This document shows positions 1 through 64,000 of a DNA stretch of 64,000 nucleotides, piece after piece. Location of the stretch: NCBI GenBank assembly GCA_016790285.1, contig JAEUPJ010000090.1:1-64000 (forward strand), written 5' to 3'. Origin of the DNA: Roseateles sp. Its GTDB lineage: Bacteria > Pseudomonadota > Gammaproteobacteria > Burkholderiales > Burkholderiaceae_C. The number at the start of each line of letters is the position of its first letter. Position 1 is the stretch's first letter. The translations under genes and the position numbers were made by a program. The notes below the pieces were generated by a model. The model made no database searches, was not told the DNA's origin, and was given only the letters and a program-made list of their open reading frames with translations.

Positions 1-138
1 GCGCTCGACCGACTCAACGCAAGAAAGGAGAGCCCAAGAACTCAGAGATATCCACAGACACCGGCTCCCTCGGGTAGCCTTCAGGGGTGGGTCAGTATTG
101 AACGAGCAGCCCGGGTCAGTTCTGCGCGAGCGTCAACA
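1..138. mobile_element. Probable end of an IS21-family-like insertion sequence (rest lies outside the window)
   Basis: Two direct copies of GGGTCAGT (89-96 and 113-120, 24 bases apart) lie just inside a boundary that reads TGTTGACGC on the minus strand (ending at 138). Repeated TGACCC-type motifs next to a TGT...ACA terminus are what I know from ends of IS21-family elements; that family assignment is recall, not a match. The boundary falls exactly where an AbiJ-like coding sequence stops making sense: its last Cys codon and stop codon belong to this element. No transposase coding is visible in the 138 bases. It could also be another IS type or a recombination scar. Confidence 0.4.
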
Positions 139-429
139 GTACTCGTATGAGTACCAGCCGCTGACCGGCATGTCTGTGCCGAACGCATTCTTCTGCGTGT
201 AGGAGTAGTAGCGAGGGGCAAGCTCCTTGCGCCCGAGTTCGTTGGCCAGTTGATCGTGCAGCTCCTTGTATTTGGCGACGTTGGGTGCGTTCTCCTTGCC
301 ATCGCGCCAGTACGGATAGACCTCCTTGATGAGGTTGTAGATCTGCGTCATCAGGCGGCGCTCTGCATCACCAAATTTGGACCAGATCGGCAGGTCTTTG
401 TACCGGTCTGCAAAGATGTCGGTCAGCAT
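133..429 (-). pseudogene. AbiJ-like N-terminal domain protein, 3' end lost
   Basis: A 98-residue reading frame starting at the ATG at 429 (the longer frame to 738 has low-complexity, unlikely composition). It begins MLTDIFADRYKD and continues PIW, F, a hydrophobic helix and an EVYPYW segment, which resembles the AbiJ N-terminal domain type 4 found at the head of abortive-infection-like proteins with a C-terminal effector or HEPN region. Those proteins are several hundred residues long, so only the head is present. The frame ends ...WYSYEYC followed by a stop; the TGT TGA codons coincide with the start of the IS-like end at 138, so insertion most likely removed the remainder. A GGGAAG stretch lies about 15 bases upstream of the ATG. 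Family assignment is by recall of the motif pattern and is moderate. Confidence 0.5.
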
Positions 430-856
430 GTTCTCGAGCTTTCTTCCCTGAGTCGCGTCAATGCTAAGCGAGCGGCCGCTGGCAGCCTTTACTGCACATC
501 CGCCAGTCATCCATTCGCTGCGGCCAACTTCTCTGGGTCGAAAGCGCCAGCTCGACATTCGACGCAGCGGTCGGTCAAACCGGCTTGACACACTGTGCGC
601 CGACCAGGCGGCCTGGGCGCCCGCTTCACCTCCGACAGCCGTCATCGCTGCTCGCTGGCCGCTGGCTGAGCCGACGGCGGCTTTGTGGCCGAGTCCGTGC
701 GTCCGGCTGCGTGCCGCGAAAGACAGCACCCGCTGCAAAGCGGCAGTTCACCGAGCCCCGCAGCCAGAATCGCTAATGCCTGCCGCCCCATCTTGAGCGG
801 CACACTAGGCGCGACAAACCAACGTCAGCCCCTATCGGTAGCGTCAAGGCGATTCC
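430..856. other. Intergenic region without a convincing gene
   Basis: About 430 bases between the AbiJ-like fragment and the SRAP gene. Several reading frames are open across it in both directions but all have low-complexity, Arg/Ala/Ser-rich translations typical of GC-rich non-coding DNA. There is no good ribosome binding site for any of them. No LexA box (CTGT-N8-ACAG) is present upstream of the SRAP gene. Confidence 0.6.
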
Positions 857-1582
857 ATGTGCAACCTGTATCACGTCAGTCCTAAGGGTGACTTCACCAC
901 CTACATCGCCCGGCACGTCGCGCAGTGGGCCATCCCTGACTACGACTTGCGCACCGTGGGCCCGAATCAAGATGGGGTCTTCTTTCGCGCTTCGGATTCC
1001 CAGGTCCTCGGCCAGGTTGGACAGTGGGGCCTGATCCGCCCAGGCCAGCCCGAGCGCATCGACTACCTGCCCTCCAAAGTTCCCGGCAAACGCGGCCGTC
1101 CTCGCAGCACCAACAACGCCCGCATCGAAGGCATCGACCGCAAGGTCACTTTCCGCAGCGCTTGGGCCGCAGGACAACGCTGCCTGGTTCCTGCCCTTTG
1201 GTACCAGGAACCCAACTGGCAAACGGGCAAGAACATCTGGTGGCAGCTCAAGCGTGCCGATGGCGATCCGTGGATGTTGGCGGGACTCTGGTCAGAGTGG
1301 ATTGATCCTAAAACCGGCGAGGTAGTGCCGAACTTCACCATGCTGACGATGAACTGCGATTCGCACCCGCTCCTGAATCGCCTGCATAAGCCCGATCCTG
1401 AGTTGCCGCCCGACGCCCAGGACAAGCGCTCACTCATCCACGTCGAGCCGAGCAACTGGGATCAATGGCTTCACGGCTCCATCGACGACGCGACAGCGCT
1501 GCTGCAGCCGCCACCCGTTGAAGCCTTCGACCAAGCCGACGCTATCAAGACTAACCAGCTGCTTGCCGCCATGGCTAGCTGA
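857..1582 (+). CDS. SRAP family protein (SOS response-associated peptidase, YedK/HMCES type)
   Basis: SRAP proteins form a covalent thiazolidine link through Cys2 to abasic sites in single-stranded DNA and protect them during replication. Cys2 follows the initiator Met directly (MCNLYHV), as the mechanism requires. An NNARIE segment at residues 86-91 matches the conserved Asn and Glu of the active site, RCLVPALWYQE at about 108-118 matches the RC(L/I)VPA-x-G(F/Y)YEW core, and His177 in the LNRLHKPDPELPP segment matches the conserved H-x-R-M-P region. Length 241 residues is usual. The variants MCNLYH (family: MCGR-F) and HKPDPEL (family: HDRMP) put it in a divergent subgroup. Its 3' end overlaps the convergent LexA-controlled gene by 8 bases. 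No LexA site was found before it. Confidence 0.93.
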   Translation: MCNLYHVSPKGDFTTYIARHVAQWAIPDYDLRTVGPNQDGVFFRASDSQVLGQVGQWGLIRPGQPERIDYLPSKVPGKRGRPRSTNNARIEGIDRKVTFRSAWAAGQRCLVPALWYQEPNWQTGKNIWWQLKRADGDPWMLAGLWSEWIDPKTGEVVPNFTMLTMNCDSHPLLNRLHKPDPELPPDAQDKRSLIHVEPSNWDQWLHGSIDDATALLQPPPVEAFDQADAIKTNQLLAAMAS

Positions 1583-1880
1583 GGATGCGGCACCACCACC
1601 ATTGCTCGTACTGCGTCTCGCCCTTCTTGCGTTCCGCGTCGGGCCCACGCTGAACGCCAGACAGCACGACGTTGCGTCCCTTCCAGTAGCGCAGCTTCAC
1701 CTGGCAGAGGGTTTCAAGTTGGTAGGGGCGAATGTCGGCATAGAGCGGCGCCCACTCAATGTCTTGATGAGTCCATCGACGTTCCACCGTCAGCTCTCCG
1801 CGCACAGGCTTGAGCTGCTTTCGCGCTTCTCGCGACAGCTTTTTGCCCTGCCACCAGAGCTCAACGACTTCAACTAGCAT
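1575..1880 (-). CDS. Small conserved protein of unknown function under a LexA box
   Basis: A 101-residue basic protein beginning MLVEVVELWWQGKK and rich in Trp and Arg, ending QWWWCRILS. I do not recognise a named family. The start is the ATG at 1880, the only ATG at the head of the frame; a GTG start at 1940 would put the operator inside the coding sequence and has no ribosome binding site. The ATG overlaps the outer base of a perfect LexA palindrome, and the predicted transcription start falls on or next to the ATG, so the mRNA would be leaderless. The gene is convergent with, and overlaps, the SRAP gene. Regulation by LexA implies a role in the SOS response; function is otherwise open. Trp/Arg-rich small proteins can bind nucleic acid, but that is only a possibility. 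Confidence 0.8.
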   Translation of the reverse strand: MLVEVVELWWQGKKLSREARKQLKPVRGELTVERRWTHQDIEWAPLYADIRPYQLETLCQVKLRYWKGRNVVLSGVQRGPDAERKKGETQYEQWWWCRILS

Positions 1881-1916
1881 ACTGTAAATATAAACAGTAT
1901 TCGGCGCCGCTTGCAA
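1880..1916 (-). promoter_or_regulatory. LexA box over a sigma-70 promoter of the 1575-1880 gene
   Basis: The palindrome TACTGTAAATATAAACAGTA (1880-1899) has perfect TACTGT/ACAGTA arms and eight A/T bases between CTGT and ACAG, the E. coli-type LexA operator that also works in betaproteobacteria. On the minus strand a -10 TATATT (1887-1892) lies inside the box and a -35 TTGCAA (1911-1916) lies 18 bases further upstream. This geometry puts the transcription start at about 1880, the first base of the downstream ATG. The site could also influence the plus-strand gene at 2062, but no good plus-strand -35 was found. Confidence 0.85.
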
Positions 1917-2061
1917 TGAGGTGGGCAGCCACCCCTCCACTTCGGTGTGAGCGCTGCGTCTATCGCGCAGTGCGGAGCTGGTTGCCCCTGCCTTGCGGTC
2001 GCTCCAATGGCCTGACCGACACTCATCCCTGTCGTCTGAACTTGGCGTTCAAGAGGTAGCT

Positions 2062-3273
2062 ATGCGCGGATCACAGAACTTGTTCGGTGCCTTGCTCGTC
2101 AGCGTTTGCTTGTCCAGCCCGGCCGCCGAACTTGGCATCGCCTCGTTCAACATCGCTTGGGCCGGCACCACTGACGACTTTGCCGAACACATTCGTGTGT
2201 GCACGGCCCCGACCGTGAACTGGTGCGACACGCGTGCTCGCATTCCCAAGGGTGCCAAAGAGCCAACGACAGAAGAGGCCTTGCGCGCGAAGCAGTGCCA
2301 GGCTGCCTTTGATGAAGTTGCTGGAGGCCCAGCAAAGGCCTTGCTGGTCGCGCCTTGCAATGCCTACAGGCTGACGGCGACCAAGTGGGCCAAGACAACG
2401 TCTGAGGCCTATGCCGAGAAGCTCGATGGCCTGCGCAAGACCGTCCATGGGCTGATCGTGGATCGAAAGGTGGACGTCATTGCCTTTCAGGAGGTGCGCT
2501 CTGAAGCAGCCATCAAAGAGGTCCTGAATGAACACAGCACCGAGTTCGATGCCTGTGTGGCGGCTCACTCTTCATTCCAGACGGTTGGGTTTGCATGGCG
2601 CCGGTCTGTCTCGTCCAAGCCTGGCAAGTGCACGGCCGAACCGGGCTTGGCCATCAAGGAGCAACCCAACGACTCTGAATCGCTGCGGTTCCTCAGGCCA
2701 GGGCTCGCACTCAGGCTACGCATCGGCAATGAGCCAGTGACCTTGATGAACGTGCATCTGAAGTCCAGTTGCGCCAACCTGCGTGACAGTGCGGCGTTCA
2801 AGGGCCACGAGTTAACGGATCCGGATGCAGCATGCCTGGTGCTCAACCGCCAGGTCGCGCCGTTGGAGGCATGGGTCGAGCGTGTCTCGAAGGACTCACC
2901 GCTCTTTGTCTTGCTTGGCGACTTCAATCGGCGGCTCGACGAGGAAGCCGAGGCCAAGGTTCCAGCCGACCAGGTACGTGCAGATGGCAGCGATCCCGCC
3001 AAGCCGAACAAGCCAGGCCCGAACGGCGAAGTAGGCACCCGATTCCTTTGGCAAGAGCTCTCGGATGGAGATCCGTCGCTGGTTCAGATCCCGCTCAAAC
3101 CGGCGACCGGCTGCAAGGGCTTCGTTGGGTTGGACCACATCTTGATCAGCGAAGCGCTCAGTGCCCGCCAAACGGTGCAACTGGAATCGGAGAAGCTACC
3201 GATCGAGCAGAAAGACAAGCAGCTCATCATGACCAGCGATCACTGTCCACGGGTGAGTAGAGTCAGCCTCTGA
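2062..3273 (+). CDS. Exported endonuclease/exonuclease/phosphatase family protein
   Basis: A 403-residue protein of the EEP (DNase I-like, Mg-dependent phosphodiesterase) superfamily. The catalytic motifs appear in the right order: SFNIAW (metal-site Asn), FQEV (Glu), NVHLKS (His), LLGDFNR (Asp and Asn), GLDHI and the C-terminal SDHCP. The ATG at 2062 has AAGAGG five bases upstream and gives a hydrophobic signal peptide (LFGALLVSVCLSSPAA), so the enzyme is probably periplasmic or secreted. A long insertion between the first motif and FQEV (about 90 residues with several Cys) suggests disulfide bonding, consistent with export. Substrate is not decided by the sequence: DNA, RNA and phospholipid head groups are all used in this fold. 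It lies in the island; the next gene downstream is on the other strand. Confidence 0.85.
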   Translation: MRGSQNLFGALLVSVCLSSPAAELGIASFNIAWAGTTDDFAEHIRVCTAPTVNWCDTRARIPKGAKEPTTEEALRAKQCQAAFDEVAGGPAKALLVAPCNAYRLTATKWAKTTSEAYAEKLDGLRKTVHGLIVDRKVDVIAFQEVRSEAAIKEVLNEHSTEFDACVAAHSSFQTVGFAWRRSVSSKPGKCTAEPGLAIKEQPNDSESLRFLRPGLALRLRIGNEPVTLMNVHLKSSCANLRDSAAFKGHELTDPDAACLVLNRQVAPLEAWVERVSKDSPLFVLLGDFNRRLDEEAEAKVPADQVRADGSDPAKPNKPGPNGEVGTRFLWQELSDGDPSLVQIPLKPATGCKGFVGLDHILISEALSARQTVQLESEKLPIEQKDKQLIMTSDHCPRVSRVSL

Positions 3274-3347
3274 CGGCAAGCTGTGCGGTGGCAAAGATAG
3301 ACAGGCATGCGCGGGGCGAACTTGCTTGGTCATGCCGCCCGAGTGGA

Positions 3348-3584
3348 CTACGTCACCGAGGCTTCGATGCGGGCGCTGGTCCGGGCCAGTTGACGTCGCA
3401 GAACCTCTTTGTACTCGGCCGCTATGCCGAGCAGCTCGTCAAGCGTTCTGACGGTCGTTTGGATCACGGAGAGATCGCCCAGGTCGTGAATCTCGCAAGC
3501 GGTCGAGAGACGGTGCTGCAGGGTTTCGATGACAGGCTGCGCGGCAAGCATGGTGTCCTGGATTTGCTGGATTGGATGCTTCAT
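3348..3584 (-). CDS. Small hypothetical protein
   Basis: A 78-residue protein starting MKHPIQQIQDTM at the ATG at 3584, which is preceded by a good GGAGG site eight bases upstream; this start is preferred over the longer frame to 3656. The protein is predicted to be largely helical with heptad-like hydrophobic spacing (LSVIQTTVRTLDELLGIAAEY), so it may dimerise. I do not recognise a family. It is the last of three minus-strand genes in a row (4386 to 3348); the gap to the preceding gene is 108 bases. Confidence 0.6.
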   Translation of the reverse strand: MKHPIQQIQDTMLAAQPVIETLQHRLSTACEIHDLGDLSVIQTTVRTLDELLGIAAEYKEVLRRQLARTSARIEASVT

Positions 3585-3692
3585 GATGACCTCCGGCGAC
3601 CAAGTGAAGACCTGAAGTTTCAGGCCACGGAAAAGGACCAGATCATGACGTCTCAAAGGAAGCGAAGGATTCGCGTCTGCGCTGGTACGGCT

Positions 3693-3923
3693 TCACTTCT
3701 GAAGCGCCGAAGCATCTTCGAGCAGGACCTTCGCCAATGGGATCAGATGGCGCCCGTCGGACGCGAGTTCGGGAGTCCGGACTTCGAGCGGCTGATGGAA
3801 GAAGATCGGCAGCAAGGCGCGGGAGTCTTTGACCCAGCGCTGAAGTGTCTGTTCCCATGTGACACATGAACCGACAGCGATACCTCGTGGCTTGACGCTC
3901 GTGAGTTGGAATCTCTTCAACAC
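3693..3923 (-). CDS. Small hypothetical protein, GTG start
   Basis: A 76-residue frame starting at a GTG at 3923, ten bases after the stop of the upstream gene (3934), so translation is probably coupled. The sequence has ordinary amino-acid composition with three Trp/Phe-rich stretches (WEQTLQRW, PIFFHQPLEV), unlike the frames on the other strand. No ATG is available. Family not recognised. Part of the three-gene minus-strand cluster in the island. Confidence 0.5.
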   Translation of the reverse strand: MLKRFQLTSVKPRGIAVGSCVTWEQTLQRWVKDSRALLPIFFHQPLEVRTPELASDGRHLIPLAKVLLEDASALQK

Positions 3924-3933
3924 CTGTGACGGT

Positions 3934-4386
3934 TCAGCTCACACGGGGAGCTGTCGGGGCTACCCAAAGTAGCAAGGCCGTTTCCGCTTTGCCGGCAGGT
4001 TCCGGAATCAGGCCGAAGTTGAATCTCTCGCCAGCCGCATCAGTCAACAGTACGTGCTCCACTGAGTCAGAACGGCATAGCCAAACCTCGCGAATCTCGC
4101 GCGAACCCCACTGACCAGTGGGGGACTGCCAAGCCGGCATCATGCAGACGATGCCTAGGACGCGCTTCGCGTCCAGGTCGCGCAATACATCGGCCAAGTC
4201 GAACTCCCAAGCGATGCAGATGGTGCGGGTGATGACGAACTCGGGATCGTCCTCATCTGCGATCTCCACTGAAAGCAGGTACCAGGGCACATGCAGTGAC
4301 AGTTCGATCACCCGCCAGTGCTGGGTACCTGGTTGATCAAGGGCTGCAGGGATAGGAAACTCGTACTCGGGACGGGAAACGAACAT
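3934..4386 (-). CDS. Hypothetical protein
   Basis: A 150-residue acidic protein starting MFVSRPEYEFPIPAALDQPG at the ATG at 4386. It has no signal peptide or membrane segment; several Trp (IAWEFDLADVL, MPAWQSPTGQWGSREIREVW) and mixed beta/alpha character suggest a soluble globular protein. The ribosome binding site is weak. It heads a minus-strand cluster of three small genes and is divergent from the XRE regulator at 4571; a palindrome at 4425-4444 lies between them. No family recognised; the divergent regulator suggests it is a regulated accessory gene. Confidence 0.6.
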   Translation of the reverse strand: MFVSRPEYEFPIPAALDQPGTQHWRVIELSLHVPWYLLSVEIADEDDPEFVITRTICIAWEFDLADVLRDLDAKRVLGIVCMMPAWQSPTGQWGSREIREVWLCRSDSVEHVLLTDAAGERFNFGLIPEPAGKAETALLLWVAPTAPRVS

Positions 4387-4424
4387 GGGGGCGCTGCGCA
4401 GAGGTGGCGAATGCTCATGACCGC

Positions 4425-4444
4425 CTGAGGTTTAAATAACTCAG
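4425..4444. promoter_or_regulatory. Palindrome between divergent genes, possible operator
   Basis: CTGAGGTTTAAATAACTCAG is a near-palindrome centred on TTTAAA. Its right half read on the other strand is CTGAGTTAT, which recurs with one change in both arms of the palindrome at 4888-4927. It sits between the hypothetical gene at 4386 (minus) and the XRE gene at 4571 (plus), the usual place for an operator shared by a regulator and its target. Confidence 0.45.
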
Positions 4445-4570
4445 CAAGATTCTGCGCAGATGGTGCGATATTGCCAAGCTTTGCAACGCAAGGTTGACTT
4501 CTTTGGCGGGGAAAAAATGCGCTTACCGAATATGGCTCGAGATGAGCTAGGGTGCGGCGCGGAAACCACC

Positions 4571-4873
4571 ATGGCCAAGACTCTTCACTCCCGTCACAAC
4601 GAGATATTCCTGGAGAAGCTCCACAGCGCGCGCCTCGGAAAGCGCCTCCGCCAAGCCGACCTCGCTGACCGTTTGGGTCGTGACCAGACCCTGGTCAGCA
4701 AAGTGGAAAGCGGTGAACGAAGGCTTGACGTCATCGAGCTTCGCGATTGGCTGATAGCACTGGACATCGACTTCATCAAATTTCTCAGCGAGCTGCATGC
4801 TGAGCTAGGTCCACATGGCGCGTCCCAACTGCGCGTGCTGAGAAGCAAGGCTCCAGAGAGTCCATCTTCCTGA
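4571..4873 (+). CDS. XRE-family helix-turn-helix regulator
   Basis: A 100-residue protein, start ATG at 4571 with GGAAA upstream; starts at 4460 or 4517 are possible but would add an unconserved tail. The HTH spans about residues 14-68: LRQADLADRLGRDQTLVSKVESGERRLDVIEL, the typical small XRE form with the S-K-V-E-S-G-E-R-R-L-D signature. A short C-terminal extension has no recognisable effector domain. The protein is probably a dimeric DNA-binding repressor of island genes, and the nearby palindromes (4425-4444, 4888-4927) are candidate sites. Confidence 0.85.
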   Translation: MAKTLHSRHNEIFLEKLHSARLGKRLRQADLADRLGRDQTLVSKVESGERRLDVIELRDWLIALDIDFIKFLSELHAELGPHGASQLRVLRSKAPESPSS

Positions 4874-4887
4874 TGGGTCAGAGAAAA

Positions 4888-4927
4888 CAATTGAGTTATC
4901 TATAACGTGGTGTAGATAGCTCAGTTG
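4888..4927. promoter_or_regulatory. 15-base-arm inverted repeat upstream of the second XRE gene
   Basis: The arms CAATTGAGTTATCTA (4888-4902) and TAGATAGCTCAGTTG (4913-4927) match at 13 of 15 positions around a 10-base spacer. The arms carry TGAGTTAT and TGAGCTAT, close to the CTGAGTTAT half of the palindrome at 4425-4444. The repeat ends 16 bases before the ATG at 4944, so it could be an operator for autoregulation; the two mismatches would pair as G-U in RNA, so an mRNA hairpin is an alternative. Confidence 0.55.
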
Positions 4928-4943
4928 TCGGAGCCTTCGGCGG

Positions 4944-5240
4944 ATGCGTTTCCGCCCGAAACATGAACCAAAGCCCGGCCGCCCCAAGGGCTACAGCAGC
5001 CTAGATGAGGGCATTGCCAGAGCCTTTGGCGAAACTGCGAAGGCAGCGCGCTTGAAAGCTGGGTTGTCGCAAGAGGCATTGGCGCTTGAGACGGGCATTG
5101 AGCGTTCCTATATCAGCCGGCTGGAGCGAGGCCTCAGCCAACCTAGCCTACTTGCATTGCTCAAGCTGGCAAAGGGCCTTGGCTGCGAGCTGTTCGAACT
5201 ACTGGCGCCTGTGGAAAAGGCCTTCAGGCGCCGCCGCTAG
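4944..5240 (+). CDS. XRE-family helix-turn-helix regulator
   Basis: A 98-residue protein with a basic, Pro-rich N-terminal arm (RPKHEPKPGRPKGY) and an XRE HTH at about residues 33-88: RLKAGLSQEALALETGIERSYISRLERGLSQPSLLALLKLAKGL, the classical phage-repressor-type sequence. The C terminus ends in a short basic tail (AFRRRR). It is in the same orientation as the XRE gene at 4571, 70 bases downstream, with a strong inverted repeat in the gap. It is the last intact gene before the island boundary. Confidence 0.88.
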   Translation: MRFRPKHEPKPGRPKGYSSLDEGIARAFGETAKAARLKAGLSQEALALETGIERSYISRLERGLSQPSLLALLKLAKGLGCELFELLAPVEKAFRRRR

Positions 5241-5402
5241 TCTTAGCTTCAAAGGCCAGACTTCGGTGCAGACGGCGTCTCCTCCCAAGTCAGACGGCAC
5301 TGTCGACCCTCCATTCAAGATTGCCTCTTCTGAAGTTACTGGCGATGCCCACGCTAGAACCTGCCGTTCACCTAGTCTGAACAATTTGCTTGTCGTATAA
5401 GC
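5241..5402. other. Right edge of the acquired region
   Basis: There is no gene in these 162 bases. Base composition is still low in G+C, in contrast to the sequence from about 5403 on. The last 20 bases carry stop codons just before the truncated radical SAM reading frame, and no recognisable integrase gene, terminal inverted repeat or tRNA end was found, so the mechanism of joining is open. Confidence 0.5.
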
Positions 5403-6245
5403 ATGGGGTGCATCTACTGCTTTGCACGGCCCACGCACAGCTACCTGAACCTGTCGCCGGGACTGGATTTCGAGACCCGCATCGTCGCCAAGGTGAACGC
5501 CGCCGAGCGCCTGCGCGAGACCCTGGCCGGCGCGCGCTACGAGCCGCGCTCGCTGGTGCTGGGCACGGCCACCGATGCCTACCAGCCTGTCGAGCGCCAC
5601 CTGGGCATCACGCGGCGCGTCGTGGAGGTGCTGGCCGAGACGCATCACCCGTTCTCGGTCGTCACCAAGTCCTCCGGCATCGAGCGGGAACTCGACCTCA
5701 TCGCGCCCATGGCGGCGCAGGGGCTGGTGTCGGTCTACCTGTCCGTCACGACGTTGGACAACGACCTGGCACGCATACTCGAGCCGCGGGCAGCCGCGCC
5801 GGCGCGGCGCCTGCGCACCATTCGCACGTTGACGCAGGCTGGCGTGCCGGTGGGCGTGAGCGTGTCGCCCATCATTCCCTTCATCAACGAGCCCGAGCTC
5901 GAGCGCATCCTGGAGGCCGCCGCCGAGGCGGGCGCGAGCAGCGCCTTCAGCATCCCCGTGCGGCTGCCCTGGGAGGTGAACCCATTGTTCCAGGACTGGC
6001 TGCAGCGGCATTTCCCGGACCGCGCCGATCGCGTGATGGCGCGCATCCGCGACATGCGCGGTGGCAAGGACAACGACGCGCGTTTCGGCACCCGCATGAC
6101 GGGCGAGGGCATCTGGGCAGACCTGCTTCGCGCACGCTTGCGCCGCGCGTGCAGCAGGTTGGGCCTGGGTACCGAGCGCCGGCCCGTGCAGCTGGCGCTC
6201 TTCGCACCGCCGCGCAAACCGTCTGCGCAGGGCGACCTGTTCTAG
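5403..6245 (+). pseudogene. PA0069-type radical SAM protein, 5' end missing
   Basis: The 280-residue frame starts MGCIYCFARPTHSYLNLSPGLDFETR, which in PA0069-like radical SAM proteins follows ...RGCEHG. The cluster motif C-x3-C-x2-C therefore has only its second and third cysteines; the codon at the place of the first reads Ile, and the frame is closed by a TAG a few codons upstream. About 70 residues expected at the N terminus are absent. The rest (SAM-binding barrel, TLDNDLARILEPRAA, the C-terminal PVQLALF tail) is intact and without frameshifts, so the truncation is probably recent. Without the first Cys the 4Fe-4S cluster cannot form normally, so the product should be inactive. Composition changes at the same point. 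The 3' end overlaps the eptA stop codon on the other strand. Confidence 0.85.
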
Positions 6246-7912
6246 CGGCGGCAGCCTGCGAGCAGGTCCCACTCGGGCTTGTAGACGTCGGCCCGCGCGC
6301 CGACCCAGCCCATGGTGGTGTGAAAGAGGTTGTCGTGTGAGGCTGGCTTGTCCAGCAGGCCTTGCAGGCAGCCGGGCTTGAGCGACGCAGCCAGGGCGCC
6401 CTGCGGCGGCAGCCACAGGATCATCGGCACGTGCGTCTGCTCGCGCGGCGCGAGCGCGTAGGGCATGCCGTGCAGGTACAGGCCGTTCTCGCCCAGCGAC
6501 TCACCGTGGTCGGACACGTAGAGCATGCCGGTGTCGAAGCGCGCCTGCTGCGTCTGCAGCCAGCCGATGGCGCGGGCCAGCAGCCGGTCGGTCGTCACGA
6601 TGGTGTTGTCGTAGCCGTTGACGACCTGCTCGCGGGGGCATTTCTGCAGCTCGTTGCTGCGGCACTCCGGCTGGAAAGGCTTCAGGTCCGGGGGCGAGCG
6701 CTTGTAGTAGGCGGGGCCGTGGCTGCCCATCTGGTGCATCACGAGCACCAGGCCGCGGCTCAGACGCTCCGGGTCGAGGGCGGCCACGCGCTTGTCGAGT
6801 TCGTGCAGCAGCGCTTCGTCGAAGCACTCGCCGCCATTGCACAAACCCGCCGGCATCGGTGCCGCGGTGTCGGGCAGATTGGCGGTGAAGCTGTTCGGCA
6901 CACGGTCGCACAGGCCCTTGCAGCCACTCTGGTTGTCCAGCCACAGCACGGCCAGGCCCGCGCGCTGCAGCACGTCGAGCAGGTTCTCCTGCGGCTTGTC
7001 GGCGTCGAAATCGGCCCGCCCCTGGGGCGCGAACATGCAGGGCAGCGAAGCGGCCGTGGCCGTCCCGCAGGAGCTCACCTGGCGCAGGCTCAGCAGGCTG
7101 TTCGGCGGCAGCTTGGCCAGTTCAGGGTTGGTGGGGCGGGCATAGCCGTTGAGGCTGAAGTTCATGGCGCGTGCGGTCTCCCCCACCACGAGCAGCAGCA
7201 GCGGCGGCTTGGCGCCTTCGGCACGCGGCAGCAGCTTCACGTCCGCGCCGATGACCACCGGCGGGCCCTTGGGGCCGGAGAGGCTGCGCACACCGACGGC
7301 GCTGAGCGAGTAGACGCCGTTCAGCGGCGTGACCATGTAGCGGATGCTCTTGTGGTTGCGCATCGTCGAGGACAACGTGGCGAACACGCTCAGCGCCAGC
7401 ACCACCATCGCCGCCACCGCGAGCACGAAGGAGGTCAGGTTGCCCGCCAGCCGCTTGCCAGCGGCCTGCGCCGGCGGGGCCGGGCGGCGCAGCAGCCACC
7501 ACGCGGGCAGCACGCCCAGCAGCAGCAGGCTGACGGCCAGGCGCCAGCTCAGCAGGTCGCGCGTCTCGCGCACGTCGGTCTGCACCATGTTCACGACCAT
7601 GGTGGGGTCGAAGACGATGCCGTAGGCGCCGATGAAGTAGGCCAGGGCGCCAGCGGCCAGCAGCAGCACCACGATGGCGCCCTTGACGAGGCGAGGCCAG
7701 GCCAGCAGGCTGAGCACGGCGCCGGTGGCCGCGACCACCATGCCGGCGAAGGCGACTGTGAAGCCCAGGCCGATGCCGGGGAGCGTCTGCAGCTGCTTCC
7801 ACAGCGGCCAGTTCGCCAGCAGGCCCATCCAGAGGGCGGCCAGCCACGCCTGGGTCAGGGGGCGGGTGGTGTCGGGCTGAAACCAGGCCAGGAGGCGCTT
7901 GAGCAAGGGCAT
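6242..7912 (-). CDS. eptA: Phosphoethanolamine transferase, EptA/MCR family
   Basis: Transfers phosphoethanolamine from phosphatidylethanolamine to lipid A in the inner membrane, lowering negative surface charge. The 556 residues have about five membrane segments in the first 185 residues and a periplasmic alkaline-phosphatase-fold domain. Seen: metal Glu245 in VVGETAR, catalytic Thr284 in SCGTATAASLPCMF, Asp468/His469 in SDHGESLGENGLYLHG, and several paired Cys typical of the family (C282/C292, C331/C335, C358/C363). It ends convergently with the radical SAM remnant (stop codons overlap) and its ATG is about 90 bases downstream of the response regulator gene stop. No PmrAB-like system is adjacent. 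Confidence 0.95.
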   Translation of the reverse strand: MPLLKRLLAWFQPDTTRPLTQAWLAALWMGLLANWPLWKQLQTLPGIGLGFTVAFAGMVVAATGAVLSLLAWPRLVKGAIVVLLLAAGALAYFIGAYGIVFDPTMVVNMVQTDVRETRDLLSWRLAVSLLLLGVLPAWWLLRRPAPPAQAAGKRLAGNLTSFVLAVAAMVVLALSVFATLSSTMRNHKSIRYMVTPLNGVYSLSAVGVRSLSGPKGPPVVIGADVKLLPRAEGAKPPLLLLVVGETARAMNFSLNGYARPTNPELAKLPPNSLLSLRQVSSCGTATAASLPCMFAPQGRADFDADKPQENLLDVLQRAGLAVLWLDNQSGCKGLCDRVPNSFTANLPDTAAPMPAGLCNGGECFDEALLHELDKRVAALDPERLSRGLVLVMHQMGSHGPAYYKRSPPDLKPFQPECRSNELQKCPREQVVNGYDNTIVTTDRLLARAIGWLQTQQARFDTGMLYVSDHGESLGENGLYLHGMPYALAPREQTHVPMILWLPPQGALAASLKPGCLQGLLDKPASHDNLFHTTMGWVGARADVYKPEWDLLAGCRR

Positions 7913-8004
7913 CGGGTGGGGCGAGAGCAGGGGCGGGCGGGATTCTCACCCGCGCTTCTGAGCCCAGCCTTAAGGCTTGCTGTCGCGGCGCGCGGAGCCG
8001 TGAA

Positions 8005-9651
8005 TCAGGCAGGCACGGGCGTCGTCGGCGCGGTGCGAAGCACGACACCGCCCGGCGAATGGGCCTTTTGCGGGCCGTTGCCCGCCATCGGGCGCACGTA
8101 GCGGTTGTTCAAGTCTTCGATCTGCTCGGACAGCTGGGCGGCCGTGTCGATCTTCTCGGCGTGGCGCTTGAGCACCAGGCCGGCCATGTCGATGAGCTTG
8201 GAATTGCGGGTGCGCTCACCCTGCTGGATCAGCAACTCGACAGCAATCTTGGCGCTGCCGCGCAGCGAGTGGCGCATCGCCGTCTCGGCGACGTTGAAGA
8301 TCTGCTGGTGGCACTCGCGGAACTGTTCGGCCGCGCCCTGGTGCGTCTCGGACATCGCCACGAGGATCTCGGTACTGGCCTTGGTGGCGCAATGCCGCAT
8401 GCCCAGGCCCTGCAGGATGGGCATCATCTCCTCGAGCTCCACCTCCTGGCTCGACAGGCGGATCCACAGCGCTGTCAGCAGCGACGCCGCTTCGAGGTCG
8501 AAGTTGCCTGCATCGGCGTGCTCCGTGAACTCCCGCGCGATGACCATCGCCTGCCCGACACGCCGCTCCAGCAGGCAGGCCAGGCCCCGGAACACGAGCT
8601 CGAAGCGCTGCAGCCGGATCGACCCCGCAGCGCGCTCCAGCGAGGCCGAGAGGGCGTCGTGGGCGTACTTGAAGCCCTTGAAGTCCTTGCTGTCAAAGCG
8701 CATCAGCCCGATGAGGACGAGGCTGAGCATGTCGAAGAGCTTGGAGCGCAGGCCCTGGGACATGGCGCGCTCCAGCATGCGCAGCGCTTCCGTGCGCTCG
8801 CCGGCGTAAAAGCCCAGCGACCCGCAGCGCTGCAGTCGCAGCAGGCAGCCCGGCGTGAGGGTGGCGGCGGTCTGGTAGGTCTTGAGCGCTTCCTTGAGGT
8901 CACCCTGCTCCATCTGCACGTGGCCCATCAGGTCGTGGGAGTCCGCGTAGTCGGGGAGTTCGCCGATGAGGTTTTCCAGCGTGCGGCGCGCCGCCTGCAG
9001 GTTGCCGCTGGCAACCTCGGTGCGGGCGACGCCCAGGCGCGCCCACGGCACGGTCTTGGCCGCGATGATGGCCTCGTACAGCTTCTTGGCGTCGTCAAAG
9101 CGCTTGAGTCGCAGCAGCAGCTCCGCGCCAATGCGCGCGGCGTAGAGCCAGTACTTGCCCTTGGCCTGGAAGCGCGCCATGCACAGGTTGGCGGCGGTCT
9201 CGAAGTCCTGGTTCTCGATGGCTTCGAAGATGTCCTTCAGGATGCGCTTGCGCAGCCGGGCGCTGGCCAGGCGCTCGGCCAGGTTGGCGCTGGTGTAGGG
9301 CTTGATGAGGTAGGCGTCGAGCGCGGCCTCGGCTGCCTCGGCCACCTTGGCGTAGGTGGCTTCGCTGGTCACCATCACGAAGACGGTGGAGTAGGGCAGG
9401 AGGCCTTCGCGGCGGAGCTCGTCGAGCAGGTCCTGGCCCGACGTGTCGCTCGCGTCGAAGTGGTAGTCGCACAGGACGATGTCGTAGGTCTGGTGCTCCA
9501 GCATGACCCGCGCGTCCTTGACGCGGGGGGTCTGGCGCACGGTGCCTACGCCGAGGTCGCGCAGCTGGGCAGACATCAGGCTGCGCGAATTGGCGTTGCT
9601 GTCGATGATCAGCGCCGACGCGTCCTGGATGGTGTCGTCCATCAGGAACAT
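8005..9651 (-). CDS. Response regulator receiver protein with TPR-like repeats
   Basis: A 548-residue protein with an N-terminal CheY-like receiver (about 10-135: phosphoacceptor Asp62 in VLCDYHF, VTSEATY and the conserved Lys in YLIKPYT) followed by about 250 residues of TPR-like helical hairpins (for example RLGVARTEVASGNLQAARRTL). There is no DNA-binding or enzymatic output domain, so output is probably by protein-protein contact. The start at 9651 has AAGGAGG four bases upstream. Similar proteins occur widely in Burkholderiales. No histidine kinase is adjacent. A 249-base gap and the dnaJ terminator separate it from dnaJ. Confidence 0.9.
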   Translation of the reverse strand: MFLMDDTIQDASALIIDSNANSRSLMSAQLRDLGVGTVRQTPRVKDARVMLEHQTYDIVLCDYHFDASDTSGQDLLDELRREGLLPYSTVFVMVTSEATYAKVAEAAEAALDAYLIKPYTSANLAERLASARLRKRILKDIFEAIENQDFETAANLCMARFQAKGKYWLYAARIGAELLLRLKRFDDAKKLYEAIIAAKTVPWARLGVARTEVASGNLQAARRTLENLIGELPDYADSHDLMGHVQMEQGDLKEALKTYQTAATLTPGCLLRLQRCGSLGFYAGERTEALRMLERAMSQGLRSKLFDMLSLVLIGLMRFDSKDFKGFKYAHDALSASLERAAGSIRLQRFELVFRGLACLLERRVGQAMVIAREFTEHADAGNFDLEAASLLTALWIRLSSQEVELEEMMPILQGLGMRHCATKASTEILVAMSETHQGAAEQFRECHQQIFNVAETAMRHSLRGSAKIAVELLIQQGERTRNSKLIDMAGLVLKRHAEKIDTAAQLSEQIEDLNNRYVRPMAGNGPQKAHSPGGVVLRTAPTTPVPA

Positions 9652-9847
9652 GCGGCCTCCTTCCCCGGCGCCGGGCCGTGGACTTTGATCGGAAGTCGCA
9701 GACAGGAAATCACTTATGAGTCATCGGAGTGACAGTCGTCCGACTTTAGGGCGTTCTGGCTCCCGCTGGTGAACTGGATGACTCTCGAACCTGGGGGGCG
9801 TGATTTACGCCGCAGCCGCGGCTGGCCCTTGGCTTGCAATGGGCATG

Positions 9848-9881
9848 AAAAAGCCGCAGGACCCTGGCGGGCGCTGCGGCT
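9848..9881 (-). terminator. Rho-independent terminator after dnaJ
   Basis: On the minus strand, AGCCGCAG ... CTGCGGCT forms an 8-base stem (9852-9859 with 9874-9881) followed by TTTTT. It lies 20 bases after the dnaJ stop and closes the heat-shock cluster. Confidence 0.8.
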
Positions 9882-9900
9882 GCTTGGTGCGCAAGCGGAC

Positions 9901-11052
9901 CTACTTGAACAGGTCCTTGACCCGATCCGTCCAGGTCTTGGCATTGGGCGAGTGCTTCTCGCCGCCCTTCTTCAGCGATTCGTCGAGTTCCTTGAGCAGC
10001 TTCTTCTGGTGCTCGGTGAGCTTGACGGGCGTCTCGACGGCGATGTGGCAGTACAGGTCGCCCGGGTAGCTGGAGCGCACGCCCTTGATGCCCTTGCCGC
10101 GCAGGCGGAAGGTCTTGCCGTGCTGGGTGCCCTCGGGCAGCTCGATCTCGGCCTTGCCGCCGAGCGTGGGCACCTCGATGTTGCCGCCGAGTGCCGCGGT
10201 GATCATCGAGACCGGCATCGTGCAGTGCAGGTCGTCGCCATCGCGCTCGAAGATGTCGTGCTGCTTGATGCGGATCTCGATGTAGAGGTCGCCGGCCGGG
10301 CCGCCATTCACGCCGGGCTCGCCATTGCCCGCGGAGCGGATGCGCATGCCCTCGTTGATGCCGGCCGGGATCTTGACCTCCAGCGTCTTCTGCTTCTTGA
10401 CCTTGCCCTGGCCGTTGCAGGTGGTGCAGGGGTCGGGAATGATCTTGCCGCTGCCGTGGCAGTGCGGGCAGGTCTGCTGGATGCTGAAGAAGCCCTGGCG
10501 CATGTGCACCGTGCCCGAGCCGCCACATGACCCGCAGGTCTTGGCGCTCGTGCCCGGCTTGGCCCCGGTGCCGCCGCAGGTCTCGCAGCCTTCCCAGCTC
10601 GGGATGCGGATCTGGGTTTCCTTGCCGCGCGCGGCCTCCTCCAGCGTGATCTCCATGGCGTAGCTGAGGTCGCTGCCGCGGTAGACCTGCTGGCCACCGC
10701 CGCCGCGACGGCCGCCGCCCTGGCCGCCGAAGATGTCGCCGAAGATGTCGCCGAAGGCTTCCGCGAAGCCGCCGAAGCCTTCTGCGCCCTGGCCGCCACG
10801 GCCGGCGCCCATGTTCGGGTCGACGCCGGCATGGCCGTACTGGTCGTAGGCCGCACGCTTCTGGGCGTCGGTGAGCATCTCGTAGGCCTCCTTGGCCTCC
10901 TTGAACTTCTCTTCCGCCGCCTTGGCACCGTCACCCTGGTTGCGGTCAGGGTGGAACTTCATGGCCAGCTTTCGGTAGGCCTTCTTGATGTCCTCCTCGG
11001 TCGCGTTCTTGGCGACGCCGAGGATTTCGTAGTAATCGCGCTTGGAAGCCAT
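9901..11052 (-). CDS. dnaJ: Chaperone DnaJ
   Basis: Hsp40 co-chaperone that delivers substrates to DnaK and stimulates its ATPase. 383 residues (E. coli 376). The J domain (1-70) has the HPD motif in [12 protein letters not shown], then a Gly/Phe-rich linker, four CxxCxGxG zinc repeats ([32 protein letters not shown]) and the two beta-barrel substrate domains. It is last in the heat-shock cluster, 68 bases after dnaK with a hairpin between them. Confidence 0.99.
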
Positions 11053-11075
11053 TGCTCGTCTCTTAAAGCAGCAAA

Positions 11076-11105
11076 GGCCCGGAGGCGTGGTGACGCATCC
11101 GGGCC
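11076..11105 (-). terminator. Hairpin between dnaK and dnaJ, possible attenuator
   Basis: On the minus strand GGCCCGGA-GCGT / ACGC-TCCGGGCC forms a long, nearly perfect stem followed by TTTGCTGC and TTT. Its place between dnaK and dnaJ suggests partial termination that lowers DnaJ relative to DnaK, or mRNA protection; the T run is short, so full termination is unlikely. Confidence 0.6.
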
Positions 11106-11120
11106 GCAGTCATCGGATGC

Positions 11121-13076
<1,956 letters not shown>

Positions 13077-13113
13077 TTTTGTGCTCCTGAAGAGAATGCT
13101 TGGATGCTGTTCG

Positions 13114-13144
13114 ATTTGTGGATAACTCGGCCGTCTTCAAGGGG
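13114..13144 (-). promoter_or_regulatory. Candidate sigma-32 promoter of dnaK
   Basis: On the minus strand CCCCTTGAAG (13135-13144) is a close match to the sigma-32 -35 (CTTGAA), and CCACAAAT (13114-13121) is a partial match to the -10 (CCCCATNT), 13 bases apart. It sits 38 bases upstream of the dnaK ATG. No CIRCE inverted repeat is present. Confidence 0.65.
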
Positions 13145-13158
13145 CGGCCGGCTGTGAA

Positions 13159-13686
13159 TTACTTGGGCGCTGACACCGTCACGAGGGCCGGGCGCAGCAC
13201 GCGGTCGGCGATCAGGAAGCCCTTTTGCAGCACGGTGACGACCGTGTTGGCGTCCTGGGTAGGAGCCGGCACGACCGAGATGGCCTGGTGCTGGTGCGGG
13301 TCGAACTTGGCGCCCTGGCCGGGGTTGATCTCGACCACCTTGTTGCGCTCCAGGGCGCTGGTCAGCTGGCGGCGGGTGGCGTGCACGCCTTCCAGCACCG
13401 TCTCGACCTGGGCATTGGGCGTCGCGATGGCCGCCTCCAGGCTGTCCATGATGGGCAGCATGGCTTCGGCAAAGGCTTCGACGGCGAACTTGCGGGCCTT
13501 GGCGATGTCTTCATCGGCCCGGCGGCGCACGTTCTCCACCTCGGCCTTGGCGCGCAGGTAGGCGTCGCTCATCTCGGCCAGGCGTCCTTCCAGCTCGGCA
13601 ATCTTGATCTCGGGGTTGAACTCGGCGGCCGTCGGTTCGGCGGCGGCACCGGCTGCGTCTGGGGGCAGGGAGGTATCGGTCGTCAT
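13159..13686 (-). CDS. grpE: Nucleotide exchange factor GrpE
   Basis: Exchange factor that releases ADP from DnaK. 175 residues: an N-terminal acidic, Ala-rich tail, the long dimerising helix ([33 protein letters not shown] split over residues 33-65), and the beta-wing with the conserved [15 protein letters not shown] region. 82 bases before dnaK; a strong sigma-32 promoter precedes it. Confidence 0.98.
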
Positions 13687-13711
13687 GGCATAAAGGATCG
13701 GTATCGCGTCG

Positions 13712-13739
13712 ACTTGGGGCGCGATGTCCCGGTTTCAAG
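13712..13739 (-). promoter_or_regulatory. Sigma-32 promoter of grpE
   Basis: On the minus strand CTTGAAA (13733-13739) and CCCCAAGT (13712-13719) are 13 bases apart and the -35 is preceded by CTCCCCT, a near-perfect RpoH promoter. The -10 ends 25 bases before the grpE ATG. Confidence 0.85.
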
Positions 13740-13766
13740 AGGGGAGATTGAAAGGTTTGCTCCGGG

Positions 13767-14189
13767 TCAACCCGGATTTTCGTCGTCGATCGACGCCGAC
13801 CAGCGGTCCCAGTCCGCCAGGCGGCGGCGGTCCTGCTTGGTGGGGCGGCCCTGCACGATGGTCGCGGCGGGCTCCGGTGCGAGCCGGCGCGCCTCGGCGG
13901 CGGCCTCGCGTGCCGTGATGCTCGCCGGGGTCTCGGCGTAGAGCAGCTGGGCCTGGGGCGCGGGGCCACGCTGGTTGGACAGGCCGAGGACTGAGACCTC
14001 GCGGGTGACCGTGCCGCTGCGCAGGGTGAGCACGTCCCCGACGCGCACATCACGCGCCGGCTTCACGGGCTGCCCGCCCACCCGCACGCGGCCGAGGTTG
14101 ATCTCGTCAACGGCCAGGGCCCGGGTCTTGTAGAAGCGCGCGGCCCACAGCCATTTGTCCAGCCGCATGCTGGCCAGGGGCTCGGTCAC
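13767..14189 (-). CDS. hslR: RNA-binding S4 domain protein, heat shock protein 15 type
   Basis: Hsp15 binds free 50S subunits that carry a stalled nascent chain. 140 residues: an S4 RNA-binding domain at the N terminus (MRLDKWLWAARFYKTRALAVDEI followed by NLGRVRVGGQPVKPARDVRVGD), then a basic tail (RPTKQDRRRLADW) typical of HslR. The start overlaps the hemH stop by ATGA, so translation is coupled to hemH. Confidence 0.93.
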   Translation of the reverse strand: MTEPLASMRLDKWLWAARFYKTRALAVDEINLGRVRVGGQPVKPARDVRVGDVLTLRSGTVTREVSVLGLSNQRGPAPQAQLLYAETPASITAREAAAEARRLAPEPAATIVQGRPTKQDRRRLADWDRWSASIDDENPG

Positions 14190-15292
14190 GCCTGCGCTCC
14201 GGCCGCCAGGGCCCGTTCACGCTGCAGCGCGAGTTCGGCGGCATCGGGCGCCGCGGTGGGCCAGCCCTGCAGGTGGCGCACGGCCAGCGTGGCCAGCGCG
14301 CGGATGCCCGCGGGGTGGTCGTTCAGGCAGGGGATGTACGTGAAGCGCTGGCCGCCGGCGTGCAGGAAGGCTTCGCGGGCCTCCTGGTTGATTTCTTCCA
14401 GCGTCTCCAGGCAGTCGGCCGAAAAACCGGGGCAGATCACGTCCACCGACTTGCAGCCGCCCTGGGCCAGCTGGATGAGGCTGGGCTCGGTGTAGGGCTC
14501 CAGCCACTTTGCCTTGCCGAAGCGGCTCTGGAAGCTCACCAGCCACTCGTCCTTGCGCAGGCCCAGCGCCTCGGCCAGCAGCCGGCCGGTCTTCAGGCAT
14601 TCGCAGTGGTAAGGGTCACCCAGGTGCAGGGTGCGCTCGGGCATGCCGTGAAAGCTCATCACGAGCTTGTCGCCGCGGCCTTCGCGCTTCCAGTGCTCGC
14701 GCACGCTCTGGGCCAGGGCGCCGATGTAGGCCGGGTCGTCGTGGTAGCGGTTGATGAAGCGCAGCTCGGGGAGGTGGCGGGTCTGCAGGGCCCAGCGGGC
14801 CACGTCGTCGATGACGCTGGCCGTCGTCGCTCCGGAGTACTGGGGGTAGGCCGGCAGCACCAGCACGCGCTTGACCCCCTCGCGCTTGAGGCCGTCCAGC
14901 GTGGCGGCAATGGCGGGCTGGCCGTAGCGCATGGCCGGGGCCACCCGCACCCGCAGGCCGCGCTCGCCGAGCTGCCCCTGCAGCAGCTTGGCCTGCTTTT
15001 CGGTCCAGACCTTCAGCGGCGAGCCGTCTTTCGTCCAGACCGTGGCGTACTTGGCGGCGGACTTGGCCGGCCGCACGCGCAGGATGATGCCGTGCAGGAT
15101 GACCAGCCAGATCAGCTTGGGGATCTCGACGACGCGGGGGTCCGCCAGGAACTGCGCGAGGTAGCGGCGCAATGCTGGCGCGGTCGGCGCCTCGGGCGTG
15201 CCGAGGTTGCACAGCAGCACGGCCGTGTCGGCGGCCAGCGGCCCGGCGGGGGCGGCACCATGGCGCTGCGGCGGTTCAGGCAGAAAGGGCAT
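14186..15292 (-). CDS. hemH: Ferrochelatase
   Basis: Inserts Fe2+ into protoporphyrin IX, the last step of haem synthesis. 368 residues. Seen: LLCNLGTPEAP near the N terminus, YPQYSGATTASVID, catalytic His in VMSFHGMPERT, and the Glu-bearing PGFSADCLETLEEI. It heads the hemH-hslR pair upstream of grpE, the standard Burkholderiales order. The gene usually found just upstream in that order, hrcA, is not here. Confidence 0.98.
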   Translation of the reverse strand: MPFLPEPPQRHGAAPAGPLAADTAVLLCNLGTPEAPTAPALRRYLAQFLADPRVVEIPKLIWLVILHGIILRVRPAKSAAKYATVWTKDGSPLKVWTEKQAKLLQGQLGERGLRVRVAPAMRYGQPAIAATLDGLKREGVKRVLVLPAYPQYSGATTASVIDDVARWALQTRHLPELRFINRYHDDPAYIGALAQSVREHWKREGRGDKLVMSFHGMPERTLHLGDPYHCECLKTGRLLAEALGLRKDEWLVSFQSRFGKAKWLEPYTEPSLIQLAQGGCKSVDVICPGFSADCLETLEEINQEAREAFLHAGGQRFTYIPCLNDHPAGIRALATLAVRHLQGWPTAAPDAAELALQRERALAAGAQA

Positions 15293-15318
15293 GCGGGCGG
15301 GAAAGGGAAAAAGCCGGT

Positions 15319-16290
15319 TCAGCGGCGTGAGCGGGGGGCACCAAAGGGCTGCTGCGGCTCGGTGTCGGCGAAATGCAGCACCTCGAAGCGGACGATGGGC
15401 GACTGCTCGTCCGTCGGCAGTCCGCCCAGCCCGATCACGCCGCTGCCGTGCAGCGTGCAGCTGCCGCGCTTGAGGCTGAGGATCTCGCCGGAATCGCCGA
15501 AGCGCACGTAAGTGCCGTTGTAGGACAGGTCGGTCAGCTCGAAGCTGCTGCCATGCCAGTCGATGCGGGCATGCGAGCGCGACACGCGGGCGTCGGTGAT
15601 GCAGTAGGTGGCCTGCACGCTGCGGCCCAGCACGATGGGCATGGCCCCGATGTCGAAGACGCGGTCCAGGTCGTGCCAGATGAGGCGCATGCCGTCGGGC
15701 TCGACCGAGCGCATCGGCTCGCCGAACTGCGTGGCCGCGTCGTCGTTGGGCAGCAGGGGGCCGCCGTCCATGCGGTAGACGTGCACCGGCTCCACGCGCC
15801 CGCGCACCGAGATGCGGTCCAGGCTGCGAAAGCGGCCCTTGGAGGCATGGTGCAGGCCGGTCAGCACCTCGGCCGTGATGAGGATCTCGCCGTCGCCGGC
15901 GTGGTCGATGAGGCGGGCGGCGACGTTGACCGCGTCGCCGAAGCAGTCGCCGTTGAGCTCCACCACCTCGCCGCGGGCCAGCGCCACCTGCAGGCGCAGG
16001 GCGAGCATCGCCGGGTTGTTGAGCCGGCGCGCGCGCTGCACCGTGCGGTCGAGCATCTCCTGCATGCGCTGCGCGGCCCGCACGCCGTCACGCGGCGTGT
16101 CGAAGGCTGCCATCAGGCCGTCGCCCAGGGTCTTGATGAGCTGGCCGCCGCTTTCCAGCACGGCTTCGCTGACCTGGCCGACCGTCTGCGTCACCAATGA
16201 GCTCGCCTCGGCGTTGCCGAGGGATTCGTACAGTCCCGTGCTGCCGCGCAAGTCGGCAAAAAGGACGGTGCGCTCGCGGATGGCGGTCAT
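15319..16290 (-). CDS. Class III nucleotidyl cyclase with FHA domain
   Basis: 323 residues. Residues 1-170 form a class III adenylate/guanylate cyclase catalytic domain with the two metal aspartates (VLFADLRGST, KTLGDGLMAAF) and GDAVNVAARL. Residues about 215-300 form an FHA phosphothreonine-binding domain (VLGRS, the SRSHARI and NGTYV loops). The Lys/Asp pair that sets ATP against GTP was not resolved. The FHA domain suggests control by Ser/Thr kinases, and the kinase-HDOD pair at 31002-35237 is a possible but unlinked partner. It sits 27 bases upstream of hemH, so may be co-transcribed. Confidence 0.93.
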   Translation of the reverse strand: MTAIRERTVLFADLRGSTGLYESLGNAEASSLVTQTVGQVSEAVLESGGQLIKTLGDGLMAAFDTPRDGVRAAQRMQEMLDRTVQRARRLNNPAMLALRLQVALARGEVVELNGDCFGDAVNVAARLIDHAGDGEILITAEVLTGLHHASKGRFRSLDRISVRGRVEPVHVYRMDGGPLLPNDDAATQFGEPMRSVEPDGMRLIWHDLDRVFDIGAMPIVLGRSVQATYCITDARVSRSHARIDWHGSSFELTDLSYNGTYVRFGDSGEILSLKRGSCTLHGSGVIGLGGLPTDEQSPIVRFEVLHFADTEPQQPFGAPRSRR

Positions 16291-16309
16291 GCGTCGAGTT
16301 TAGGGCGTC

Positions 16310-16333
16310 AAAAAGGCCGGACGGGCCGGCCTT
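16310..16333 (-). terminator. Rho-independent terminator after rpoD
   Basis: On the minus strand AAGGCCGG / CCGGCCTT forms an 8-base stem (16313-16320 with 16326-16333) with a 5-base loop, followed by a run of T. It begins seven bases after the rpoD stop. Confidence 0.85.
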
Positions 16334-16339
16334 GATGGT

Positions 16340-18586
16340 TCAGAGGTTGTCGAGGTAGGTGCGCAGCTTGTCCGAGCGGCTCGGGTGCTTGAGCTTGCGG
16401 ATGGCCTTGGCCTCGATCTGGCGGATGCGCTCACGCGTGACGTCGAACTGCTTGCCGACTTCTTCCAGCGTGTGGTCGCTCTGCATCTCGATGCCGAAGC
16501 GCATGCGCAGCACCTTCGCTTCGCGCGGGGTGAGCGAGTCGAGGATGTCCTTCACCACGTCGCGCAGGCCGGCCTGCATGGCCGCCTCGATGGGCGCGGT
16601 GTTGTTCGTGTCCTCGATGAAGTCGCCCAGGTGGCTGTCGTCGTCGTCCCCGATCGGCGTTTCCATGGAGATCGGCTCCTTGGCGATCTTCATGATCTTT
16701 CGGATCTTGTCCTCGGGGATCTCCATCTTCTCGGCCAGCGTCGGGGCGTCCGGCTCGTAGCCGAACTCCTGCAGGTGCTGGCGCGAGATGCGGTTCATCT
16801 TGTTGATCGTCTCGATCATGTGAACCGGGATGCGGATCGTGCGGGCCTGGTCGGCGATCGAGCGCGTGATGGCCTGGCGGATCCACCACGTGGCATACGT
16901 CGAGAACTTGTAGCCGCGGCGGTATTCGAACTTGTCCACCGCCTTCATCAGGCCGATGTTGCCTTCCTGGATCAGGTCCAGGAACTGCAGGCCGCGGTTG
17001 GTGTACTTCTTGGCGATGGAGATGACCAGGCGCAGGTTGGCCTCGATCATTTCCTTCTTGGCGTCACGAGAGGCCTTCTCGCCCTCGTTCATCTTCTTGT
17101 TGATGTCCTTCAGGTCGTCCAGCGGCACCACGGCCTTGGCCTGGATGTCGATGAGCTTTTGCTGCAGTTCCTGCACGGGCGGCAGGTTGCGGCTCAGGAT
17201 GACGCTGTAGGGCTTGCCGGCTGCGACTTCCTTCTCGGCCCACTTCAGGTTCAGGGCGTTGGGCGGGAAAGTCTTGATGAAGTGCTCTTGGGGCATGCCG
17301 CACTTGTCCACCACGATCTTGCGCAGCTCGCGCTCGTAGCGGCGCACGTCGTCGACCTGGCTGCGCAGGATGTCGCACAGCTTCTCGATGGTCTTGACCG
17401 TGAAGCGGATCGTCATCAGCTCGGCGCTGATGGCCTGCTGGGCCTTGTTGTAGGACAGCGACTTGTAGCCTTCCTTCTCGAAGGCCTTGCGCATCTTGTC
17501 GAAGCTCGCCGACATGGAGTCGAGCTTGACGAGCGCGGCGTTCTTCAGCTCCTCGAGCTTCTTGGTGAGGGCCTTGGAGCCGCCATTGCCGTCGTCGTCG
17601 TCTTCCTCGTCGAACTCGTCGAAATCTTCCTCGGCCACGTAGTCGTCGGCCTCGTCTTCGGCGACGAAGCCGTCGACGACATCGGAGATCTGCATCTCGC
17701 CGGCGCGGATCTTGGTGGCGTACTCGAGGATGTGGGCGATGGTCGTCGGCGAGGCCGAGATGGCCAGCATCATGGCCTGCAGGCCACCTTCGATGCGCTT
17801 GGCGATCTCGATTTCGCCTTCACGCGTGAGCAGCTCGACCGTGCCCATCTCGCGCATGTACATGCGCACCGGGTCGGTCGTGCGGCCGAACTCGGAGTCC
17901 ACCGTCGAGAGCGCGGCTTCGGCGGCTTCTTCGGCTTCTTCTTCGGTGGAGGTGGTGGTGGCGTTGCCCTGGATCAGCAGCGTGGCGGCGTCGGGCGCCT
18001 GCTCGTACACCGCGATGCCCATGTCGTTGAGCATGGACACGATGGCTTCGAGGATTTCCTCGTTGACCAGCTTTTCGGGCAAGTGGTCATTGATTTCCTG
18101 GTGCGTCAGGAAACCGCGCGTCTTGCCCATCTTGATGAGGGTCTTGAGCTCCGAGCGGCGCTTGACGGCTTCCTCTTCGGTCAGGGCGGTCTCTTCCAGG
18201 CCGAATTCGCGCATCAGGGCGCGCTCCTTGGCGCGGCTGACCTTCATGCGCAGCGGCTTGGCCTTGACGGTTTCCTCCTCGACCGCGGCCACTTCCTCGA
18301 CTTCAGGCTCCTCGCCCTCGAGTTCCGCGTCGATGTCGGAGAAGTCTTCCTCGTCGTCGGCTTCCTTCTTGCCGGCGGCCTTCTTGGACGTGGTTTCCGC
18401 CTTGGGCTTGCGACCGCGCTTGGGCTTGTCTTCCTCGGTGGCCTTGGCGGCCACCTTGGCGGCCGGCTTGGCCGTTGCCTTGGCCGCCTTGGCGGGCGCT
18501 TCGGCTGCAGCCTTGACGGCCGTCTTCTTCTTGGGCTCCTCGGCGGGAGCGGGGCTGGCCTTGGGCGCGGTCTTCTTGGCGGTCAT
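16340..18586 (-). CDS. rpoD: RNA polymerase primary sigma factor RpoD
   Basis: Vegetative sigma-70. 748 residues against 613 in E. coli; the extra length is an N-terminal Lys/Ala/Pro-rich arm and an acidic stretch ([15 protein letters not shown]), usual in this order. Region 1.1, the 1.2-2.4 core ([40 protein letters not shown], in positions about 520-560), region 3 and the 4.2 HTH ([22 protein letters not shown]) are all present. The ATG at 18586 has AAGGA upstream and is preferred over the ATG nine codons earlier. Follows dnaG on the same strand but has its own promoter. Confidence 0.98.
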
Positions 18587-18880
18587 GCAGGTCCTTCGGG
18601 TTTGCGCGGTCAATTCAGAAATGCAGCAGCCACCGCGGCCAGCCCGGGCTCGGCGTCAAGCCGGCGGGGCATGGGGGCGGTGGCTTTCGTCGTCAGGGTG
18701 TCGGTCGGATGACCCAGGGACCCCGGCGTGGCGCGAACAAGCTGGCGTGATCGTTTGGTATGCAGAGCTGGCGGATAAGTTTGGCCATCAAAACCCTGTT
18801 TGGGTTGCCCAGTGTCGCTGGGTGGCCGGGTCCGGCATTTCTCTGCCGTCACTCTTGTTGACGCGCGCGGAAAACACGAG

Positions 18881-18909
18881 ATTATGAGCGATCAGGCGCT
18901 GGATTGCAA
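18881..18909 (-). promoter_or_regulatory. Sigma-70 promoter of rpoD
   Basis: On the minus strand -35 TTGCAA (18904-18909) and -10 CATAAT (18881-18886) are separated by 17 bases. The predicted transcript starts near 18874, leaving a leader of about 290 bases before the rpoD ATG at 18586. The rest of 18587-18927 holds no gene; the leader function is unknown. Confidence 0.7.
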
Positions 18910-18927
18910 AACTGTGACAGGGAAACC

Positions 18928-20841
18928 CTAGCCCTGCACGCCGTGGCGCTCGCGCAACCGGGCCAGGGCCTCCAGCGCCAGGCGGCGCTCTTCGTCGGTG
19001 GCGCCGCTGCCGGCGGGCAGGGCAGCCGGCCGGTTCACCCGCAGGGCGTCGACCGCCCGCGCCAGGTCGCCCGCGGGGTCGGATTCCTCGATGCCGAGTT
19101 CCTGCGAGCTGCGCACCAGGCGGTTGACCGCATCACCCCGGCCGTCGGCCACGAGCCCGGCGTGGACGACCGCCCAGGGGCTGGCGCCATGGTGGGTGAG
19201 ATGGCGTTCCAGCCAGTGGATGAGCTCGCCGTGGGTGCCGGGCAGTTCGTGGAGCAGGGCACGGTCTTCTTCGGGCAAGGCGTCCCACAACTCGCTGTGC
19301 TGCAGCAGCAGCCGTGTGGCGTTGTCGGCGGACGTGGCCGGCGTCACCCGCGGGCCTTCCGGGCGTGGTTCGGCGTCCCGACGTGATTTCCAGTCGCCCT
19401 TGCCCTTCCATTCCCCCTTGGGTTTCCACTCGCCCTTGGGCTTCCATTCGCTCTTGCCCTTGCCCTGCCAAGGGGGCGAGTCGGGGCCCGGGGCGCCGTC
19501 GTCCCCCGCCGGCGCGGGCGAGGGCGCGCGAGCCGCTTCGCCGAGCCAGTGGGCCTGGAGTTCGGCCTCCGGCATCTGCCCCTGGCGTGCCAGCTCGCCG
19601 AGCAACTGGCGGCGCAGCAGGCTCTCCGGCAGCAGGTTCCACAGCGGCCGCGCCTGCTTGAGCATGCGCGCGCGGCCCTCGGGTGTGCCCAGGTCGCATC
19701 CCTCGCCGGCCACGGCGACGAGCTGGCGTGACAGCGGCACCGCCGTCTCGATGCAGCGCTCGAAGGCCTCGGCACCGAGTTCGCGCACGTAGGAGTCGGG
19801 GTCGTGCTCAGGCGGCAGGAACAGGAACTTGACCGTGCGCGTCTCGGTGGCATGGGGCAGGGCCGCCTCCAGCGCCCGGCTCGCGGCGCGGCGGCCGGCG
19901 GCGTCGCCGTCGAAACTGAAGACGACCGATTCGGTGTGCCGGAAGAGCTTGTGCACGTGGTCGGCCGTGCAGGCGGTGCCCAGCGTCGCGACCGCGTTGC
20001 CGATGCCGTGCTGGGCCAGGGCGACGACGTCCATGTAGCCCTCCACGACGAGCACATGCCCGCGCTGCCGGATGGCTTGGCGCCCCTCGAAGAGGCCGTA
20101 CAGCTCCCGGCCCTTGATGAAGACCGGCGTTTCGGGTGAGTTGAGGTACTTGGGCTCGCCCTTGTCCAGCACGCGCCCGCCGAAGCCGATGACCTCGCCC
20201 TGGACGTTGCGGATCGGGAACATGATCCGGTCGCGGAAGCGGTCGTAGCGCTTGGCGTCCTGACCGGGCTCCGTCTCTGGCGTGATAACGAGGCCGCATT
20301 CCACGAGTTGCGGGTCGTCGTAGCTCGGGAAACCGCTGGCGAGCGACCGCCAGCCTTCCGGGGCATAGCCCAGGCCGAACCGCGCGGCGATCTGGCCGGT
20401 CAGGCCCCGGCCCTTGAGGTACTTGATCGCCCGCTCGGACAGGCGCAACTGGGCCTTGTAGTAGTCAGAGGCGCGCTCCAGCACGTCGGTCAGGCTCTGC
20501 TGCTTCTGCTTCTCGGCCTTGGCCCGCTCGCGCTGCTCGGGGCTGCGCTCGTCCTGCGGCACCACCATGCCCACCTGCTGGGCGAGGTCTTCCACCGCCT
20601 CGACGAAGTTGGCCCCGGTGTGCTCCATCAGGAAGCCGATGGCGTTGCCGTGCACGCCACAGCCGAAGCAGTGGTAGGTCTGGCGGACGGAGTTGACGTT
20701 GAAGCTCGGCGACTTCTCGCCGTGGAAGGGGCACAGGCCCTTGTGGTTGGCCCCCGCCTTCTTGAGTTCGACATGCTTGCCCACCACGTCGATGATGTCG
20801 ACGCGGGCGAGCAGGTCCTGGATGAAGCCTTGGGGGATCAC
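18928..20841 (-). CDS. dnaG: DNA primase DnaG
   Basis: Makes RNA primers for replication. 637 residues. Zinc-binding domain (CPFHGEKSPSF ... YHCFGC, residues 37-61), RNA polymerase domain with TOPRIM (VVEGYMDV at 265-272, SFDGDAAGRRA at 309-319) and the C-terminal helicase-binding domain (about 505-637). Between the last two, residues 459-486 carry an unusual tandem repeat (see separate entry). It precedes rpoD, the conserved macromolecular-synthesis order, with its ATG at 20841 ten bases from the stop of the GGDEF-EAL gene. Confidence 0.98.
   Translation of the reverse strand: MIPQGFIQDLLARVDIIDVVGKHVELKKAGANHKGLCPFHGEKSPSFNVNSVRQTYHCFGCGVHGNAIGFLMEHTGANFVEAVEDLAQQVGMVVPQDERSPEQRERAKAEKQKQQSLTDVLERASDYYKAQLRLSERAIKYLKGRGLTGQIAARFGLGYAPEGWRSLASGFPSYDDPQLVECGLVITPETEPGQDAKRYDRFRDRIMFPIRNVQGEVIGFGGRVLDKGEPKYLNSPETPVFIKGRELYGLFEGRQAIRQRGHVLVVEGYMDVVALAQHGIGNAVATLGTACTADHVHKLFRHTESVVFSFDGDAAGRRAASRALEAALPHATETRTVKFLFLPPEHDPDSYVRELGAEAFERCIETAVPLSRQLVAVAGEGCDLGTPEGRARMLKQARPLWNLLPESLLRRQLLGELARQGQMPEAELQAHWLGEAARAPSPAPAGDDGAPGPDSPPWQGKGKSEWKPKGEWKPKGEWKGKGDWKSRRDAEPRPEGPRVTPATSADNATRLLLQHSELWDALPEEDRALLHELPGTHGELIHWLERHLTHHGASPWAVVHAGLVADGRGDAVNRLVRSSQELGIEESDPAGDLARAVDALRVNRPAALPAGSGATDEERRLALEALARLRERHGVQG
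19384..19467 (-). repeat. Tandem Trp/Lys/Gly repeat inside dnaG
   Basis: Codes for residues 459-486 of DnaG. The repeat unit is about 6-7 residues, of the form GEWKPK or GDWKGK, present four times with matching DNA repeats (variants of TTCCACTCGCCCTTGGGC on the plus strand). It forms a basic linker between the polymerase and helicase-binding domains, a region with no fixed length in the family. Confidence 0.85.
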
Positions 20842-20850
20842 CCCGGGAGT

Positions 20851-23800
20851 TTAAAGAGACGACGGGGCCGGGGCGCGCAATTGCCCCGCCCAGTCACCGT
20901 TGGCGAAGCTGTCCATCCAGCCGGGCAGGGCCTTGGGTTGCATGGCCGCGGCGATGCCGTTGCCCTGGCCCAGGCGGCAGCCCAGGCGCAGCAGCTCCCG
21001 GGCGTGCGCGCGGCTTTCCACGCCCTTGGCGAGCACCGAGCAGCCGATGTTGCGGGCCAGCCCGATGACGCCCTCCACGAGCGACAGGTCCTGCGCATCG
21101 CCGAGCATGCCCTGCACATAACTGCGGTCGAGCTTGAGTGTGTCCACCGGCAGGCGCTTGAGCGAGCTCAGGCGCGAATAGCCGGCCCCGAAGTCGTCCA
21201 GCGCAATGCCGATGCCCAGACCCAGGCAGCGCTGGATCAGGGCCTGCGTGGCGGCGGTCTCGGCCAGTGCGTCGGCTTCCAGCACGTCCAGGTGCAGCAG
21301 GTGGGCGACCTCGGGCGGCTGGCGCTGGATGAGTTCCTGCAGGCGCTGCGGGAAGTCGTGGCGGCTCAGCTGCCGGGCGCCGACATTGACGCTGATCGGC
21401 AGCCCCTTGCCACCGTTGACACCCGCCTGCAGCCAGTCGGCGGCCTGTGCCAGGGCTTTCTCGATGACCCAGTCGCCGATCTGAACGGCCAGCCCCGTGG
21501 TGGCGATGAGCGGCAGGAAGTGCGCCGGTGCCAAGAGGCCTCGCTCCGGGTGCTGCCAGCGCAGCAGGGCCTCCACGCCCATGACCTGGCCGGTGCGCAG
21601 GTCGATCTGGGGCTGGTAGTACAGCAGCAGCTCGTCGCCATCCAGCGCCTGCTGCAGGCGGGCCAGGGCGATGAGGCCGGCCTCGTCGCGCTGGTCGAGC
21701 GTGGGGTCATGGAACTGGATGCCGCCGCGGCCCGCATGCTTGGCGCGGTAGAGGGCGTGGCCCGCGTGCCGCAGCAGCGTTTCGGGGTCGGCGTCGTCCT
21801 GCGGGTAGACGGTGGCGCCCAGGCTGGCGCCGATCTCGATGGCCAGGCCGTCGCCGATGCGGTTCTCGCGGATGGCCACGGGCGTGCACAGCACCGTCAG
21901 CAGCCGCTCCATGCCGCGCTGGGCCTCCTCGGGCGTCTGGGCGCGCATGAGGACGGCGAACTCGTCGCCGTGCAGCCGCGCGAGCTGGTCGGCCGTGTCG
22001 GGCTCTGACCCGCGCGCGCCGCGCAGCGTGGCCTTGAGCCGGCCGCTGAGCTGCAGCAGCACGGCGTCGGCAGCCAGCTGGCCGTGTTCGGCGTTCACCC
22101 GCGCGAATTCGTCCAGGTCGATGACGGCGACGACCAGCTTGAAGCCGTCCCGGTTGGCCGCAGCCATGGCTTGCTGCAGCAGCCGCATGAACTCGTCGCG
22201 GTTGGGCAGGCCGGTGGCCAGGTCGTAGCGCAGGCGGCGGCGCAAGAGGTCCTGCTGGCGCAGCGTCTCGCCCAGGTCGGTCAGGCTCAGCAGGCGCCAG
22301 CGCGGCGTGATGCCGTCAGGCTCGGGCACCGGGCTGAGCTTGGCGGCGAAGACATGCTGGCCGCCGTCGTCGAGCTCGGCCTGCAGCCGGCCGCTCCAGG
22401 TCTGGCCGTTGGCGAGGTCCGCCAGCAGCTCGGCGGGTTGATGGCCGCTGCGCTGCAGGTTGGACTGGCTCAGCGGCGTGGCCGGGCGGCCGACGAGGGC
22501 CTCGCGGGGGGCGTGCAGGATCTCGCAGTAGGCCGGGTTGACCTCGACCACGCGCCAGTGCGTGTCCACCACCGCCAGGCCTTCGCTCGCCTGCTGGAAG
22601 AGCGTGGCCGACATGCGTTCGCGCTCCTCGGCGGTGCGGCGCCAGCTGATGTCGGCCAGCGTGGCGATCAGGCCGCGGGCGCGACCCTGGCCGTCACGCA
22701 GCGGCACGTGCGCCTGCAGCTCGTGCCAGCGCCAGTCGCCGCCATCGGCAGCCATGCGCAGTGAGAGCGCCACGTGGTTGCGTTGTGGGTCCGCCAGCAT
22801 CTCGCGCAGCGAGCGGCGTGCGCCTTCGCGGTCACGCGGGTGGGCCAGGCGCAGCCAGTCCAGTGGGGCGCTGCCGGTGGAGGAGCCGTCGGGCGGGGTC
22901 GTCAGCGCCAGCCAGCGCGCGGACGCATGGCGCCGGCCCTCCGGCAGCCGCCATTCGGCCAGGGCCAGGCCTTGGGCATCCAGCGCGCTGCGCCAGGCAT
23001 CGCGGTCGCGGAAGTGCTGCTGGCTCAGCCCGATGATCAGCAGCGGCAGGGCCGCCAGCGCGGCGCCCAGCCCGTAGGACGCCAGCGTGGCGGGCGCGCC
23101 CGCCGCCCACAGCACCAGCAGCAACGCACCCAACCTCGCGTTGCTGCGGGGGGCCGCCTGCAGCGCATGCAGGCACAGCAGCAGATGCGGCAGCAGCAGG
23201 AAGGGGCCGGCGCCCGGCAGCCAGACCAGCCCGGCCTGGGCAGCCACGGCTGCCAGTGCCAGCGCGTGGGCAACGCGGCGGCTGCCGCGCCGTGGGCGCT
23301 GGGCGCTGGCCTGCAGGGCCGTGCCCAGGCTCAGCAGACCAAATGACCACGCCGCCATCAACGCCAGCGCACCGGCGCCTGCTTCGCTGGCGGGCAGGCC
23401 GTCCAGCAACAGCACGCCCAGCGCCAGCAAGCCTGCCAGCCCCGGTGTGGCCAGCCCGGCCAAGGCGCCAAAAAGGCCCACCTCCCGCCAGCCCGCCAGG
23501 CGTCCGGTCAGCTGCAGCCGGCGCAGCATTGTCCGGTTCAACGTCACCGCCAGCAGCGGCACCGCCAGCGCAGTGAGCACGGGGGCGGACGACCACAGGT
23601 CCAGCCAGCCGTGCGGGGCCGGCTGTGCGAAGAAGAGCATCGGCAACCCGCCGCCGAGCAGCAGCCCGGCCATCAGCAGGGGCATCACCCACGCACTCAG
23701 CCGCCACAAGGTCAGCAAGCCGAGGGCCGCCAGCAGCATGGGAATGAGCAGCTCCGGCAGAGGCATGGCGCCGGGCGGCTGGGGCAAGCGCACCAGCGGC

Positions 23801-24015
23801 GGGAGTTCGGGGGCGGCCAGCCCCCAGGCGGTCAGCAGGCCGCCGCCGATGCCGGCCACAGCGGCCAGCCCCACGCGGCGCAGGCGACGCCAGCCGCGGC
23901 GGTTCTTGATGCGGCGAGGCCCGGCCGGCAAGGTGGTGGCCGGGCGCGTATGGATGCTCAGGTCCGCCGACGGATCGGCGGTGCTGGATTCGGGCGTGCC
24001 GGAATGCAGATCCAT
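20851..24015 (-). CDS. Membrane-bound PAS-GGDEF-EAL protein, probable c-di-GMP phosphodiesterase
   Basis: About 1054 residues. The first 330 carry roughly ten hydrophobic segments (membrane sensor), then a PAS/PAC region (about 340-590), GGDEF (about 600-750) and EAL (about 770-1030). The EAL domain looks active: VEALLRW near residue 815, NVGARQLSRHDF and DDFGAGYSRLSSLKRLPVDTLK. The GGDEF motif reads HGDEF near residue 680, with no RxxD inhibitory site just before it, so cyclase activity is doubtful while GTP binding could still regulate the EAL. Start: ATG at 24015; the frame also has a TTG at 24021. It runs into dnaG with a ten-base gap. Confidence 0.92.
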   Translation of the reverse strand: MDLHSGTPESSTADPSADLSIHTRPATTLPAGPRRIKNRRGWRRLRRVGLAAVAGIGGGLLTAWGLAAPELPPLVRLPQPPGAMPLPELLIPMLLAALGLLTLWRLSAWVMPLLMAGLLLGGGLPMLFFAQPAPHGWLDLWSSAPVLTALAVPLLAVTLNRTMLRRLQLTGRLAGWREVGLFGALAGLATPGLAGLLALGVLLLDGLPASEAGAGALALMAAWSFGLLSLGTALQASAQRPRRGSRRVAHALALAAVAAQAGLVWLPGAGPFLLLPHLLLCLHALQAAPRSNARLGALLLVLWAAGAPATLASYGLGAALAALPLLIIGLSQQHFRDRDAWRSALDAQGLALAEWRLPEGRRHASARWLALTTPPDGSSTGSAPLDWLRLAHPRDREGARRSLREMLADPQRNHVALSLRMAADGGDWRWHELQAHVPLRDGQGRARGLIATLADISWRRTAEERERMSATLFQQASEGLAVVDTHWRVVEVNPAYCEILHAPREALVGRPATPLSQSNLQRSGHQPAELLADLANGQTWSGRLQAELDDGGQHVFAAKLSPVPEPDGITPRWRLLSLTDLGETLRQQDLLRRRLRYDLATGLPNRDEFMRLLQQAMAAANRDGFKLVVAVIDLDEFARVNAEHGQLAADAVLLQLSGRLKATLRGARGSEPDTADQLARLHGDEFAVLMRAQTPEEAQRGMERLLTVLCTPVAIRENRIGDGLAIEIGASLGATVYPQDDADPETLLRHAGHALYRAKHAGRGGIQFHDPTLDQRDEAGLIALARLQQALDGDELLLYYQPQIDLRTGQVMGVEALLRWQHPERGLLAPAHFLPLIATTGLAVQIGDWVIEKALAQAADWLQAGVNGGKGLPISVNVGARQLSRHDFPQRLQELIQRQPPEVAHLLHLDVLEADALAETAATQALIQRCLGLGIGIALDDFGAGYSRLSSLKRLPVDTLKLDRSYVQGMLGDAQDLSLVEGVIGLARNIGCSVLAKGVESRAHARELLRLGCRLGQGNGIAAAMQPKALPGWMDSFANGDWAGQLRAPAPSSL

Positions 24016-24158
24016 GCTCAAGTCGCGTGGGGGTCAGTCAGCGTCCAAAAGCACCCGCGAAACTCGCCGTCAAACCCAAGGGATAACCCGAGGGCTTGGC
24101 ATTCGGGCGGGGTGTGGTCAGGCATGGCGCAGTTTAGGCGCGATGGCGTCCACAAATG

Positions 24159-24184
24159 AAAAGGGCCATCCCGTAGATGGCCCT
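24159..24184 (-). terminator. Rho-independent terminator after the H-NS-like gene
   Basis: On the minus strand AGGGCCATC / GATGGCCCT is a perfect 9-base stem (24162-24170 with 24176-24184) with a 5-base loop followed by TTTT, about 100 bases downstream of the H-NS-like stop. The remaining sequence from 24022 to 24158 holds no gene. Confidence 0.85.
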
Positions 24185-24282
24185 GAGGTCGCCTCGTCGT
24201 CCGACGGGCGCTGGTGGCAAGACTGGAAACGTGGGCGGAGGGTGTCGTCCGCGCCGTGCCCGGGCTTGCCGAAAATTGCCGG

Positions 24283-24579
24283 TCAGACGGCGAAATCGGT
24301 GAGCTTGGCGCCGCCGGCAATCGCGGCCTTGAGCCACTTGGGTTGCAGGCCGCGGCCGCTCCAGGTTTCGCCGGTGGCTTGGTTGCGGTATTTGGCGGCC
24401 ACTTTGGACACCTTGGCCGGCTTGGGGGTGCGCATGCTGAGGTCGGCCACCGTCAGGCCATATTCGCTCATCAGGGATTTGACCTTCGCCACCGCCTCGG
24501 CGCGCTCGCGCTCCTTGGTTTGGCTGATCTGTTCGTCAAGCGCAGCGCGCTGGGCCAGGAGTTCCTTGAGATTGGACAT
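24283..24579 (-). CDS. H-NS family DNA-binding protein
   Basis: 98 residues. The N-terminal half is a coiled-coil oligomerisation region (LKELLAQRAALDEQISQTKERER); the C-terminal half has the H-NS DNA-binding core YRNQATGETWSGRGLQPKWL (residues about 64-83), close to BpH3/Bv3F-type proteins of Burkholderiales. These silence AT-rich acquired DNA, so the low-G+C island at 1-5402 is a natural type of target. Start has AAGAGG upstream; a good sigma-70 promoter precedes it and a strong terminator follows. Confidence 0.95.
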   Translation of the reverse strand: MSNLKELLAQRAALDEQISQTKERERAEAVAKVKSLMSEYGLTVADLSMRTPKPAKVSKVAAKYRNQATGETWSGRGLQPKWLKAAIAGGAKLTDFAV

Positions 24580-24680
24580 GCTATTCCTCTTGCGAATTGA
24601 CCGGTGAGACGCGCGATGCAGGGCATCGAAGTCTTGGAGATGAAGGGCCTGCAGGTCAGGCCAATATCTCCGCGCTGCGA

Positions 24681-24709
24681 ATTAAATCGCGGGAATCGAA
24701 TTCAGGCAA
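24681..24709 (-). promoter_or_regulatory. Sigma-70 promoter of the H-NS-like gene
   Basis: On the minus strand -35 TTGCCT (24704-24709), -10 TTTAAT (24681-24686), 17-base spacer. The predicted leader is about 95 bases. The region is unusually AT-rich for this genome, which would allow autorepression by the H-NS-like product. Confidence 0.65.
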
Positions 24710-24811
24710 GAGTTTTCGTTGGCGGGCGGCGACGGGTATCGAATTGCAAATGAGGGTTTGCCGATGCGCCATGACGGACGTGACGGCGCGCACTGCCGGC
24801 TTATCGCCGAA

Positions 24812-25090
24812 TCAGTTCGCCGGAGGCACGTAGCCGGCCACGGCCTCGGCGCCGGTACCGAAGAAAAACTGGTCGGCCTGGCGCATGAGGTATTGGCGCG
24901 CCCGCAGGTCGGCAAGGTTCAGGCGGTTTTCATTGACGAGCATGGTCTGGTGCTTCATCCAGGCTGCCCAGGCTTCCTTGCTGACGTTTTCCCAGACCTT
25001 CTTGCCGAGTTCGGTGTGAACCGGATAGGGCGGGAAGTCCAGCCCTTCGGCTTCCTTCTTGAGATAGGCGCATTGGACGGTGCGGGGCAT
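24812..25090 (-). CDS. yggX: Probable Fe(II)-trafficking protein YggX
   Basis: 92 residues. Protects iron-sulfur clusters from oxidative damage. The start [23 protein letters not shown] is typical (conserved Cys7), as are [17 protein letters not shown] and [16 protein letters not shown]. The ATG at 25090 has AGGAG upstream; the longer frame to 25132 is not used. It is downstream of argA, separated by a terminator. Confidence 0.97.
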
Positions 25091-25112
25091 GGCGGACTCC
25101 TGGAGCTGGCAA

Positions 25113-25149
25113 GAAAAGATAACGGCCGGCACTTTAGCGCGCCGGCCGT
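25113..25149 (-). terminator. Rho-independent terminator after argA
   Basis: On the minus strand ACGGCCGGC / GCCGGCCGT is a perfect 9-base stem (25122-25130 with 25141-25149) with a 10-base loop, followed by TATCTTTTC. Confidence 0.85.
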
Positions 25150-25169
25150 ATGGCAGGTGGGATCGGGGC

Positions 25170-26513
25170 TTAGTTGAATCTCTTGACCAGCACCAGCGAG
25201 CGCCGGTCCCAGTTGTATTTGCGCTTGCGTTCCTCGGGCAACCATTCGGGGTCGACCTGCTGGAATCCGCGCTTGATGAACCAATGCATGGTGCGCGTGG
25301 TCAGCACGAAGATGCTGTCCAGGCCCATGGCCTTGGCGCGCTGCTCGATCCGTTTGAGCAGACGGTCGCCGTCGCCCTGGCCCTGCACTTCGCTGGAAAC
25401 GGTGAGCGCGGCCATCTCGGCCGTGCGGGCTTCCACGTAGGGGTAGAGCGCCGCGCATCCGAAGATGACGCCGTCGTGCTCGATGACGGTGTAAAGCTCG
25501 GCGTCGCGCTCGATCTCCGTGCGGCTGCGCTTGACCAGCGTGCCGTCGCGCTCGAAGGGTTCGATCAGCTGGATGATGCCGGCCACGTCGTCGGCGCTGG
25601 CCTCGCGCAGGCTCTCGAGCTTCTCGTCCACGACCATCGTGCCGATGCCGTCGTGGGTGTAGACCTCCTGCAGCAGCGCGCCGTCGACCGCGAACGGGAT
25701 GATGTGCGAGCGCTCGACACCGGCGCGGCAGGCTTCGGCGCAGTGGCGCAGATAGAAGGTGACGTCGGTGGGCTCGGGCGTGGGGCTGGCGCTGGACAGC
25801 ATGCGGTCGGCATCGGCCAGGGCCAGTTCGGTGTCGATGGGGCTTTCCGGGTCGTTCGGGTTCTCCGGGACGCCGGCCACCTCGCACACGAACAGCAGCT
25901 TGTCAGCCTGCAGCGCGATCGCGGTGGAGGTGGCGACGTCTTCCATGCTCAGGTTGAACGCCTCGCCCGTGGGCGAGAAGCCGAAGGGCGACAGCAGCAC
26001 GATGGCGCCGATGTCGATGGCGCGCTGGATGGCCGCGCCGTCGACCTTGCGCACGAGGCCCGAATGCTGGAAATCGACGCCGTCGACGATGCCGACCGGC
26101 CGGGCGGTCAGGAAGTTGCCGGAGACGACCCGCACCGTGGCGTTGGCCATCGGGGTGTTGGGCAGGCCCTGGCTGAAGGCGGCCTCGATCTCGAAGCGCA
26201 GCTGGCCGGCGGCTTCCTGGGCGCAGTCCAGGGCCACGGCATCGGTGATGCGCCGGCCGTGGCTGTAGCGCGGCACCTGGCCCTTGGCGGCGAGCTGCTC
26301 GTTGACCTGGGGGCGAAACCCGTGCACCAGCACGATCTTGATGCCCATGGCGTGCAGGATGGCCAGGTCCTGCACGAAGGCGTTCAGCTTGCCCGCGGCG
26401 ACCAGCTCGCCCGGCATCCCTACGACGAAGGTCTCGCCCCGGTAGGCGTGGATGTAGGGCGCCACGGACCGGAACCAGGGCACAAAGGTATGGGGGAAGA
26501 CGAGGCCGCTCAT
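25170..26513 (-). CDS. argA: N-acetylglutamate synthase
   Basis: First step of arginine synthesis: acetyl-CoA + glutamate to N-acetylglutamate. 447 residues with an amino-acid kinase domain ([25 protein letters not shown]) and a C-terminal GNAT domain (about 300-440, [32 protein letters not shown] in pieces). Bifunctional-looking fold, but classical ArgA length. Start is the ATG at 26513 ([10 protein letters not shown]); the frame extends further upstream without need. It is divergent from the VOC gene at 26600. Confidence 0.96.
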
Positions 26514-26599
26514 GGGGCGCGATTGTGACCCGTGACGAGGGTCACTTGACGGTCGGCAAGGCCCTGCGAGCATCGACGCCCCACCAATCGGAGACTGCG

Positions 26600-26992
26600 A
26601 TGAAGGCCTACCAGGACATCTACACGACGCCCGGCGCGTTCAGCTGGAACGAACTCTCCAGCCCCGACCCCAAGGCCGCGTGCGACTTCTACGCCGCGCT
26701 GTTCGGCTGGCGCTACGACGCCATGAACCTGGGCCAGGGCGACTACCACGTCGTCAAGGTCGGCGAGGTGGCGGTCGGCGGCATCATGACCCAGCAGCAG
26801 CCCGGGCCGGCGGTGTGGGGCGCGTATGTCACCGTGGCCTCCTGCGACGACACGGTCGCCAAGGCCCAGGGCCTGGGTGCGACGCTGTGCGCCGGCCCCT
26901 TCGACGTGCCCGGCGTGGGCCGCATGGCCGTGCTGCAGGACCCTCAAGGGGCCGTGATCCAGGTCATGAGCTACTTCCCGCCCGCGCAGTGA
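26600..26992 (+). CDS. VOC family protein
   Basis: 130 residues of the vicinal oxygen chelate fold (glyoxalase/bleomycin resistance type). Seen: PGAFSWNELSSPDPKAACDFYAALFGW split over residues 11-37, GGIMTQQ, and the C-terminal LQDPQGAVIQVMSY. Conserved metal ligands of true glyoxalases are not all clear, so the activity is open. Start ATG at 26600 has GGAG upstream; the earlier frame is not used. Confidence 0.92.
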   Translation: MKAYQDIYTTPGAFSWNELSSPDPKAACDFYAALFGWRYDAMNLGQGDYHVVKVGEVAVGGIMTQQQPGPAVWGAYVTVASCDDTVAKAQGLGATLCAGPFDVPGVGRMAVLQDPQGAVIQVMSYFPPAQ

Positions 26993-27017
26993 GCGGGTGC
27001 GGGACAATCCCGCTCCG

Positions 27018-30000
27018 ATGAGTCCAGAACGATCCGAGAGCCGGTTGCCTCAACCGGCTCTTTCCATTTCCTTCCCCGAAAGCCTGCCGGTCTCCGCGCG
27101 ACGCGATGAGATCATGCAGGCGCTGGCCGAGCATCAGGTCGTCATCGTCTGCGGCGAGACCGGCTCCGGCAAGACCACGCAGCTGCCCAAGATCGCGCTC
27201 GCGATGGGGCGTGGCCGCCTGAATGGCGGCGGCCTGATCGGCCACACCCAGCCGCGGCGCATCGCCGCCAGCAGCGTGGCCAAGCGCATCGCCGAGGAGC
27301 TGAACACGCCGCTCGGCGACGTGGTCGGCTACAAGGTCCGCTTTCAGGACCGCCTTTCGCGCGACGCCTCGGTCAAGCTGATGACGGACGGCATCCTGCT
27401 GGCCGAGACGCAGAGCGACCCGCTGCTCAAGGCCTACGACACGCTGATCATCGACGAGGCCCACGAGCGCAGCCTCAACATCGACTTCCTGCTGGGCTAC
27501 CTGCGCGAGCTGCTGCCGCGCCGGCCGGACCTGAAGGTCATCGTCACGTCGGCCACGATCGACGCCGAGCGGTTTGCCAAGCACTTTGAGAGCGCCCGGG
27601 GGCCAGCACCGGTGCTGATGGTGTCGGGGCGCCTGTTCCCTGTCGAGCAGCGCTACCGCCCCTTCGAGGAAAGCCGCGAGTACGACCTCAACAACGCGAT
27701 CTGCGACGCGGTGGACGAGCTCTGGCGCGAGGGCGGCGGCGACGTGCTCGTGTTCCTGCCCGGCGAGCGCGAGATCCGCGAGGCGGCTGAGGCGCTGAGG
27801 AAGCACCACCCGCCGGGCGTGGAGATCCTGCCGCTGTTCTCGCGTCTGTCCGAGGCCGACCAGAACAAGGTCTTCGAGCCCCACGGCGCCCGGCGCATCG
27901 TGCTGGCCACCAACGTGGCCGAGACCTCGCTGACGGTGCCGGGCATCCGCTACGTCATCGACCCGGGCCTGGCGCGGGTGAAGCGCTACAGCTACCGCAA
28001 CAAGGTCGAGCAGTTGCTGATCGAGAACATCAGCCAGGCGGCCGCCAACCAGCGTGCGGGCCGCTGCGGCCGGGTGAGCAACGGCATCTGCGTGCGGCTG
28101 TACAGCGAGAAGGAGTTCAACGAGCGCCCGCGCTTCACCGACCCCGAGATCCTGCGCAGCTCGCTGGCCGGCGTCATCCTGCGGATGAAGTCCCTGCACC
28201 TGGGTGATGTCGAGCGCTTCCCCTTCCTGGAGGCGCCGCGCCCCAAGGCCATTGCCGACGGCTACCAGCTGCTCAACGAGCTGGGCGCCACCGACGACGC
28301 CAATGAGCTCACGCCCCTGGGCAAGGAGCTGGCCCGCCTGCCGCTGGACCCGCGCGTGGGCCGCATGATCCTGGAGGCGCGCAGCCGCCAGGCGCTGACC
28401 GAGGTGCTCGTCATCGCCTCGGCCCTCTCGGGCCAGGACGTGCGCGACCGGCCGCAGGAGCAGGCCCAGGCGGCCGACGAGAAGCACAAGAAGTTCGACG
28501 ACGAGAAGTCGGAGTTCATGGGCTACCTCAAGCTCTGGAAGTGGCTCGGCGAGTCCCGCGGCGGCCACGGTCAGGAGCACAAGCTCTCCCACCGCAAGCA
28601 CGAGGCCCTGCTGCGCGAGAACTTCGTCAGCCCGCGCCGCGTGCGCGAGTGGCGCGACGTGCACTCCCAGCTGCAGACGGTGGTGGCCGAGCACGGCTGG
28701 AAGCTCAACCAGAGCGAGGCCACCTACGAGCAGGTCCACCTGTCGATGCTCGCGGGCCTGCTGGGCAACATCGGCCAGAAGAGCGACGACGAGGACTGGT
28801 ACCTCGGCGCGCGCGGCATCAAGTTCTACCGCCACCCGGGCGCTCACCTGTCCAAGAAGCCGGGCCGCTGGATCGTGGCCGCCGAGCTGGTGGACACCTC
28901 GCGCCTGTACGGCCGGGGCCTGGCCAACATCGAGCCGCAATGGCTGCCCCCGATCGCCGGCCACCTGATCAAGACCCAGCTGCTGGAGCCGCACTGGGAG
29001 AAGAAGGCCGCCGAGGTCGTGGCGCTGGAGCGGGCGACGCTCTACGGCATCGTGCTGTACAGCAACAAGCGCGTGAACTTCGGCCGTGTCGACCCGCAGG
29101 CGGCGCGCGAGATCTTCATCCGCGAGGGCCTGGTCAATGACGACCTGCCCGAGGACCTGGTGCGCCAACTGCCTTTCATCGGCCACAACCGGCGCCAGAT
29201 CGCCAAGGTCGAGGCCCTGGAGCACAAGTCGCGCCGCCAGGACGTGCTGGTGGACGACGAGCTCATCTACGCGTTCTACGACGACAAGCTGCCCGCCCAC
29301 GTGTTCAGCGGCGCCACGCTGCTCAAGTGGTGGCGCGAGGCGAGCCGCGCCGACGACAAGCTGCTGCAGCTCAGCCAGGACGAGCTGATGCGCCACGAGG
29401 CGGCGGGCGTCACGAGCGAGGCCTTCCCCAAGGTCATCCGCCTGGGCGGCGTGGACTGCGCGGCGAACTACCTGCACCAGCCGGGCGACGCGCGCGACGG
29501 CCTGACCGTGACCGTGCCCATCTTTGCGCTCAACCAGGTCAGCGACGAGCGGGCCGAGTGGCTCGTGCCCGGCATGCTGGGCCAGAAGGTGACGGCCCTG
29601 CTCAAGAGCCTGCACCAGAAGCCTCGCGCCCGCCTCACGCCGCTGCCGGACTTCGTGGCTGAGTTCATCGAGCTGAACCCCTTCGGGCAGGGCAGCCTGC
29701 TGGAGGTGCTGCTCAAGGCGGTGAAGGAGCGCACCCAGCTCGCGGTGCAGCGCAACGACTTCAAGCTCGAGCAGCTGGCGCCCCACCTGTTCATGAACTT
29801 CCGCATCGTCGACGAGCATGGTCGCCAGCTCGGCCAGGGCCGCCAGCTCGCGGCGTTGAAGGCGGAGCTGGGCAGCCAGGCGCGGTCGGCCTTCCAGGCG
29901 CTGGCGGCGCTGAAGCTGCCCGCCGCGGAGTCGCCCAAGCCGGCGCCCGCCCCCGCGCCGGTGGCGGGTCGTGGCGTGCGTGCGGAGGTCATCAAGAAGC

Positions 30001-30869
30001 CTGAGCCGGTGCGCGATGCCGCGCAGACCTACACCGACTGGACCTTCGGCGAGCTGCCCGAGCTGCTGGAGGTGCGCAAGGGTGGGCAGACGCTGATCGG
30101 CTTCCCGGCGCTCATCGACCGCGGCGCGCATGTCGAGATCGAGGTGTTCGACGAGCCCGAGGTGGCCGCCGCCAAGCACCGCGCCGGACTGCGCCGGCTG
30201 ATCGCGCTGCAGCTCAAGGAGCCCTTGAAGTTCCTGGAGAAAAACATCCCCGACCTGCAGCGCATGTCGGTGCTCTACATGGGCCTGGGCACGGCCGAGG
30301 ACCTGCGCGACCAGGTCATCGGCGTGGCGCTGGACCGCGCCTTCCTGGCCGACCCGCTGCCGACCGACGCGATGAGCTTCAAGAAGCGCGTCGAGGAGGG
30401 GCGCAGCCGGCTCAACCTGATCGCGCAGGAGGTGGCGCGCGCCGTGCACGCCGTGCTGCAGGAGCTGGCCAACGCCAGCCGCAAGCTCAAGGACGCGCGC
30501 CCGCCCAAGGACGTCGCCGACGACGTCGCGGCCCAGCTGCAGCGCCTGTGCCCCAAACGCTTCGCGCTGGACACGCCGTGGTCGCAGCTGCAGCACCTGC
30601 CGCGCTACCTCAGGGCCATCACCGCACGGTTGGACAAGCTGCGCGCCGACCCCGCGCGGGACGCCAAGCTGATGGCCGAGGTGCGACCGCTGGAGCAGCG
30701 CTTCACGCGCCGCCTGGCCGAACTCAAGGGCGCGCGCGATGCCCGGCTGGACGACTTCCGCTGGCAGCTGGAGGAGCTGCGCGTGAGCCTCTTCGCCCAG
30801 GAGCTGCGCACGCCGCAGCCGGTGAGCGTGAAGCGGCTGGACAAGGTCTGGAGCCAGCTGGGCGGATGA
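27018..30869 (+). CDS. hrpA: ATP-dependent RNA helicase HrpA
   Basis: DEAH-box helicase, 1283 residues (E. coli 1300), acting in ribosome collision rescue. Walker A GETGSGKTTQ, DEAH box in IIDEAHERSLNIDFL, SAT motif in VTSATIDAERF, and motif VI NQRAGRCGR. HA2, OB-fold and the long C-terminal HrpA-specific region (DUF3418) follow. Start at the ATG at 27018 (the frame has a GTG at 26997). Confidence 0.97.
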   Translation: MSPERSESRLPQPALSISFPESLPVSARRDEIMQALAEHQVVIVCGETGSGKTTQLPKIALAMGRGRLNGGGLIGHTQPRRIAASSVAKRIAEELNTPLGDVVGYKVRFQDRLSRDASVKLMTDGILLAETQSDPLLKAYDTLIIDEAHERSLNIDFLLGYLRELLPRRPDLKVIVTSATIDAERFAKHFESARGPAPVLMVSGRLFPVEQRYRPFEESREYDLNNAICDAVDELWREGGGDVLVFLPGEREIREAAEALRKHHPPGVEILPLFSRLSEADQNKVFEPHGARRIVLATNVAETSLTVPGIRYVIDPGLARVKRYSYRNKVEQLLIENISQAAANQRAGRCGRVSNGICVRLYSEKEFNERPRFTDPEILRSSLAGVILRMKSLHLGDVERFPFLEAPRPKAIADGYQLLNELGATDDANELTPLGKELARLPLDPRVGRMILEARSRQALTEVLVIASALSGQDVRDRPQEQAQAADEKHKKFDDEKSEFMGYLKLWKWLGESRGGHGQEHKLSHRKHEALLRENFVSPRRVREWRDVHSQLQTVVAEHGWKLNQSEATYEQVHLSMLAGLLGNIGQKSDDEDWYLGARGIKFYRHPGAHLSKKPGRWIVAAELVDTSRLYGRGLANIEPQWLPPIAGHLIKTQLLEPHWEKKAAEVVALERATLYGIVLYSNKRVNFGRVDPQAAREIFIREGLVNDDLPEDLVRQLPFIGHNRRQIAKVEALEHKSRRQDVLVDDELIYAFYDDKLPAHVFSGATLLKWWREASRADDKLLQLSQDELMRHEAAGVTSEAFPKVIRLGGVDCAANYLHQPGDARDGLTVTVPIFALNQVSDERAEWLVPGMLGQKVTALLKSLHQKPRARLTPLPDFVAEFIELNPFGQGSLLEVLLKAVKERTQLAVQRNDFKLEQLAPHLFMNFRIVDEHGRQLGQGRQLAALKAELGSQARSAFQALAALKLPAAESPKPAPAPAPVAGRGVRAEVIKKPEPVRDAAQTYTDWTFGELPELLEVRKGGQTLIGFPALIDRGAHVEIEVFDEPEVAAAKHRAGLRRLIALQLKEPLKFLEKNIPDLQRMSVLYMGLGTAEDLRDQVIGVALDRAFLADPLPTDAMSFKKRVEEGRSRLNLIAQEVARAVHAVLQELANASRKLKDARPPKDVADDVAAQLQRLCPKRFALDTPWSQLQHLPRYLRAITARLDKLRADPARDAKLMAEVRPLEQRFTRRLAELKGARDARLDDFRWQLEELRVSLFAQELRTPQPVSVKRLDKVWSQLGG

Positions 30870-31001
30870 CGCCCCGGGTGCACGGCGCCGGGCGCGGTTC
30901 GTGAGCTGGTGCACACAAGCCGGTCTGGCGGGCAGCTGGGGTGGAAATCCGTCGCATTTCGGTGCATGGCGTTGCGGCCAGCGCTGTCAGGCTGGAGTCC
31001 A

Positions 31002-32831
31002 ATGCGGCTACAAGCTTTTGTTACATCCCGCCGCCCGCCGCCCGTGTCCGACACCAGCCCCGCCGCATCGCCGTTGAAGAGCTTCGGCCGTTTCGAGTTG
31101 CGCGCCCTCCTGTCCAAGAGTGCACGCAGCCTGATCTGGCGCGTCCACGACCCTCGCCACGGGCAGGAGCTGATGCTGTGCATGCCGCGCGAGAAGCCCA
31201 ACAGCAAGCCGGCCCTGGACCACTGGCTGCGCATGGCGCACGGTGGCGAGCGGGTGCAGCACCCGAACGTGGCGCCGGTCTTCGAGATCGGCGAGGTCGA
31301 GAGCTGGCCCTATGTGGCGTATGACCGGGGCCTGGGCGAGACGCTGGAAGAGCGGCTGGCCCGGCAGAAGGCGCCGCTGCCCATCGACGCGGCCAACTGG
31401 ATCGCCCAGTTGCTCGAAGGCCTGGCCTTCGCGCATGAGGCGGGGCACGCCCACCGCGACATCCAGACCGCCAGCCTCGTCATCGACGGCCTGGACAAGG
31501 TGCGCCTCATCGGCCTGGAAGTGGCCCAGGAGGTGTTCCCGGCGAATGTCGACTTCAACACCGTCAGCCGCCGCGCGGTGCGGGAATCGGCCGAGGAGGA
31601 CGTGCTCTGCGTCGGCCTGATGCTCAACCGCATCTTGAGCGGCAAGCCGGTGCTGGAGGAAAACGACCTGCAGCACGTCGTGCAGCAGATGCAGCCCAAC
31701 GGCCGCGAACTGGTGCGGCTGGGCTGGGAGACGCCGCACCCCATCCCCGACCCGCTGCGCGCCATCTGCAACCGCGCGACCGACCGCCAGCTGCGCCAGC
31801 GCTACCACCTGGCCCGCAGCTTCTGGCGCGCGCTGGACGGCTGGCGCCAGGCCGCGGCCTACGACAGCGGGGGCCCCATCGTGCTGCTGCTGGACAAGCT
31901 GCAGCGCGGCGGCCACCTGCCCACGACCATCTCCGGCCTGCACCGCTACACCTCGGGCTCCGGCCTGGAGAACCAGCATGCCAGCGCGCTGTCGGAGTTC
32001 GTGCTCAAGGACATGGCGCTGAGCCTGGAGCTCGTGCGCCGCGTGAACAACGCGCTCAAGCAGGCCGGCCATGCCGGCGAGACCGTGCTCAACATGCAGC
32101 GCGCCATCCAGATGCTGGGCCTGGACGGGCTGCAGCTCGCCGCCAACGCGCTCAAGCCCTGGCCGGGGCCGCTCGCGCCGGTGGCCGCCGAGATGCTGCG
32201 CCAGCTGATGGCGCGCGTGACCAAGGCGGCGCAGGTGGCCCAGGCGCTGCGCCCGGCGGGGTACGACGGCGAGGTCGTGCACCTCATCACGGTCATGCAA
32301 AACCTCGGCCGGCTGCTGCTGCAGTACCACTTCCCGGACGACGCGCAGCAGATCCGCCAGCTCATGGTGCCGCCCGAGCCCACCGAGGACCAGCCCAACC
32401 CGCCCGCCCTGAGCGAGCAGGCCGCGGCCTACGCCGTGCTCGGCTGCGACCTGGAGGCCCTGGGTGCCGCCGTGGCCCGCCACTGGGGGCTGGGCGACGA
32501 GCTGCAGCAGATGATCCGCCGCCAGCCGCTGGACGCTCCCGTTCACCCGGCCCGCACGGACACCGACGCCATCCGGCTGACCTGCAGCTTTGCCAATGAA
32601 CTCGTGGATGCCCTCGGCCTGCCCGAGTCGCGCCGCCGCCTGGGCGTGGAGATGGCCACGCGCCGCTACGGCAAGGCGCTGGGCGTGGGCCTGCGCGAAG
32701 TGATGGAGGCGCTCAACCCGGGTGCGCGCAAGCCGGGGGCGCCATCGCCGTCGGGCCGGGACGCCGATGCGCCGGCTGCGGCGCCCGCCTCGTCGTTGCG
32801 CGAGCGACTCACGTCCCGCAACGGTTCCTGA
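31002..32831 (+). CDS. Pseudokinase-HDOD protein
   Basis: 609 residues from the ATG at 31002, which has a GGAG site; a GTG at 31044 is an alternative. The N-terminal 270 residues align with a Ser/Thr kinase fold, but the catalytic parts are lost: the invariant Lys is missing (ELMLCMPREK), the HRD loop reads HRDIQTAS with no Lys or Asn, and DFG is replaced by IGLEV. The C-terminal half is an HDOD domain (LRRVNNALKQAGHAGETVLNMQRAIQMLGLDGL region), usually a regulator of signalling or c-di-GMP-linked processes. It ends 12 bases before an active-looking kinase-HDOD-GAF gene, so the pair is co-expressed. Confidence 0.88.
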   Translation: MRLQAFVTSRRPPPVSDTSPAASPLKSFGRFELRALLSKSARSLIWRVHDPRHGQELMLCMPREKPNSKPALDHWLRMAHGGERVQHPNVAPVFEIGEVESWPYVAYDRGLGETLEERLARQKAPLPIDAANWIAQLLEGLAFAHEAGHAHRDIQTASLVIDGLDKVRLIGLEVAQEVFPANVDFNTVSRRAVRESAEEDVLCVGLMLNRILSGKPVLEENDLQHVVQQMQPNGRELVRLGWETPHPIPDPLRAICNRATDRQLRQRYHLARSFWRALDGWRQAAAYDSGGPIVLLLDKLQRGGHLPTTISGLHRYTSGSGLENQHASALSEFVLKDMALSLELVRRVNNALKQAGHAGETVLNMQRAIQMLGLDGLQLAANALKPWPGPLAPVAAEMLRQLMARVTKAAQVAQALRPAGYDGEVVHLITVMQNLGRLLLQYHFPDDAQQIRQLMVPPEPTEDQPNPPALSEQAAAYAVLGCDLEALGAAVARHWGLGDELQQMIRRQPLDAPVHPARTDTDAIRLTCSFANELVDALGLPESRRRLGVEMATRRYGKALGVGLREVMEALNPGARKPGAPSPSGRDADAPAAAPASSLRERLTSRNGS

Positions 32832-32843
32832 CGCCGCCACGCC

Positions 32844-35237
32844 ATGGCCGACGAACTTCCTCCCCAGCTCGGCCGCTTCCGGCTGCTGCAGCGCCTGGGG
32901 GAGGGGGCACAGGCGACCGTGTGGCTGGCGCACGACCCGCTGCTGGACCGGGAGGTGGCCGTCAAGCTGCTCAAGCCGCAGGTGGCAGACGCCAGCGACC
33001 CCGGCACGGTTGACGAGTGGCTGCACGAAGCCCGCGCCGTCAGCCGCCTGACCCACCCCAACATCGTGCCCGTCTTCGAGGCGGACACGCAGGGCGGGCG
33101 CTCCTACCTGGTGTTCGAGTACGTCTCGGGCGGCACGCTGAGCCAGCGGTTGCGCCACCCGCCGCTGCCCACGGCCGCCGAGGCCGTGACGCTGATGCTG
33201 GGCATCCTGGACGGCCTGACCGCCGCCCACGCCGCCGGCCTCGTGCACCGCGACCTCAAGCCCAGCAACATCCTGCTGGACGCGCGCGGCCGCCCGCGCG
33301 TCATGGACTTCGGCATCGCCGTGCGCGTCTCGCCCGACGCCAACCACCCCTCGCGCATCGTCGGCACGCCCGGCTACATCTCGCCCGAGGCCGCGCGCGG
33401 CGCGCCGCCGCACCCGCAGATGGACGTGTTCGCCGCGGCCATCATGCTGGCCGAGATGCTCAGCGGCCAGCGCCTGAACCACGACGCCGACCCCTGGCGC
33501 ACCATCCAGCGCGTGCAGACGACCGACCTGCTGCTGCCCTCGGGGCTCGCGACGGAAGTCGACGACACGCTGCGCGCCATCGTGCAGCGCGGGCTCGCGC
33601 GCGACCCGGCGGCGCGCTGGCCGAGCGCGGCGGCCATGCGCGATGCGCTGGCGGCCTGGCTGCACCCCGTGGCGGAGCCCGACGCCGAAGCCCAGCAGGA
33701 GGCCCCGGTGCTGGACTTCCTGCTGCGCCGCATGCGCCACCGCAGCGACTTCCCCGCGCTGTCCGACGCCATCGGCCGCATCCAGCGCCTGACACAGTCC
33801 GAGAACGAGAGCCTGGCGAGCCTGTCCAACGAGATCCTCAAGGACGTGGCCCTCACGCAGAAGCTGCTGCGCCTGGTCAACACCGCGGCCTACCGGCACA
33901 CGGGTGGTGGCGGCATCAGCACGGTGTCGCGGGCGGTGGCGCTGATCGGCTTCGCGGGCATCCGCAATCTGGCGCTCAGCCTCGTGCTGCTGGAGCGCAT
34001 GGAGAACAAGGGCCATGCGCAGCGGCTGCGGGAAGACTTCCTGCGCTCGCTGATGGCCGCGTCGCTGGCGCGGGAGCTGTGCCCCAATGCGCGCGAGGCC
34101 GAGGAGGCTTTCCTCGGCGCGATGCTGCACCACCTCGGGCGCACGCTGACCGAGTTCTACTTCCCGGAGGAGGCCGACGCCGTGCGGCGCTTGGTGACGC
34201 CGATGGAAGGCGGCCAGCCGCCGCTGTCCGAGGCCGTGGCGTCCACGCAGGTGCTGGGCATGAGCTACGAGGGGCTCGGCCTGGGCGTGGCGCGCCAGTG
34301 GGGCTTCCCCGACAGCCTGCAGCGGGCGATGCGCCGGCCCGGCGGCGAGGCGCCGGCCAAGCTCATCGAGGACAGTGGCGAACGCCAGCGCTGGCTGGCC
34401 CGCGCCAGCAACGACATGGCCGACCTCATCCTGCAGACGCCGCCCGAGCAGGCCCACGCCAAGCTGCGTGCGCTGGCGCAGCGGCATGCGCGCGCGCTGG
34501 GCCTGAACGCCGAGACCTTCGAGCAGGCGGCCGACACCGCCCGGCGCCACCTCGCGCAGATGACCGAGGCGCTGGGCCTGCAGTTGCCGCGGGAATCTCG
34601 CGCGCAGCGGCTGCTGGCGCCGGTGATGCCTTCGGTGCAGGACTCCCTCACGGCGCACGAACTCGTGCCCACCCAGGTGCTGGAGCGCACCGAGGCTGGC
34701 GCCCAGCCCGCGGCCGCGGCGTCAGGCGACCTGCTGGCCGCGGGCATCCATGAGATCACCGATGCCATGGTCAATGGCTGCCAGCTCAACGCGGTGCTGC
34801 GCATGGTGCTGGAGACGATCTACCGGGCGCTCGGCGTGCGGCGCGTCATCTTCTGCCTGCGGGACTCGCGCGGGCAGACGCTGACGGGCCGGCTCGGCGT
34901 GGGCGCCGACGTGGAGCGGCTGGCGCCTGTGCTGCGCGTGGACCTCGCTGCGCAGCCGGCCGACCTCTTCGCCGCGGTGTGCCTGAAAGGGGCCGACACG
35001 CTCATCCAGGATGCGAGTGCCGCCAACATCGCCGCGCGCCTGCCCGCCTGGGCCAAGGGCGAGCTGCAGGCGCCCAGCCTGCTGCTGCTGCCGCTGATGG
35101 TGAAGGGCTCGCCGCTGGGCCTGATCTACGCCGACCACGCCCGCGCGGGCGGCATCGTCGTGGACGAGAAAAGCCTCGCGCTGCTGCGCACGCTGCGCAA
35201 CCAGGCCGTGATGGCCTTCCGCACGACGCCTACCTGA
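32844..35237 (+). CDS. Ser/Thr protein kinase with HDOD and GAF domains
   Basis: 797 residues. Kinase domain about 1-270 with all catalytic parts: GEGAQATVW, AVKLLKP, HRDLKPSNILL, MDFGIAV and the GTPGYISPEAARG activation segment. HDOD domain about 290-510 (LRLVNTAAYRHTGGGGISTVSRAVALIGFAGIRNLAL in pieces). GAF-like domain about 620-790. Cytoplasmic, with no membrane segment. It probably phosphorylates partners, with the inactive paralogue just upstream as a likely regulator or substrate. Confidence 0.92.
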   Translation: MADELPPQLGRFRLLQRLGEGAQATVWLAHDPLLDREVAVKLLKPQVADASDPGTVDEWLHEARAVSRLTHPNIVPVFEADTQGGRSYLVFEYVSGGTLSQRLRHPPLPTAAEAVTLMLGILDGLTAAHAAGLVHRDLKPSNILLDARGRPRVMDFGIAVRVSPDANHPSRIVGTPGYISPEAARGAPPHPQMDVFAAAIMLAEMLSGQRLNHDADPWRTIQRVQTTDLLLPSGLATEVDDTLRAIVQRGLARDPAARWPSAAAMRDALAAWLHPVAEPDAEAQQEAPVLDFLLRRMRHRSDFPALSDAIGRIQRLTQSENESLASLSNEILKDVALTQKLLRLVNTAAYRHTGGGGISTVSRAVALIGFAGIRNLALSLVLLERMENKGHAQRLREDFLRSLMAASLARELCPNAREAEEAFLGAMLHHLGRTLTEFYFPEEADAVRRLVTPMEGGQPPLSEAVASTQVLGMSYEGLGLGVARQWGFPDSLQRAMRRPGGEAPAKLIEDSGERQRWLARASNDMADLILQTPPEQAHAKLRALAQRHARALGLNAETFEQAADTARRHLAQMTEALGLQLPRESRAQRLLAPVMPSVQDSLTAHELVPTQVLERTEAGAQPAAAASGDLLAAGIHEITDAMVNGCQLNAVLRMVLETIYRALGVRRVIFCLRDSRGQTLTGRLGVGADVERLAPVLRVDLAAQPADLFAAVCLKGADTLIQDASAANIAARLPAWAKGELQAPSLLLLPLMVKGSPLGLIYADHARAGGIVVDEKSLALLRTLRNQAVMAFRTTPT

Positions 35238-35414
35238 ACACACCGCGTGAAGCGGCCTCCTGTCTGTCGGGCAAGTCCCACACCGCTTGACGCCAACGGC
35301 TGACGGGTGGCGCGGGCGCCCTCACCAATACTGAGTTGCACGGCCAGGACGCTTCCTGGCACCGGCGCGCGCACCCTGTGCCGCACCGGCTCGATCAACC
35401 CAGAAGGAGTCCGT

Positions 35415-35777
35415 ATGACGTTCCACCCGATGCAAGGCAAGACCCTGCTTGCCCTCGCTGCCGCCCTCGCGCTGGCCGCATGCGCTTCGACCCCGCCTCC
35501 CAAGGAGCAACTGGCCGTCGCCAACTCGGCAGTGGACCAGGCCTCCAGCAACGCCGCCGATGCGCCGGCTGAGCTGGCCACCGCCCGCGACAAGCTGGCG
35601 CGCGCCAACGCCGCCATGGCCGCCAAGGACTACGTGGCCGCGCGCCAGCTGGCCGACCAGGCCGCCGCTGATGCGGCCCTGGCCCAGGCCAAGGCCCGTT
35701 CCAACCGCTCGGACCGCGCCCTGACCGAACTGCGCGAAAGCATCCAGGCCCTGCAGACCCAGCTCAACCGCTCGTGA
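35415..35777 (+). CDS. DUF4398 lipoprotein
   Basis: 120 residues. Signal peptide ending ALALAAC (lipobox LAAC) and then an Ala/Lys-rich helical DUF4398 repeat (ATARDKLARANAAMAAKDYVAARQLADQAAADAALAQAKA). Probably a periplasm-facing, outer-membrane lipoprotein. AGAAGGAG is ideally placed before the ATG at 35415. It ends 32 bases before the OmpA-like gene. Confidence 0.93.
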   Translation: MTFHPMQGKTLLALAAALALAACASTPPPKEQLAVANSAVDQASSNAADAPAELATARDKLARANAAMAAKDYVAARQLADQAAADAALAQAKARSNRSDRALTELRESIQALQTQLNRS

Positions 35778-35809
35778 CCCGAGTGAACGAACCCCAAGGA
35801 ATCAAAGCC

Positions 35810-36745
35810 ATGAAGAAGCTCATCCCCACCCTGTCCACCTTCGCTGCCGCCGCCTTGCTGGCCGCCTGCGCGAGTGCTCCCACCGTCACGCCGCAGCTGC
35901 AGCAGGCCCGCGACACCGTCTCGCGCGCGTCGGCCGACCCGGCCGTCTCCAAGTACGCCGCGCTGGAGCTGAAGAAGGCGAGCGATTCGCTGCGCCGTGC
36001 CGATGAACTCAGCGCCAAGCGTGAGTCGCCGGCGGACATCGACTCCGCGGCCTACATCGCCATGCAGCAGGCCCGCACGGCGTTGACGCTGGCCAAGGCC
36101 GCTTCGGACGAAGACGCCATCAAGGCCGCCGAGGCCGAGCGTGAGCGCGTGCGCGCCGACGCCAACGCCGCCGCAGCCGACCGCGCCCGCGGCCAGGCCC
36201 AATCCGCCCAGGCCCAGGCCGCCATGGCCAGCGCCGACGCCAACAGCGCGCGTGCCCAGGCCGCCAACGCGCAGGCCGACGCCGCCACGGCCCAGGCCCA
36301 GGCCGCCAATGCGCAAGCCCAGGCCGCCGCGCTGCAGCGCGAACTGGCTGACATGCAGGCCAAGCAGACCGACCGCGGCATGCTGGTGACGCTGGGTGAT
36401 GTGCTGTTCGAGTTCGGCCGCGCCGAGATCAAGCCGGCCGCCGAGGGGTCGCTGGGCAAGCTCGCCAACTACCTCAACCAGCACCCGGACCGCCGTGTGC
36501 TGATCGAGGGCTTCACCGACAGCGTCGGCAGCAACGCCGCCAACCTGACGCTGTCGCAGCGCCGGGCCCAGGCCGTGGCCGAGGCGCTGCGCGCCCGCGG
36601 CGTCGACACGTCGCGCATCGACACGCGCGGGTATGGCGAAGCCTTCCCGGTCGCCAACAACGACAGCACGTCCGACCGCGCCATGAACCGTCGCGTCGAG
36701 GTCTACATCTCGAACGACAACCAGCCGGTCCGCCAGCGCGGCTGA
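35810..36745 (+). CDS. OmpA-family lipoprotein with DUF4398 region
   Basis: 311 residues. Lipobox LLAAC near residue 20, a DUF4398-like helical segment and a long Ala/Gln heptad coiled coil (about 110-190), then an OmpA-like peptidoglycan-binding domain (LVTLGDVLFEFGRAEIKP, IEGFTDSVGSNAANLTLSQRRAQAVAEAL, NRRVEVYIS). Anchors the outer membrane to peptidoglycan. AAGGA before the ATG at 35810. It forms an operon with the DUF4398 lipoprotein and a small exported protein. Confidence 0.95.
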   Translation: MKKLIPTLSTFAAAALLAACASAPTVTPQLQQARDTVSRASADPAVSKYAALELKKASDSLRRADELSAKRESPADIDSAAYIAMQQARTALTLAKAASDEDAIKAAEAERERVRADANAAAADRARGQAQSAQAQAAMASADANSARAQAANAQADAATAQAQAANAQAQAAALQRELADMQAKQTDRGMLVTLGDVLFEFGRAEIKPAAEGSLGKLANYLNQHPDRRVLIEGFTDSVGSNAANLTLSQRRAQAVAEALRARGVDTSRIDTRGYGEAFPVANNDSTSDRAMNRRVEVYISNDNQPVRQRG

Positions 36746-36780
36746 ACGGCGCCCGTCATCACCATCCCAAGGAGAGCGAG

Positions 36781-37206
36781 ATGACCTTGATCCGAAACCA
36801 CCGATGTCGTGCCGCGGTCATGGCCGTGGGCCTGCTGGCCCTGGGCAGCGTTGCCCAGGCGGCCAGCCCCAAGCCGAAGAACGTCGACCCGCTGCGCATG
36901 CAGTACGAGCGTGAACGTGCGAACTGCATGACCGGTCAGACCAGCGAGCCGCGTGACGTCTGCCTGCGCGAGGCCGCCGCGGCCTATGCCCAGGCGCGCA
37001 AGGGCCGGCTCGTGAACGCCGGCGACGGCCCGGACCAGTGGGCGGCCAATGCGCTGCGCCGCTGCCAGTCGCAGCCGCAGGAAGACCGCGAGATGTGCGA
37101 GCGCCGGGTGCGTGAGGGCGTGGTGTCGGGCAGCGTGCAAGGCGGCGGTCAGCTGACCACGCTCACCGTGCGCTCGACGGACATTCCGAAGGAACCCGGC
37201 CGCTGA
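36781..37206 (+). CDS. Small exported protein of unknown function
   Basis: 141 residues with a signal peptide (AAVMAVGLLALGSVAQAA) and at least four Cys in CMTG, VCLREA, RRCQ and EMCERR that could pair. AAGGAG before the ATG. Follows the OmpA-like gene by 35 bases and is the last member of the envelope operon. Confidence 0.85.
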   Translation: MTLIRNHRCRAAVMAVGLLALGSVAQAASPKPKNVDPLRMQYERERANCMTGQTSEPRDVCLREAAAAYAQARKGRLVNAGDGPDQWAANALRRCQSQPQEDREMCERRVREGVVSGSVQGGGQLTTLTVRSTDIPKEPGR

Positions 37207-37215
37207 GCGATCAGG

Positions 37216-37232
37216 ACGCCCTGACGGGGCGT
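37216..37232. terminator. Short inverted repeat after the envelope operon
   Basis: ACGCCC / GGGCGT forms a 6-base stem around TGACG, ten bases after the stop at 37206. There is no T run, so efficiency is doubtful; a second stem (AGCGTC / GACGCT, 37242-37261) follows. Either could end the plus-strand operon or the ffs transcript from the other side. Confidence 0.4.
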
Positions 37233-37285
37233 TCAGCCGGAAGCGTCGAAGAGAAGACGCTGAAGAAGACGGGGAGGGGGAGGGT

Positions 37286-37380
37286 GACGAGCCTTACCCC
37301 CGGCACTGGTTGCAACGCTTAGGGCTGCTTGGTTCCCCACCTGACCCGGTTGGGCGCGCTTCCATGCGGGGAGGCCCGTC
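37286..37380 (-). ncRNA. ffs: Signal recognition particle 4.5S RNA
   Basis: On the minus strand the 5' and 3' ends, GACGGGCCT and AGGCTCGTC, pair over nine bases. The interior has the SRP domain IV signature: CCGGGTCAGGTGGGGAACCA followed by AGCAGCC, and GTGCCGGGGG on the other side. The length of 95 bases is standard for a small bacterial SRP RNA. Confidence 0.9.
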
Positions 37381-37390
37381 ACCGACGATT

Positions 37391-37777
37391 CTAACCCGGC
37401 AGGAGCTGCCGGTTGATCGAAAGGTCCATCGCGAGCGCCAGCAGGGCCAGTGCGGTGAGATAGCCCAGCAGGTGCAGGCGCGCCTGGCTCATCGCCCAGT
37501 GGCCGCAGACCGCGTAGCCGATGAGGGCGACGAGCTTCACGCCCAGCCACCAGTCCCGCACGGGGTTGTAGCCGATGGAGCCCCACAGGCTCAGCCCCGT
37601 GACGACGAGGCAGGCGTTCACGCCGAACACCAGCACCATCAGACGCGCGTCCTTGGCGATGTTCTGCAGAGTCGGCGTGCCGAACTGGAACAGCAGGCCG
37701 CGCGTGAAGAACAGCCCCACGCTGCACCAGGCCAGCAGCACGTGCCACTGGATCATCTGCGAGTAGTACCACGTCAT
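37391..37777 (-). CDS. SirB2-family membrane protein
   Basis: 128 residues, four membrane segments (WHVLLAWCSVGLFFTRG; LMVLVFGVNACLVVTG; WWLGVKLVALIGYAVCG; LLGYLTALALLALAM). SirB2 proteins occur across proteobacteria with no fixed function. Start at 37777, 16 bases after the PurM-like gene; the longer frame to 37933 would overlap that gene. It reads into ffs, 10 bases downstream. Confidence 0.9.
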   Translation of the reverse strand: MTWYYSQMIQWHVLLAWCSVGLFFTRGLLFQFGTPTLQNIAKDARLMVLVFGVNACLVVTGLSLWGSIGYNPVRDWWLGVKLVALIGYAVCGHWAMSQARLHLLGYLTALALLALAMDLSINRQLLPG

Positions 37778-37793
37778 GGCGCGGCGCGCGGGC

Positions 37794-38906
37794 TCAGCGC
37801 AGGTGCAGGTCGTCTTCGCTGAAGCGGATGGACAGCGGCTCGATGAGCAGCTGCTTCTCGCCCGCCTCGACCGTGCCCGCGACCCAGGCGGCGATGCCGC
37901 AGTCGCGCGCGACCTGCGCCGTGCGCGCGGCATCTGCCGCCTTCACGAAGATCGCGAAACCGGCGCCCATGTTGAGCGTGGAGTAGGCCTCGCGGTCGTC
38001 CTGGCCGGCCTGCTTCTGGATGAAGTCGAGCACGGCCGTCTTGGGCGGCACGGTGTGGATGCGGTAGGTCAGGGCCGACGGGTGACGCAGCAGCTTGCGC
38101 CAGCCGTGCCCGGTGATGTTGGCGCAGTAGTGCGGCGCGATGCCGGCCTTCCACAGCGCTTCGGTGACGGGCGAGTACAGGGCCGTCGGCGCGAGCAGGG
38201 CTTCGCCGTAGGTGAGGCCGGGCTCGATCTCGGTCAGGTAGCCCTGCGGCAGCCGCTCGGCGAGCTTGCGCGCCAGGCTCAGGCCGTTGGCGTGGATGCC
38301 GCTGGAGGCCAGCAGCACGATGGCGTCGCCGGGGCCGAGCTTGTCGCCCACCGACAGGCGCTCCTTCGGGTTGATGAGGCCTGTGCAGGAGGCGGCCAGG
38401 TCGATGCGGCCGTCTTCCACGATGCCGGCAAGTGCAGGCGTCTCGCCACCGCCCCAGGCGACCTGGCAGGTGTCGCAGGCGGCCTTCCAGCCGGCCACGA
38501 GCGCCTGGGCGCGCTGCGCGTCGCCGAACCAGTCGCTGCCGCCGGCTGCCCAGTAGGCCTGCACGACCAGCGGCGTGGCGCCGACCGTGATCAGGTCGTT
38601 GACCGCCATGGCGATGGTGTCCTGCGCGATCCCGGCGAAATAGCTCTTGCCGGTCAGCCTGGCCATCTCGTCGGCAACCAGCGTCTTGGTGCCCAGGCAC
38701 TCGACGATGGAGGCGACATAGAAGGGGCCCACGTCCACGACATAGGCCGATTCGCCCCGCGAGGCCTTGACCTCGCTGAAGCCGTGGCCGGCAAGGTGGG
38801 AGGCGGTGGCGGCGGCGGCGCGCTGGGCGGTGACCTTTAGGGGGTCGATCAGGTCGTAGTTGACGCCGGCTTGGTCGTAGGTGAGGGGGGCAGCGGGGGA
38901 GGTCAT
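37794..38906 (-). CDS. AIR synthase-related (PurM-like) protein
   Basis: 370 residues of the PurM/AIR synthase fold. Recognisable parts: CLGTKTLVADEM, DTIAMAVNDLITVGATPL, ASSGIHANGLSLARKL and TLNMGAGFAIFV. It differs from standard PurM (for example there is no VSGTDGVGTKL or GGETAEMPGMY; the place reads VAWGGGETPALAGIV), so it is better called an AIR synthase-related protein; whether it makes 5-aminoimidazole ribotide is not settled. The initiator lies at 38906, divergent from the beta-propeller-like gene at 38970. Confidence 0.85.
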   Translation of the reverse strand: MTSPAAPLTYDQAGVNYDLIDPLKVTAQRAAAATASHLAGHGFSEVKASRGESAYVVDVGPFYVASIVECLGTKTLVADEMARLTGKSYFAGIAQDTIAMAVNDLITVGATPLVVQAYWAAGGSDWFGDAQRAQALVAGWKAACDTCQVAWGGGETPALAGIVEDGRIDLAASCTGLINPKERLSVGDKLGPGDAIVLLASSGIHANGLSLARKLAERLPQGYLTEIEPGLTYGEALLAPTALYSPVTEALWKAGIAPHYCANITGHGWRKLLRHPSALTYRIHTVPPKTAVLDFIQKQAGQDDREAYSTLNMGAGFAIFVKAADAARTAQVARDCGIAAWVAGTVEAGEKQLLIEPLSIRFSEDDLHLR

Positions 38907-38969
38907 CCCTCAATTATCGGTGGGCGACGCGCGGCTACCATCCGGCGCCTGTCCGAGGGAGAAAAACTC

Positions 38970-40139
38970 ATGCCCAGTCTGGTCATCGCCAACGGAGAAC
39001 TCTGGCTTCACGCCGAGGGCGCTGCGCCGCTGCAGATCACGTCGGCGTTCGCTCGCGAGGTCATCGAGCGGGACGAGCGCAGTCGTCGCAGCTCGTCCTG
39101 GAAGCACGCCCCGCGCGAGCAGCAGACCGGCGTCATCCCCAGCCATTCGCTGTGGGGCAGCCAGGCGGGCGGCATCACGGCGCCGCCAAAGTTCCTGCAC
39201 GCCTGCTTCGGCCCCGATACGCAAACGGTCTACTACGTGCAGCGCGTGGGCGAAGCCGTGGGCCTGTTTTGCCTGCACCTGGCCGAGCAGCGCGAGGTGC
39301 GCCTCTTCCACAAGGCCAAGATCGACATCCGCGGCCTGGCCTACCACCCGGGGCAGCGGCACCTGATCCTGGGCGTCGGCCACGAGGACGGCACGGCCCA
39401 GATCGAGGTCTACGACGAAGAAGGCACGCTCAAGGGCGCGGTCACGGGGGGCGACAGCATCGATGCCGCGCCTTCCATCGTGCCGGGAGGGCATGCGACG
39501 CTGCTGTTCCAGAGCAGCGGGGTGGCGCGGCACGCGGAGCGCGGCTTCGTCACGGCCGTGGCCCACGCGACGCTGTGCCGCCTGGACTACCGCAGTGGCA
39601 ACCTGGAGGTGCTGGCGGACGACGCCCGCTTCGACTTCCTGGCGCCGCGGCTGGACGCGACCGGCGCGCTCTACGCCATCCGCCGCCCGATCGAGAAACC
39701 CGCTGGCGAGCGCGCGGGCGGCGCGCTGATGGACACGCTGCTGTTCCCGGTGCGGCTGATCAAGGCGGTGTTCGGCTTCCTGAACGTGTTCTCGATGATC
39801 TACGGCAAGGAGCCGCTGCGCTCCAGCGGCGGCCCGCGCACGCCCGAGCTGGACCAGGACGTCGGCAAGATCTGGCTGCAGGGGCGGCTGATCGACCTGC
39901 AGCGCGTGCGCGACGACCCGCAGTACGCCGGCAAGCTGGTGCCGGCCTCCTGGGAGCTGGTGCGCCGCCGCGGACAGGGCGACTGGGAGGTCCTGGCGCG
40001 TCACGTGCTGAGCTTCGACCTGGGCGCCGACGGCACCCTCGCGTACACGAATGGCAAGGAAGTGCTGGTGCAGCGCGGCGACGCCGCACCGGCCCGCCTG
40101 GTGCAGCATGACCTCATCGAGGCGGTCAGCGTCGGCTGA
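38970..40139 (+). CDS. Hypothetical protein with beta-propeller-like repeats
   Basis: 389 residues, soluble, with no signal peptide. The middle part has repeated aromatic/acidic strands (VYYVQRVGEAVGLFCLHL, LAYHPGQRHLILGVGHED, PSIVPGGHATLLFQSSG) like WD40/PD40 blades. A hydrophobic stretch around residues 260-280 (LLFPVRLIKAVFGFLNVFSM) may touch a membrane. GAGGGAG precedes the ATG at 38970. Function unknown; next to dnaX only by position. Confidence 0.8.
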   Translation: MPSLVIANGELWLHAEGAAPLQITSAFAREVIERDERSRRSSSWKHAPREQQTGVIPSHSLWGSQAGGITAPPKFLHACFGPDTQTVYYVQRVGEAVGLFCLHLAEQREVRLFHKAKIDIRGLAYHPGQRHLILGVGHEDGTAQIEVYDEEGTLKGAVTGGDSIDAAPSIVPGGHATLLFQSSGVARHAERGFVTAVAHATLCRLDYRSGNLEVLADDARFDFLAPRLDATGALYAIRRPIEKPAGERAGGALMDTLLFPVRLIKAVFGFLNVFSMIYGKEPLRSSGGPRTPELDQDVGKIWLQGRLIDLQRVRDDPQYAGKLVPASWELVRRRGQGDWEVLARHVLSFDLGADGTLAYTNGKEVLVQRGDAAPARLVQHDLIEAVSVG

Positions 40140-40179
40140 GCTTTCCGGCCTGCGCGCCGACCCTCCCTAAAATGCCTCC

Positions 40180-42102
40180 ATGAGCTATCAGGTCCTGGCC
40201 CGCAAATACCGTCCGCAGAGTTTCGAGCAGCTCGTCGGCCAGGAGCACGTCGTGCAGGCGCTGGCGAACGCGTTGACGCAGGGCCGGCTGCACCATGCCT
40301 ACCTGTTCACGGGCACCCGCGGCGTCGGCAAGACGACGGTCTCGCGCATCCTCGCCAAGAGCCTGAACTGCACCGGCGCGGACGGCCAGGGCGGCATCAC
40401 CGCGCAGCCCTGCGGCGTGTGCGCGGCCTGCCGGGACATCGATTCGGGCCGTTTCGTCGATTACGTGGAGCTGGACGCGGCGTCCAACCGCGGCGTCGAG
40501 GAGATCTCGCAGCTGCTCGACCAGGCCGTCTACAAGCCGGTGGTGGGGCGCTTCAAGGTCTACATGATCGACGAAGTGCACATGCTCTCGAACACCGCGT
40601 TCAACGCGATGCTCAAGACGCTGGAGGAGCCGCCGGAGTACCTCAAGTTCGTGCTCGCCACGACCGACCCGCAGAAGGTGCCCGTGACGGTGCTGTCGCG
40701 CTGCCTGCAGTTCAACCTGCGCCCCATGGCCGCGGCGGACGTGCAGATGCACCTGGGCAACGTGCTGGGCGCCGAGAACGTGCCGGCCGAGCCCGGCGCG
40801 CTGCGGCTGCTGTCGCGCGCGGCGCGCGGGTCGATGCGCGATGCCCTCTCGCTGACCGACCAGGCCATCGCCTTCGGCGCCGGCCAGCTGAGCGAGGCTG
40901 GCGTGCGCCAGATGCTCGGCAGCGTGGACCGCGGGCATGTCGTGGCCATCGTCGATGCGCTGGCTGCCGCCAGCGGCGAAGCCGTGGTAGCCCAGGCCGA
41001 TGCGCTGCGCGGCGCGGGCCTGTCGGCCGCCGGCACGCTGGAAGACCTGGCCACGCTGTTCCAGCAGATGGCCCTGGCCCAGGCGGCTCCGGCGGCGCTG
41101 GACGATGCCGACGCCGAGACGGCGGAGATCCGCCGCCTGGCGGCCGCGCTGCCGGCTGACGAGATCCAGCTGATGTACAGCATGGCCCTGCACGGCCGCG
41201 CCGAGCTGCACCTGGCGCCGGACGAATACGCCGGCCTCCTGATGGTGCTGCTGCGCATGCTGGCGTTCCGGCCCGCAGGCACCCAGCCCAAGCCGGTGAA
41301 GGCGGCGGCCCTGGTGCGCCCGACTGCGGTTGCCAAGGCGGCGGTGGCGGTGCCGTTGCCCAGGGTGGCGGCGCCGGCGCAGCCACCGGCTGCGGTGGTG
41401 GCACCCGTTCCTGTGGCGGCGCCTGTGGCTGCACCTGTGCCCACCACTGCACCCGCTCCGGTTGCCGTCGCGCTTCCAGCGCCAACCCCGGCCCCCGCCC
41501 CGGCCGCAGAACCCGCGGCCCCCAGGCTCAGCGACCGCCTGCGCCCGCGGCCGGTCGAGCCCCAGGCCGAGTCCGACGAGGACGACACGATGGCCTTCGA
41601 CGGCGCGCCGCCCGACGACGCGCCACCGCCCTGGATGGACGCCGACGACACGCCGCCGTCCCCGACCAACTCCCCGTTCGTCGAGCCCGAGGCCCCGCGC
41701 CGCGTCGCGCTGCGCGAGACGGCGCAAGGGGCGCAGTGGGCTGAGCGCATCGCCGGCGTCTCGCTCGTGGGCATGACGGGCGAGCTGGCTCGCCAGGCCC
41801 AGGCCCTGGGTTGCAGCACGGTGGAGGGCCGCGAGGTCTGGACGCTGCGCGTCGAGCGCGAGTCGCTGCGCGCGCCCGCGCTGGTGGCCAAGCTGGAAGC
41901 GGCTCTCAATGCCAAACTGGTGATCGAGGCTGGCGTGGCCGAAGACTCCATCGCGCTGCGCAACATCGCCCGCGCCCAGGCCCAGCAACTGGCCGCCGAA
42001 GAGCTCGCCGCGCAGCACCCGATGACGCGCACGCTGCTCTCCCAATTCCCGTCGGCACGCATCCTGCCCGGTTCGGTGCAGCCGCTGACACCCACACCCT
42101 GA
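40180..42102 (+). CDS. dnaX: DNA polymerase III subunit gamma/tau
   Basis: Clamp-loader ATPase. 640 residues. Walker [11 protein letters not shown], Zn-binding CTG...CGVCAAC, DEVHMLS Walker B region and [15 protein letters not shown] sensor 2. Then an Ala/Pro/Val-rich linker (about 370-450) and a tau-type C terminus. No clear AAAAAAG slippery site was seen, so gamma may not be made by frameshift here. Operon dnaX-ybaB-recR. Confidence 0.98.
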
Positions 42103-42116
42103 CCAAGGACAAGACC

Positions 42117-42443
42117 ATGATGAAAGGCCAACTCGCCGGCTTGATGAAGCAAGCCCAGGCGATGCAGGACAACCTCAAGAAGGCGCAGGAAGAGCTCGCC
42201 AACATCGAAGTCGAGGGCCAGAGCGGCGCCGGCCTCGTGAAGGTCGTCATGACCTGCAAGTACGAAGTCCGCCGCATCACCATCGACCCCAGCCTGCTGG
42301 CCGACGACAAGGACATGCTGGAAGACCTGGTGGCCGCCGCCTTCAACGACGGCGTGCGCCGCGCGGAAGCGACGAGCGCCGAGAAGATGGGCAAGCTGAC
42401 GGCCGGCATGCCGCTGCCCCCCGGCATGAAGTTTCCGTTTTGA
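42117..42443 (+). CDS. ybaB: Nucleoid-associated protein YbaB/EbfC family
   Basis: 108 residues: [29 protein letters not shown] and [22 protein letters not shown]-binding dimer, nearly always with dnaX and recR. AAGGAC precedes the first ATG at 42117, 14 bases after the dnaX stop. Confidence 0.96.
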
Positions 42444-42477
42444 CCGGTCGGGTCTTGAGCCACCAGCCAACCAGAAC

Positions 42478-42552
42478 AAAGCCACCGAGGCACAGAGACA
42501 CAGAGGCCGTGCGCGTTGGTCGGTCTCTCTATGACTCTGTGCCTCTGTGGCT
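42478..42552. repeat. Inverted repeat between ybaB and recR
   Basis: Arms AGCCACCGAGGCACAGAG (42480-42497) and CTCTGTGCCTCTGTGGCT (42535-42552) match at 17 of 18 bases around a 37-base loop. The CACAGAG-type motif recurs between the arms. This sequence type is a dispersed palindromic repeat in many environmental bacteria (recall). It interrupts the otherwise tight ybaB-recR spacing and ends 27 bases before the recR ATG. Confidence 0.8.
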
Positions 42553-42579
42553 GTGTTGCTCGATGCATCGGGCGACGCC

Positions 42580-43167
42580 ATGCCGTTGAACGCACTTGAC
42601 TCCCTGATCGAGGCGCTCAGGCGCCTGCCCGGCGTGGGCCAGAAGTCGGCGCAGCGCATGGCCTACCATCTGCTGCAGCACGACCGCCCGGCCATGAGCC
42701 GCCTGGCGGAGTCGCTGACGGCGGCGGGCGAGCGCATCAAGCACTGCCAGCGCTGCCACACCTTCAGCGAGACGGCGCTGTGCAGTGTCTGCGCCGACCC
42801 CGAGCGCGACGCGCGTCTGCTGTGCGTCGTCGAGACGCCGGCGGACCAGGCGGCGCTGGAGCGCACGGGCTCCTACCGCGGCTACTACTTCGTGCTGCTG
42901 GGGCGTCTGTCGCCGCTGGACGGCGTGGGCACGCGCGAGATCGGTGCGGCCGAGCTGCTGGCGCGCGCGGCGCAGGCCGGCGTGGAGGAGGTGATCCTCG
43001 CCACCAGCTTCACCGCCGAGGGCGAGGCCACGGCCCACGTGCTGGCCGAGGCACTGCGCACGCGTGGCATCAAGTCCACGCGGCTGGCGCGCGGCGTGCC
43101 GGTGGGCAGCGAGCTGGAGTACGTGGACCTGGGCACCATCGCCCACGCCCTCACCGACCGACGCTGA
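42580..43167 (+). CDS. recR: Recombination mediator RecR
   Basis: Loads RecA with RecFO at gaps. 195 residues: HhH region ([24 protein letters not shown]), a Cys4 zinc finger ([16 protein letters not shown]), and a TOPRIM core ([33 protein letters not shown] in pieces). Start ATG at 42580; a GTG at 42547 inside the repeat arm is an upstream alternative without a clear ribosome binding site. Confidence 0.97.
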
Positions 43168-43206
43168 CCGACTCTCATCGACCCTGACCGACGTTCGAGG
43201 ACGCCC

Positions 43207-43599
43207 ATGACCATCGCCCAACTCTGCCTGCTCGTCGCCTGCCTGCTGCCCATCGGTTGTGCGGGGCTCGCCAAGTCCAAGGGTTTCGGCAAACGCCGTC
43301 GTGACGGTGGCTTCGACAACCACCAGCCGCGGGAGTGGCTGGCGAGCCTGCAGGGCTGGCAGGCCCGTGCGAACGCCGCTCAGGCCAACAGCTGGGAGGC
43401 GCTGCCGATGTTCGCCGCGGGCCTGTTCGTGGCCTACCAGCATCAGGCCGCGCAGGCGACGGTGGACGCGCTGGCGCTGGGCTTCATTGCCGCGCGCCTG
43501 GTGTTCATCGGCCTGTACGTGGCCGACAAGGCGAGCCTGCGCTCGCTGGTGTGGACGGCCGGCGTGGCCGCCTGCGTGGCGCTCTTCTTCGTGCGCTGA
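43207..43599 (+). CDS. MAPEG family membrane protein
   Basis: 130 residues with four hydrophobic segments; the central NAAQANSWEALPMFAAGLFVAYQ region is typical of MAPEG proteins, which include microsomal glutathione S-transferases. It is 39 bases after recR but functionally unrelated. Convergent with mltD (7-base gap). Confidence 0.88.
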   Translation: MTIAQLCLLVACLLPIGCAGLAKSKGFGKRRRDGGFDNHQPREWLASLQGWQARANAAQANSWEALPMFAAGLFVAYQHQAAQATVDALALGFIAARLVFIGLYVADKASLRSLVWTAGVAACVALFFVR

Positions 43600-43605
43600 G
43601 CCCGC

Positions 43606-45213
43606 TCAAGGGGCCGCTGAGGCCACCACGTTGCCCCGGCCCTTGCCGCCGCTGGCCTTGGCCACGCTGCGGTTGGCGGGCTTGGCTGCCGCCGTACGCG
43701 TGGGCGCCTTGGCGCGCGTGGCGGCACGCTTGGCCGGTGCCGGCGTGGCCGCCTTGGCCATGACGGGCGGCGCAGCGCTGTACACCACGATGGCCTGGCC
43801 CGGCTTGAAGCGGGCGCCGCTGGCGAGCTTGTTCCACTGCGCCACCTGCTCGGCCTTGACCTTGTAGCGCGCGGCGATGCTGGCCACGGTGTCGGCCTTG
43901 CCGGCCTTGAGCGTGATCCTGCGCAGCGGCGGCGCGTCGGGCGCGAGGTTCAGCGATGCGGTGTCGGCCAGCCGCTCGGACACGTCGTCATGCACATGCT
44001 CGCCGCGCGGCACCAGCAGCGTGGAGCCGGCCTTGACGAGCATCTTGGGCGGGATCTTGTTGACCTCGCGCAGCAGGCTCTCGGGCATGCCGGCGCGCTT
44101 GGCGGCCTCGGACGGGCTCATCGTCTTGGGCACGACCCACGCCGTCCAGCTCGCCATGGGGCCGCTGTGCCGCGCCAGGTTCTCGGCAAAGGCGCTGGCC
44201 TGGTCGTAGGGCAGCAGCACCTGCGGCGTGGCCGCGGCCAGGATGACTGGCTTGTTCATCTGCGGGTTGAACTGCTGGAAGGTCTCCAGCGTGATGCCGG
44301 CGAGCTGCGCGGCCAGGGCGACGTCGATGTCGCGCTCGACCTTCACGCTCAGGAAATACGGGTGGTTGGCCACGACGGGCAGGGCCAGTGCATAGCGGTC
44401 CGGCGCGAAGACGATGTTCTTCACGGCCTGCAGCTTGGGCACGTAGTAGCGCGTCTCGTCGGGCATCTTGAGGCTGGCGTAGTCGGTCGGCAGGCCCAGG
44501 CGCTGGTTGCGCGCGATGGCCTTCTGCACGTTGCCCTGGCCCCAGTTGTAGGCGGCCAGCGCCAGATGCCAGTCGCCGAACTGCTTGTACAGCCGCCCGA
44601 GGTAGTCGAGGGCTGCGCGGGTGGAAGCGAGCACGTCGCGGCGGTCGTCGCGGAAGATGTTCTGCTTGAGGTCGAAGTCGCGGCCCGTGGCGGGCATGAA
44701 CTGCCACATGCCGGTGGCCTTGGCCGACGACACGGCATGCGTCACGAAGGCGCTCTCGACGAAGGGCAGCAGGGCCAGCTCGGTGGGCATGCCGCGCTTC
44801 TCGACCTCCTCGACGATGTGGAAGAGATAGCGGCTGCCGCGGGTGGTCATGCGCTCGACGTAGTCGGGCCGCGCGCTGTACCAGGCTTCGGCCTTGCGCA
44901 CCCAGTCGTCGTCCAGGTCCTGCAGCTGGAAGCCCTTGCGCACGCGCGCCCAGAGGTCGGCGTTCACGTCCGGCGCGTTGAGGTCGATCTTCTCGCCGGG
45001 GCGCAGGTTGTCTTCCAGCAGGTCCGCGGCCATGGTGCGGACTTGCGGCGCAGCGGCGGGCACGACGGGGGCCGGTGCGACTTCGCTCGCGGGCGCCGCT
45101 TCCGGGGCGGGCGCGGCCTGCTCGACGGGCGGGGCGGTGGTGGCGCAGGCGCTCAGCAGCAAGGCCAGCGCCAGGGGGGTGAGTCGCAGGGGCAGTCGGG
45201 GATTGAGTTTCAT
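43606..45213 (-). CDS. mltD: Membrane-bound lytic murein transglycosylase, MltD type
   Basis: 535 residues. Lipobox LLLSACA, SLT domain (catalytic Glu in LLPFVESAF, then SSAKATGMWQFMPATGRDF and LALAAYNWGQGNVQ), then LysM-type repeats at about 355-415 and 440-490 (DTVASIAARYKVKAEQVAQWN). Cleaves peptidoglycan glycan strands in the periplasm. Its ATG overlaps the gloB stop codon (ATGA). Confidence 0.95.
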   Translation of the reverse strand: MKLNPRLPLRLTPLALALLLSACATTAPPVEQAAPAPEAAPASEVAPAPVVPAAAPQVRTMAADLLEDNLRPGEKIDLNAPDVNADLWARVRKGFQLQDLDDDWVRKAEAWYSARPDYVERMTTRGSRYLFHIVEEVEKRGMPTELALLPFVESAFVTHAVSSAKATGMWQFMPATGRDFDLKQNIFRDDRRDVLASTRAALDYLGRLYKQFGDWHLALAAYNWGQGNVQKAIARNQRLGLPTDYASLKMPDETRYYVPKLQAVKNIVFAPDRYALALPVVANHPYFLSVKVERDIDVALAAQLAGITLETFQQFNPQMNKPVILAAATPQVLLPYDQASAFAENLARHSGPMASWTAWVVPKTMSPSEAAKRAGMPESLLREVNKIPPKMLVKAGSTLLVPRGEHVHDDVSERLADTASLNLAPDAPPLRRITLKAGKADTVASIAARYKVKAEQVAQWNKLASGARFKPGQAIVVYSAAPPVMAKAATPAPAKRAATRAKAPTRTAAAKPANRSVAKASGGKGRGNVVASAAP

Positions 45214-45995
45214 CGGAATCCGTTCTTCCATTCGCGCAGGGTGGCGAACACATCGACCGGGCTGGGCGCGGCCGGCAGCTTCAGGGGGGCATGCCGGCGG
45301 GCCGCGTCGCGCAGGGCGGGCTCGGTGCAGCGCAGGAATGGGTTGATGCGCAGCTCGGTGGCGAGCTGCGCGGGCAGGGTGGGGCGGCCGGCGGCGCGCT
45401 CGGCCTCGCACCAGGCGGTGTGGGCGGCCAGGGCGGTGTTGCCAGGGTCGACCTCGCGCGCGAAGCGCAGGTTGGACAGCGTGTACTCGTGGGCGCAGCA
45501 CACGCGCGTGGCGCCGGGCAGGGCGGCCAGCGACTGCAGCGAGGCATGCATCTGCGCGGGCGTGCCTTCGAAGAGCCGCCCGCAGCCGCCGCTGAAGAGG
45601 GTGTCACCGCAGAAGAGCAGGGGTGCGGCACCCGGCACGTCGGCGGCAAAGTAGGCGATGTGGCCGGCGGTGTGGCCCGGCACGTCCAGCACGGCCAGGC
45701 GCAGGCCGAGCAGCTCGACCACGTCGCCGCCGTGCAGGCGCTGAACCGGCTCGGGGAGTTTTTCGTGGGCGGGGCCGTAGACGGGGCCCTGCAGGCGCGG
45801 GCGCAGCGCGTTCACGCCACCGACGTGATCGCCATGGTGGTGGGTCAATAGAATGCCCGCGAGCGTCAGGCCCCGGGCATCCAGGGCCGCCAGCACCGGC
45901 GCGGCATCACCGGGGTCGACAACGATCGCCTCACGGCCGTTGTCGAGCAGCCAGAGGTAGTTGTCGTCGAATGCGGGGACAGGCGTGAGCGTCAA
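45210..45995 (-). CDS. gloB: Hydroxyacylglutathione hydrolase (glyoxalase II)
   Basis: Hydrolyses S-D-lactoylglutathione to D-lactate and glutathione. 261 residues from the TTG at 45995, which gives the usual start LTLTPVPAFDDNYLWLL; there is no in-frame ATG and a TTG at 46007 is the other choice. Metallo-beta-lactamase motif THHHGDH, DVPGHTAGH, CGDTLFSGGCGRLFEG, and the C-terminal FLRC region. Metal ligands are complete. Confidence 0.95.
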   Translation of the reverse strand: MTLTPVPAFDDNYLWLLDNGREAIVVDPGDAAPVLAALDARGLTLAGILLTHHHGDHVGGVNALRPRLQGPVYGPAHEKLPEPVQRLHGGDVVELLGLRLAVLDVPGHTAGHIAYFAADVPGAAPLLFCGDTLFSGGCGRLFEGTPAQMHASLQSLAALPGATRVCCAHEYTLSNLRFAREVDPGNTALAAHTAWCEAERAAGRPTLPAQLATELRINPFLRCTEPALRDAARRHAPLKLPAAPSPVDVFATLREWKNGFR

Positions 45996-46021
45996 ACTGA
46001 GCGTCAATGTGGCGCCAACCC

Positions 46022-46753
46022 ATGACAGATAAAGCGCCGAGTATAGATTTGGCAGCCTGGCTGCAGACACCGCCCGGGCGTCACCTGCTGGCCTGGGAAC
46101 AGGCCCAGGTGGACGCGGCCGTGGTCGACCTCTTCGGGTTCCATGCGCTGCAGCTCGGCCTGCCCGAGCTCGACGGCCTGAAAACCAACCGCATGCCCCA
46201 CCGCTGGCTGGTCGGGCGCGACCTGCTTTGCGACTTCGACGCGCTGCCTTTCGAGAGCGCGAGCCTGGACCTCGTGCTGATGCCGCACGCGCTGGAGCTG
46301 GCCTGCGACGCGCATGCGCTGCTGCGCGAGGTGGAGCGGGTGCTGAGGCCCGAGGGGCGGCTCATCGTCTTCGGGCTGAACCCGGCGAGCCTGTGGGGCC
46401 TGCGCCAGAACCTGGGGCGGCTGCGCCGCCGCGGCGAGCCCTACCTGCCGCGCGACGGCGAGTTCATCGGCTACTGGCGGCTGCGCGACTGGCTCAAGCT
46501 GCTGAGCTTTGACGTCGAGGCTGCGCGCTTTGGCGTGTACCGCCCGCCGATGCGCTCGGAGGCCTGGCTGCACCGCTGGCGCTGGGTCGACAGCGTCGGT
46601 TCGCGCTGGTGGCCGGTGCTCGGCGCGGTTTATTTCATCCAGGCGGTCAAGCGCGTGCAGGGCACCCGCATGATCGGCCTGGCGCGCAATGCGCGGCTCG
46701 CGGGCAAGAAGGCTGCCGCGGTCGCCCTGAACAACAACCACAAGAAACGATGA
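46022..46753 (+). CDS. Class I SAM-dependent methyltransferase
   Basis: 243 residues of the family next to gloB and rnhA in many betaproteobacteria. It lacks the usual GxGxG motif I (the place reads [14 protein letters not shown]), but has the acidic loop and the Methyltransf_11-like segment [45 protein letters not shown]. Start at the ATG at 46022; an ATG at 46007 is an alternative. Overlaps rnhA by ATGA. Confidence 0.85.
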
Positions 46754-47235
46754 CGGAACCCACTTCACCTGCCCTGGCCATCAAGAGGCCCCAGGTCACG
46801 ATCTACACCGACGGTGCCTGCAAGGGCAACCCGGGCCCCGGCGGCTGGGGCGCCTGGCTGTCCAGCGGCGGCCATGACAAGGAACTCTTCGGCGGCGAGC
46901 GCGAAACCACCAACAACCGCATGGAGCTGACCGCACCCATCGAGGCCCTGGCCTCGCTCAAGCGCAGCTGCGACGTGGTCGTCTACCTGGACAGCGAGTA
47001 CGTCCGCAAGGGCATCACCGAGTGGATCTCCAACTGGCAGCGCCGCGGCTGGAAGACGGCCGACGGCAAGCCCGTGAAGAACGCCGACCTGTGGCAGCGC
47101 CTGGACGCCCTGCGCAAGCTGCACCACGTCGAGTGGCGCTGGGTGAAGGGCCACGCGGGCGACCCCGGCAACGAGCGTGCCGACATGCTCGCCAACCGGG
47201 GCGTGGCCTCCCTCAGTAAAGTGCGCGCCACCTGA
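46750..47235 (+). CDS. rnhA: Ribonuclease HI
   Basis: Degrades RNA in RNA-DNA hybrids. 161 residues. Catalytic residues: Asp in [16 protein letters not shown], Glu in [13 protein letters not shown], Asp in [11 protein letters not shown], and Asp in [14 protein letters not shown]. The start overlaps the methyltransferase stop. In many relatives dnaQ follows; here an amidohydrolase does. Confidence 0.98.
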
Positions 47236-47255
47236 ACCGCGCTGAAAGCCCGCTG

Positions 47256-49274
47256 ATGAAGTTGCTGCCCCCGCTGCTCGCATTGCTGCTGGCTTCGGCC
47301 GCCCAGGCCCAGACCTACACCGTGCTGTGCGTGAAGGTCGCCTGCGGCCAGTTGAAGGTCACGCAGGCCGCTGGCGAGATGGCGGTGGACTACAGCTACC
47401 GCGACAACGGCCGCGGGCCTGACCAGAAGGAGTCGCTGACGGTGGCGCCCGACGGCAGCTGGCTCGCCTACCGCAGCGAAGGCGTCTCCACCTACGGCGC
47501 GCGCATCGACGACGCCTTCGAGCTCAAGGACGGCGTGGCCACCTGGCGCTCGCCGGTGGACCGCGGCGAGCGGCGCGCCGCCGGGCGTGACACCGTCTAC
47601 CTGCCGGTGCACGCCAGCCCGGCGTGGGAAGGGCGCCTGGCGCAAACGCTGCTGCAGCGCCCCGCCGGCAAGGCCGCGGCGCTGCCGGTGGGGCAGGTGA
47701 GCATCGAGCGGCTGCAGGCGCTGCGGCCCGCCGGTGCCGCGTTCGACGTGGGCCTGTACGCCGTAGACGGCCTGGACCTGGAGCCCAGCTACGTCTGGCT
47801 GCGTGAGAGCGACAAGACGCTCTTCGCCCAGGTGTCGCCGGGCTGGGGCGGCACGCTGCTGCAGGGCTTCGAGGGCGAGTTGGACCGGCTGTCGGATGCA
47901 CAGAAGGCCGCGCAGCTCGCGCGCCTGGAGCGCCTGGCCCGCACGCTGCCCCAGCCGCTGCCGGGCCTCACGGTCATCGAAGGCGTGCGCTGGTTCGACG
48001 CGCAGGCTGCCGTGATGCGCGGGCCGTCGGATGTCTACCTGCTCGAAGGCCGCATCGCGGCCATCGTCAAGCCGGGCAGCATCCCGAATGCGGCGCCCGC
48101 CCAGCGCATCGCCGGCAAGGGGCGCACGCTGCTGCCCGGTTTCGTCGACATGCACGCCCACGTCGAGGCCAGCGGCCTGCTGCTGAACCTGGCCTCGGGC
48201 GTGACGGCCGTGCGCGACGTGGGCAACAGCAACGCCGACCTGGCCGAGCTGCGCGGCCGCATCGACCGCGGCGAGCTGCTGGGCCCGCGCATTGCGGCCA
48301 ACGGTTTCATCGAGGGCAAGAGCCCGTTCTCGTCGCAGGCCGACTTCGTGCCCGACAACCTGCCCGACGCGCTGGCCGCCATCGACTGGTACGCCGCGCA
48401 CGGCTACCGCCAGCTCAAGCTCTACAACTCCATCCGCCCCGAATGGGTGAAGCCCATGGTGGCGCACGCGCGCTCGCTCGGGCTGCGCACGGGCGGGCAC
48501 GTGCCGGCCTTCATGACGGCGCAGCAGGCCGTGCAGGCGGGCTTCGACGAGCTGCACCACATCAACCAGGTCACGCTGAACTTCCTCGTCAGCAAGGGCG
48601 ACGACACGCGCACGCTGCTGCGCTTCAACCTGCCCGGCGACAAGGCGGCCGACCTCAAGCTCAACGACCGCCGCACGCAGGACTTCCTGGCGCTGCTGCG
48701 CAGCAAGGGCACGGTGGTGGACCCGACGATGGTGGCGTTCGAGGCGCAGTACACGCAGCGCCAGGGCCAGCCCAACCCGAGCTATGCGATGGTGGCGGCC
48801 AACCTGCCAGCGGTCGTGCAGCGCGGGCTGCTGGCCGCCGAGGTCGACATGGACGACGCCAAGGCCCGCCGCTGGGGGGCGAGCTGGCGCGTGATGATGG
48901 ACCTGCTGCGGCGCATGCATGCGGCGGGCATTCCGCTCGTCGCGGGCACGGACGCCACCCCGGGGCTGGCCATGCAGCGCGAGCTGGAGCTCTACGTGCA
49001 AGCCGGCATCCCGGCGGCGCAGGCGCTCAAGATCGCCACCTGGAATGGCGCCAGGTACAGCGACCGCCTGGCCGAGATCGGCAGCATCGAGCGCGGCAAG
49101 CGCGCCGACCTGGTGCTGGTGGACGGCGACCCCGTGGCCGACATCCGCGCCGTGCGCCGGGTGGCCCTGGTACTGCAGGCCCAGGGCAGCCAGACTCGCG
49201 CGCTGTCTCCCTCGGCGCTCTATCAATCTATGGGCATCCTGCCCTTCGTACCTTCGGCGGAGATCCTCAAGTGA
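47256..49274 (+). CDS. Exported amidohydrolase family protein
   Basis: 672 residues. N-terminal signal peptide (LLALLLASAAQA), an N-terminal region of about 240 residues of unknown role, and an amidohydrolase (TIM-barrel) domain: metal motif FVDMHAHV, GGHVPAF, ELHHINQV, and VAGTDATPG with the C-terminal GSIERGKRADLVLVDGDP. Substrate not known. It overlaps the binding-protein gene by GTGA, suggesting that the two are expressed together. Confidence 0.9.
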   Translation: MKLLPPLLALLLASAAQAQTYTVLCVKVACGQLKVTQAAGEMAVDYSYRDNGRGPDQKESLTVAPDGSWLAYRSEGVSTYGARIDDAFELKDGVATWRSPVDRGERRAAGRDTVYLPVHASPAWEGRLAQTLLQRPAGKAAALPVGQVSIERLQALRPAGAAFDVGLYAVDGLDLEPSYVWLRESDKTLFAQVSPGWGGTLLQGFEGELDRLSDAQKAAQLARLERLARTLPQPLPGLTVIEGVRWFDAQAAVMRGPSDVYLLEGRIAAIVKPGSIPNAAPAQRIAGKGRTLLPGFVDMHAHVEASGLLLNLASGVTAVRDVGNSNADLAELRGRIDRGELLGPRIAANGFIEGKSPFSSQADFVPDNLPDALAAIDWYAAHGYRQLKLYNSIRPEWVKPMVAHARSLGLRTGGHVPAFMTAQQAVQAGFDELHHINQVTLNFLVSKGDDTRTLLRFNLPGDKAADLKLNDRRTQDFLALLRSKGTVVDPTMVAFEAQYTQRQGQPNPSYAMVAANLPAVVQRGLLAAEVDMDDAKARRWGASWRVMMDLLRRMHAAGIPLVAGTDATPGLAMQRELELYVQAGIPAAQALKIATWNGARYSDRLAEIGSIERGKRADLVLVDGDPVADIRAVRRVALVLQAQGSQTRALSPSALYQSMGILPFVPSAEILK

Positions 49275-50830
49275 AACGCATTGCCGCCTTGCTGCTGGCC
49301 CTGCCACTCCTGGTGCAGGCCCAGACCACGCTGCGCCTGTGCGCGGCCGGCAGCCCCAAGACCTTCGACCCCGCGATGACCGACAGCGGCATCGACCACA
49401 TCGCGCACCTGCCGGTGTTCGGCACCCTCGTGGAGGTCAAGCGGGGCACCGACCAGCTCATCCCGGGCCTGGCCAGCAGCTGGGCCGTGAGCCCCGATGG
49501 GCTGGCGTACACCTTCGAGCTGCGCCGCGGCGTGAGCTGGCACACGGTCGAGGGCTTCAAGCCCACGCGCGAGTTCGATGCCGACGATGTGCTCTTCACC
49601 TTCGGCCGCCTGCTCAGCCGCGACAGCGCCTTCGCCAAGGCCTTCCCGAGCGTGTCGCCCTATGTCGTGTCGTTCGGGTGGGAGAAGCTCATCCGCTCGG
49701 TCGAGAAGCTCGGCAGCCACCAGGTCCGCATCACGCTGGCCGAGCGGGATGCGTCCTTCCTGTCGGCACTGAGCTTCGCGTTCACGATGATCCAGTCGGC
49801 CGAGCTCGGCGCTCAGTTGCTCAAGGCCGGCACGCCGCAGCGCATTGCGCAGCTGCCCGTGGGCACGGGCCCTTTCCAGTTCAAGAGCTTCCGGGCCGAC
49901 AGCGTCATCCGCTACGTGAAGCACCCGACCTGGTGGCGCCAGGCCGAGCGGCCGCGCGCCGACCAGCTCGTCTATGCCATCACGACCGACGGCAGTGTGC
50001 GCGCCCAGCGCCTCAAGCGCGACGAGTGCGACATCGCCGTGCCCGTCGGGCCGGCCGACCTGGCGGAGCTGAAGAAGGACCCGTCCATCCAGCTCGCGAC
50101 GGCGCCGGGCATGAACATCGGCATCCTGGCGTACAACACGCGCCGCCCGGCGCTGGCCCGGCTGGAAGTGCGCCAGGCGCTGGACATGGCCATCGACAAG
50201 GCCGCCATCCTGCGCGCCGTCTACGGCGATGCGGGCACGCTCGCCACGACGCCCATGCCGGCCGCCAACTGGGCGCACGACGCGACGATCAAGCCCGCGC
50301 CGTACGACCCGGCCAAGGCGAAGGCCTTGTTGCAGAAGGCCGGCGTGCTGCCGTTGGACATCACGCTGTGGGCGATGCCGGTGGTGCGGGCCTACAACCC
50401 CAACGGCCAGCGCATGGCGCAGATGATCCAGTCCGACTGGGCCAAGGTGGGCGTGAATGCGCGCATCGTCACCTACGAGTGGGGCGAATACCTTCGCCGC
50501 GTGGACGCGGGCGAGCACGATGCGGCGCTCAGCGGCTGGCTGGGCGACCCCGAGCCGGCGAACACGGCCGGCCAGCTGGCCTGCGGCGCGGCCAGCGGCA
50601 CCTTCTGGTGCAATGCCGCCTACGACAAGCTGCTGGCCGAAGCCCGCCAGGCCATGACGCAGGCCGAGCGCAAGGTGCTGTACGGCAAGGCCCAGCGCAT
50701 CGCCATGGAGCAGCTGCCCTGGACCCCCATCGCCTACGGCCGCCAGGCCGTGCCGCTGCGGGCGTCGGTCAAGGGCTTCGTGCTGGACCTGGACGGCAGC
50801 ATCTATCTGGACGGGGTTCTGCCCCGCTGA
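49271..50830 (+). CDS. Peptide-type ABC transporter substrate-binding protein
   Basis: 519 residues, GTG start at 49271, signal peptide VKRIAALLLALPLLVQA. Family 5 extracellular solute-binding protein (DppA/OppA type): LRLCAAGSPKTFDPAMTD, GLASSWAVSPDGLAYTF, FDADDVLFTFGRLL. No permease or ATPase gene is adjacent; the two ATPases at the window end are not in the same operon. The usual ligands are di- or oligopeptides. Confidence 0.93.
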   Translation: MKRIAALLLALPLLVQAQTTLRLCAAGSPKTFDPAMTDSGIDHIAHLPVFGTLVEVKRGTDQLIPGLASSWAVSPDGLAYTFELRRGVSWHTVEGFKPTREFDADDVLFTFGRLLSRDSAFAKAFPSVSPYVVSFGWEKLIRSVEKLGSHQVRITLAERDASFLSALSFAFTMIQSAELGAQLLKAGTPQRIAQLPVGTGPFQFKSFRADSVIRYVKHPTWWRQAERPRADQLVYAITTDGSVRAQRLKRDECDIAVPVGPADLAELKKDPSIQLATAPGMNIGILAYNTRRPALARLEVRQALDMAIDKAAILRAVYGDAGTLATTPMPAANWAHDATIKPAPYDPAKAKALLQKAGVLPLDITLWAMPVVRAYNPNGQRMAQMIQSDWAKVGVNARIVTYEWGEYLRRVDAGEHDAALSGWLGDPEPANTAGQLACGAASGTFWCNAAYDKLLAEARQAMTQAERKVLYGKAQRIAMEQLPWTPIAYGRQAVPLRASVKGFVLDLDGSIYLDGVLPR

Positions 50831-50872
50831 GAATGGCGCCCCCCGGCATGGCCAACTGAAAAGGAAGACGCG

Positions 50873-51439
50873 ATGAGCATCAAGAGCGACAAGTGGATCC
50901 GCCGCATGGCCGAGCAGCACGGCATGATCGAGCCGTTCGAGCCGGGCCAGATCCGTGAGCAGAACGGCCGCAAGATCGTCAGCTACGGCACCAGCAGCTA
51001 TGGCTACGACATCCGCTGCGCGCCCGAGTTCAAGGTCTTCACCAACATCCACTCCACGGTGGTCGACCCCAAGAACTTCGACGAGAACAGCTTCGTGGAC
51101 GTCAACAAGGACGTCTGCATCATCCCGCCCAACAGCTTCGCGCTGGCACGCACGGTCGAGTACTTCCGCATCCCGCGCAACGTGCTGACGGTGTGCCTGG
51201 GCAAGAGCACCTATGCCCGCTGCGGCATCATCGTCAACGTGACGCCCTTCGAGCCCGAGTGGGAGGGCTACGTGACGCTGGAGTTCAGCAACACGACGCC
51301 GCTGCCGGCCAAGATCTACGCGGGCGAAGGCTGCGCCCAGGTGCTGTTCTTCGAGAGCGACGAGGTCTGCGAGGTCAGCTACAAGGACCGCGGCGGCAAG
51401 TACCAGGGGCAGGTGGGCGTGACGCTGCCCAAGGCCTGA
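50873..51439 (+). CDS. dcd: dCTP deaminase
   Basis: Makes dUTP from dCTP, the main source of dTTP precursors. 188 residues, usual length. [39 protein letters not shown] (in pieces; the catalytic Glu is in TLEFSN), and [29 protein letters not shown] precedes the ATG. Confidence 0.98.
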
Positions 51440-51455
51440 TTCGGCGCCCCGCGCT

Positions 51456-51941
51456 TCAGCGCGCCTGGGCGGCGAGGTAGCTGGTGAGCCCCAGCCGGCC
51501 GGCCCGCATCACCCGCTTGTGGTTCCACCGGAACAAGGGCGCCAGCAGCGGCGCCAGCGTGCGCAGGATGCCTGGGGGCAGGGTGACGCGCCAGACGAAG
51601 GTGACGTCGGTGTGGCCGCCAAGTTCGGCCGCGGCCTGCTTCATCAGCCAGATGCCTTCGCCCGCCAGCGTGCCGCCCGCGCGGGCGCGCAGGCGCTCCT
51701 CGCGCAGCACCTCGGTCACTTCCAGCACCAGGTGCAGCCGGTAGCCCAGCCCCGTGCGGAAGCTGATCTGCTGCTGGCGCCCCACGCCCAGGGCGTCGCC
51801 GTCCACCAGCCGCTTGACGGCCACCACGCCCGGCCACCAGCGGGGCCAATGTTCGGTTTCCGTGATGGCGCGCCAGACGCGCGGCACCGGCGCATCCAGC
51901 CGCCAGTGGCTCACAAGGTCGAAATAGGCAATCGCAGACAT
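51456..51941 (-). CDS. SRPBCC (START/polyketide-cyclase-like) family protein
   Basis: 161 residues of the helix-grip fold: FDLVSHWRLDAPVPRVWRAITETEHWPRWWPGVV (residues about 7-40), then a mainly beta sheet. Usually binds a hydrophobic ligand. Single gene, convergent with dcd. Confidence 0.88.
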   Translation of the reverse strand: MSAIAYFDLVSHWRLDAPVPRVWRAITETEHWPRWWPGVVAVKRLVDGDALGVGRQQQISFRTGLGYRLHLVLEVTEVLREERLRARAGGTLAGEGIWLMKQAAAELGGHTDVTFVWRVTLPPGILRTLAPLLAPLFRWNHKRVMRAGRLGLTSYLAAQAR

Positions 51942-52026
51942 GCAGGCAGGGATACGCTGTGGGCCCCAGGGTAGATGCTAGGCATTACCTTGCATCCGGT
52001 CTTTCACCTGCTGCGTACACCCCGCC

Positions 52027-52434
52027 ATGACCTCGTCCGCCGCCACCCCCGCCCAGGCCCGCGCCATCCGCCGGCGCCTGCTGGAGCGCGTGGCCGACAC
52101 CGACGACAGCCACCTGACCGTGCCGGCCGGCCCGGCGGGCTGGCAGCCGTACGGCGACGGGGTGCAGATCAAGGTGCTGCACGAAAGCCAGGGCTGCCTG
52201 AGCTACCTGCTGCGCCTGGCGCCCGGCGCCCGGCTCGACGCCCACCGCCACCCGGTGGACGAGGAATGCCTGGTGCTGGAAGGCGTGCTGCGGGTCGGCA
52301 GCCAGCTGGAGGTGGGCCCAGGCGGCTACCACCTGGCGCGCGCCGGCAGCCTGCATGCCCCGATCAGCACCGCCTCGGGCGCGACCATCTTCCTGCGTGG
52401 CGCCGAGCCGCACGCGGACCAACTCCTGGTTTGA
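52027..52434 (+). CDS. Single-cupin protein upstream of the ECF sigma factor
   Basis: 135 residues, one ChrR-type cupin: LAPGARLDAHRHPVDEECLVLEGVLRVGS with the metal-binding HRH and Glu. It resembles the C-terminal half of the bicupin protein downstream. 9 bases before the sigma gene, so probably co-transcribed. Role: probably part of the sensing apparatus. Confidence 0.88.
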   Translation: MTSSAATPAQARAIRRRLLERVADTDDSHLTVPAGPAGWQPYGDGVQIKVLHESQGCLSYLLRLAPGARLDAHRHPVDEECLVLEGVLRVGSQLEVGPGGYHLARAGSLHAPISTASGATIFLRGAEPHADQLLV

Positions 52435-52443
52435 GGTGAAGCC

Positions 52444-53154
52444 ATGACCCTCCCCCACCCACCGGACGGCGAAGCCCTCCCGCCGCCCGAGGCGCTGCTG
52501 CTGGACGACTTCGAGCTGGACGAAGACGACGCCCACGACGTCGACGCCCCTGCGGCCAGCCCCCGGGCGACCGGCACGCCGCTGGACGACGAGCAGCTCG
52601 CCGCCTGGATCTCTGGCATCGTCGACCACGACGAGCGCGCGCTGATGGCGCTGTACGAGGCGACGCTGTCGCGCGTGTACGGCCTCGTGCTGCGCCTGGT
52701 GCGGCGCAGCCAGCTGGCCGAGGAGGTGGCCGAGGAGGTGTTCTTCCAGGTCTGGCGCCAGGCGCCGCGCTTCGACCCCGCACGCGGCCGGCCGCTGACC
52801 TGGCTGCTGGGCATGGCCCGTTCGCGCGCCATCGACGCCATCCGGCGCGAGGCGCGCTTCCAGCATGAGGAGCTCGACGAGGAATCGGCGCCGCTGTCCA
52901 CCCCCGTGGCCGCCTCGGGCGACGAGCTCCTGGCCGTCGCCCAGGGCCACGCCGAGCTGCACCGTGCACTCCTCCTGCTCAAGCCTCAGCCGCGCCAGCT
53001 CGTGGCGCTGGCCTTCTTCAACGGACTCTCCCACGAGGAGATCGCGAGCCAGACCTGCCTGCCCCTGGGCACGGTCAAGTCCCAGATCCGCCGTGCCCTC
53101 ATCACCCTGCGGGAAGCCTTGGGCGACACTGGCGCCCACGCGCTGCCGGCCTGA
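52444..53154 (+). CDS. ECF-type RNA polymerase sigma factor
   Basis: 236 residues. An acidic N-terminal extension (about 45 residues) is followed by region 2 (LMALYEATLSRVYGLVLRLVRRSQLAEEVAEEVFFQVW, in pieces) and region 4 (LKPQPRQLVALAFFNGLSHEEIASQTCLPLGTVKSQIRRAL), the HTH that binds -35. It is flanked on both sides by cupin proteins, as in ECF11 systems, which respond to singlet oxygen or hydroperoxides. Confidence 0.95.
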   Translation: MTLPHPPDGEALPPPEALLLDDFELDEDDAHDVDAPAASPRATGTPLDDEQLAAWISGIVDHDERALMALYEATLSRVYGLVLRLVRRSQLAEEVAEEVFFQVWRQAPRFDPARGRPLTWLLGMARSRAIDAIRREARFQHEELDEESAPLSTPVAASGDELLAVAQGHAELHRALLLLKPQPRQLVALAFFNGLSHEEIASQTCLPLGTVKSQIRRALITLREALGDTGAHALPA

Positions 53155-53164
53155 GGGGAACGCG

Positions 53165-53977
53165 ATGACGACCATGCCCCACTCCCCCGATTCCGAGAAC
53201 GACGACCTGAGCCCCCTGCTCAGCGAGCCTTTTGCGAGCGCCTGGGACGCCCCCGTCGCCCCCGGCCCGCTGGGCGAGCGCCTGGGCGCGCGCCTGCAGC
53301 GCTCGCTGGATGCCGAGCGCGGCATGGTGACCGTGCGTCGCCGCAGCCACACCCCCGAAGCCCTGGGCGACGGCGCGCAAGGGCGCTGGCTGTACCGCGC
53401 CCCGGCGGGCCGGCCTCTGCGCCCGGGTGAGCCGCGCGCGGCCCTGGTCATCGAGCTGCAGGCCGGCGCCGAGGTTGCGCTGCCGGCCGGCGGTGTGCGC
53501 GAGTTCCTGGTCATGCGCGGCGACGCGCAACTGCACGCGGCCGACGGGGTCGACACCCTCGGCCTGCGCGACTTCCTGCTGCTGCCCGCCGGCCACGCCG
53601 TTCGCCTGGCCAGCCAGGACGGCGCCCATGTCTTCGTGCGCGAGGCCGACGGGGACGCGCCCGCGCGCACGCTGGTGCGCGACGTCGAGGCCGGCTGGCC
53701 CGAGTTCGCCCCGGGCATCCGCCGCCGCGTGCTGTGGACGGCGGCCGGCCAGGCCTCGCTGCTGTACCGGGCCGACCCCGGCGCCAGCGTGCCGGTGCAC
53801 AGCCACGGGCACGACGAGGAGTGCCTGATGGTGCAGGGCGAGCTCTTCCTGGACGACCTGCTGCTGCAGCAGGGCGACTACCAGCTGGCGCCGGCCGGCA
53901 CCGGCCACCGCATCACCGAGACCGACACCGGCGTCATCCTGTACGCCCACGGCGACCTGGACCTGCAGTTCACTTGA
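53165..53977 (+). CDS. Bicupin protein, ChrR-like, probable anti-sigma partner
   Basis: 270 residues, start at 53165 with GAGGGG before it. Two cupin domains (about 75-150 and 165-265); the second keeps the metal motif HSHGHDEECLMVQGE. In ChrR the N-terminal zinc anti-sigma domain has HxxxCxxC; no such motif is seen here, and only about 70 unconserved residues precede the first cupin. If it restrains the sigma factor, the contact differs from that of ChrR. Confidence 0.85.
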   Translation: MTTMPHSPDSENDDLSPLLSEPFASAWDAPVAPGPLGERLGARLQRSLDAERGMVTVRRRSHTPEALGDGAQGRWLYRAPAGRPLRPGEPRAALVIELQAGAEVALPAGGVREFLVMRGDAQLHAADGVDTLGLRDFLLLPAGHAVRLASQDGAHVFVREADGDAPARTLVRDVEAGWPEFAPGIRRRVLWTAAGQASLLYRADPGASVPVHSHGHDEECLMVQGELFLDDLLLQQGDYQLAPAGTGHRITETDTGVILYAHGDLDLQFT

Positions 53978-53997
53978 GCGGCATGAGCGGCGGATAG

Positions 53998-54017
53998 GCC
54001 CGGCTTTTCGGGCTTTA
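53998..54017 (+). terminator. Possible terminator after the ECF operon
   Basis: GCCCG / CGGGC forms a 5-base stem (53998-54002 with 54009-54013) with a 6-base loop, followed by TTTAT. Weak but correctly placed after the bicupin gene. Confidence 0.5.
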
Positions 54018-54085
54018 TCCAGCCATCACGCGGCCGAGCCCCCGGCACCATGGCGACACCCGCCAGAAGTACGCCGAGGCCCGCC

Positions 54086-54454
54086 ATGCTCATTCCGCTG
54101 CACCTGATCCCCGTTCCCGCCGACGAACCCCGCGGCCTGGGCGACCCGGGCCACGCCTTCAGCGGCCTGAAGATCGCGCAGGGCGTGCACCTGGGCGACA
54201 TCCGCGCGCTCGGGCTGACGGTGGCCGGTGCCACCAGCGGCCCGGTCAGCAGTGGTGACCTGCTGCGCTTCGGCCAGCTGATGAACGACGCGGGCCTGGC
54301 CATCAACCCCACGCGCATGCTCTACGACCGCCACTACGCCTACGAGCGCCTGGCCGACGGTTTCGGCAGCGACCACGCGGCGCTGCGCGAGCTCTCGCTG
54401 GACCTCTTCGAGGCCTACCAGGCGGCGGGCGAGTGGATCGGCCTGGCCCATTGA
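54086..54454 (+). CDS. Hypothetical protein
   Basis: 122 residues, soluble, start at 54086 with GAGG before it. No known family. It contains a cluster of aromatic and acidic residues in its C-terminal half (TRMLYDRHYAYERLADGFGSD). Stands alone between the ECF operon and the S46 peptidase. Confidence 0.7.
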   Translation: MLIPLHLIPVPADEPRGLGDPGHAFSGLKIAQGVHLGDIRALGLTVAGATSGPVSSGDLLRFGQLMNDAGLAINPTRMLYDRHYAYERLADGFGSDHAALRELSLDLFEAYQAAGEWIGLAH

Positions 54455-54564
54455 CGCCAGCCTGATACAGGGCTTTCCCGAGGCCGAAGCCTGGCTTTCC
54501 TCACATCAGACATCCCAAGTTTTCGGGATAGGCTCGCGGTTTCGCCCTTTCGCGCAACCGCTCC

Positions 54565-56751
54565 ATGACCCGTCACTCCCTCACGCTGCTGGCCGCCGCC
54601 GCGCTGGCCGTCACCTCCGCCCATGCCGACGAAGGCATGTGGATGCCCAAGCAACTGCCCCAGATCTCCAAGGCCCTGAAGGCCGGCGGGCTGGCGCTGG
54701 ACCCGGCCAAGCTCCGTGAGCTGACCGACTTCCCGATGGGCGCCGTCGTCTCGCTGGGTGGTTGCACCGCCAGCTTCGTGTCGCCGCAGGGCCTGGTGGT
54801 CACCAACCACCACTGCGCCTACGGCAGCATCCAGTACAACTCGCGCCCTGACCGCGACCTGCTCAAGAACGGCTTCTACGCCACGACGCTGGCCGATGAA
54901 CTGCCCGCCGCCCCGGGCAGCCGCATCTACGTCACGGTGGACATGAAGGACGTCAGCGCCGAGATCCTGAACGACAAGACCCGCGCGCTCACCGGCAAGG
55001 CCCGCACGGACGCCATCGAGGCCACCGAGAAGCAGCTCGTGGCCGCCTGCGAGGCCGACAAGGGCCACCGCTGCAACGTCTACAGCTTCTTCGGCGGCCT
55101 GCAGTACCAGCTGATCAAGCAGCTGGAGATCCGCGACGTGCGCCTCGTGCACGCGCCCGCCACCGGCGTGGGCCTGTTCGGCGGCGACGCCGACAACTGG
55201 ATCTGGCCGCGCCACACCGGCGACTACAGCTTCTACCGCGCCTATGTGGGCCCGGACGGCAAGCCGGCGGATTTCAGCAAGGACAACAAGCCCTACACCC
55301 CGAAGCACCACCTCAAGGTCGCCTCGCCCACGGCCAGCCCCCTCAACGAGGGTGACTTCGTCATGGTGACCGGCTACCCCGGCCGCACCAACCGCCACCG
55401 CCTGCCCACGGAGGTGGACTTCGCCTTCGGCTGGCAGCAGCCCACGCAGACCAAGGCGCTGGGCGAGGCCATCGACATCATCAAGGCCGAGACGGCGGGC
55501 CGCCGCGACGGCGAGATCAAGATGGCCGCCCGCATGCAGGGCCTGCAAAACGGTTTCAAGAACCTCAGTGGCCAGCAGCAGAGCTTCGAGGGCAGCGACA
55601 TCCTTGCGCGCAAGCAGGCCGGCTTCGACCAGCTCAAGGCCTGGGTGAACGCCGACGCCAAGCGCCGCGAACGCTACGGCGCCGACCTCGGCGCCGCCGA
55701 GAGCCTCATCGCCGAGCGCCAGGCCATCGGCCGCGCCGAGATGCTGATGAACTTCACCTCGCCCGCGCTGCTGACATCCGCCCGCCAGCTGTACGAAGCC
55801 GCGCTGCAGCGTGCCAAGCCCGATGCCGAGCGCAAGGCCGGCTTCCAGGAGCGCGACGTGCCTCGCCTGCGCGCCTCGCAGCAGACGCTGGAGCGCCGCT
55901 ACGACGAGCAGACCGACAAGCGCCTGGTAGCGCACTTCCTGGCCAAGTACCTGGCCCAGCCCGCCGGGACGCTGAACGCCGCCTGGCTGGACGCCTTCGG
56001 CCTGAAGGCCGGCCAGGACGAAGCCGCCGTGCGCGCGCAGATCGACAAGCTCTACACCGCCACCAAGCTCGCCGACACCGCGGCCCGCCTGGAATGGCTG
56101 GGCAAGGATGCCGCCGCCTTCAAGGCCAGCGACGATGCCTTCATCAAGCTCGCCGTGGCCCTGCACGACGACGACGAGCGGCGTGAGAACCGCGACAAGG
56201 AGCTCGCCGGCAAGCTGCAAAAGGCCTACGCCGGCGTGCAGCAGGCCATGATCGACTACCACGCCAGCCGTGGCGAAGCCGTCTACCCCGATGCCAACGG
56301 CACGCTGCGCATCAGCTTCGGCAAGGTGCAGGGCCGCAACCCCGGCACCGACGGCAGCAACTGGACGGCCTTCACGACGCTGCGCGGCATCGTCGCCAAG
56401 CACCGTGGCCCGGACGAAGCGGGTGGCGAGTTCAACGCCCCGGCCGAGCAGCTCGCGGCCATCAAGGCGCGCAACTTCGGCAACTACTACGTCAAGGGCC
56501 TGGACTCGGTGCCGGTGAACTTCCTGGCCACGCTGGACACCACGGGCGGCAACTCCGGCTCGCCGGTGCTCAACAAGAAGGGCGAGCTCGTGGGCCTGCT
56601 CTTCGACGGCACCCTCGACGCGGTGATCTCGGACTGGGACTTCAACCCCAAGATGGTTCGCAGCATCTGCCTGGACTCGCGCTACATGCTCTGGCAGATG
56701 AGCACCGTGGACAAGACCACGCGCCTGCTCGACGAGATGGGCGTCAAGTAA
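54565..56751 (+). CDS. S46 family serine dipeptidyl peptidase (DPP7/DPP11 type)
   Basis: 728 residues with a signal peptide (LLAAAALAVTSAHA). Chymotrypsin-fold triad: His in VVTNHHCAYG (about residue 83), Asp in FGGDADNWIWPRHTGD, and Ser in TTGGNSGSPVLNKKGE (about residue 664). Removes dipeptides from peptides in the periplasm, aiding growth on peptides. The S1-pocket residue that separates DPP7 from DPP11 was not decided. Opposite-strand YceI follows. Confidence 0.94.
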   Translation: MTRHSLTLLAAAALAVTSAHADEGMWMPKQLPQISKALKAGGLALDPAKLRELTDFPMGAVVSLGGCTASFVSPQGLVVTNHHCAYGSIQYNSRPDRDLLKNGFYATTLADELPAAPGSRIYVTVDMKDVSAEILNDKTRALTGKARTDAIEATEKQLVAACEADKGHRCNVYSFFGGLQYQLIKQLEIRDVRLVHAPATGVGLFGGDADNWIWPRHTGDYSFYRAYVGPDGKPADFSKDNKPYTPKHHLKVASPTASPLNEGDFVMVTGYPGRTNRHRLPTEVDFAFGWQQPTQTKALGEAIDIIKAETAGRRDGEIKMAARMQGLQNGFKNLSGQQQSFEGSDILARKQAGFDQLKAWVNADAKRRERYGADLGAAESLIAERQAIGRAEMLMNFTSPALLTSARQLYEAALQRAKPDAERKAGFQERDVPRLRASQQTLERRYDEQTDKRLVAHFLAKYLAQPAGTLNAAWLDAFGLKAGQDEAAVRAQIDKLYTATKLADTAARLEWLGKDAAAFKASDDAFIKLAVALHDDDERRENRDKELAGKLQKAYAGVQQAMIDYHASRGEAVYPDANGTLRISFGKVQGRNPGTDGSNWTAFTTLRGIVAKHRGPDEAGGEFNAPAEQLAAIKARNFGNYYVKGLDSVPVNFLATLDTTGGNSGSPVLNKKGELVGLLFDGTLDAVISDWDFNPKMVRSICLDSRYMLWQMSTVDKTTRLLDEMGVK

Positions 56752-56843
56752 ACAGCCCACCCCCTACGGCCTGACGGCCGCCCCCTGCAGGGGGCACTCC
56801 CGATGGACCGGCAAAGCCGGATCCACGGGAGTTGCTGGAGGAG

Positions 56844-56873
56844 AAGAACGGCAGCCCATGGGCTGCCGTTCTT
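56844..56873. terminator. Perfect 30-base palindrome between convergent genes
   Basis: The 15-base arms run from AAGAACGGCAGCCCA to its exact complement, so the 30 bases read the same on both strands. On either strand it folds to a long stem and both sides end AAGAA/TTCTT, acting as a bidirectional terminator for the S46 gene (plus) and the yceI-like gene (minus). It lies 93 bases after the S46 stop and 11 after the yceI-like stop. A second, GC-rich stem (CCCCCTGCAGGGGG, near 56790) precedes it. Confidence 0.75.
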
Positions 56874-56884
56874 CGTTGCTTGGA

Positions 56885-57457
56885 TCATTCCTTGGCGACC
56901 GCCTCGACCTGGATGCGCAGGCCGACGTCCATCTTGAAGCCGTAGTCCTTGCCGGCACCGAGGCCGAAGTCGTCGCGCTTGAAACTGCCCGAGGCGTCGG
57001 CGCCGCACCAGTCGCGCTTGAGCAGCGGGTGGGGCATGCACTTGAGCTGGTGCACGGTCAGCGTCAGGGGCTTGGTGAGGCCGTTGAGCGTGAGCTCGCC
57101 CACCACGCGCGCGGGCACGCCGGCGCTGCCGCCTTCGAAGCGGCCCTTGAACGTGGCCGTGGGGCTGTTCTTCTCGAGGTTGAAGAACTGCGCGCCGCGG
57201 GCCCAGGCGTTCATGGCGTCCAGGCCGAAGTCGATGCTGGCCAGGTCCATCTGCACGTCCACGCTGCCGGCGCCGGTGGCCTTGTCGTACACGATGCTGC
57301 CGCTGTTCTTGTTGAGCTTGCCGCGCCAGACCGACAGGCCCATGTGGTCGGCCTCGAAGCTCGGGTAGGTGTGGGTGGGGTCGATGTCGTAGGTGGTCGG
57401 TGCGGCGGTGGCGCTCGCGCACAGCAGGGCGGCGCAGATCAGGGGCAAGGCTTTCAT
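56885..57457 (-). CDS. YceI family periplasmic protein
   Basis: 190 residues with a signal peptide (LICAALLCASATA). The lipocalin-like YceI fold: TYDIDPTHTYPSFEADHMG, GSVDVQMDLASIDFG, ATFKGRFEGG, GELTLNGLTKPLTL. Binds isoprenoid-like ligands in known members. Confidence 0.95.
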   Translation of the reverse strand: MKALPLICAALLCASATAAPTTYDIDPTHTYPSFEADHMGLSVWRGKLNKNSGSIVYDKATGAGSVDVQMDLASIDFGLDAMNAWARGAQFFNLEKNSPTATFKGRFEGGSAGVPARVVGELTLNGLTKPLTLTVHQLKCMPHPLLKRDWCGADASGSFKRDDFGLGAGKDYGFKMDVGLRIQVEAVAKE

Positions 57458-57552
57458 GCGGTCCTCGATGGAAAGGGGGCTGACGGCTTCACGACGAACC
57501 AGCTCGGCGGGTTTCGACAGACGGCGCGCAACGGCCCGTTAGTATCGTCAGC

Positions 57553-58344
57553 ATGCGCCGCTTCCTCCTGCACACGGTCGTGCCTTGCCTGCTGCTGGCC
57601 TTGGCCGGCTGTGCCAGCGCGCCGCCGCCTGCCGACCGCTGGCAGGCGCTGGCGCAGGGTGTGTCGCACCGGGCCTGGTCGCCGTGGCCGGGCAGCGAGG
57701 TGCAGGCGCTGCGCGTGGACCTGGCGCAGGTGCGGCTCGCGCTGTCGCCGCCCGCCGACGCCGGGCAGCCGCTGGACGCCATGCCCAGCGGCCGCGGGGC
57801 GGTCGCCAGCGTCAATGCGTCGTTCTTCGACCGCGAGTTCCGCCCGCGCGGGCTGACGGTGTCGGGTGGCCAGCCCTGGCCGGAGTTGCTGCCAATGGCC
57901 CGACCGGTGGCCGACCCGCTGCTGGCCTGCGACACCCGCTGCGTCATCCGCTTCGACCCGCCCGCGGCAGCCGGGCCGGGCTGGCAACTGGCCGTCAGCG
58001 GCACGCCCTGGCTGGTGCGCGACGGCCAACCGCGCACGGTGGACGACGACGCCACCTGCGCCCACCTGTGCGCCCAGACCCACCCGCGCACCGCCGTGGG
58101 CCTGGACGCGAGCGGCCGGCACCTGCTGCTGCTCCTGGCCGCCGGCCGGCGTGGCGAGGTGGCGGGGCTGACCCTCACCGAGACCGCCGCGCTGATGCGC
58201 GAGCTCGGCGCCGAGCAGGCCTTCAACCTCGATGGCGGCGGGTCGTCCACGCTGCTCATTGCGGGCGAGTCGCGCCTGCCACGCCCCTTCAACGAACCCG
58301 CGCTGCGCCGCGTGGCCAACGCCCTGCACCTGTTCACCCCATGA
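57553..58344 (+). CDS. Phosphodiester glycosidase (NAGPA) family lipoprotein
   Basis: 263 residues. Lipobox LALAGCA. The NAGPA domain follows, with SVNASFFDREFRPRGL, the central CDTRCVIRFDP, TAVGLDASGRHLLLLL, and the final NLDGGGSSTLL. Family members cleave phosphodiester-linked sugars; bacterial substrates are mostly unknown. Overlaps the next gene by ATGA. Confidence 0.92.
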   Translation: MRRFLLHTVVPCLLLALAGCASAPPPADRWQALAQGVSHRAWSPWPGSEVQALRVDLAQVRLALSPPADAGQPLDAMPSGRGAVASVNASFFDREFRPRGLTVSGGQPWPELLPMARPVADPLLACDTRCVIRFDPPAAAGPGWQLAVSGTPWLVRDGQPRTVDDDATCAHLCAQTHPRTAVGLDASGRHLLLLLAAGRRGEVAGLTLTETAALMRELGAEQAFNLDGGGSSTLLIAGESRLPRPFNEPALRRVANALHLFTP

Positions 58345-59675
58345 CACGACTTCGCCTGCTGCCAACCCTGGGCCTGGCGGTGCTGCTGGCCGCCTGCGCG
58401 CCGCTCAAGACCCAGCCGCCCACGCCCACCGCCGAGAAGCGCTACACCGCGCCCGAGCTGCTCGCCCTGCGGCCCGGCGACTTCAGCTGGCCGGCCACGT
58501 CCACCGACGGCGAGCGCGCCCTGCGCGAGGCTGCGGTGGCGGACATCCGCGCACGCCTGGCGCTGCCGCCCGGCCCCGAACGGGACGCCGCCTTGCCCCG
58601 GCTTTTCGACCTCGTGGCCCAGTACAACGCCGAAATCGACGCCGCGCGGCCCCTGCTGCTGCAGGCCTTGCCGGGCCTGGGGGCGCGTGACGCCGAGTTC
58701 CAGCGCGCCTTGCTGACGGCCGCGCACACGCTCTACCCGGCGGACGCCGCGCCACTGCTGTGGCCGCTGCTGCCCCAGCTCACGGCGAGCAAGCCGTTTG
58801 CGATCGCCGCCTACACGCTGCTGCAGGCCGACCCCGGCGCGGCCGACCGCCTGCGCGAGCTCATCCCGCAGCAGTTCCCCGCCTGGGCGGACGACGCCCG
58901 CCTCACGGCGCTCACGCTGCGCCTCACGCCCACGGCGGTGGCGCCGCCGCCGCTGCCCGAGCTGCTGGCCGCGCCGCTGCGCGAAGGCTTTCCCGTCATC
59001 GTCAGCCTGCAGCGCCCGGGCCGGCAGGCCATGGGCCTGGCGCTGGTGCGCGGGGCGGACGGCCGCTTCCTGCGCGGGCCGGGCGGGGAGCTCTTCGCCC
59101 AGCCGCAACTCGCACTCGCGCGCACGGGGCTGCCCGGCACCCTCACCAACGGCAACACCCCGCAGGGCATCTTCAGCATCGTGGGCGCCGGCACGGCCAC
59201 CAACCCCAACATCGGCCCCACGCCGTACCTGCACAGCAAGCTGCCGGTGGAGGCGACGCCGGCTGAGTTCGAGCATGCGGACACCAGCCCCACGGCCACC
59301 TGGAGCGACGCGCTCTACGACAGCTTCCTGCCACCGAGCTGGCGCAACTTCGCGCCCATCCGCGAGGCCTGGCTGGCCGGCCGCGCCGGGCGGGACGAAC
59401 TCCTCATCCACGGCACGACGATCAACCCGGCCTACTACGCGGGCAGCCCCTACTTCCCCGGCACGCCGCAGCAGGGATGCCTGATCTCCAACGAAGACTG
59501 GCACCCGCCCACTGGCCAGCTGCTGGCCAGCCGGCAGCTCACGCTTGCCAAGGCCTATGCCGCGGCCGGCAGCCGGGCCGACCTGGCGGGCTATCTGGTC
59601 GTCGTCGACGTGCCCGGCGAGGGGCCTGTCACGCCCGCGCAAGCGTTGGCCCTCGTGACGGCGGCAGGGCGCTGA
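58341..59675 (+). CDS. Lipoprotein with L,D-transpeptidase-like C-terminal domain
   Basis: 444 residues. Lipobox LLAAC near residue 18; about 190 residues of Leu/Ala-rich helices; then a part with L,D-transpeptidase features: TPQGIFSIVGAG, LLIHGTTIN and, about 20 residues later, QQGCLIS, like the HG...GC(I/L) active-site pattern with catalytic Cys. If real, it would act on peptidoglycan side chains. The spacing is longer than usual, so this is tentative. ATGA overlap with the NAGPA-like gene. Confidence 0.7.
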   Translation: MTRLRLLPTLGLAVLLAACAPLKTQPPTPTAEKRYTAPELLALRPGDFSWPATSTDGERALREAAVADIRARLALPPGPERDAALPRLFDLVAQYNAEIDAARPLLLQALPGLGARDAEFQRALLTAAHTLYPADAAPLLWPLLPQLTASKPFAIAAYTLLQADPGAADRLRELIPQQFPAWADDARLTALTLRLTPTAVAPPPLPELLAAPLREGFPVIVSLQRPGRQAMGLALVRGADGRFLRGPGGELFAQPQLALARTGLPGTLTNGNTPQGIFSIVGAGTATNPNIGPTPYLHSKLPVEATPAEFEHADTSPTATWSDALYDSFLPPSWRNFAPIREAWLAGRAGRDELLIHGTTINPAYYAGSPYFPGTPQQGCLISNEDWHPPTGQLLASRQLTLAKAYAAAGSRADLAGYLVVVDVPGEGPVTPAQALALVTAAGR

Positions 59676-59689
59676 GGCAGGATCGGCCC

Positions 59690-60250
59690 ATGCGCCTCAC
59701 CCTTGCTGCCCCGGCCACCGTCTGCATCGCGTTGGCGTCTGTCGTGGCGGTGGCGGCCGAGCCGCCGCCGGGCCTGACCCTCAGCCCCGACGGGCAGGAG
59801 GTGCTGGACGTGTCCGGTGGCCACGCCTGGGCGCGCTGCGTGGAGGGCATGCGCTGGGACGGCCGCGCCTGCCAGGGCGAGCCGGCCCTCTTCACGCTGG
59901 CCGAGGCCCTGGCCATGGCGCGGGCCCGCAGCGAGACGTCGGGCCGTGGCTGGCGGGTGCCGCGCGTGCCGGAACTCAAGCGCTTCGGCGACCGCCTCGC
60001 GCACGCCGCGCAGCCCGCCACGCTGGCGCCGGCCGCGCCTGCGGGCTGGTACTGGACGAGTACCGTGCGCATCGACAGCGAGGCCGTGAACCCCTACGCC
60101 TACCGCAACGTGCAGCGCGGCGCCACCGAGAGCCGCGCCGACCGCCTCGTGCCCCAGGTGGGCTGGGCGGTGGACCCGCGCAGCGGCGAGGCCCGCGGCG
60201 ACATGTCGCGGCGCGAGCGGCTGCCGCTCAGGCTCGTGCGCAGCCTGTAG
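59690..60250 (+). CDS. DUF1566 (Lcl C-terminal-like) exported protein
   Basis: 186 residues with a signal peptide (TVCIALASVVAVAAE). Typical DUF1566 elements: TGRGWRVPRVPELKRF-like (here SGRGWRVPRVPELKRF), GWYWTSTV, and a partly conserved core. Cys pair in WARCVEGMRWDGRACQGEP. Start ATG at 59690 overlaps no other gene. Probably last of the envelope group. Confidence 0.85.
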   Translation: MRLTLAAPATVCIALASVVAVAAEPPPGLTLSPDGQEVLDVSGGHAWARCVEGMRWDGRACQGEPALFTLAEALAMARARSETSGRGWRVPRVPELKRFGDRLAHAAQPATLAPAAPAGWYWTSTVRIDSEAVNPYAYRNVQRGATESRADRLVPQVGWAVDPRSGEARGDMSRRERLPLRLVRSL

Positions 60251-60262
60251 CGCGGCGGCGGC

Positions 60263-61828
60263 TCAGGCCAGCGCCGGCTGGGCCTTGAAGGCGGCGACGG
60301 CGTCGGAGAGCAGGCCAGCCTGGTGGCGCAGGCTGGTGGCAGCCGCAGCGGCTTCCTCGACGAGGGCGGCATTCTGCTGGGTGGTGGTGTCGAGCTGCTG
60401 CATGGCGCCGTCCATCTGCGACACGCCGGTGCTTTGCTCCGAGGCCTCCAGGGCGATCTGGGCAATGAGCCCGCTCACACTCTCGACCTGGCCCACCACC
60501 TCGCGGATGGTGTCGCCCACACCGGCGATCACGACCGAGCCGCCGTCGATGCGCTCCACCGATTCAGTGATGAGCTGCTTGATCTGCTTGGCCGCCTCGG
60601 CGCTGCGGTGGGCGAGGGTGCGCACCTCGCCGGCCACGACCGCGAAGCCGCGCCCCTGCTCGCCCGCCCGCGCCGCTTCCACGGCCGCATTGAGCGCGAG
60701 GATGTTGGTCTGGAAGGCGATGCCGTCGATGACGCCGATGATGTCGGCGATGCGGCGGCTGGCCTGCTGGATGCCGTCGAAGGTCTGCACGACGTTGCCC
60801 ATGGCGTCGCCGGTGCGGCGCGCGACCTGCACCGCACCCTGGGCCAGGCGCTGGGCGTTCTGCGCGTTGCCGGCGGTGCTCTGGATGGTACTGTTGAGCT
60901 GCTCCATTGACGCAGCCGTCTGCTGCAGGCTGGAGGCCTGCTCCTCGGTGCGGGCGCTCAGGTCCTGGTTGCCCTGGGCGATCTGGCCGCTGGCCGTGGC
61001 CACGCTGTCCACGCCCTGGCGCACGGTCAGGACGAGGTTGTTCAGCGTGTGGCGCATGGATTGCATGGCGGCCATCACGCTGCCCTCGGGGGCTTCCCGC
61101 GTGAGAGCCTGGCCAGTCAGGTCACCCGAGGCCACGCGGTTGGCGGCGGCCGCCAGCTCGTGCGGCTCGGCGCCGAGCTCGCGGGTGATGCGGCGTGTGA
61201 CGAGCAGCGTCGTCACCGTGGCCAGCACGCCGCTGGCCATGCCCAGCAGCAGGATCAGCATCAGCTGGCGCTCGTTCTGGACGGTGGCCGACTCGTAGGT
61301 TTCCTTGGCGACGCGCACCTGCAGGTCCAGCAGCGCCTGCAGGCTGTCCAGCGCGGCGGGCGACAGCTTGCTGACCTGGTTGGCCAGCAGGCCGCGCGCG
61401 GTGGCGTAGTCCTGCCGGCGCAGGGCATCGGCAGCTGGCTGCAGGCCTTCATTGACGTAGGTGGCCATCTCGGCCACCTGCTGCTTGGCGAGCAAGGCCT
61501 CCTCCGGCGTGAGGTAGGTGGCCATGTACTCGGTCCACCGTGCTTTGGCCTTGGCGCGGTTGCGCTCGTATTCGGCCAGGCGTTTCTCGGCGCGGGCGGC
61601 GTCCTCGCTCTGTGCAGCGTCGTTCAGGATGATGCGGTCGCGCGCGGCCAGGAAGCGGATGTCGCCGAGCTGGCCCATCGGCACCGTGCGGTCCTCGTAG
61701 ACGCTCTTCATGGCGGCATTGGAGTTGTCCAGCGCACGCCAGGCGAAGGCGGCGATCATCAGCATCAGGGCCAGCAGCAGGCCAAAGCCCAGGGCCAGTC
61801 GTCGGGCGACAGTCATTTCACGGCGCAT
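60263..61828 (-). CDS. Methyl-accepting chemotaxis protein
   Basis: 521 residues. Two membrane segments (about 10-30 and 190-210) frame a four-helix-bundle sensor domain. HAMP follows (about 211-265), then the signalling hairpin: [35 protein letters not shown] (in pieces). No C-terminal NWETF-type CheR/CheB pentapeptide. Start at 61828 with GAGGAA upstream. Transcribed away from the GNAT gene. Confidence 0.97.
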
Positions 61829-62002
61829 GTTGTTCCTCAGGTCGGGTGGGGCATGGGGGTGTCCCAGCCTCATGAGCCGAACACCGGCGAGCAGTGTAGT
61901 GGCATCTTTGGTGAATTTGGTTTAAATGATAAAAACGGTGGATGATGGCGTGAAAAACGCCTCATGTCGGTGCGCGCCGCTGCCTGTTCCAATGACGTCG
62001 CC

Positions 62003-62524
62003 ATGGCGACCCTGCACCTGACTCCACCCAGCCTCGACGGCGCGGATGAACTCCTGCACTTCGAGACCGTCAACCGCGCCTTCTTCGAGGCCCGCATCAA
62101 CTCGCGGCCCTCCGCCTACTACTCGCCCGACGGCGTGCGCGCGGCCATTGCCCAGGCGGAGCGTGAGGCGCTGGAGGACAAGGGCTACCAGTTCCTCGTG
62201 CGCGACGACGCCGGCGTGCTGGTCGGGCGCGTCAACCTCGTTGGCGTGAAGCGCAAGCACTTCCAGATGGCGGAGCTGGGCTACCGCATGGCCGAGTCCG
62301 CCTGTGGCAAGGGCTATGCGAGCGAGGCCGTGCGCCAGGTGCTGGCGCGCGCCTTCGGTGAGCTGGGGCTCATGCGCCTGGAGGCCGTCGCTCGCGTGGG
62401 CAATGAGGGGTCGATCAAGGTGCTGTTGCGCAACGGCTTTCGGGAGTTCGGCCGCACCACGCAGAGCTTCGAGCTCGGCGGCGTGTGGCACGACCGCCTG
62501 CATTTCGAGCGCCGCGCGCCCTGA
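62003..62524 (+). CDS. GNAT acetyltransferase, RimJ/RimL-like
   Basis: 173 residues from the ATG at 62003 (MATLHLTPPSLDGADELLHFE, the usual start region); an ATG at 61964 is an alternative. Acetyl-CoA binding region GYRMAESACGKGYASEAVRQVL, and LEAVARVGNEGSIKVLLRNGF. Usually acetylates N termini of ribosomal proteins or similar substrates. Confidence 0.93.
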   Translation: MATLHLTPPSLDGADELLHFETVNRAFFEARINSRPSAYYSPDGVRAAIAQAEREALEDKGYQFLVRDDAGVLVGRVNLVGVKRKHFQMAELGYRMAESACGKGYASEAVRQVLARAFGELGLMRLEAVARVGNEGSIKVLLRNGFREFGRTTQSFELGGVWHDRLHFERRAP

Positions 62525-62528
62525 CGAC

Positions 62529-63281
62529 TCACGCGGCTTCGTCGGCCGCCGCCACGAGCGAGCGCGTGTAGTCGTGCGCCGCCTCGCCCGCGCAGAGCGC
62601 ATCGCGGCTCAGCGTCTCCAGGATGCGCCCGCGTTGCATGACGGCGAGGCGGTCGCACAGGTGCGCGACCACGCCCAGGTCATGGCTCACCAGGACGTAG
62701 GTGAGGCCGTGGCGCGCGCGCAGGTCGGCCAGCAGGTTGAGCACCTCAGCCTGCACCGACACATCCAGCGCCGAGGTGGGCTCGTCCAGCAGCAGCAGGG
62801 GCGGGCGCAGGATCAGGGCCCGCGCGATGGCCACGCGCTGGCGCTGGCCGCCGGAGATCTGGTGCGGGTAGCGGAACCGGAAAGCCGGCGGCAGCCCGAC
62901 CTGCTGCAGCGCTTCGTCGATGCGCTCGTCGATGCGATCCAGCCCCTGCACGCGCAGCGGCTCGGCCAGGGCGGTGCGCACGGTGTGGCGTGGGTGCAGG
63001 GAGCCGTAGGGGTCCTGGAACACCATCTGCGCCCGGCGTGCATGCGCGGGGCTGCGCGTGCCGTCGTAGGGCTGGCCGTCGATGTGCACCTGGCCCTGCC
63101 AGTGGCGGTATTGCCCGGCCAGGCAGCGCAGGATGCTCGTCTTGCCCGAGCCCGACTCGCCCACGAGCCCGAAGGACTCGCCGCGTGCCACCTCGAAGCT
63201 CACGCCGTGCAGCACGGTGTGCGCATCCCGTCCCTCGCCGAAGGCCAGTTGCAGGCCCTGGACCGACAGCATCGTGCTCAT
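62529..63281 (-). CDS. Oligopeptide-type ABC transporter ATP-binding protein
   Basis: 250 residues. Walker [12 protein letters not shown], signature [14 protein letters not shown], Walker [14 protein letters not shown]-loop VSHDLG. DppF/OppF type. It overlaps the next gene by ATGA, giving the usual D-F ATPase pair. Confidence 0.96.
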
Positions 63282-64000
63282 GCGGCACTCCAGGCAGCGT
63301 CGCGCTGCAGCACGGGCAGGACGGCGCGCCGGTGCCGCAGGCTCGGCAGGGCGGCCATCAGGCCTTGGGTGTAGGGGTGCCGGGCCTGCGCGAGGTCAGC
63401 GGCGGCCAGCGTCTCGACGACGCGACCGGCATACATCACCAGCACGCGGTCGCAGAAGCGCCGGACCAGGTTGAGGTCGTGGCTGATGAAAAGCAGCGCC
63501 AGGCCTTCCTCGGCGACCAGCTCGTCGAGCAGGCCGAGCACTTCTTCGCGAACGGCCACGTCGAGGGCCGAGGTCGGCTCGTCGGCAATGAGCAGTTGAG
63601 GGCGTTGCGCCAGCATCATGGCGATCATGACCCGCTGGCCCATGCCGCCGGACACCTCGTGCGGGTAGAGCGCCGCCACGCGCCCGGGCTCGTGGATGCG
63701 CACGCGCTGCAGCAGCGCCTCGACGCGCTCGGCGCATTCGGCGCGCGACAGCCGGTGGCCCCGCTGCACGGCCTCGCCGATCTGGCGGCCGATGCTCATG
63801 ACCGGATTCAGCGAGTACTTCGGGTCCTGCATGATCATCGACAGCCGCCGGCCGCGCAGCGCGGCCATGTCGCGCTCGGAGGCGGTGCGCAGGTCCAGGC
63901 CGTCGAACTGCAGCTGCTCGGCCGTCACGCGCGCCTGGCGGGGCAGCAGGCGCAGCAGCGCGCGGCCGACGGTGGTCTTGCCGGAGCCGGATTCGCCGAC
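63278..64000 (-). CDS. Oligopeptide-type ABC transporter ATP-binding protein (5' end beyond the window)
   Basis: At least 240 residues; the frame stays open to 64000 and carries its Walker A ([12 protein letters not shown]) in the last 30 bases, so the start lies outside. Signature VSGGMGQRVMIAMMLAQ, Walker [13 protein letters not shown], and H-loop FISHDLN. DppD/OppD type. Its internal ATG-like start at 63928 is not the true start. Confidence 0.96.
   Translation of the reverse strand, partial: VGESGSGKTTVGRALLRLLPRQARVTAEQLQFDGLDLRTASERDMAALRGRRLSMIMQDPKYSLNPVMSIGRQIGEAVQRGHRLSRAECAERVEALLQRVRIHEPGRVAALYPHEVSGGMGQRVMIAMMLAQRPQLLIADEPTSALDVAVREEVLGLLDELVAEEGLALLFISHDLNLVRRFCDRVLVMYAGRVVETLAAADLAQARHPYTQGLMAALPSLRHRRAVLPVLQRDAAWSAA

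Follow-up and report, generated by a model that had tools for sequence, protein, structure and literature searches.

The mobile elements closest to the islands described here are SE elements, the ILE of rulB and the GInts. In SE elements (strand-biased circularizing integrative elements), three proteins of the tyrosine-recombinase fold (catalytic, non-canonical and catalytic) are followed by a small protein, the ends are imperfect inverted repeats with six native base pairs on the left and a foreign 6-bp fingerprint on the right, and site specificity is high; the available passages thus describe features that recur at the present site (PMC10214605). According to these passages, the 6 bp of the target come to lie at attL and the spacer of the circle at attR; they report no Tfp or Srap homologues in alpha- or betaproteobacteria, do not contain the term "radical SAM" and describe no spare target gene (PMC10214605). 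Similarly, the accessible parts of the ILE report describe three recombinases with a small tetR-like gene and site-specific entry into a UV-tolerance gene, but the target is rulB and the elements measure 9–16 kb (PMC4542609). GInts, compared here by description only and from excerpts of the paper, share three integrases, a small fourth gene, a tripartite island and site-specific insertion (PMC5385486). In these excerpts, unrelated GInts occupy one gene (ssb), and GInts are known in betaproteobacteria and other groups; on the other hand, their targets (an ABC transporter gene, ssb and an RNR gene) are different, and the first arginine is missing from the third GInt product, whereas in the trio at our site it is missing from the second (PMC5385486).

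The target at our locus is a radical SAM gene. The window, the whole stretch of 64,000 nucleotides that was analysed, is contig C41 of a Roseateles genome (G000), taken from base 1. Its 280-aa ORF at 5403–6245 on the plus strand (MGCIYC...) is the 3' part of a native PA0069-family gene; in a profile search it matched NF033668 (rSAM_PA0069) over positions 70–348 and, despite its truncation, passed the curated cut-off (375 bits against 360). Intact genus-mates read ...NPYRGCEHGC[IV]YCFARPTH, whereas the window ORF begins MGCIYCFARPTH; the break therefore falls between the first and second cluster cysteines, inside CEH/GC, as a preliminary description of this DNA had proposed. The ORF is thus a broken member of the family with an incomplete C-x3-C-x2-C motif, the first cysteine being encoded on another contig (C10), and native sequence runs from about 5407. 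The same description gave some 70 residues as missing: the N-terminal truncation stands, but 70 is a profile count, and about 95 residues are absent in an alignment with intact genus-mates. The change in G+C content that it placed at the break is sharp, with 59.5% in 1–5402 against 70.0% in 5403–64000, where the lowest of 266 windows of the same size reaches 65.8%. Downstream, a conserved neighbour on the minus strand (6242–7912), in our own reading a putative sulfatase gene, adjoins the radical SAM gene in 11 of 19 genus loci (L002–L020), and the locus is therefore native.

A query made of 96 residues from the N-terminus of a genus-mate located the missing 5' part in the same genome at C10:63830–64111, at the other end of the island, where the preliminary description had suggested looking for it. 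This half ends ...GGCTGCGAGCAC/GTTATGCGG and is broken at the base that matches the break in the window (codons ...GGC TGC GAG CAC G/TTATGCGGCGAC), 2.0 kb from the end of the contig. G+C content is 59.4% in the island arm on C10 and 69.0% just upstream of it, and a LexA-type box, CTGTATATATTCACAG, is retained at the start of the 5' half. PA0069 is a member of the LexA regulon of P. aeruginosa. A genome search found no second match to the C-part in G000, and an unsplit frame of at least 377 aa is present in 18 of the 19 other genus genomes, the remaining one (G006) being split at the same place. Because the 5' half lies on C10, no second C-part was found and the neighbour is conserved, the gene was native and whole before the island. 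The ORF does have an ATG and an open frame, but its single copy in the genome leaves no intact gene of which it could be a duplicated fragment, the unsplit genus genes speak against homologues that naturally start at MGCIYC, and with the matching break on C10, the kept neighbour and the missing first cysteine, we rule out a natural short homologue or duplicate, whose probability is minute.

The island occupies positions 1–5400 of the window (its right arm, which runs off the contig start) and, on C10, the stretch that starts near 64112 and runs off the contig at 66092 (its left arm). With both junctions mapped and the halves of the gene separated, the proposed island boundary inside the cluster motif is confirmed. 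The right terminal motif TGAACAATTTGCTTGTCGTATAA (5378–5400, plus strand) forms an imperfect inverted repeat with the left end, TTATGCGGCGACGAAAGATGTTCA, on C10, and these two ends (C and C') share 18 identical positions in an alignment of 25 and 24 nt. Native AGCACG stands beside the left end, and a 6-bp fingerprint, GCATGG (5401–5406, plus strand), stands beside the right; the latter bases are foreign, judged against 18 uninterrupted genes of the genus and 25 other split genes with identical spacing.

Among the right-arm genes are an SRAP-domain (SOS response associated peptidase) gene (857–1582, plus strand; Pfam PF02586, E 2e-19), an endonuclease/exonuclease/phosphatase-like gene (1993–3273, plus; PF03372, 25.2 bits against a cut-off of 24.5) and two HTH genes (4460–4873, plus, HTH_3 E 6.7e-6; 4944–5240, plus, Cro/C1-type, HTH_3 E 1.4e-16), the second of which adjoins the right end and resembles HTH genes from the islands of relatives (46% over 50 aa). 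A LexA-type box, CTGTAAATATAAACAG (1882–1897), is the only CTGT-N8-ACAG in the window; directly downstream of it lies a small minus-strand ORF of ~101 aa from an ATG at 1880 (1575–1880), whose longer 121-aa frame matched nothing in Pfam or NCBIfam at E 0.001. Another ORF without a match in these databases (3934–4386, minus) is, over about 290 nt, 67% like a stretch of contig C52 in G006, the one exception in island DNA that otherwise differs between the two genomes. An ORF at 133–738 (minus) weakly resembles AbiJ_NTD4, at a level that Pfam's cut-off excludes (E 2e-4). Positions 10–138 are about 80% like Methylibium plasmid DNA, in one record beside an IS21-like istB gene, and a repeat there may be the cause of the contig end. 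A plasmid search for relatives of the arm returned 10 records with short matches only (2–6% of the query), mostly to the SRAP gene.

Are the same codons split in other genomes, as the preliminary description had wished to see checked? Within the genus set of 20 genomes, G000 and G006 are cut at this point (frames of 289 and 282 aa), and the 5' half in G006 likewise lies on a separate contig. In the same family, the gene is also split in G154, and G223 holds a complete 43-kb island within one contig; G268, where a contig break falls within the gene, was excluded from the split count. A search of 84,980 species genomes with the pattern ATAA-N5..11 followed by the CIYC[FY]ARP codons returned 31 stretches, all 31 of them truncated copies of the radical SAM gene and all from proteobacteria (Massilia, Paraburkholderia, Burkholderia, Cupriavidus, Noviherbaspirillum, Variovorax, Rugamonas, Rhodanobacter, Frateuria, Pseudomonas, Marinobacter and three alphaproteobacterial genomes, among others). 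Since G223, with the arginine codon AGG, falls outside this pattern, it does not capture every case. In the 29 genomes searched next, to which G154 (L040) and G006 (L049) do not belong as they had been searched separately, the C-part was always present and a separate N-part stopping near the motif was found in 27, the exceptions being G415, without an N-part, and G423, with only a copy that continues past the motif until the contig stops.

Where a single contig contains both halves, the islands measure ~4.7 to 99 kb. In Massilia Root335 (L096 ~6521; G418:C19 208493–209328), the 99 kb between the halves hold one intact copy of the radical SAM gene and a second, stop-containing relic, and may be a tandem of two islands. 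The halves in P. aeruginosa PA7 are located at 76.1 and 151.1 kb, 75 kb apart, and the insert fits, by place and size, the known island RGP63. The available part of the paper on RGP63 describes a 75-kb island with an integrase at its left end, and PA0069 and radical SAM do not occur in its text (PMC2809737). A search of titles and abstracts, with most subscription papers outside its scope, found no published insertion into a PA0069-type radical SAM gene; in the portions of papers searched, PA0069 as a whole word occurred only in one on chromosome segregation.

The junctions of these islands have a constant geometry. Exactly 8 nt separate ATAA from the TGC of the second cysteine in 24 of the 31 hits and in G000 and G223. 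Left junctions are visible for 19 of these 26 islands, reading CA[CT]-GTTAT in 13 and GGTAT, GGTCT, GAAAT or GTTAA in six. Beside the left end stand the six native bases A[GA]CA[CT]G, and beside the right end about six variable bases, which differ among relatives, precede the native gene. The ends of the window island (left TTATGCGGCGACGAAAGATGTTCA; right, reversed, TTATACGACAAGCAAATTGTTCA) fit those of its relatives, TTATrCGnCA...TGTTCA. This arrangement, native on the left and variable on the right, agrees with the published SE rule. The remaining seven hits are 11-nt junctions, all in Pseudomonas, and their left junction retains CA[CT]GGCTG.

Recombinases of the trio were found at the left end in 19 of the 26 islands with the 8-nt spacing: all three in 14, and one or two in five, where the contig, the analysed stretch or the trio itself ends. 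The other seven islands were untyped or had no trio found (G154, G415, G423, G430, G433, G435 and G000). In 11 islands, P1 (~410–490 aa), P2 (~600–670 aa) and P3 (~730–820 aa) stand in this order at the left end, mostly followed by a small P4; in Frateuria, the contig ends partway through P2, after P1, and Poseidonocella and G426 have P1 only, the latter within the 3 kb covered. Five islands start with P2 in a second gene order: PA7, G419 and Massilia Root335 have P2, P3, further genes and then a P1 homologue, and in G006 and M. alkalitolerans, contig ends truncate the arrangement. In nine islands that cluster, the trio is followed by a gene of 147–223 aa. In alignments, P1 has the full tyrosine-recombinase set R-K-HxxR-H-Y (GLR, GKG, HdLRHT, GH, Y), P3 aligns with P1 along the catalytic part with a nearly full set, and P2, by our own reading, has Asn in place of the first Arg and a Cys-rich C-terminus. 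A chance insertion by a DDE transposon, Tn7-like or other, would account for the short inverted ends, but not for two ends without target duplication, for the use of the same place in many genera or for the tyrosine recombinases in 19 of 26 islands, and is very improbable.

Identities of P1, P2 and P3 to the first row of their alignments are 22–34%, and the site is therefore common to old lineages. A single origin of the trios at the site is weakly supported by the trees (86/87 for P3 and 46/12 for P2), in which six islands of one recombinase group have support of 97/97 in P3 and 92/95 in P2. The P2 of G006 matched none of 399 family genomes, which reflects the divergence limit of the search and not absence, and a plasmid search with P2-type proteins gave 31 records, all below 60% identity and mostly from alphaproteobacteria. 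Trio-type genes also occur elsewhere in genus genomes with an unsplit radical SAM gene, at L147 (G007), L148 (G011), L149 (G008) and L150 (G004).

The recombinases of the ILE nested in RGP63 of PA7 match P1, P2 and P3 in order (1.4e-35, 4.6e-13 and 9.9e-13), so that relatives with the first gene order have a trio homologous to the published ILE and arranged alike. We take the nested trio to be the ILE of PMC4542609, whose available passages treat this 10-kb ILE inside RGP63 and not the entry of RGP63 into a radical SAM gene. By these similarities, trios related to the ILE kind are present at this site in alpha-, beta- and gammaproteobacteria.

Gamma-Mobile-Trio elements combine a trio of recombination genes with defence cargo, and the VPA1267 family is presumably linked to them. 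The PA7-type order comes with a 128-aa protein near VPA1267_fam (42 bits, model cut-off 90), encoded at L071 5472–5858 from the left junction of the PA7 island, beside the P2–P3 recombinases. This protein hints at a kinship between the PA7 island and Gamma-Mobile-Trio elements; VPA1267_fam, below its cut-off, was the only such model among the matches of G223- and PA7-type proteins, which included none of the Gmt protein models, and membership was rejected on the cut-offs.

In the window island itself, no trio followed by a small gene was found at the left end: the two arms gave no trio matches, the middle of the island being unassembled, and a search of the G000 assembly found no P2 or P3 homologues, so only its ends and its site assign the element to the group. 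The left arm contains, ~0.17 kb from its junction, a relic that resembles the N-terminus of the cargo radical SAM copies (MHLVMGRGPGSNT, stop, SRFEAWTREKEIMY, stop). It was matched by 13 of 15 cargo queries, eight of them at E <= 0.003 and the best at 6e-8, against 0.26 for the best of 57 host queries (E-values computed for the two arms only). The element thus appears to have decayed, with no trio in the assembly and only this stop-containing relic of a spare gene, and we read it as a decayed member of the group by its ends and site, and not as a working SE-type element.

The five 11-nt elements that were covered whole each carry a large serine recombinase, in one case split over two frames, and the two of these searched contain the Pfam Resolvase and Recombinase domains. 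In the Pseudomonas loci L079–L083 (G414, G437, G439, G434 and G441), serine-recombinase elements of 4.7–10 kb have their crossover a few bases downstream in the same motif. The suggestion in the preliminary description that conservation of the motif makes it an insertion target gains from the use of the site by two trio arrangements and of a point a few bases away by an unrelated serine recombinase, although it is still unproven.

Could the islands make good the damage that they cause? What the preliminary description had not seen is that many islands bring a second copy of the gene they break. These copies are divergent and usually full-length; they often sit no more than 0.5 kb from the right end, and most have a LexA-type box of their own. 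A second copy is present in 13 of 22 genomes with the 8-nt spacing, always on the side of the junction where the island lies; among the matches listed, the figure for other genomes of the family is 4 of 205 (Fisher p 2e-12). This control covers one bacterial family with at most six candidates scored per genome, not all 205 genomes were seen to be unsplit, and many split genomes belong to other orders. Few genomes enter the comparison inside the family, where 2 of 4 split ones have full copies (p 0.004). The control copies are those of G035 (broken), G264 (partial), G157 and G309. The last two (G157:C3:257957–258985 and G309:C341:6442–7500) have 49–50% identity, and the genomes' own gene is unsplit.

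The copy lies between both halves on one contig in five of the 13 genomes (G418, G422, G427, G431 and G432) and in G223, where it scores 469 bits, above the NF033668 cut-off. In eight of the 13, it is 0.08–0.5 kb from the right junction; the copy in G430 is frameshifted. G423 was counted as lacking a copy, as its copy (residues 9–195) runs through the motif to the contig end with no separate 5' half, and a C-terminal piece of a second copy at a contig end in G154 was not counted. The G006 copy is on contig C52, which starts with the later part of P3, and the earlier part ends contig C30; the copy is therefore most likely island-borne.

In a tree of 99 C-parts, from which five (L040, L042, L043, L062 and L067) and the G430 cargo copy were left out as too short, the split genes cluster with those of the same host or of related hosts. 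On the other hand, 8 of 14 cargo copies form a clade of their own apart from the host genes (99/95); of the others, two from Xanthomonadales form another clade, one stands alone and three from Massilia fall among Massilia host genes. The cargo copies of the six islands of one recombinase group are all in the main clade, and copy and recombinase are not in perfect step, since G006, with the second gene order, has a main-clade copy as well. A CTG[TC]-N8-[AG]CAG box lies before the start in 11 of the 15 cargo copies and in 16 of the 21 host 5' halves, where ~0.02 would be expected per stretch.

DNA-damage genes are common on islands, and the radical SAM copies might be ordinary cargo with no special link to the target. 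Besides its copy, the G223 island encodes ImuA, a DnaE-type polymerase, a BilD homologue and type I Zorya (ZorA, B, C and D in PADLOC). Furthermore, none of the seven serine-recombinase elements has a cargo copy, and no second copy was found in 8 of 24 junction genomes (G415, G419, G426, G428, PA7, G433, G436 and G438), so the spare gene is not obligatory. Against this stand the excess of second copies in split genomes over the control, among the matches listed there, their position close to the right junction and the single cargo clade of the six islands of one recombinase group, and we consider ordinary cargo unlikely, if far from negligible.

Another possibility is that the cargo copies are immune targets, in which the att-like stretch has been recoded against the element or a sibling. 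In the core of 30 nt (RGCEHGCIYC), the 15 cargo copies are a median of 8 nt from the host consensus, compared with 2 for 57 unsplit genes (p 3e-9), and the invariant R is changed in seven and the E in two, while all three cysteines are kept in all 15. In three Massilia copies, synonymous changes are enriched in the core (22 of 30, against 119 of 351 in other codons, p 3e-5). For all 15 copies, however, the difference is small (80 of 133 against 826 of 1544, p 0.08), the core differs at 0.269 per nt against 0.301 in other conserved codons of the same genes, and changes at I are found in unsplit genes too. Since the core has changed little more than other conserved codons, most of its change can be put down to general divergence, and immunity by recoding is doubtful; we rejected it as the main story for all cargo copies, whole-gene divergence being nearly as large. 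The copies may escape the recombinases, but local evidence for this comes only from the Massilia group. The Massilia cargo copies (L093, L094 and L096) look chimeric, with a host-like C-part and a foreign N-part and motif: they are 85–88% like the host gene from 60 nt past the core onward, 70–78% in those 60 nt and 63–67% upstream.

The junctions, the separated halves, the inverted end motifs and the 6-bp pattern are directly observed, as is the same insertion, with a trio at the left end, in many species. We think it likely that the window holds the right end of an island in a native radical SAM gene, entered site-specifically at C-E-H/G-C by an SE-type route, and that such islands bring a substitute gene. 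The island would enter the native, LexA-boxed PA0069-type gene by site-specific recombination at these codons; in an SE-type copy-out/copy-in process, the 6-bp spacer of the circle would become the right flank, and the target bases would remain at the left. We infer that the spare gene is a functional replacement of the broken host gene, in which case the cargo copy would substitute for the destroyed one and thereby lower the cost of insertion.

It is also conceivable, at a probability somewhat short of even, that a lineage with three recombinases has an old partnership with this SOS-type gene, entering at cluster-motif codons that cannot change and carrying a LexA-controlled substitute that escapes its recombinases through sufficient difference in its motif DNA. 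If so, the element would pay for its damage and protect the spare part, and a repair-type gene of the host would be swapped for the element's version. The catalytic codons of the radical SAM gene are an intragenic insertion hotspot, used by two trio gene orders and, nearby, by serine recombinases, and they provide the entry point of the island that fits RGP63 in PA7. The locus makes it possible to test whether a mobile element replaces the host gene that it interrupts, and it supplies a natural series of knock-outs and swaps for a radical SAM family under LexA-type boxes.
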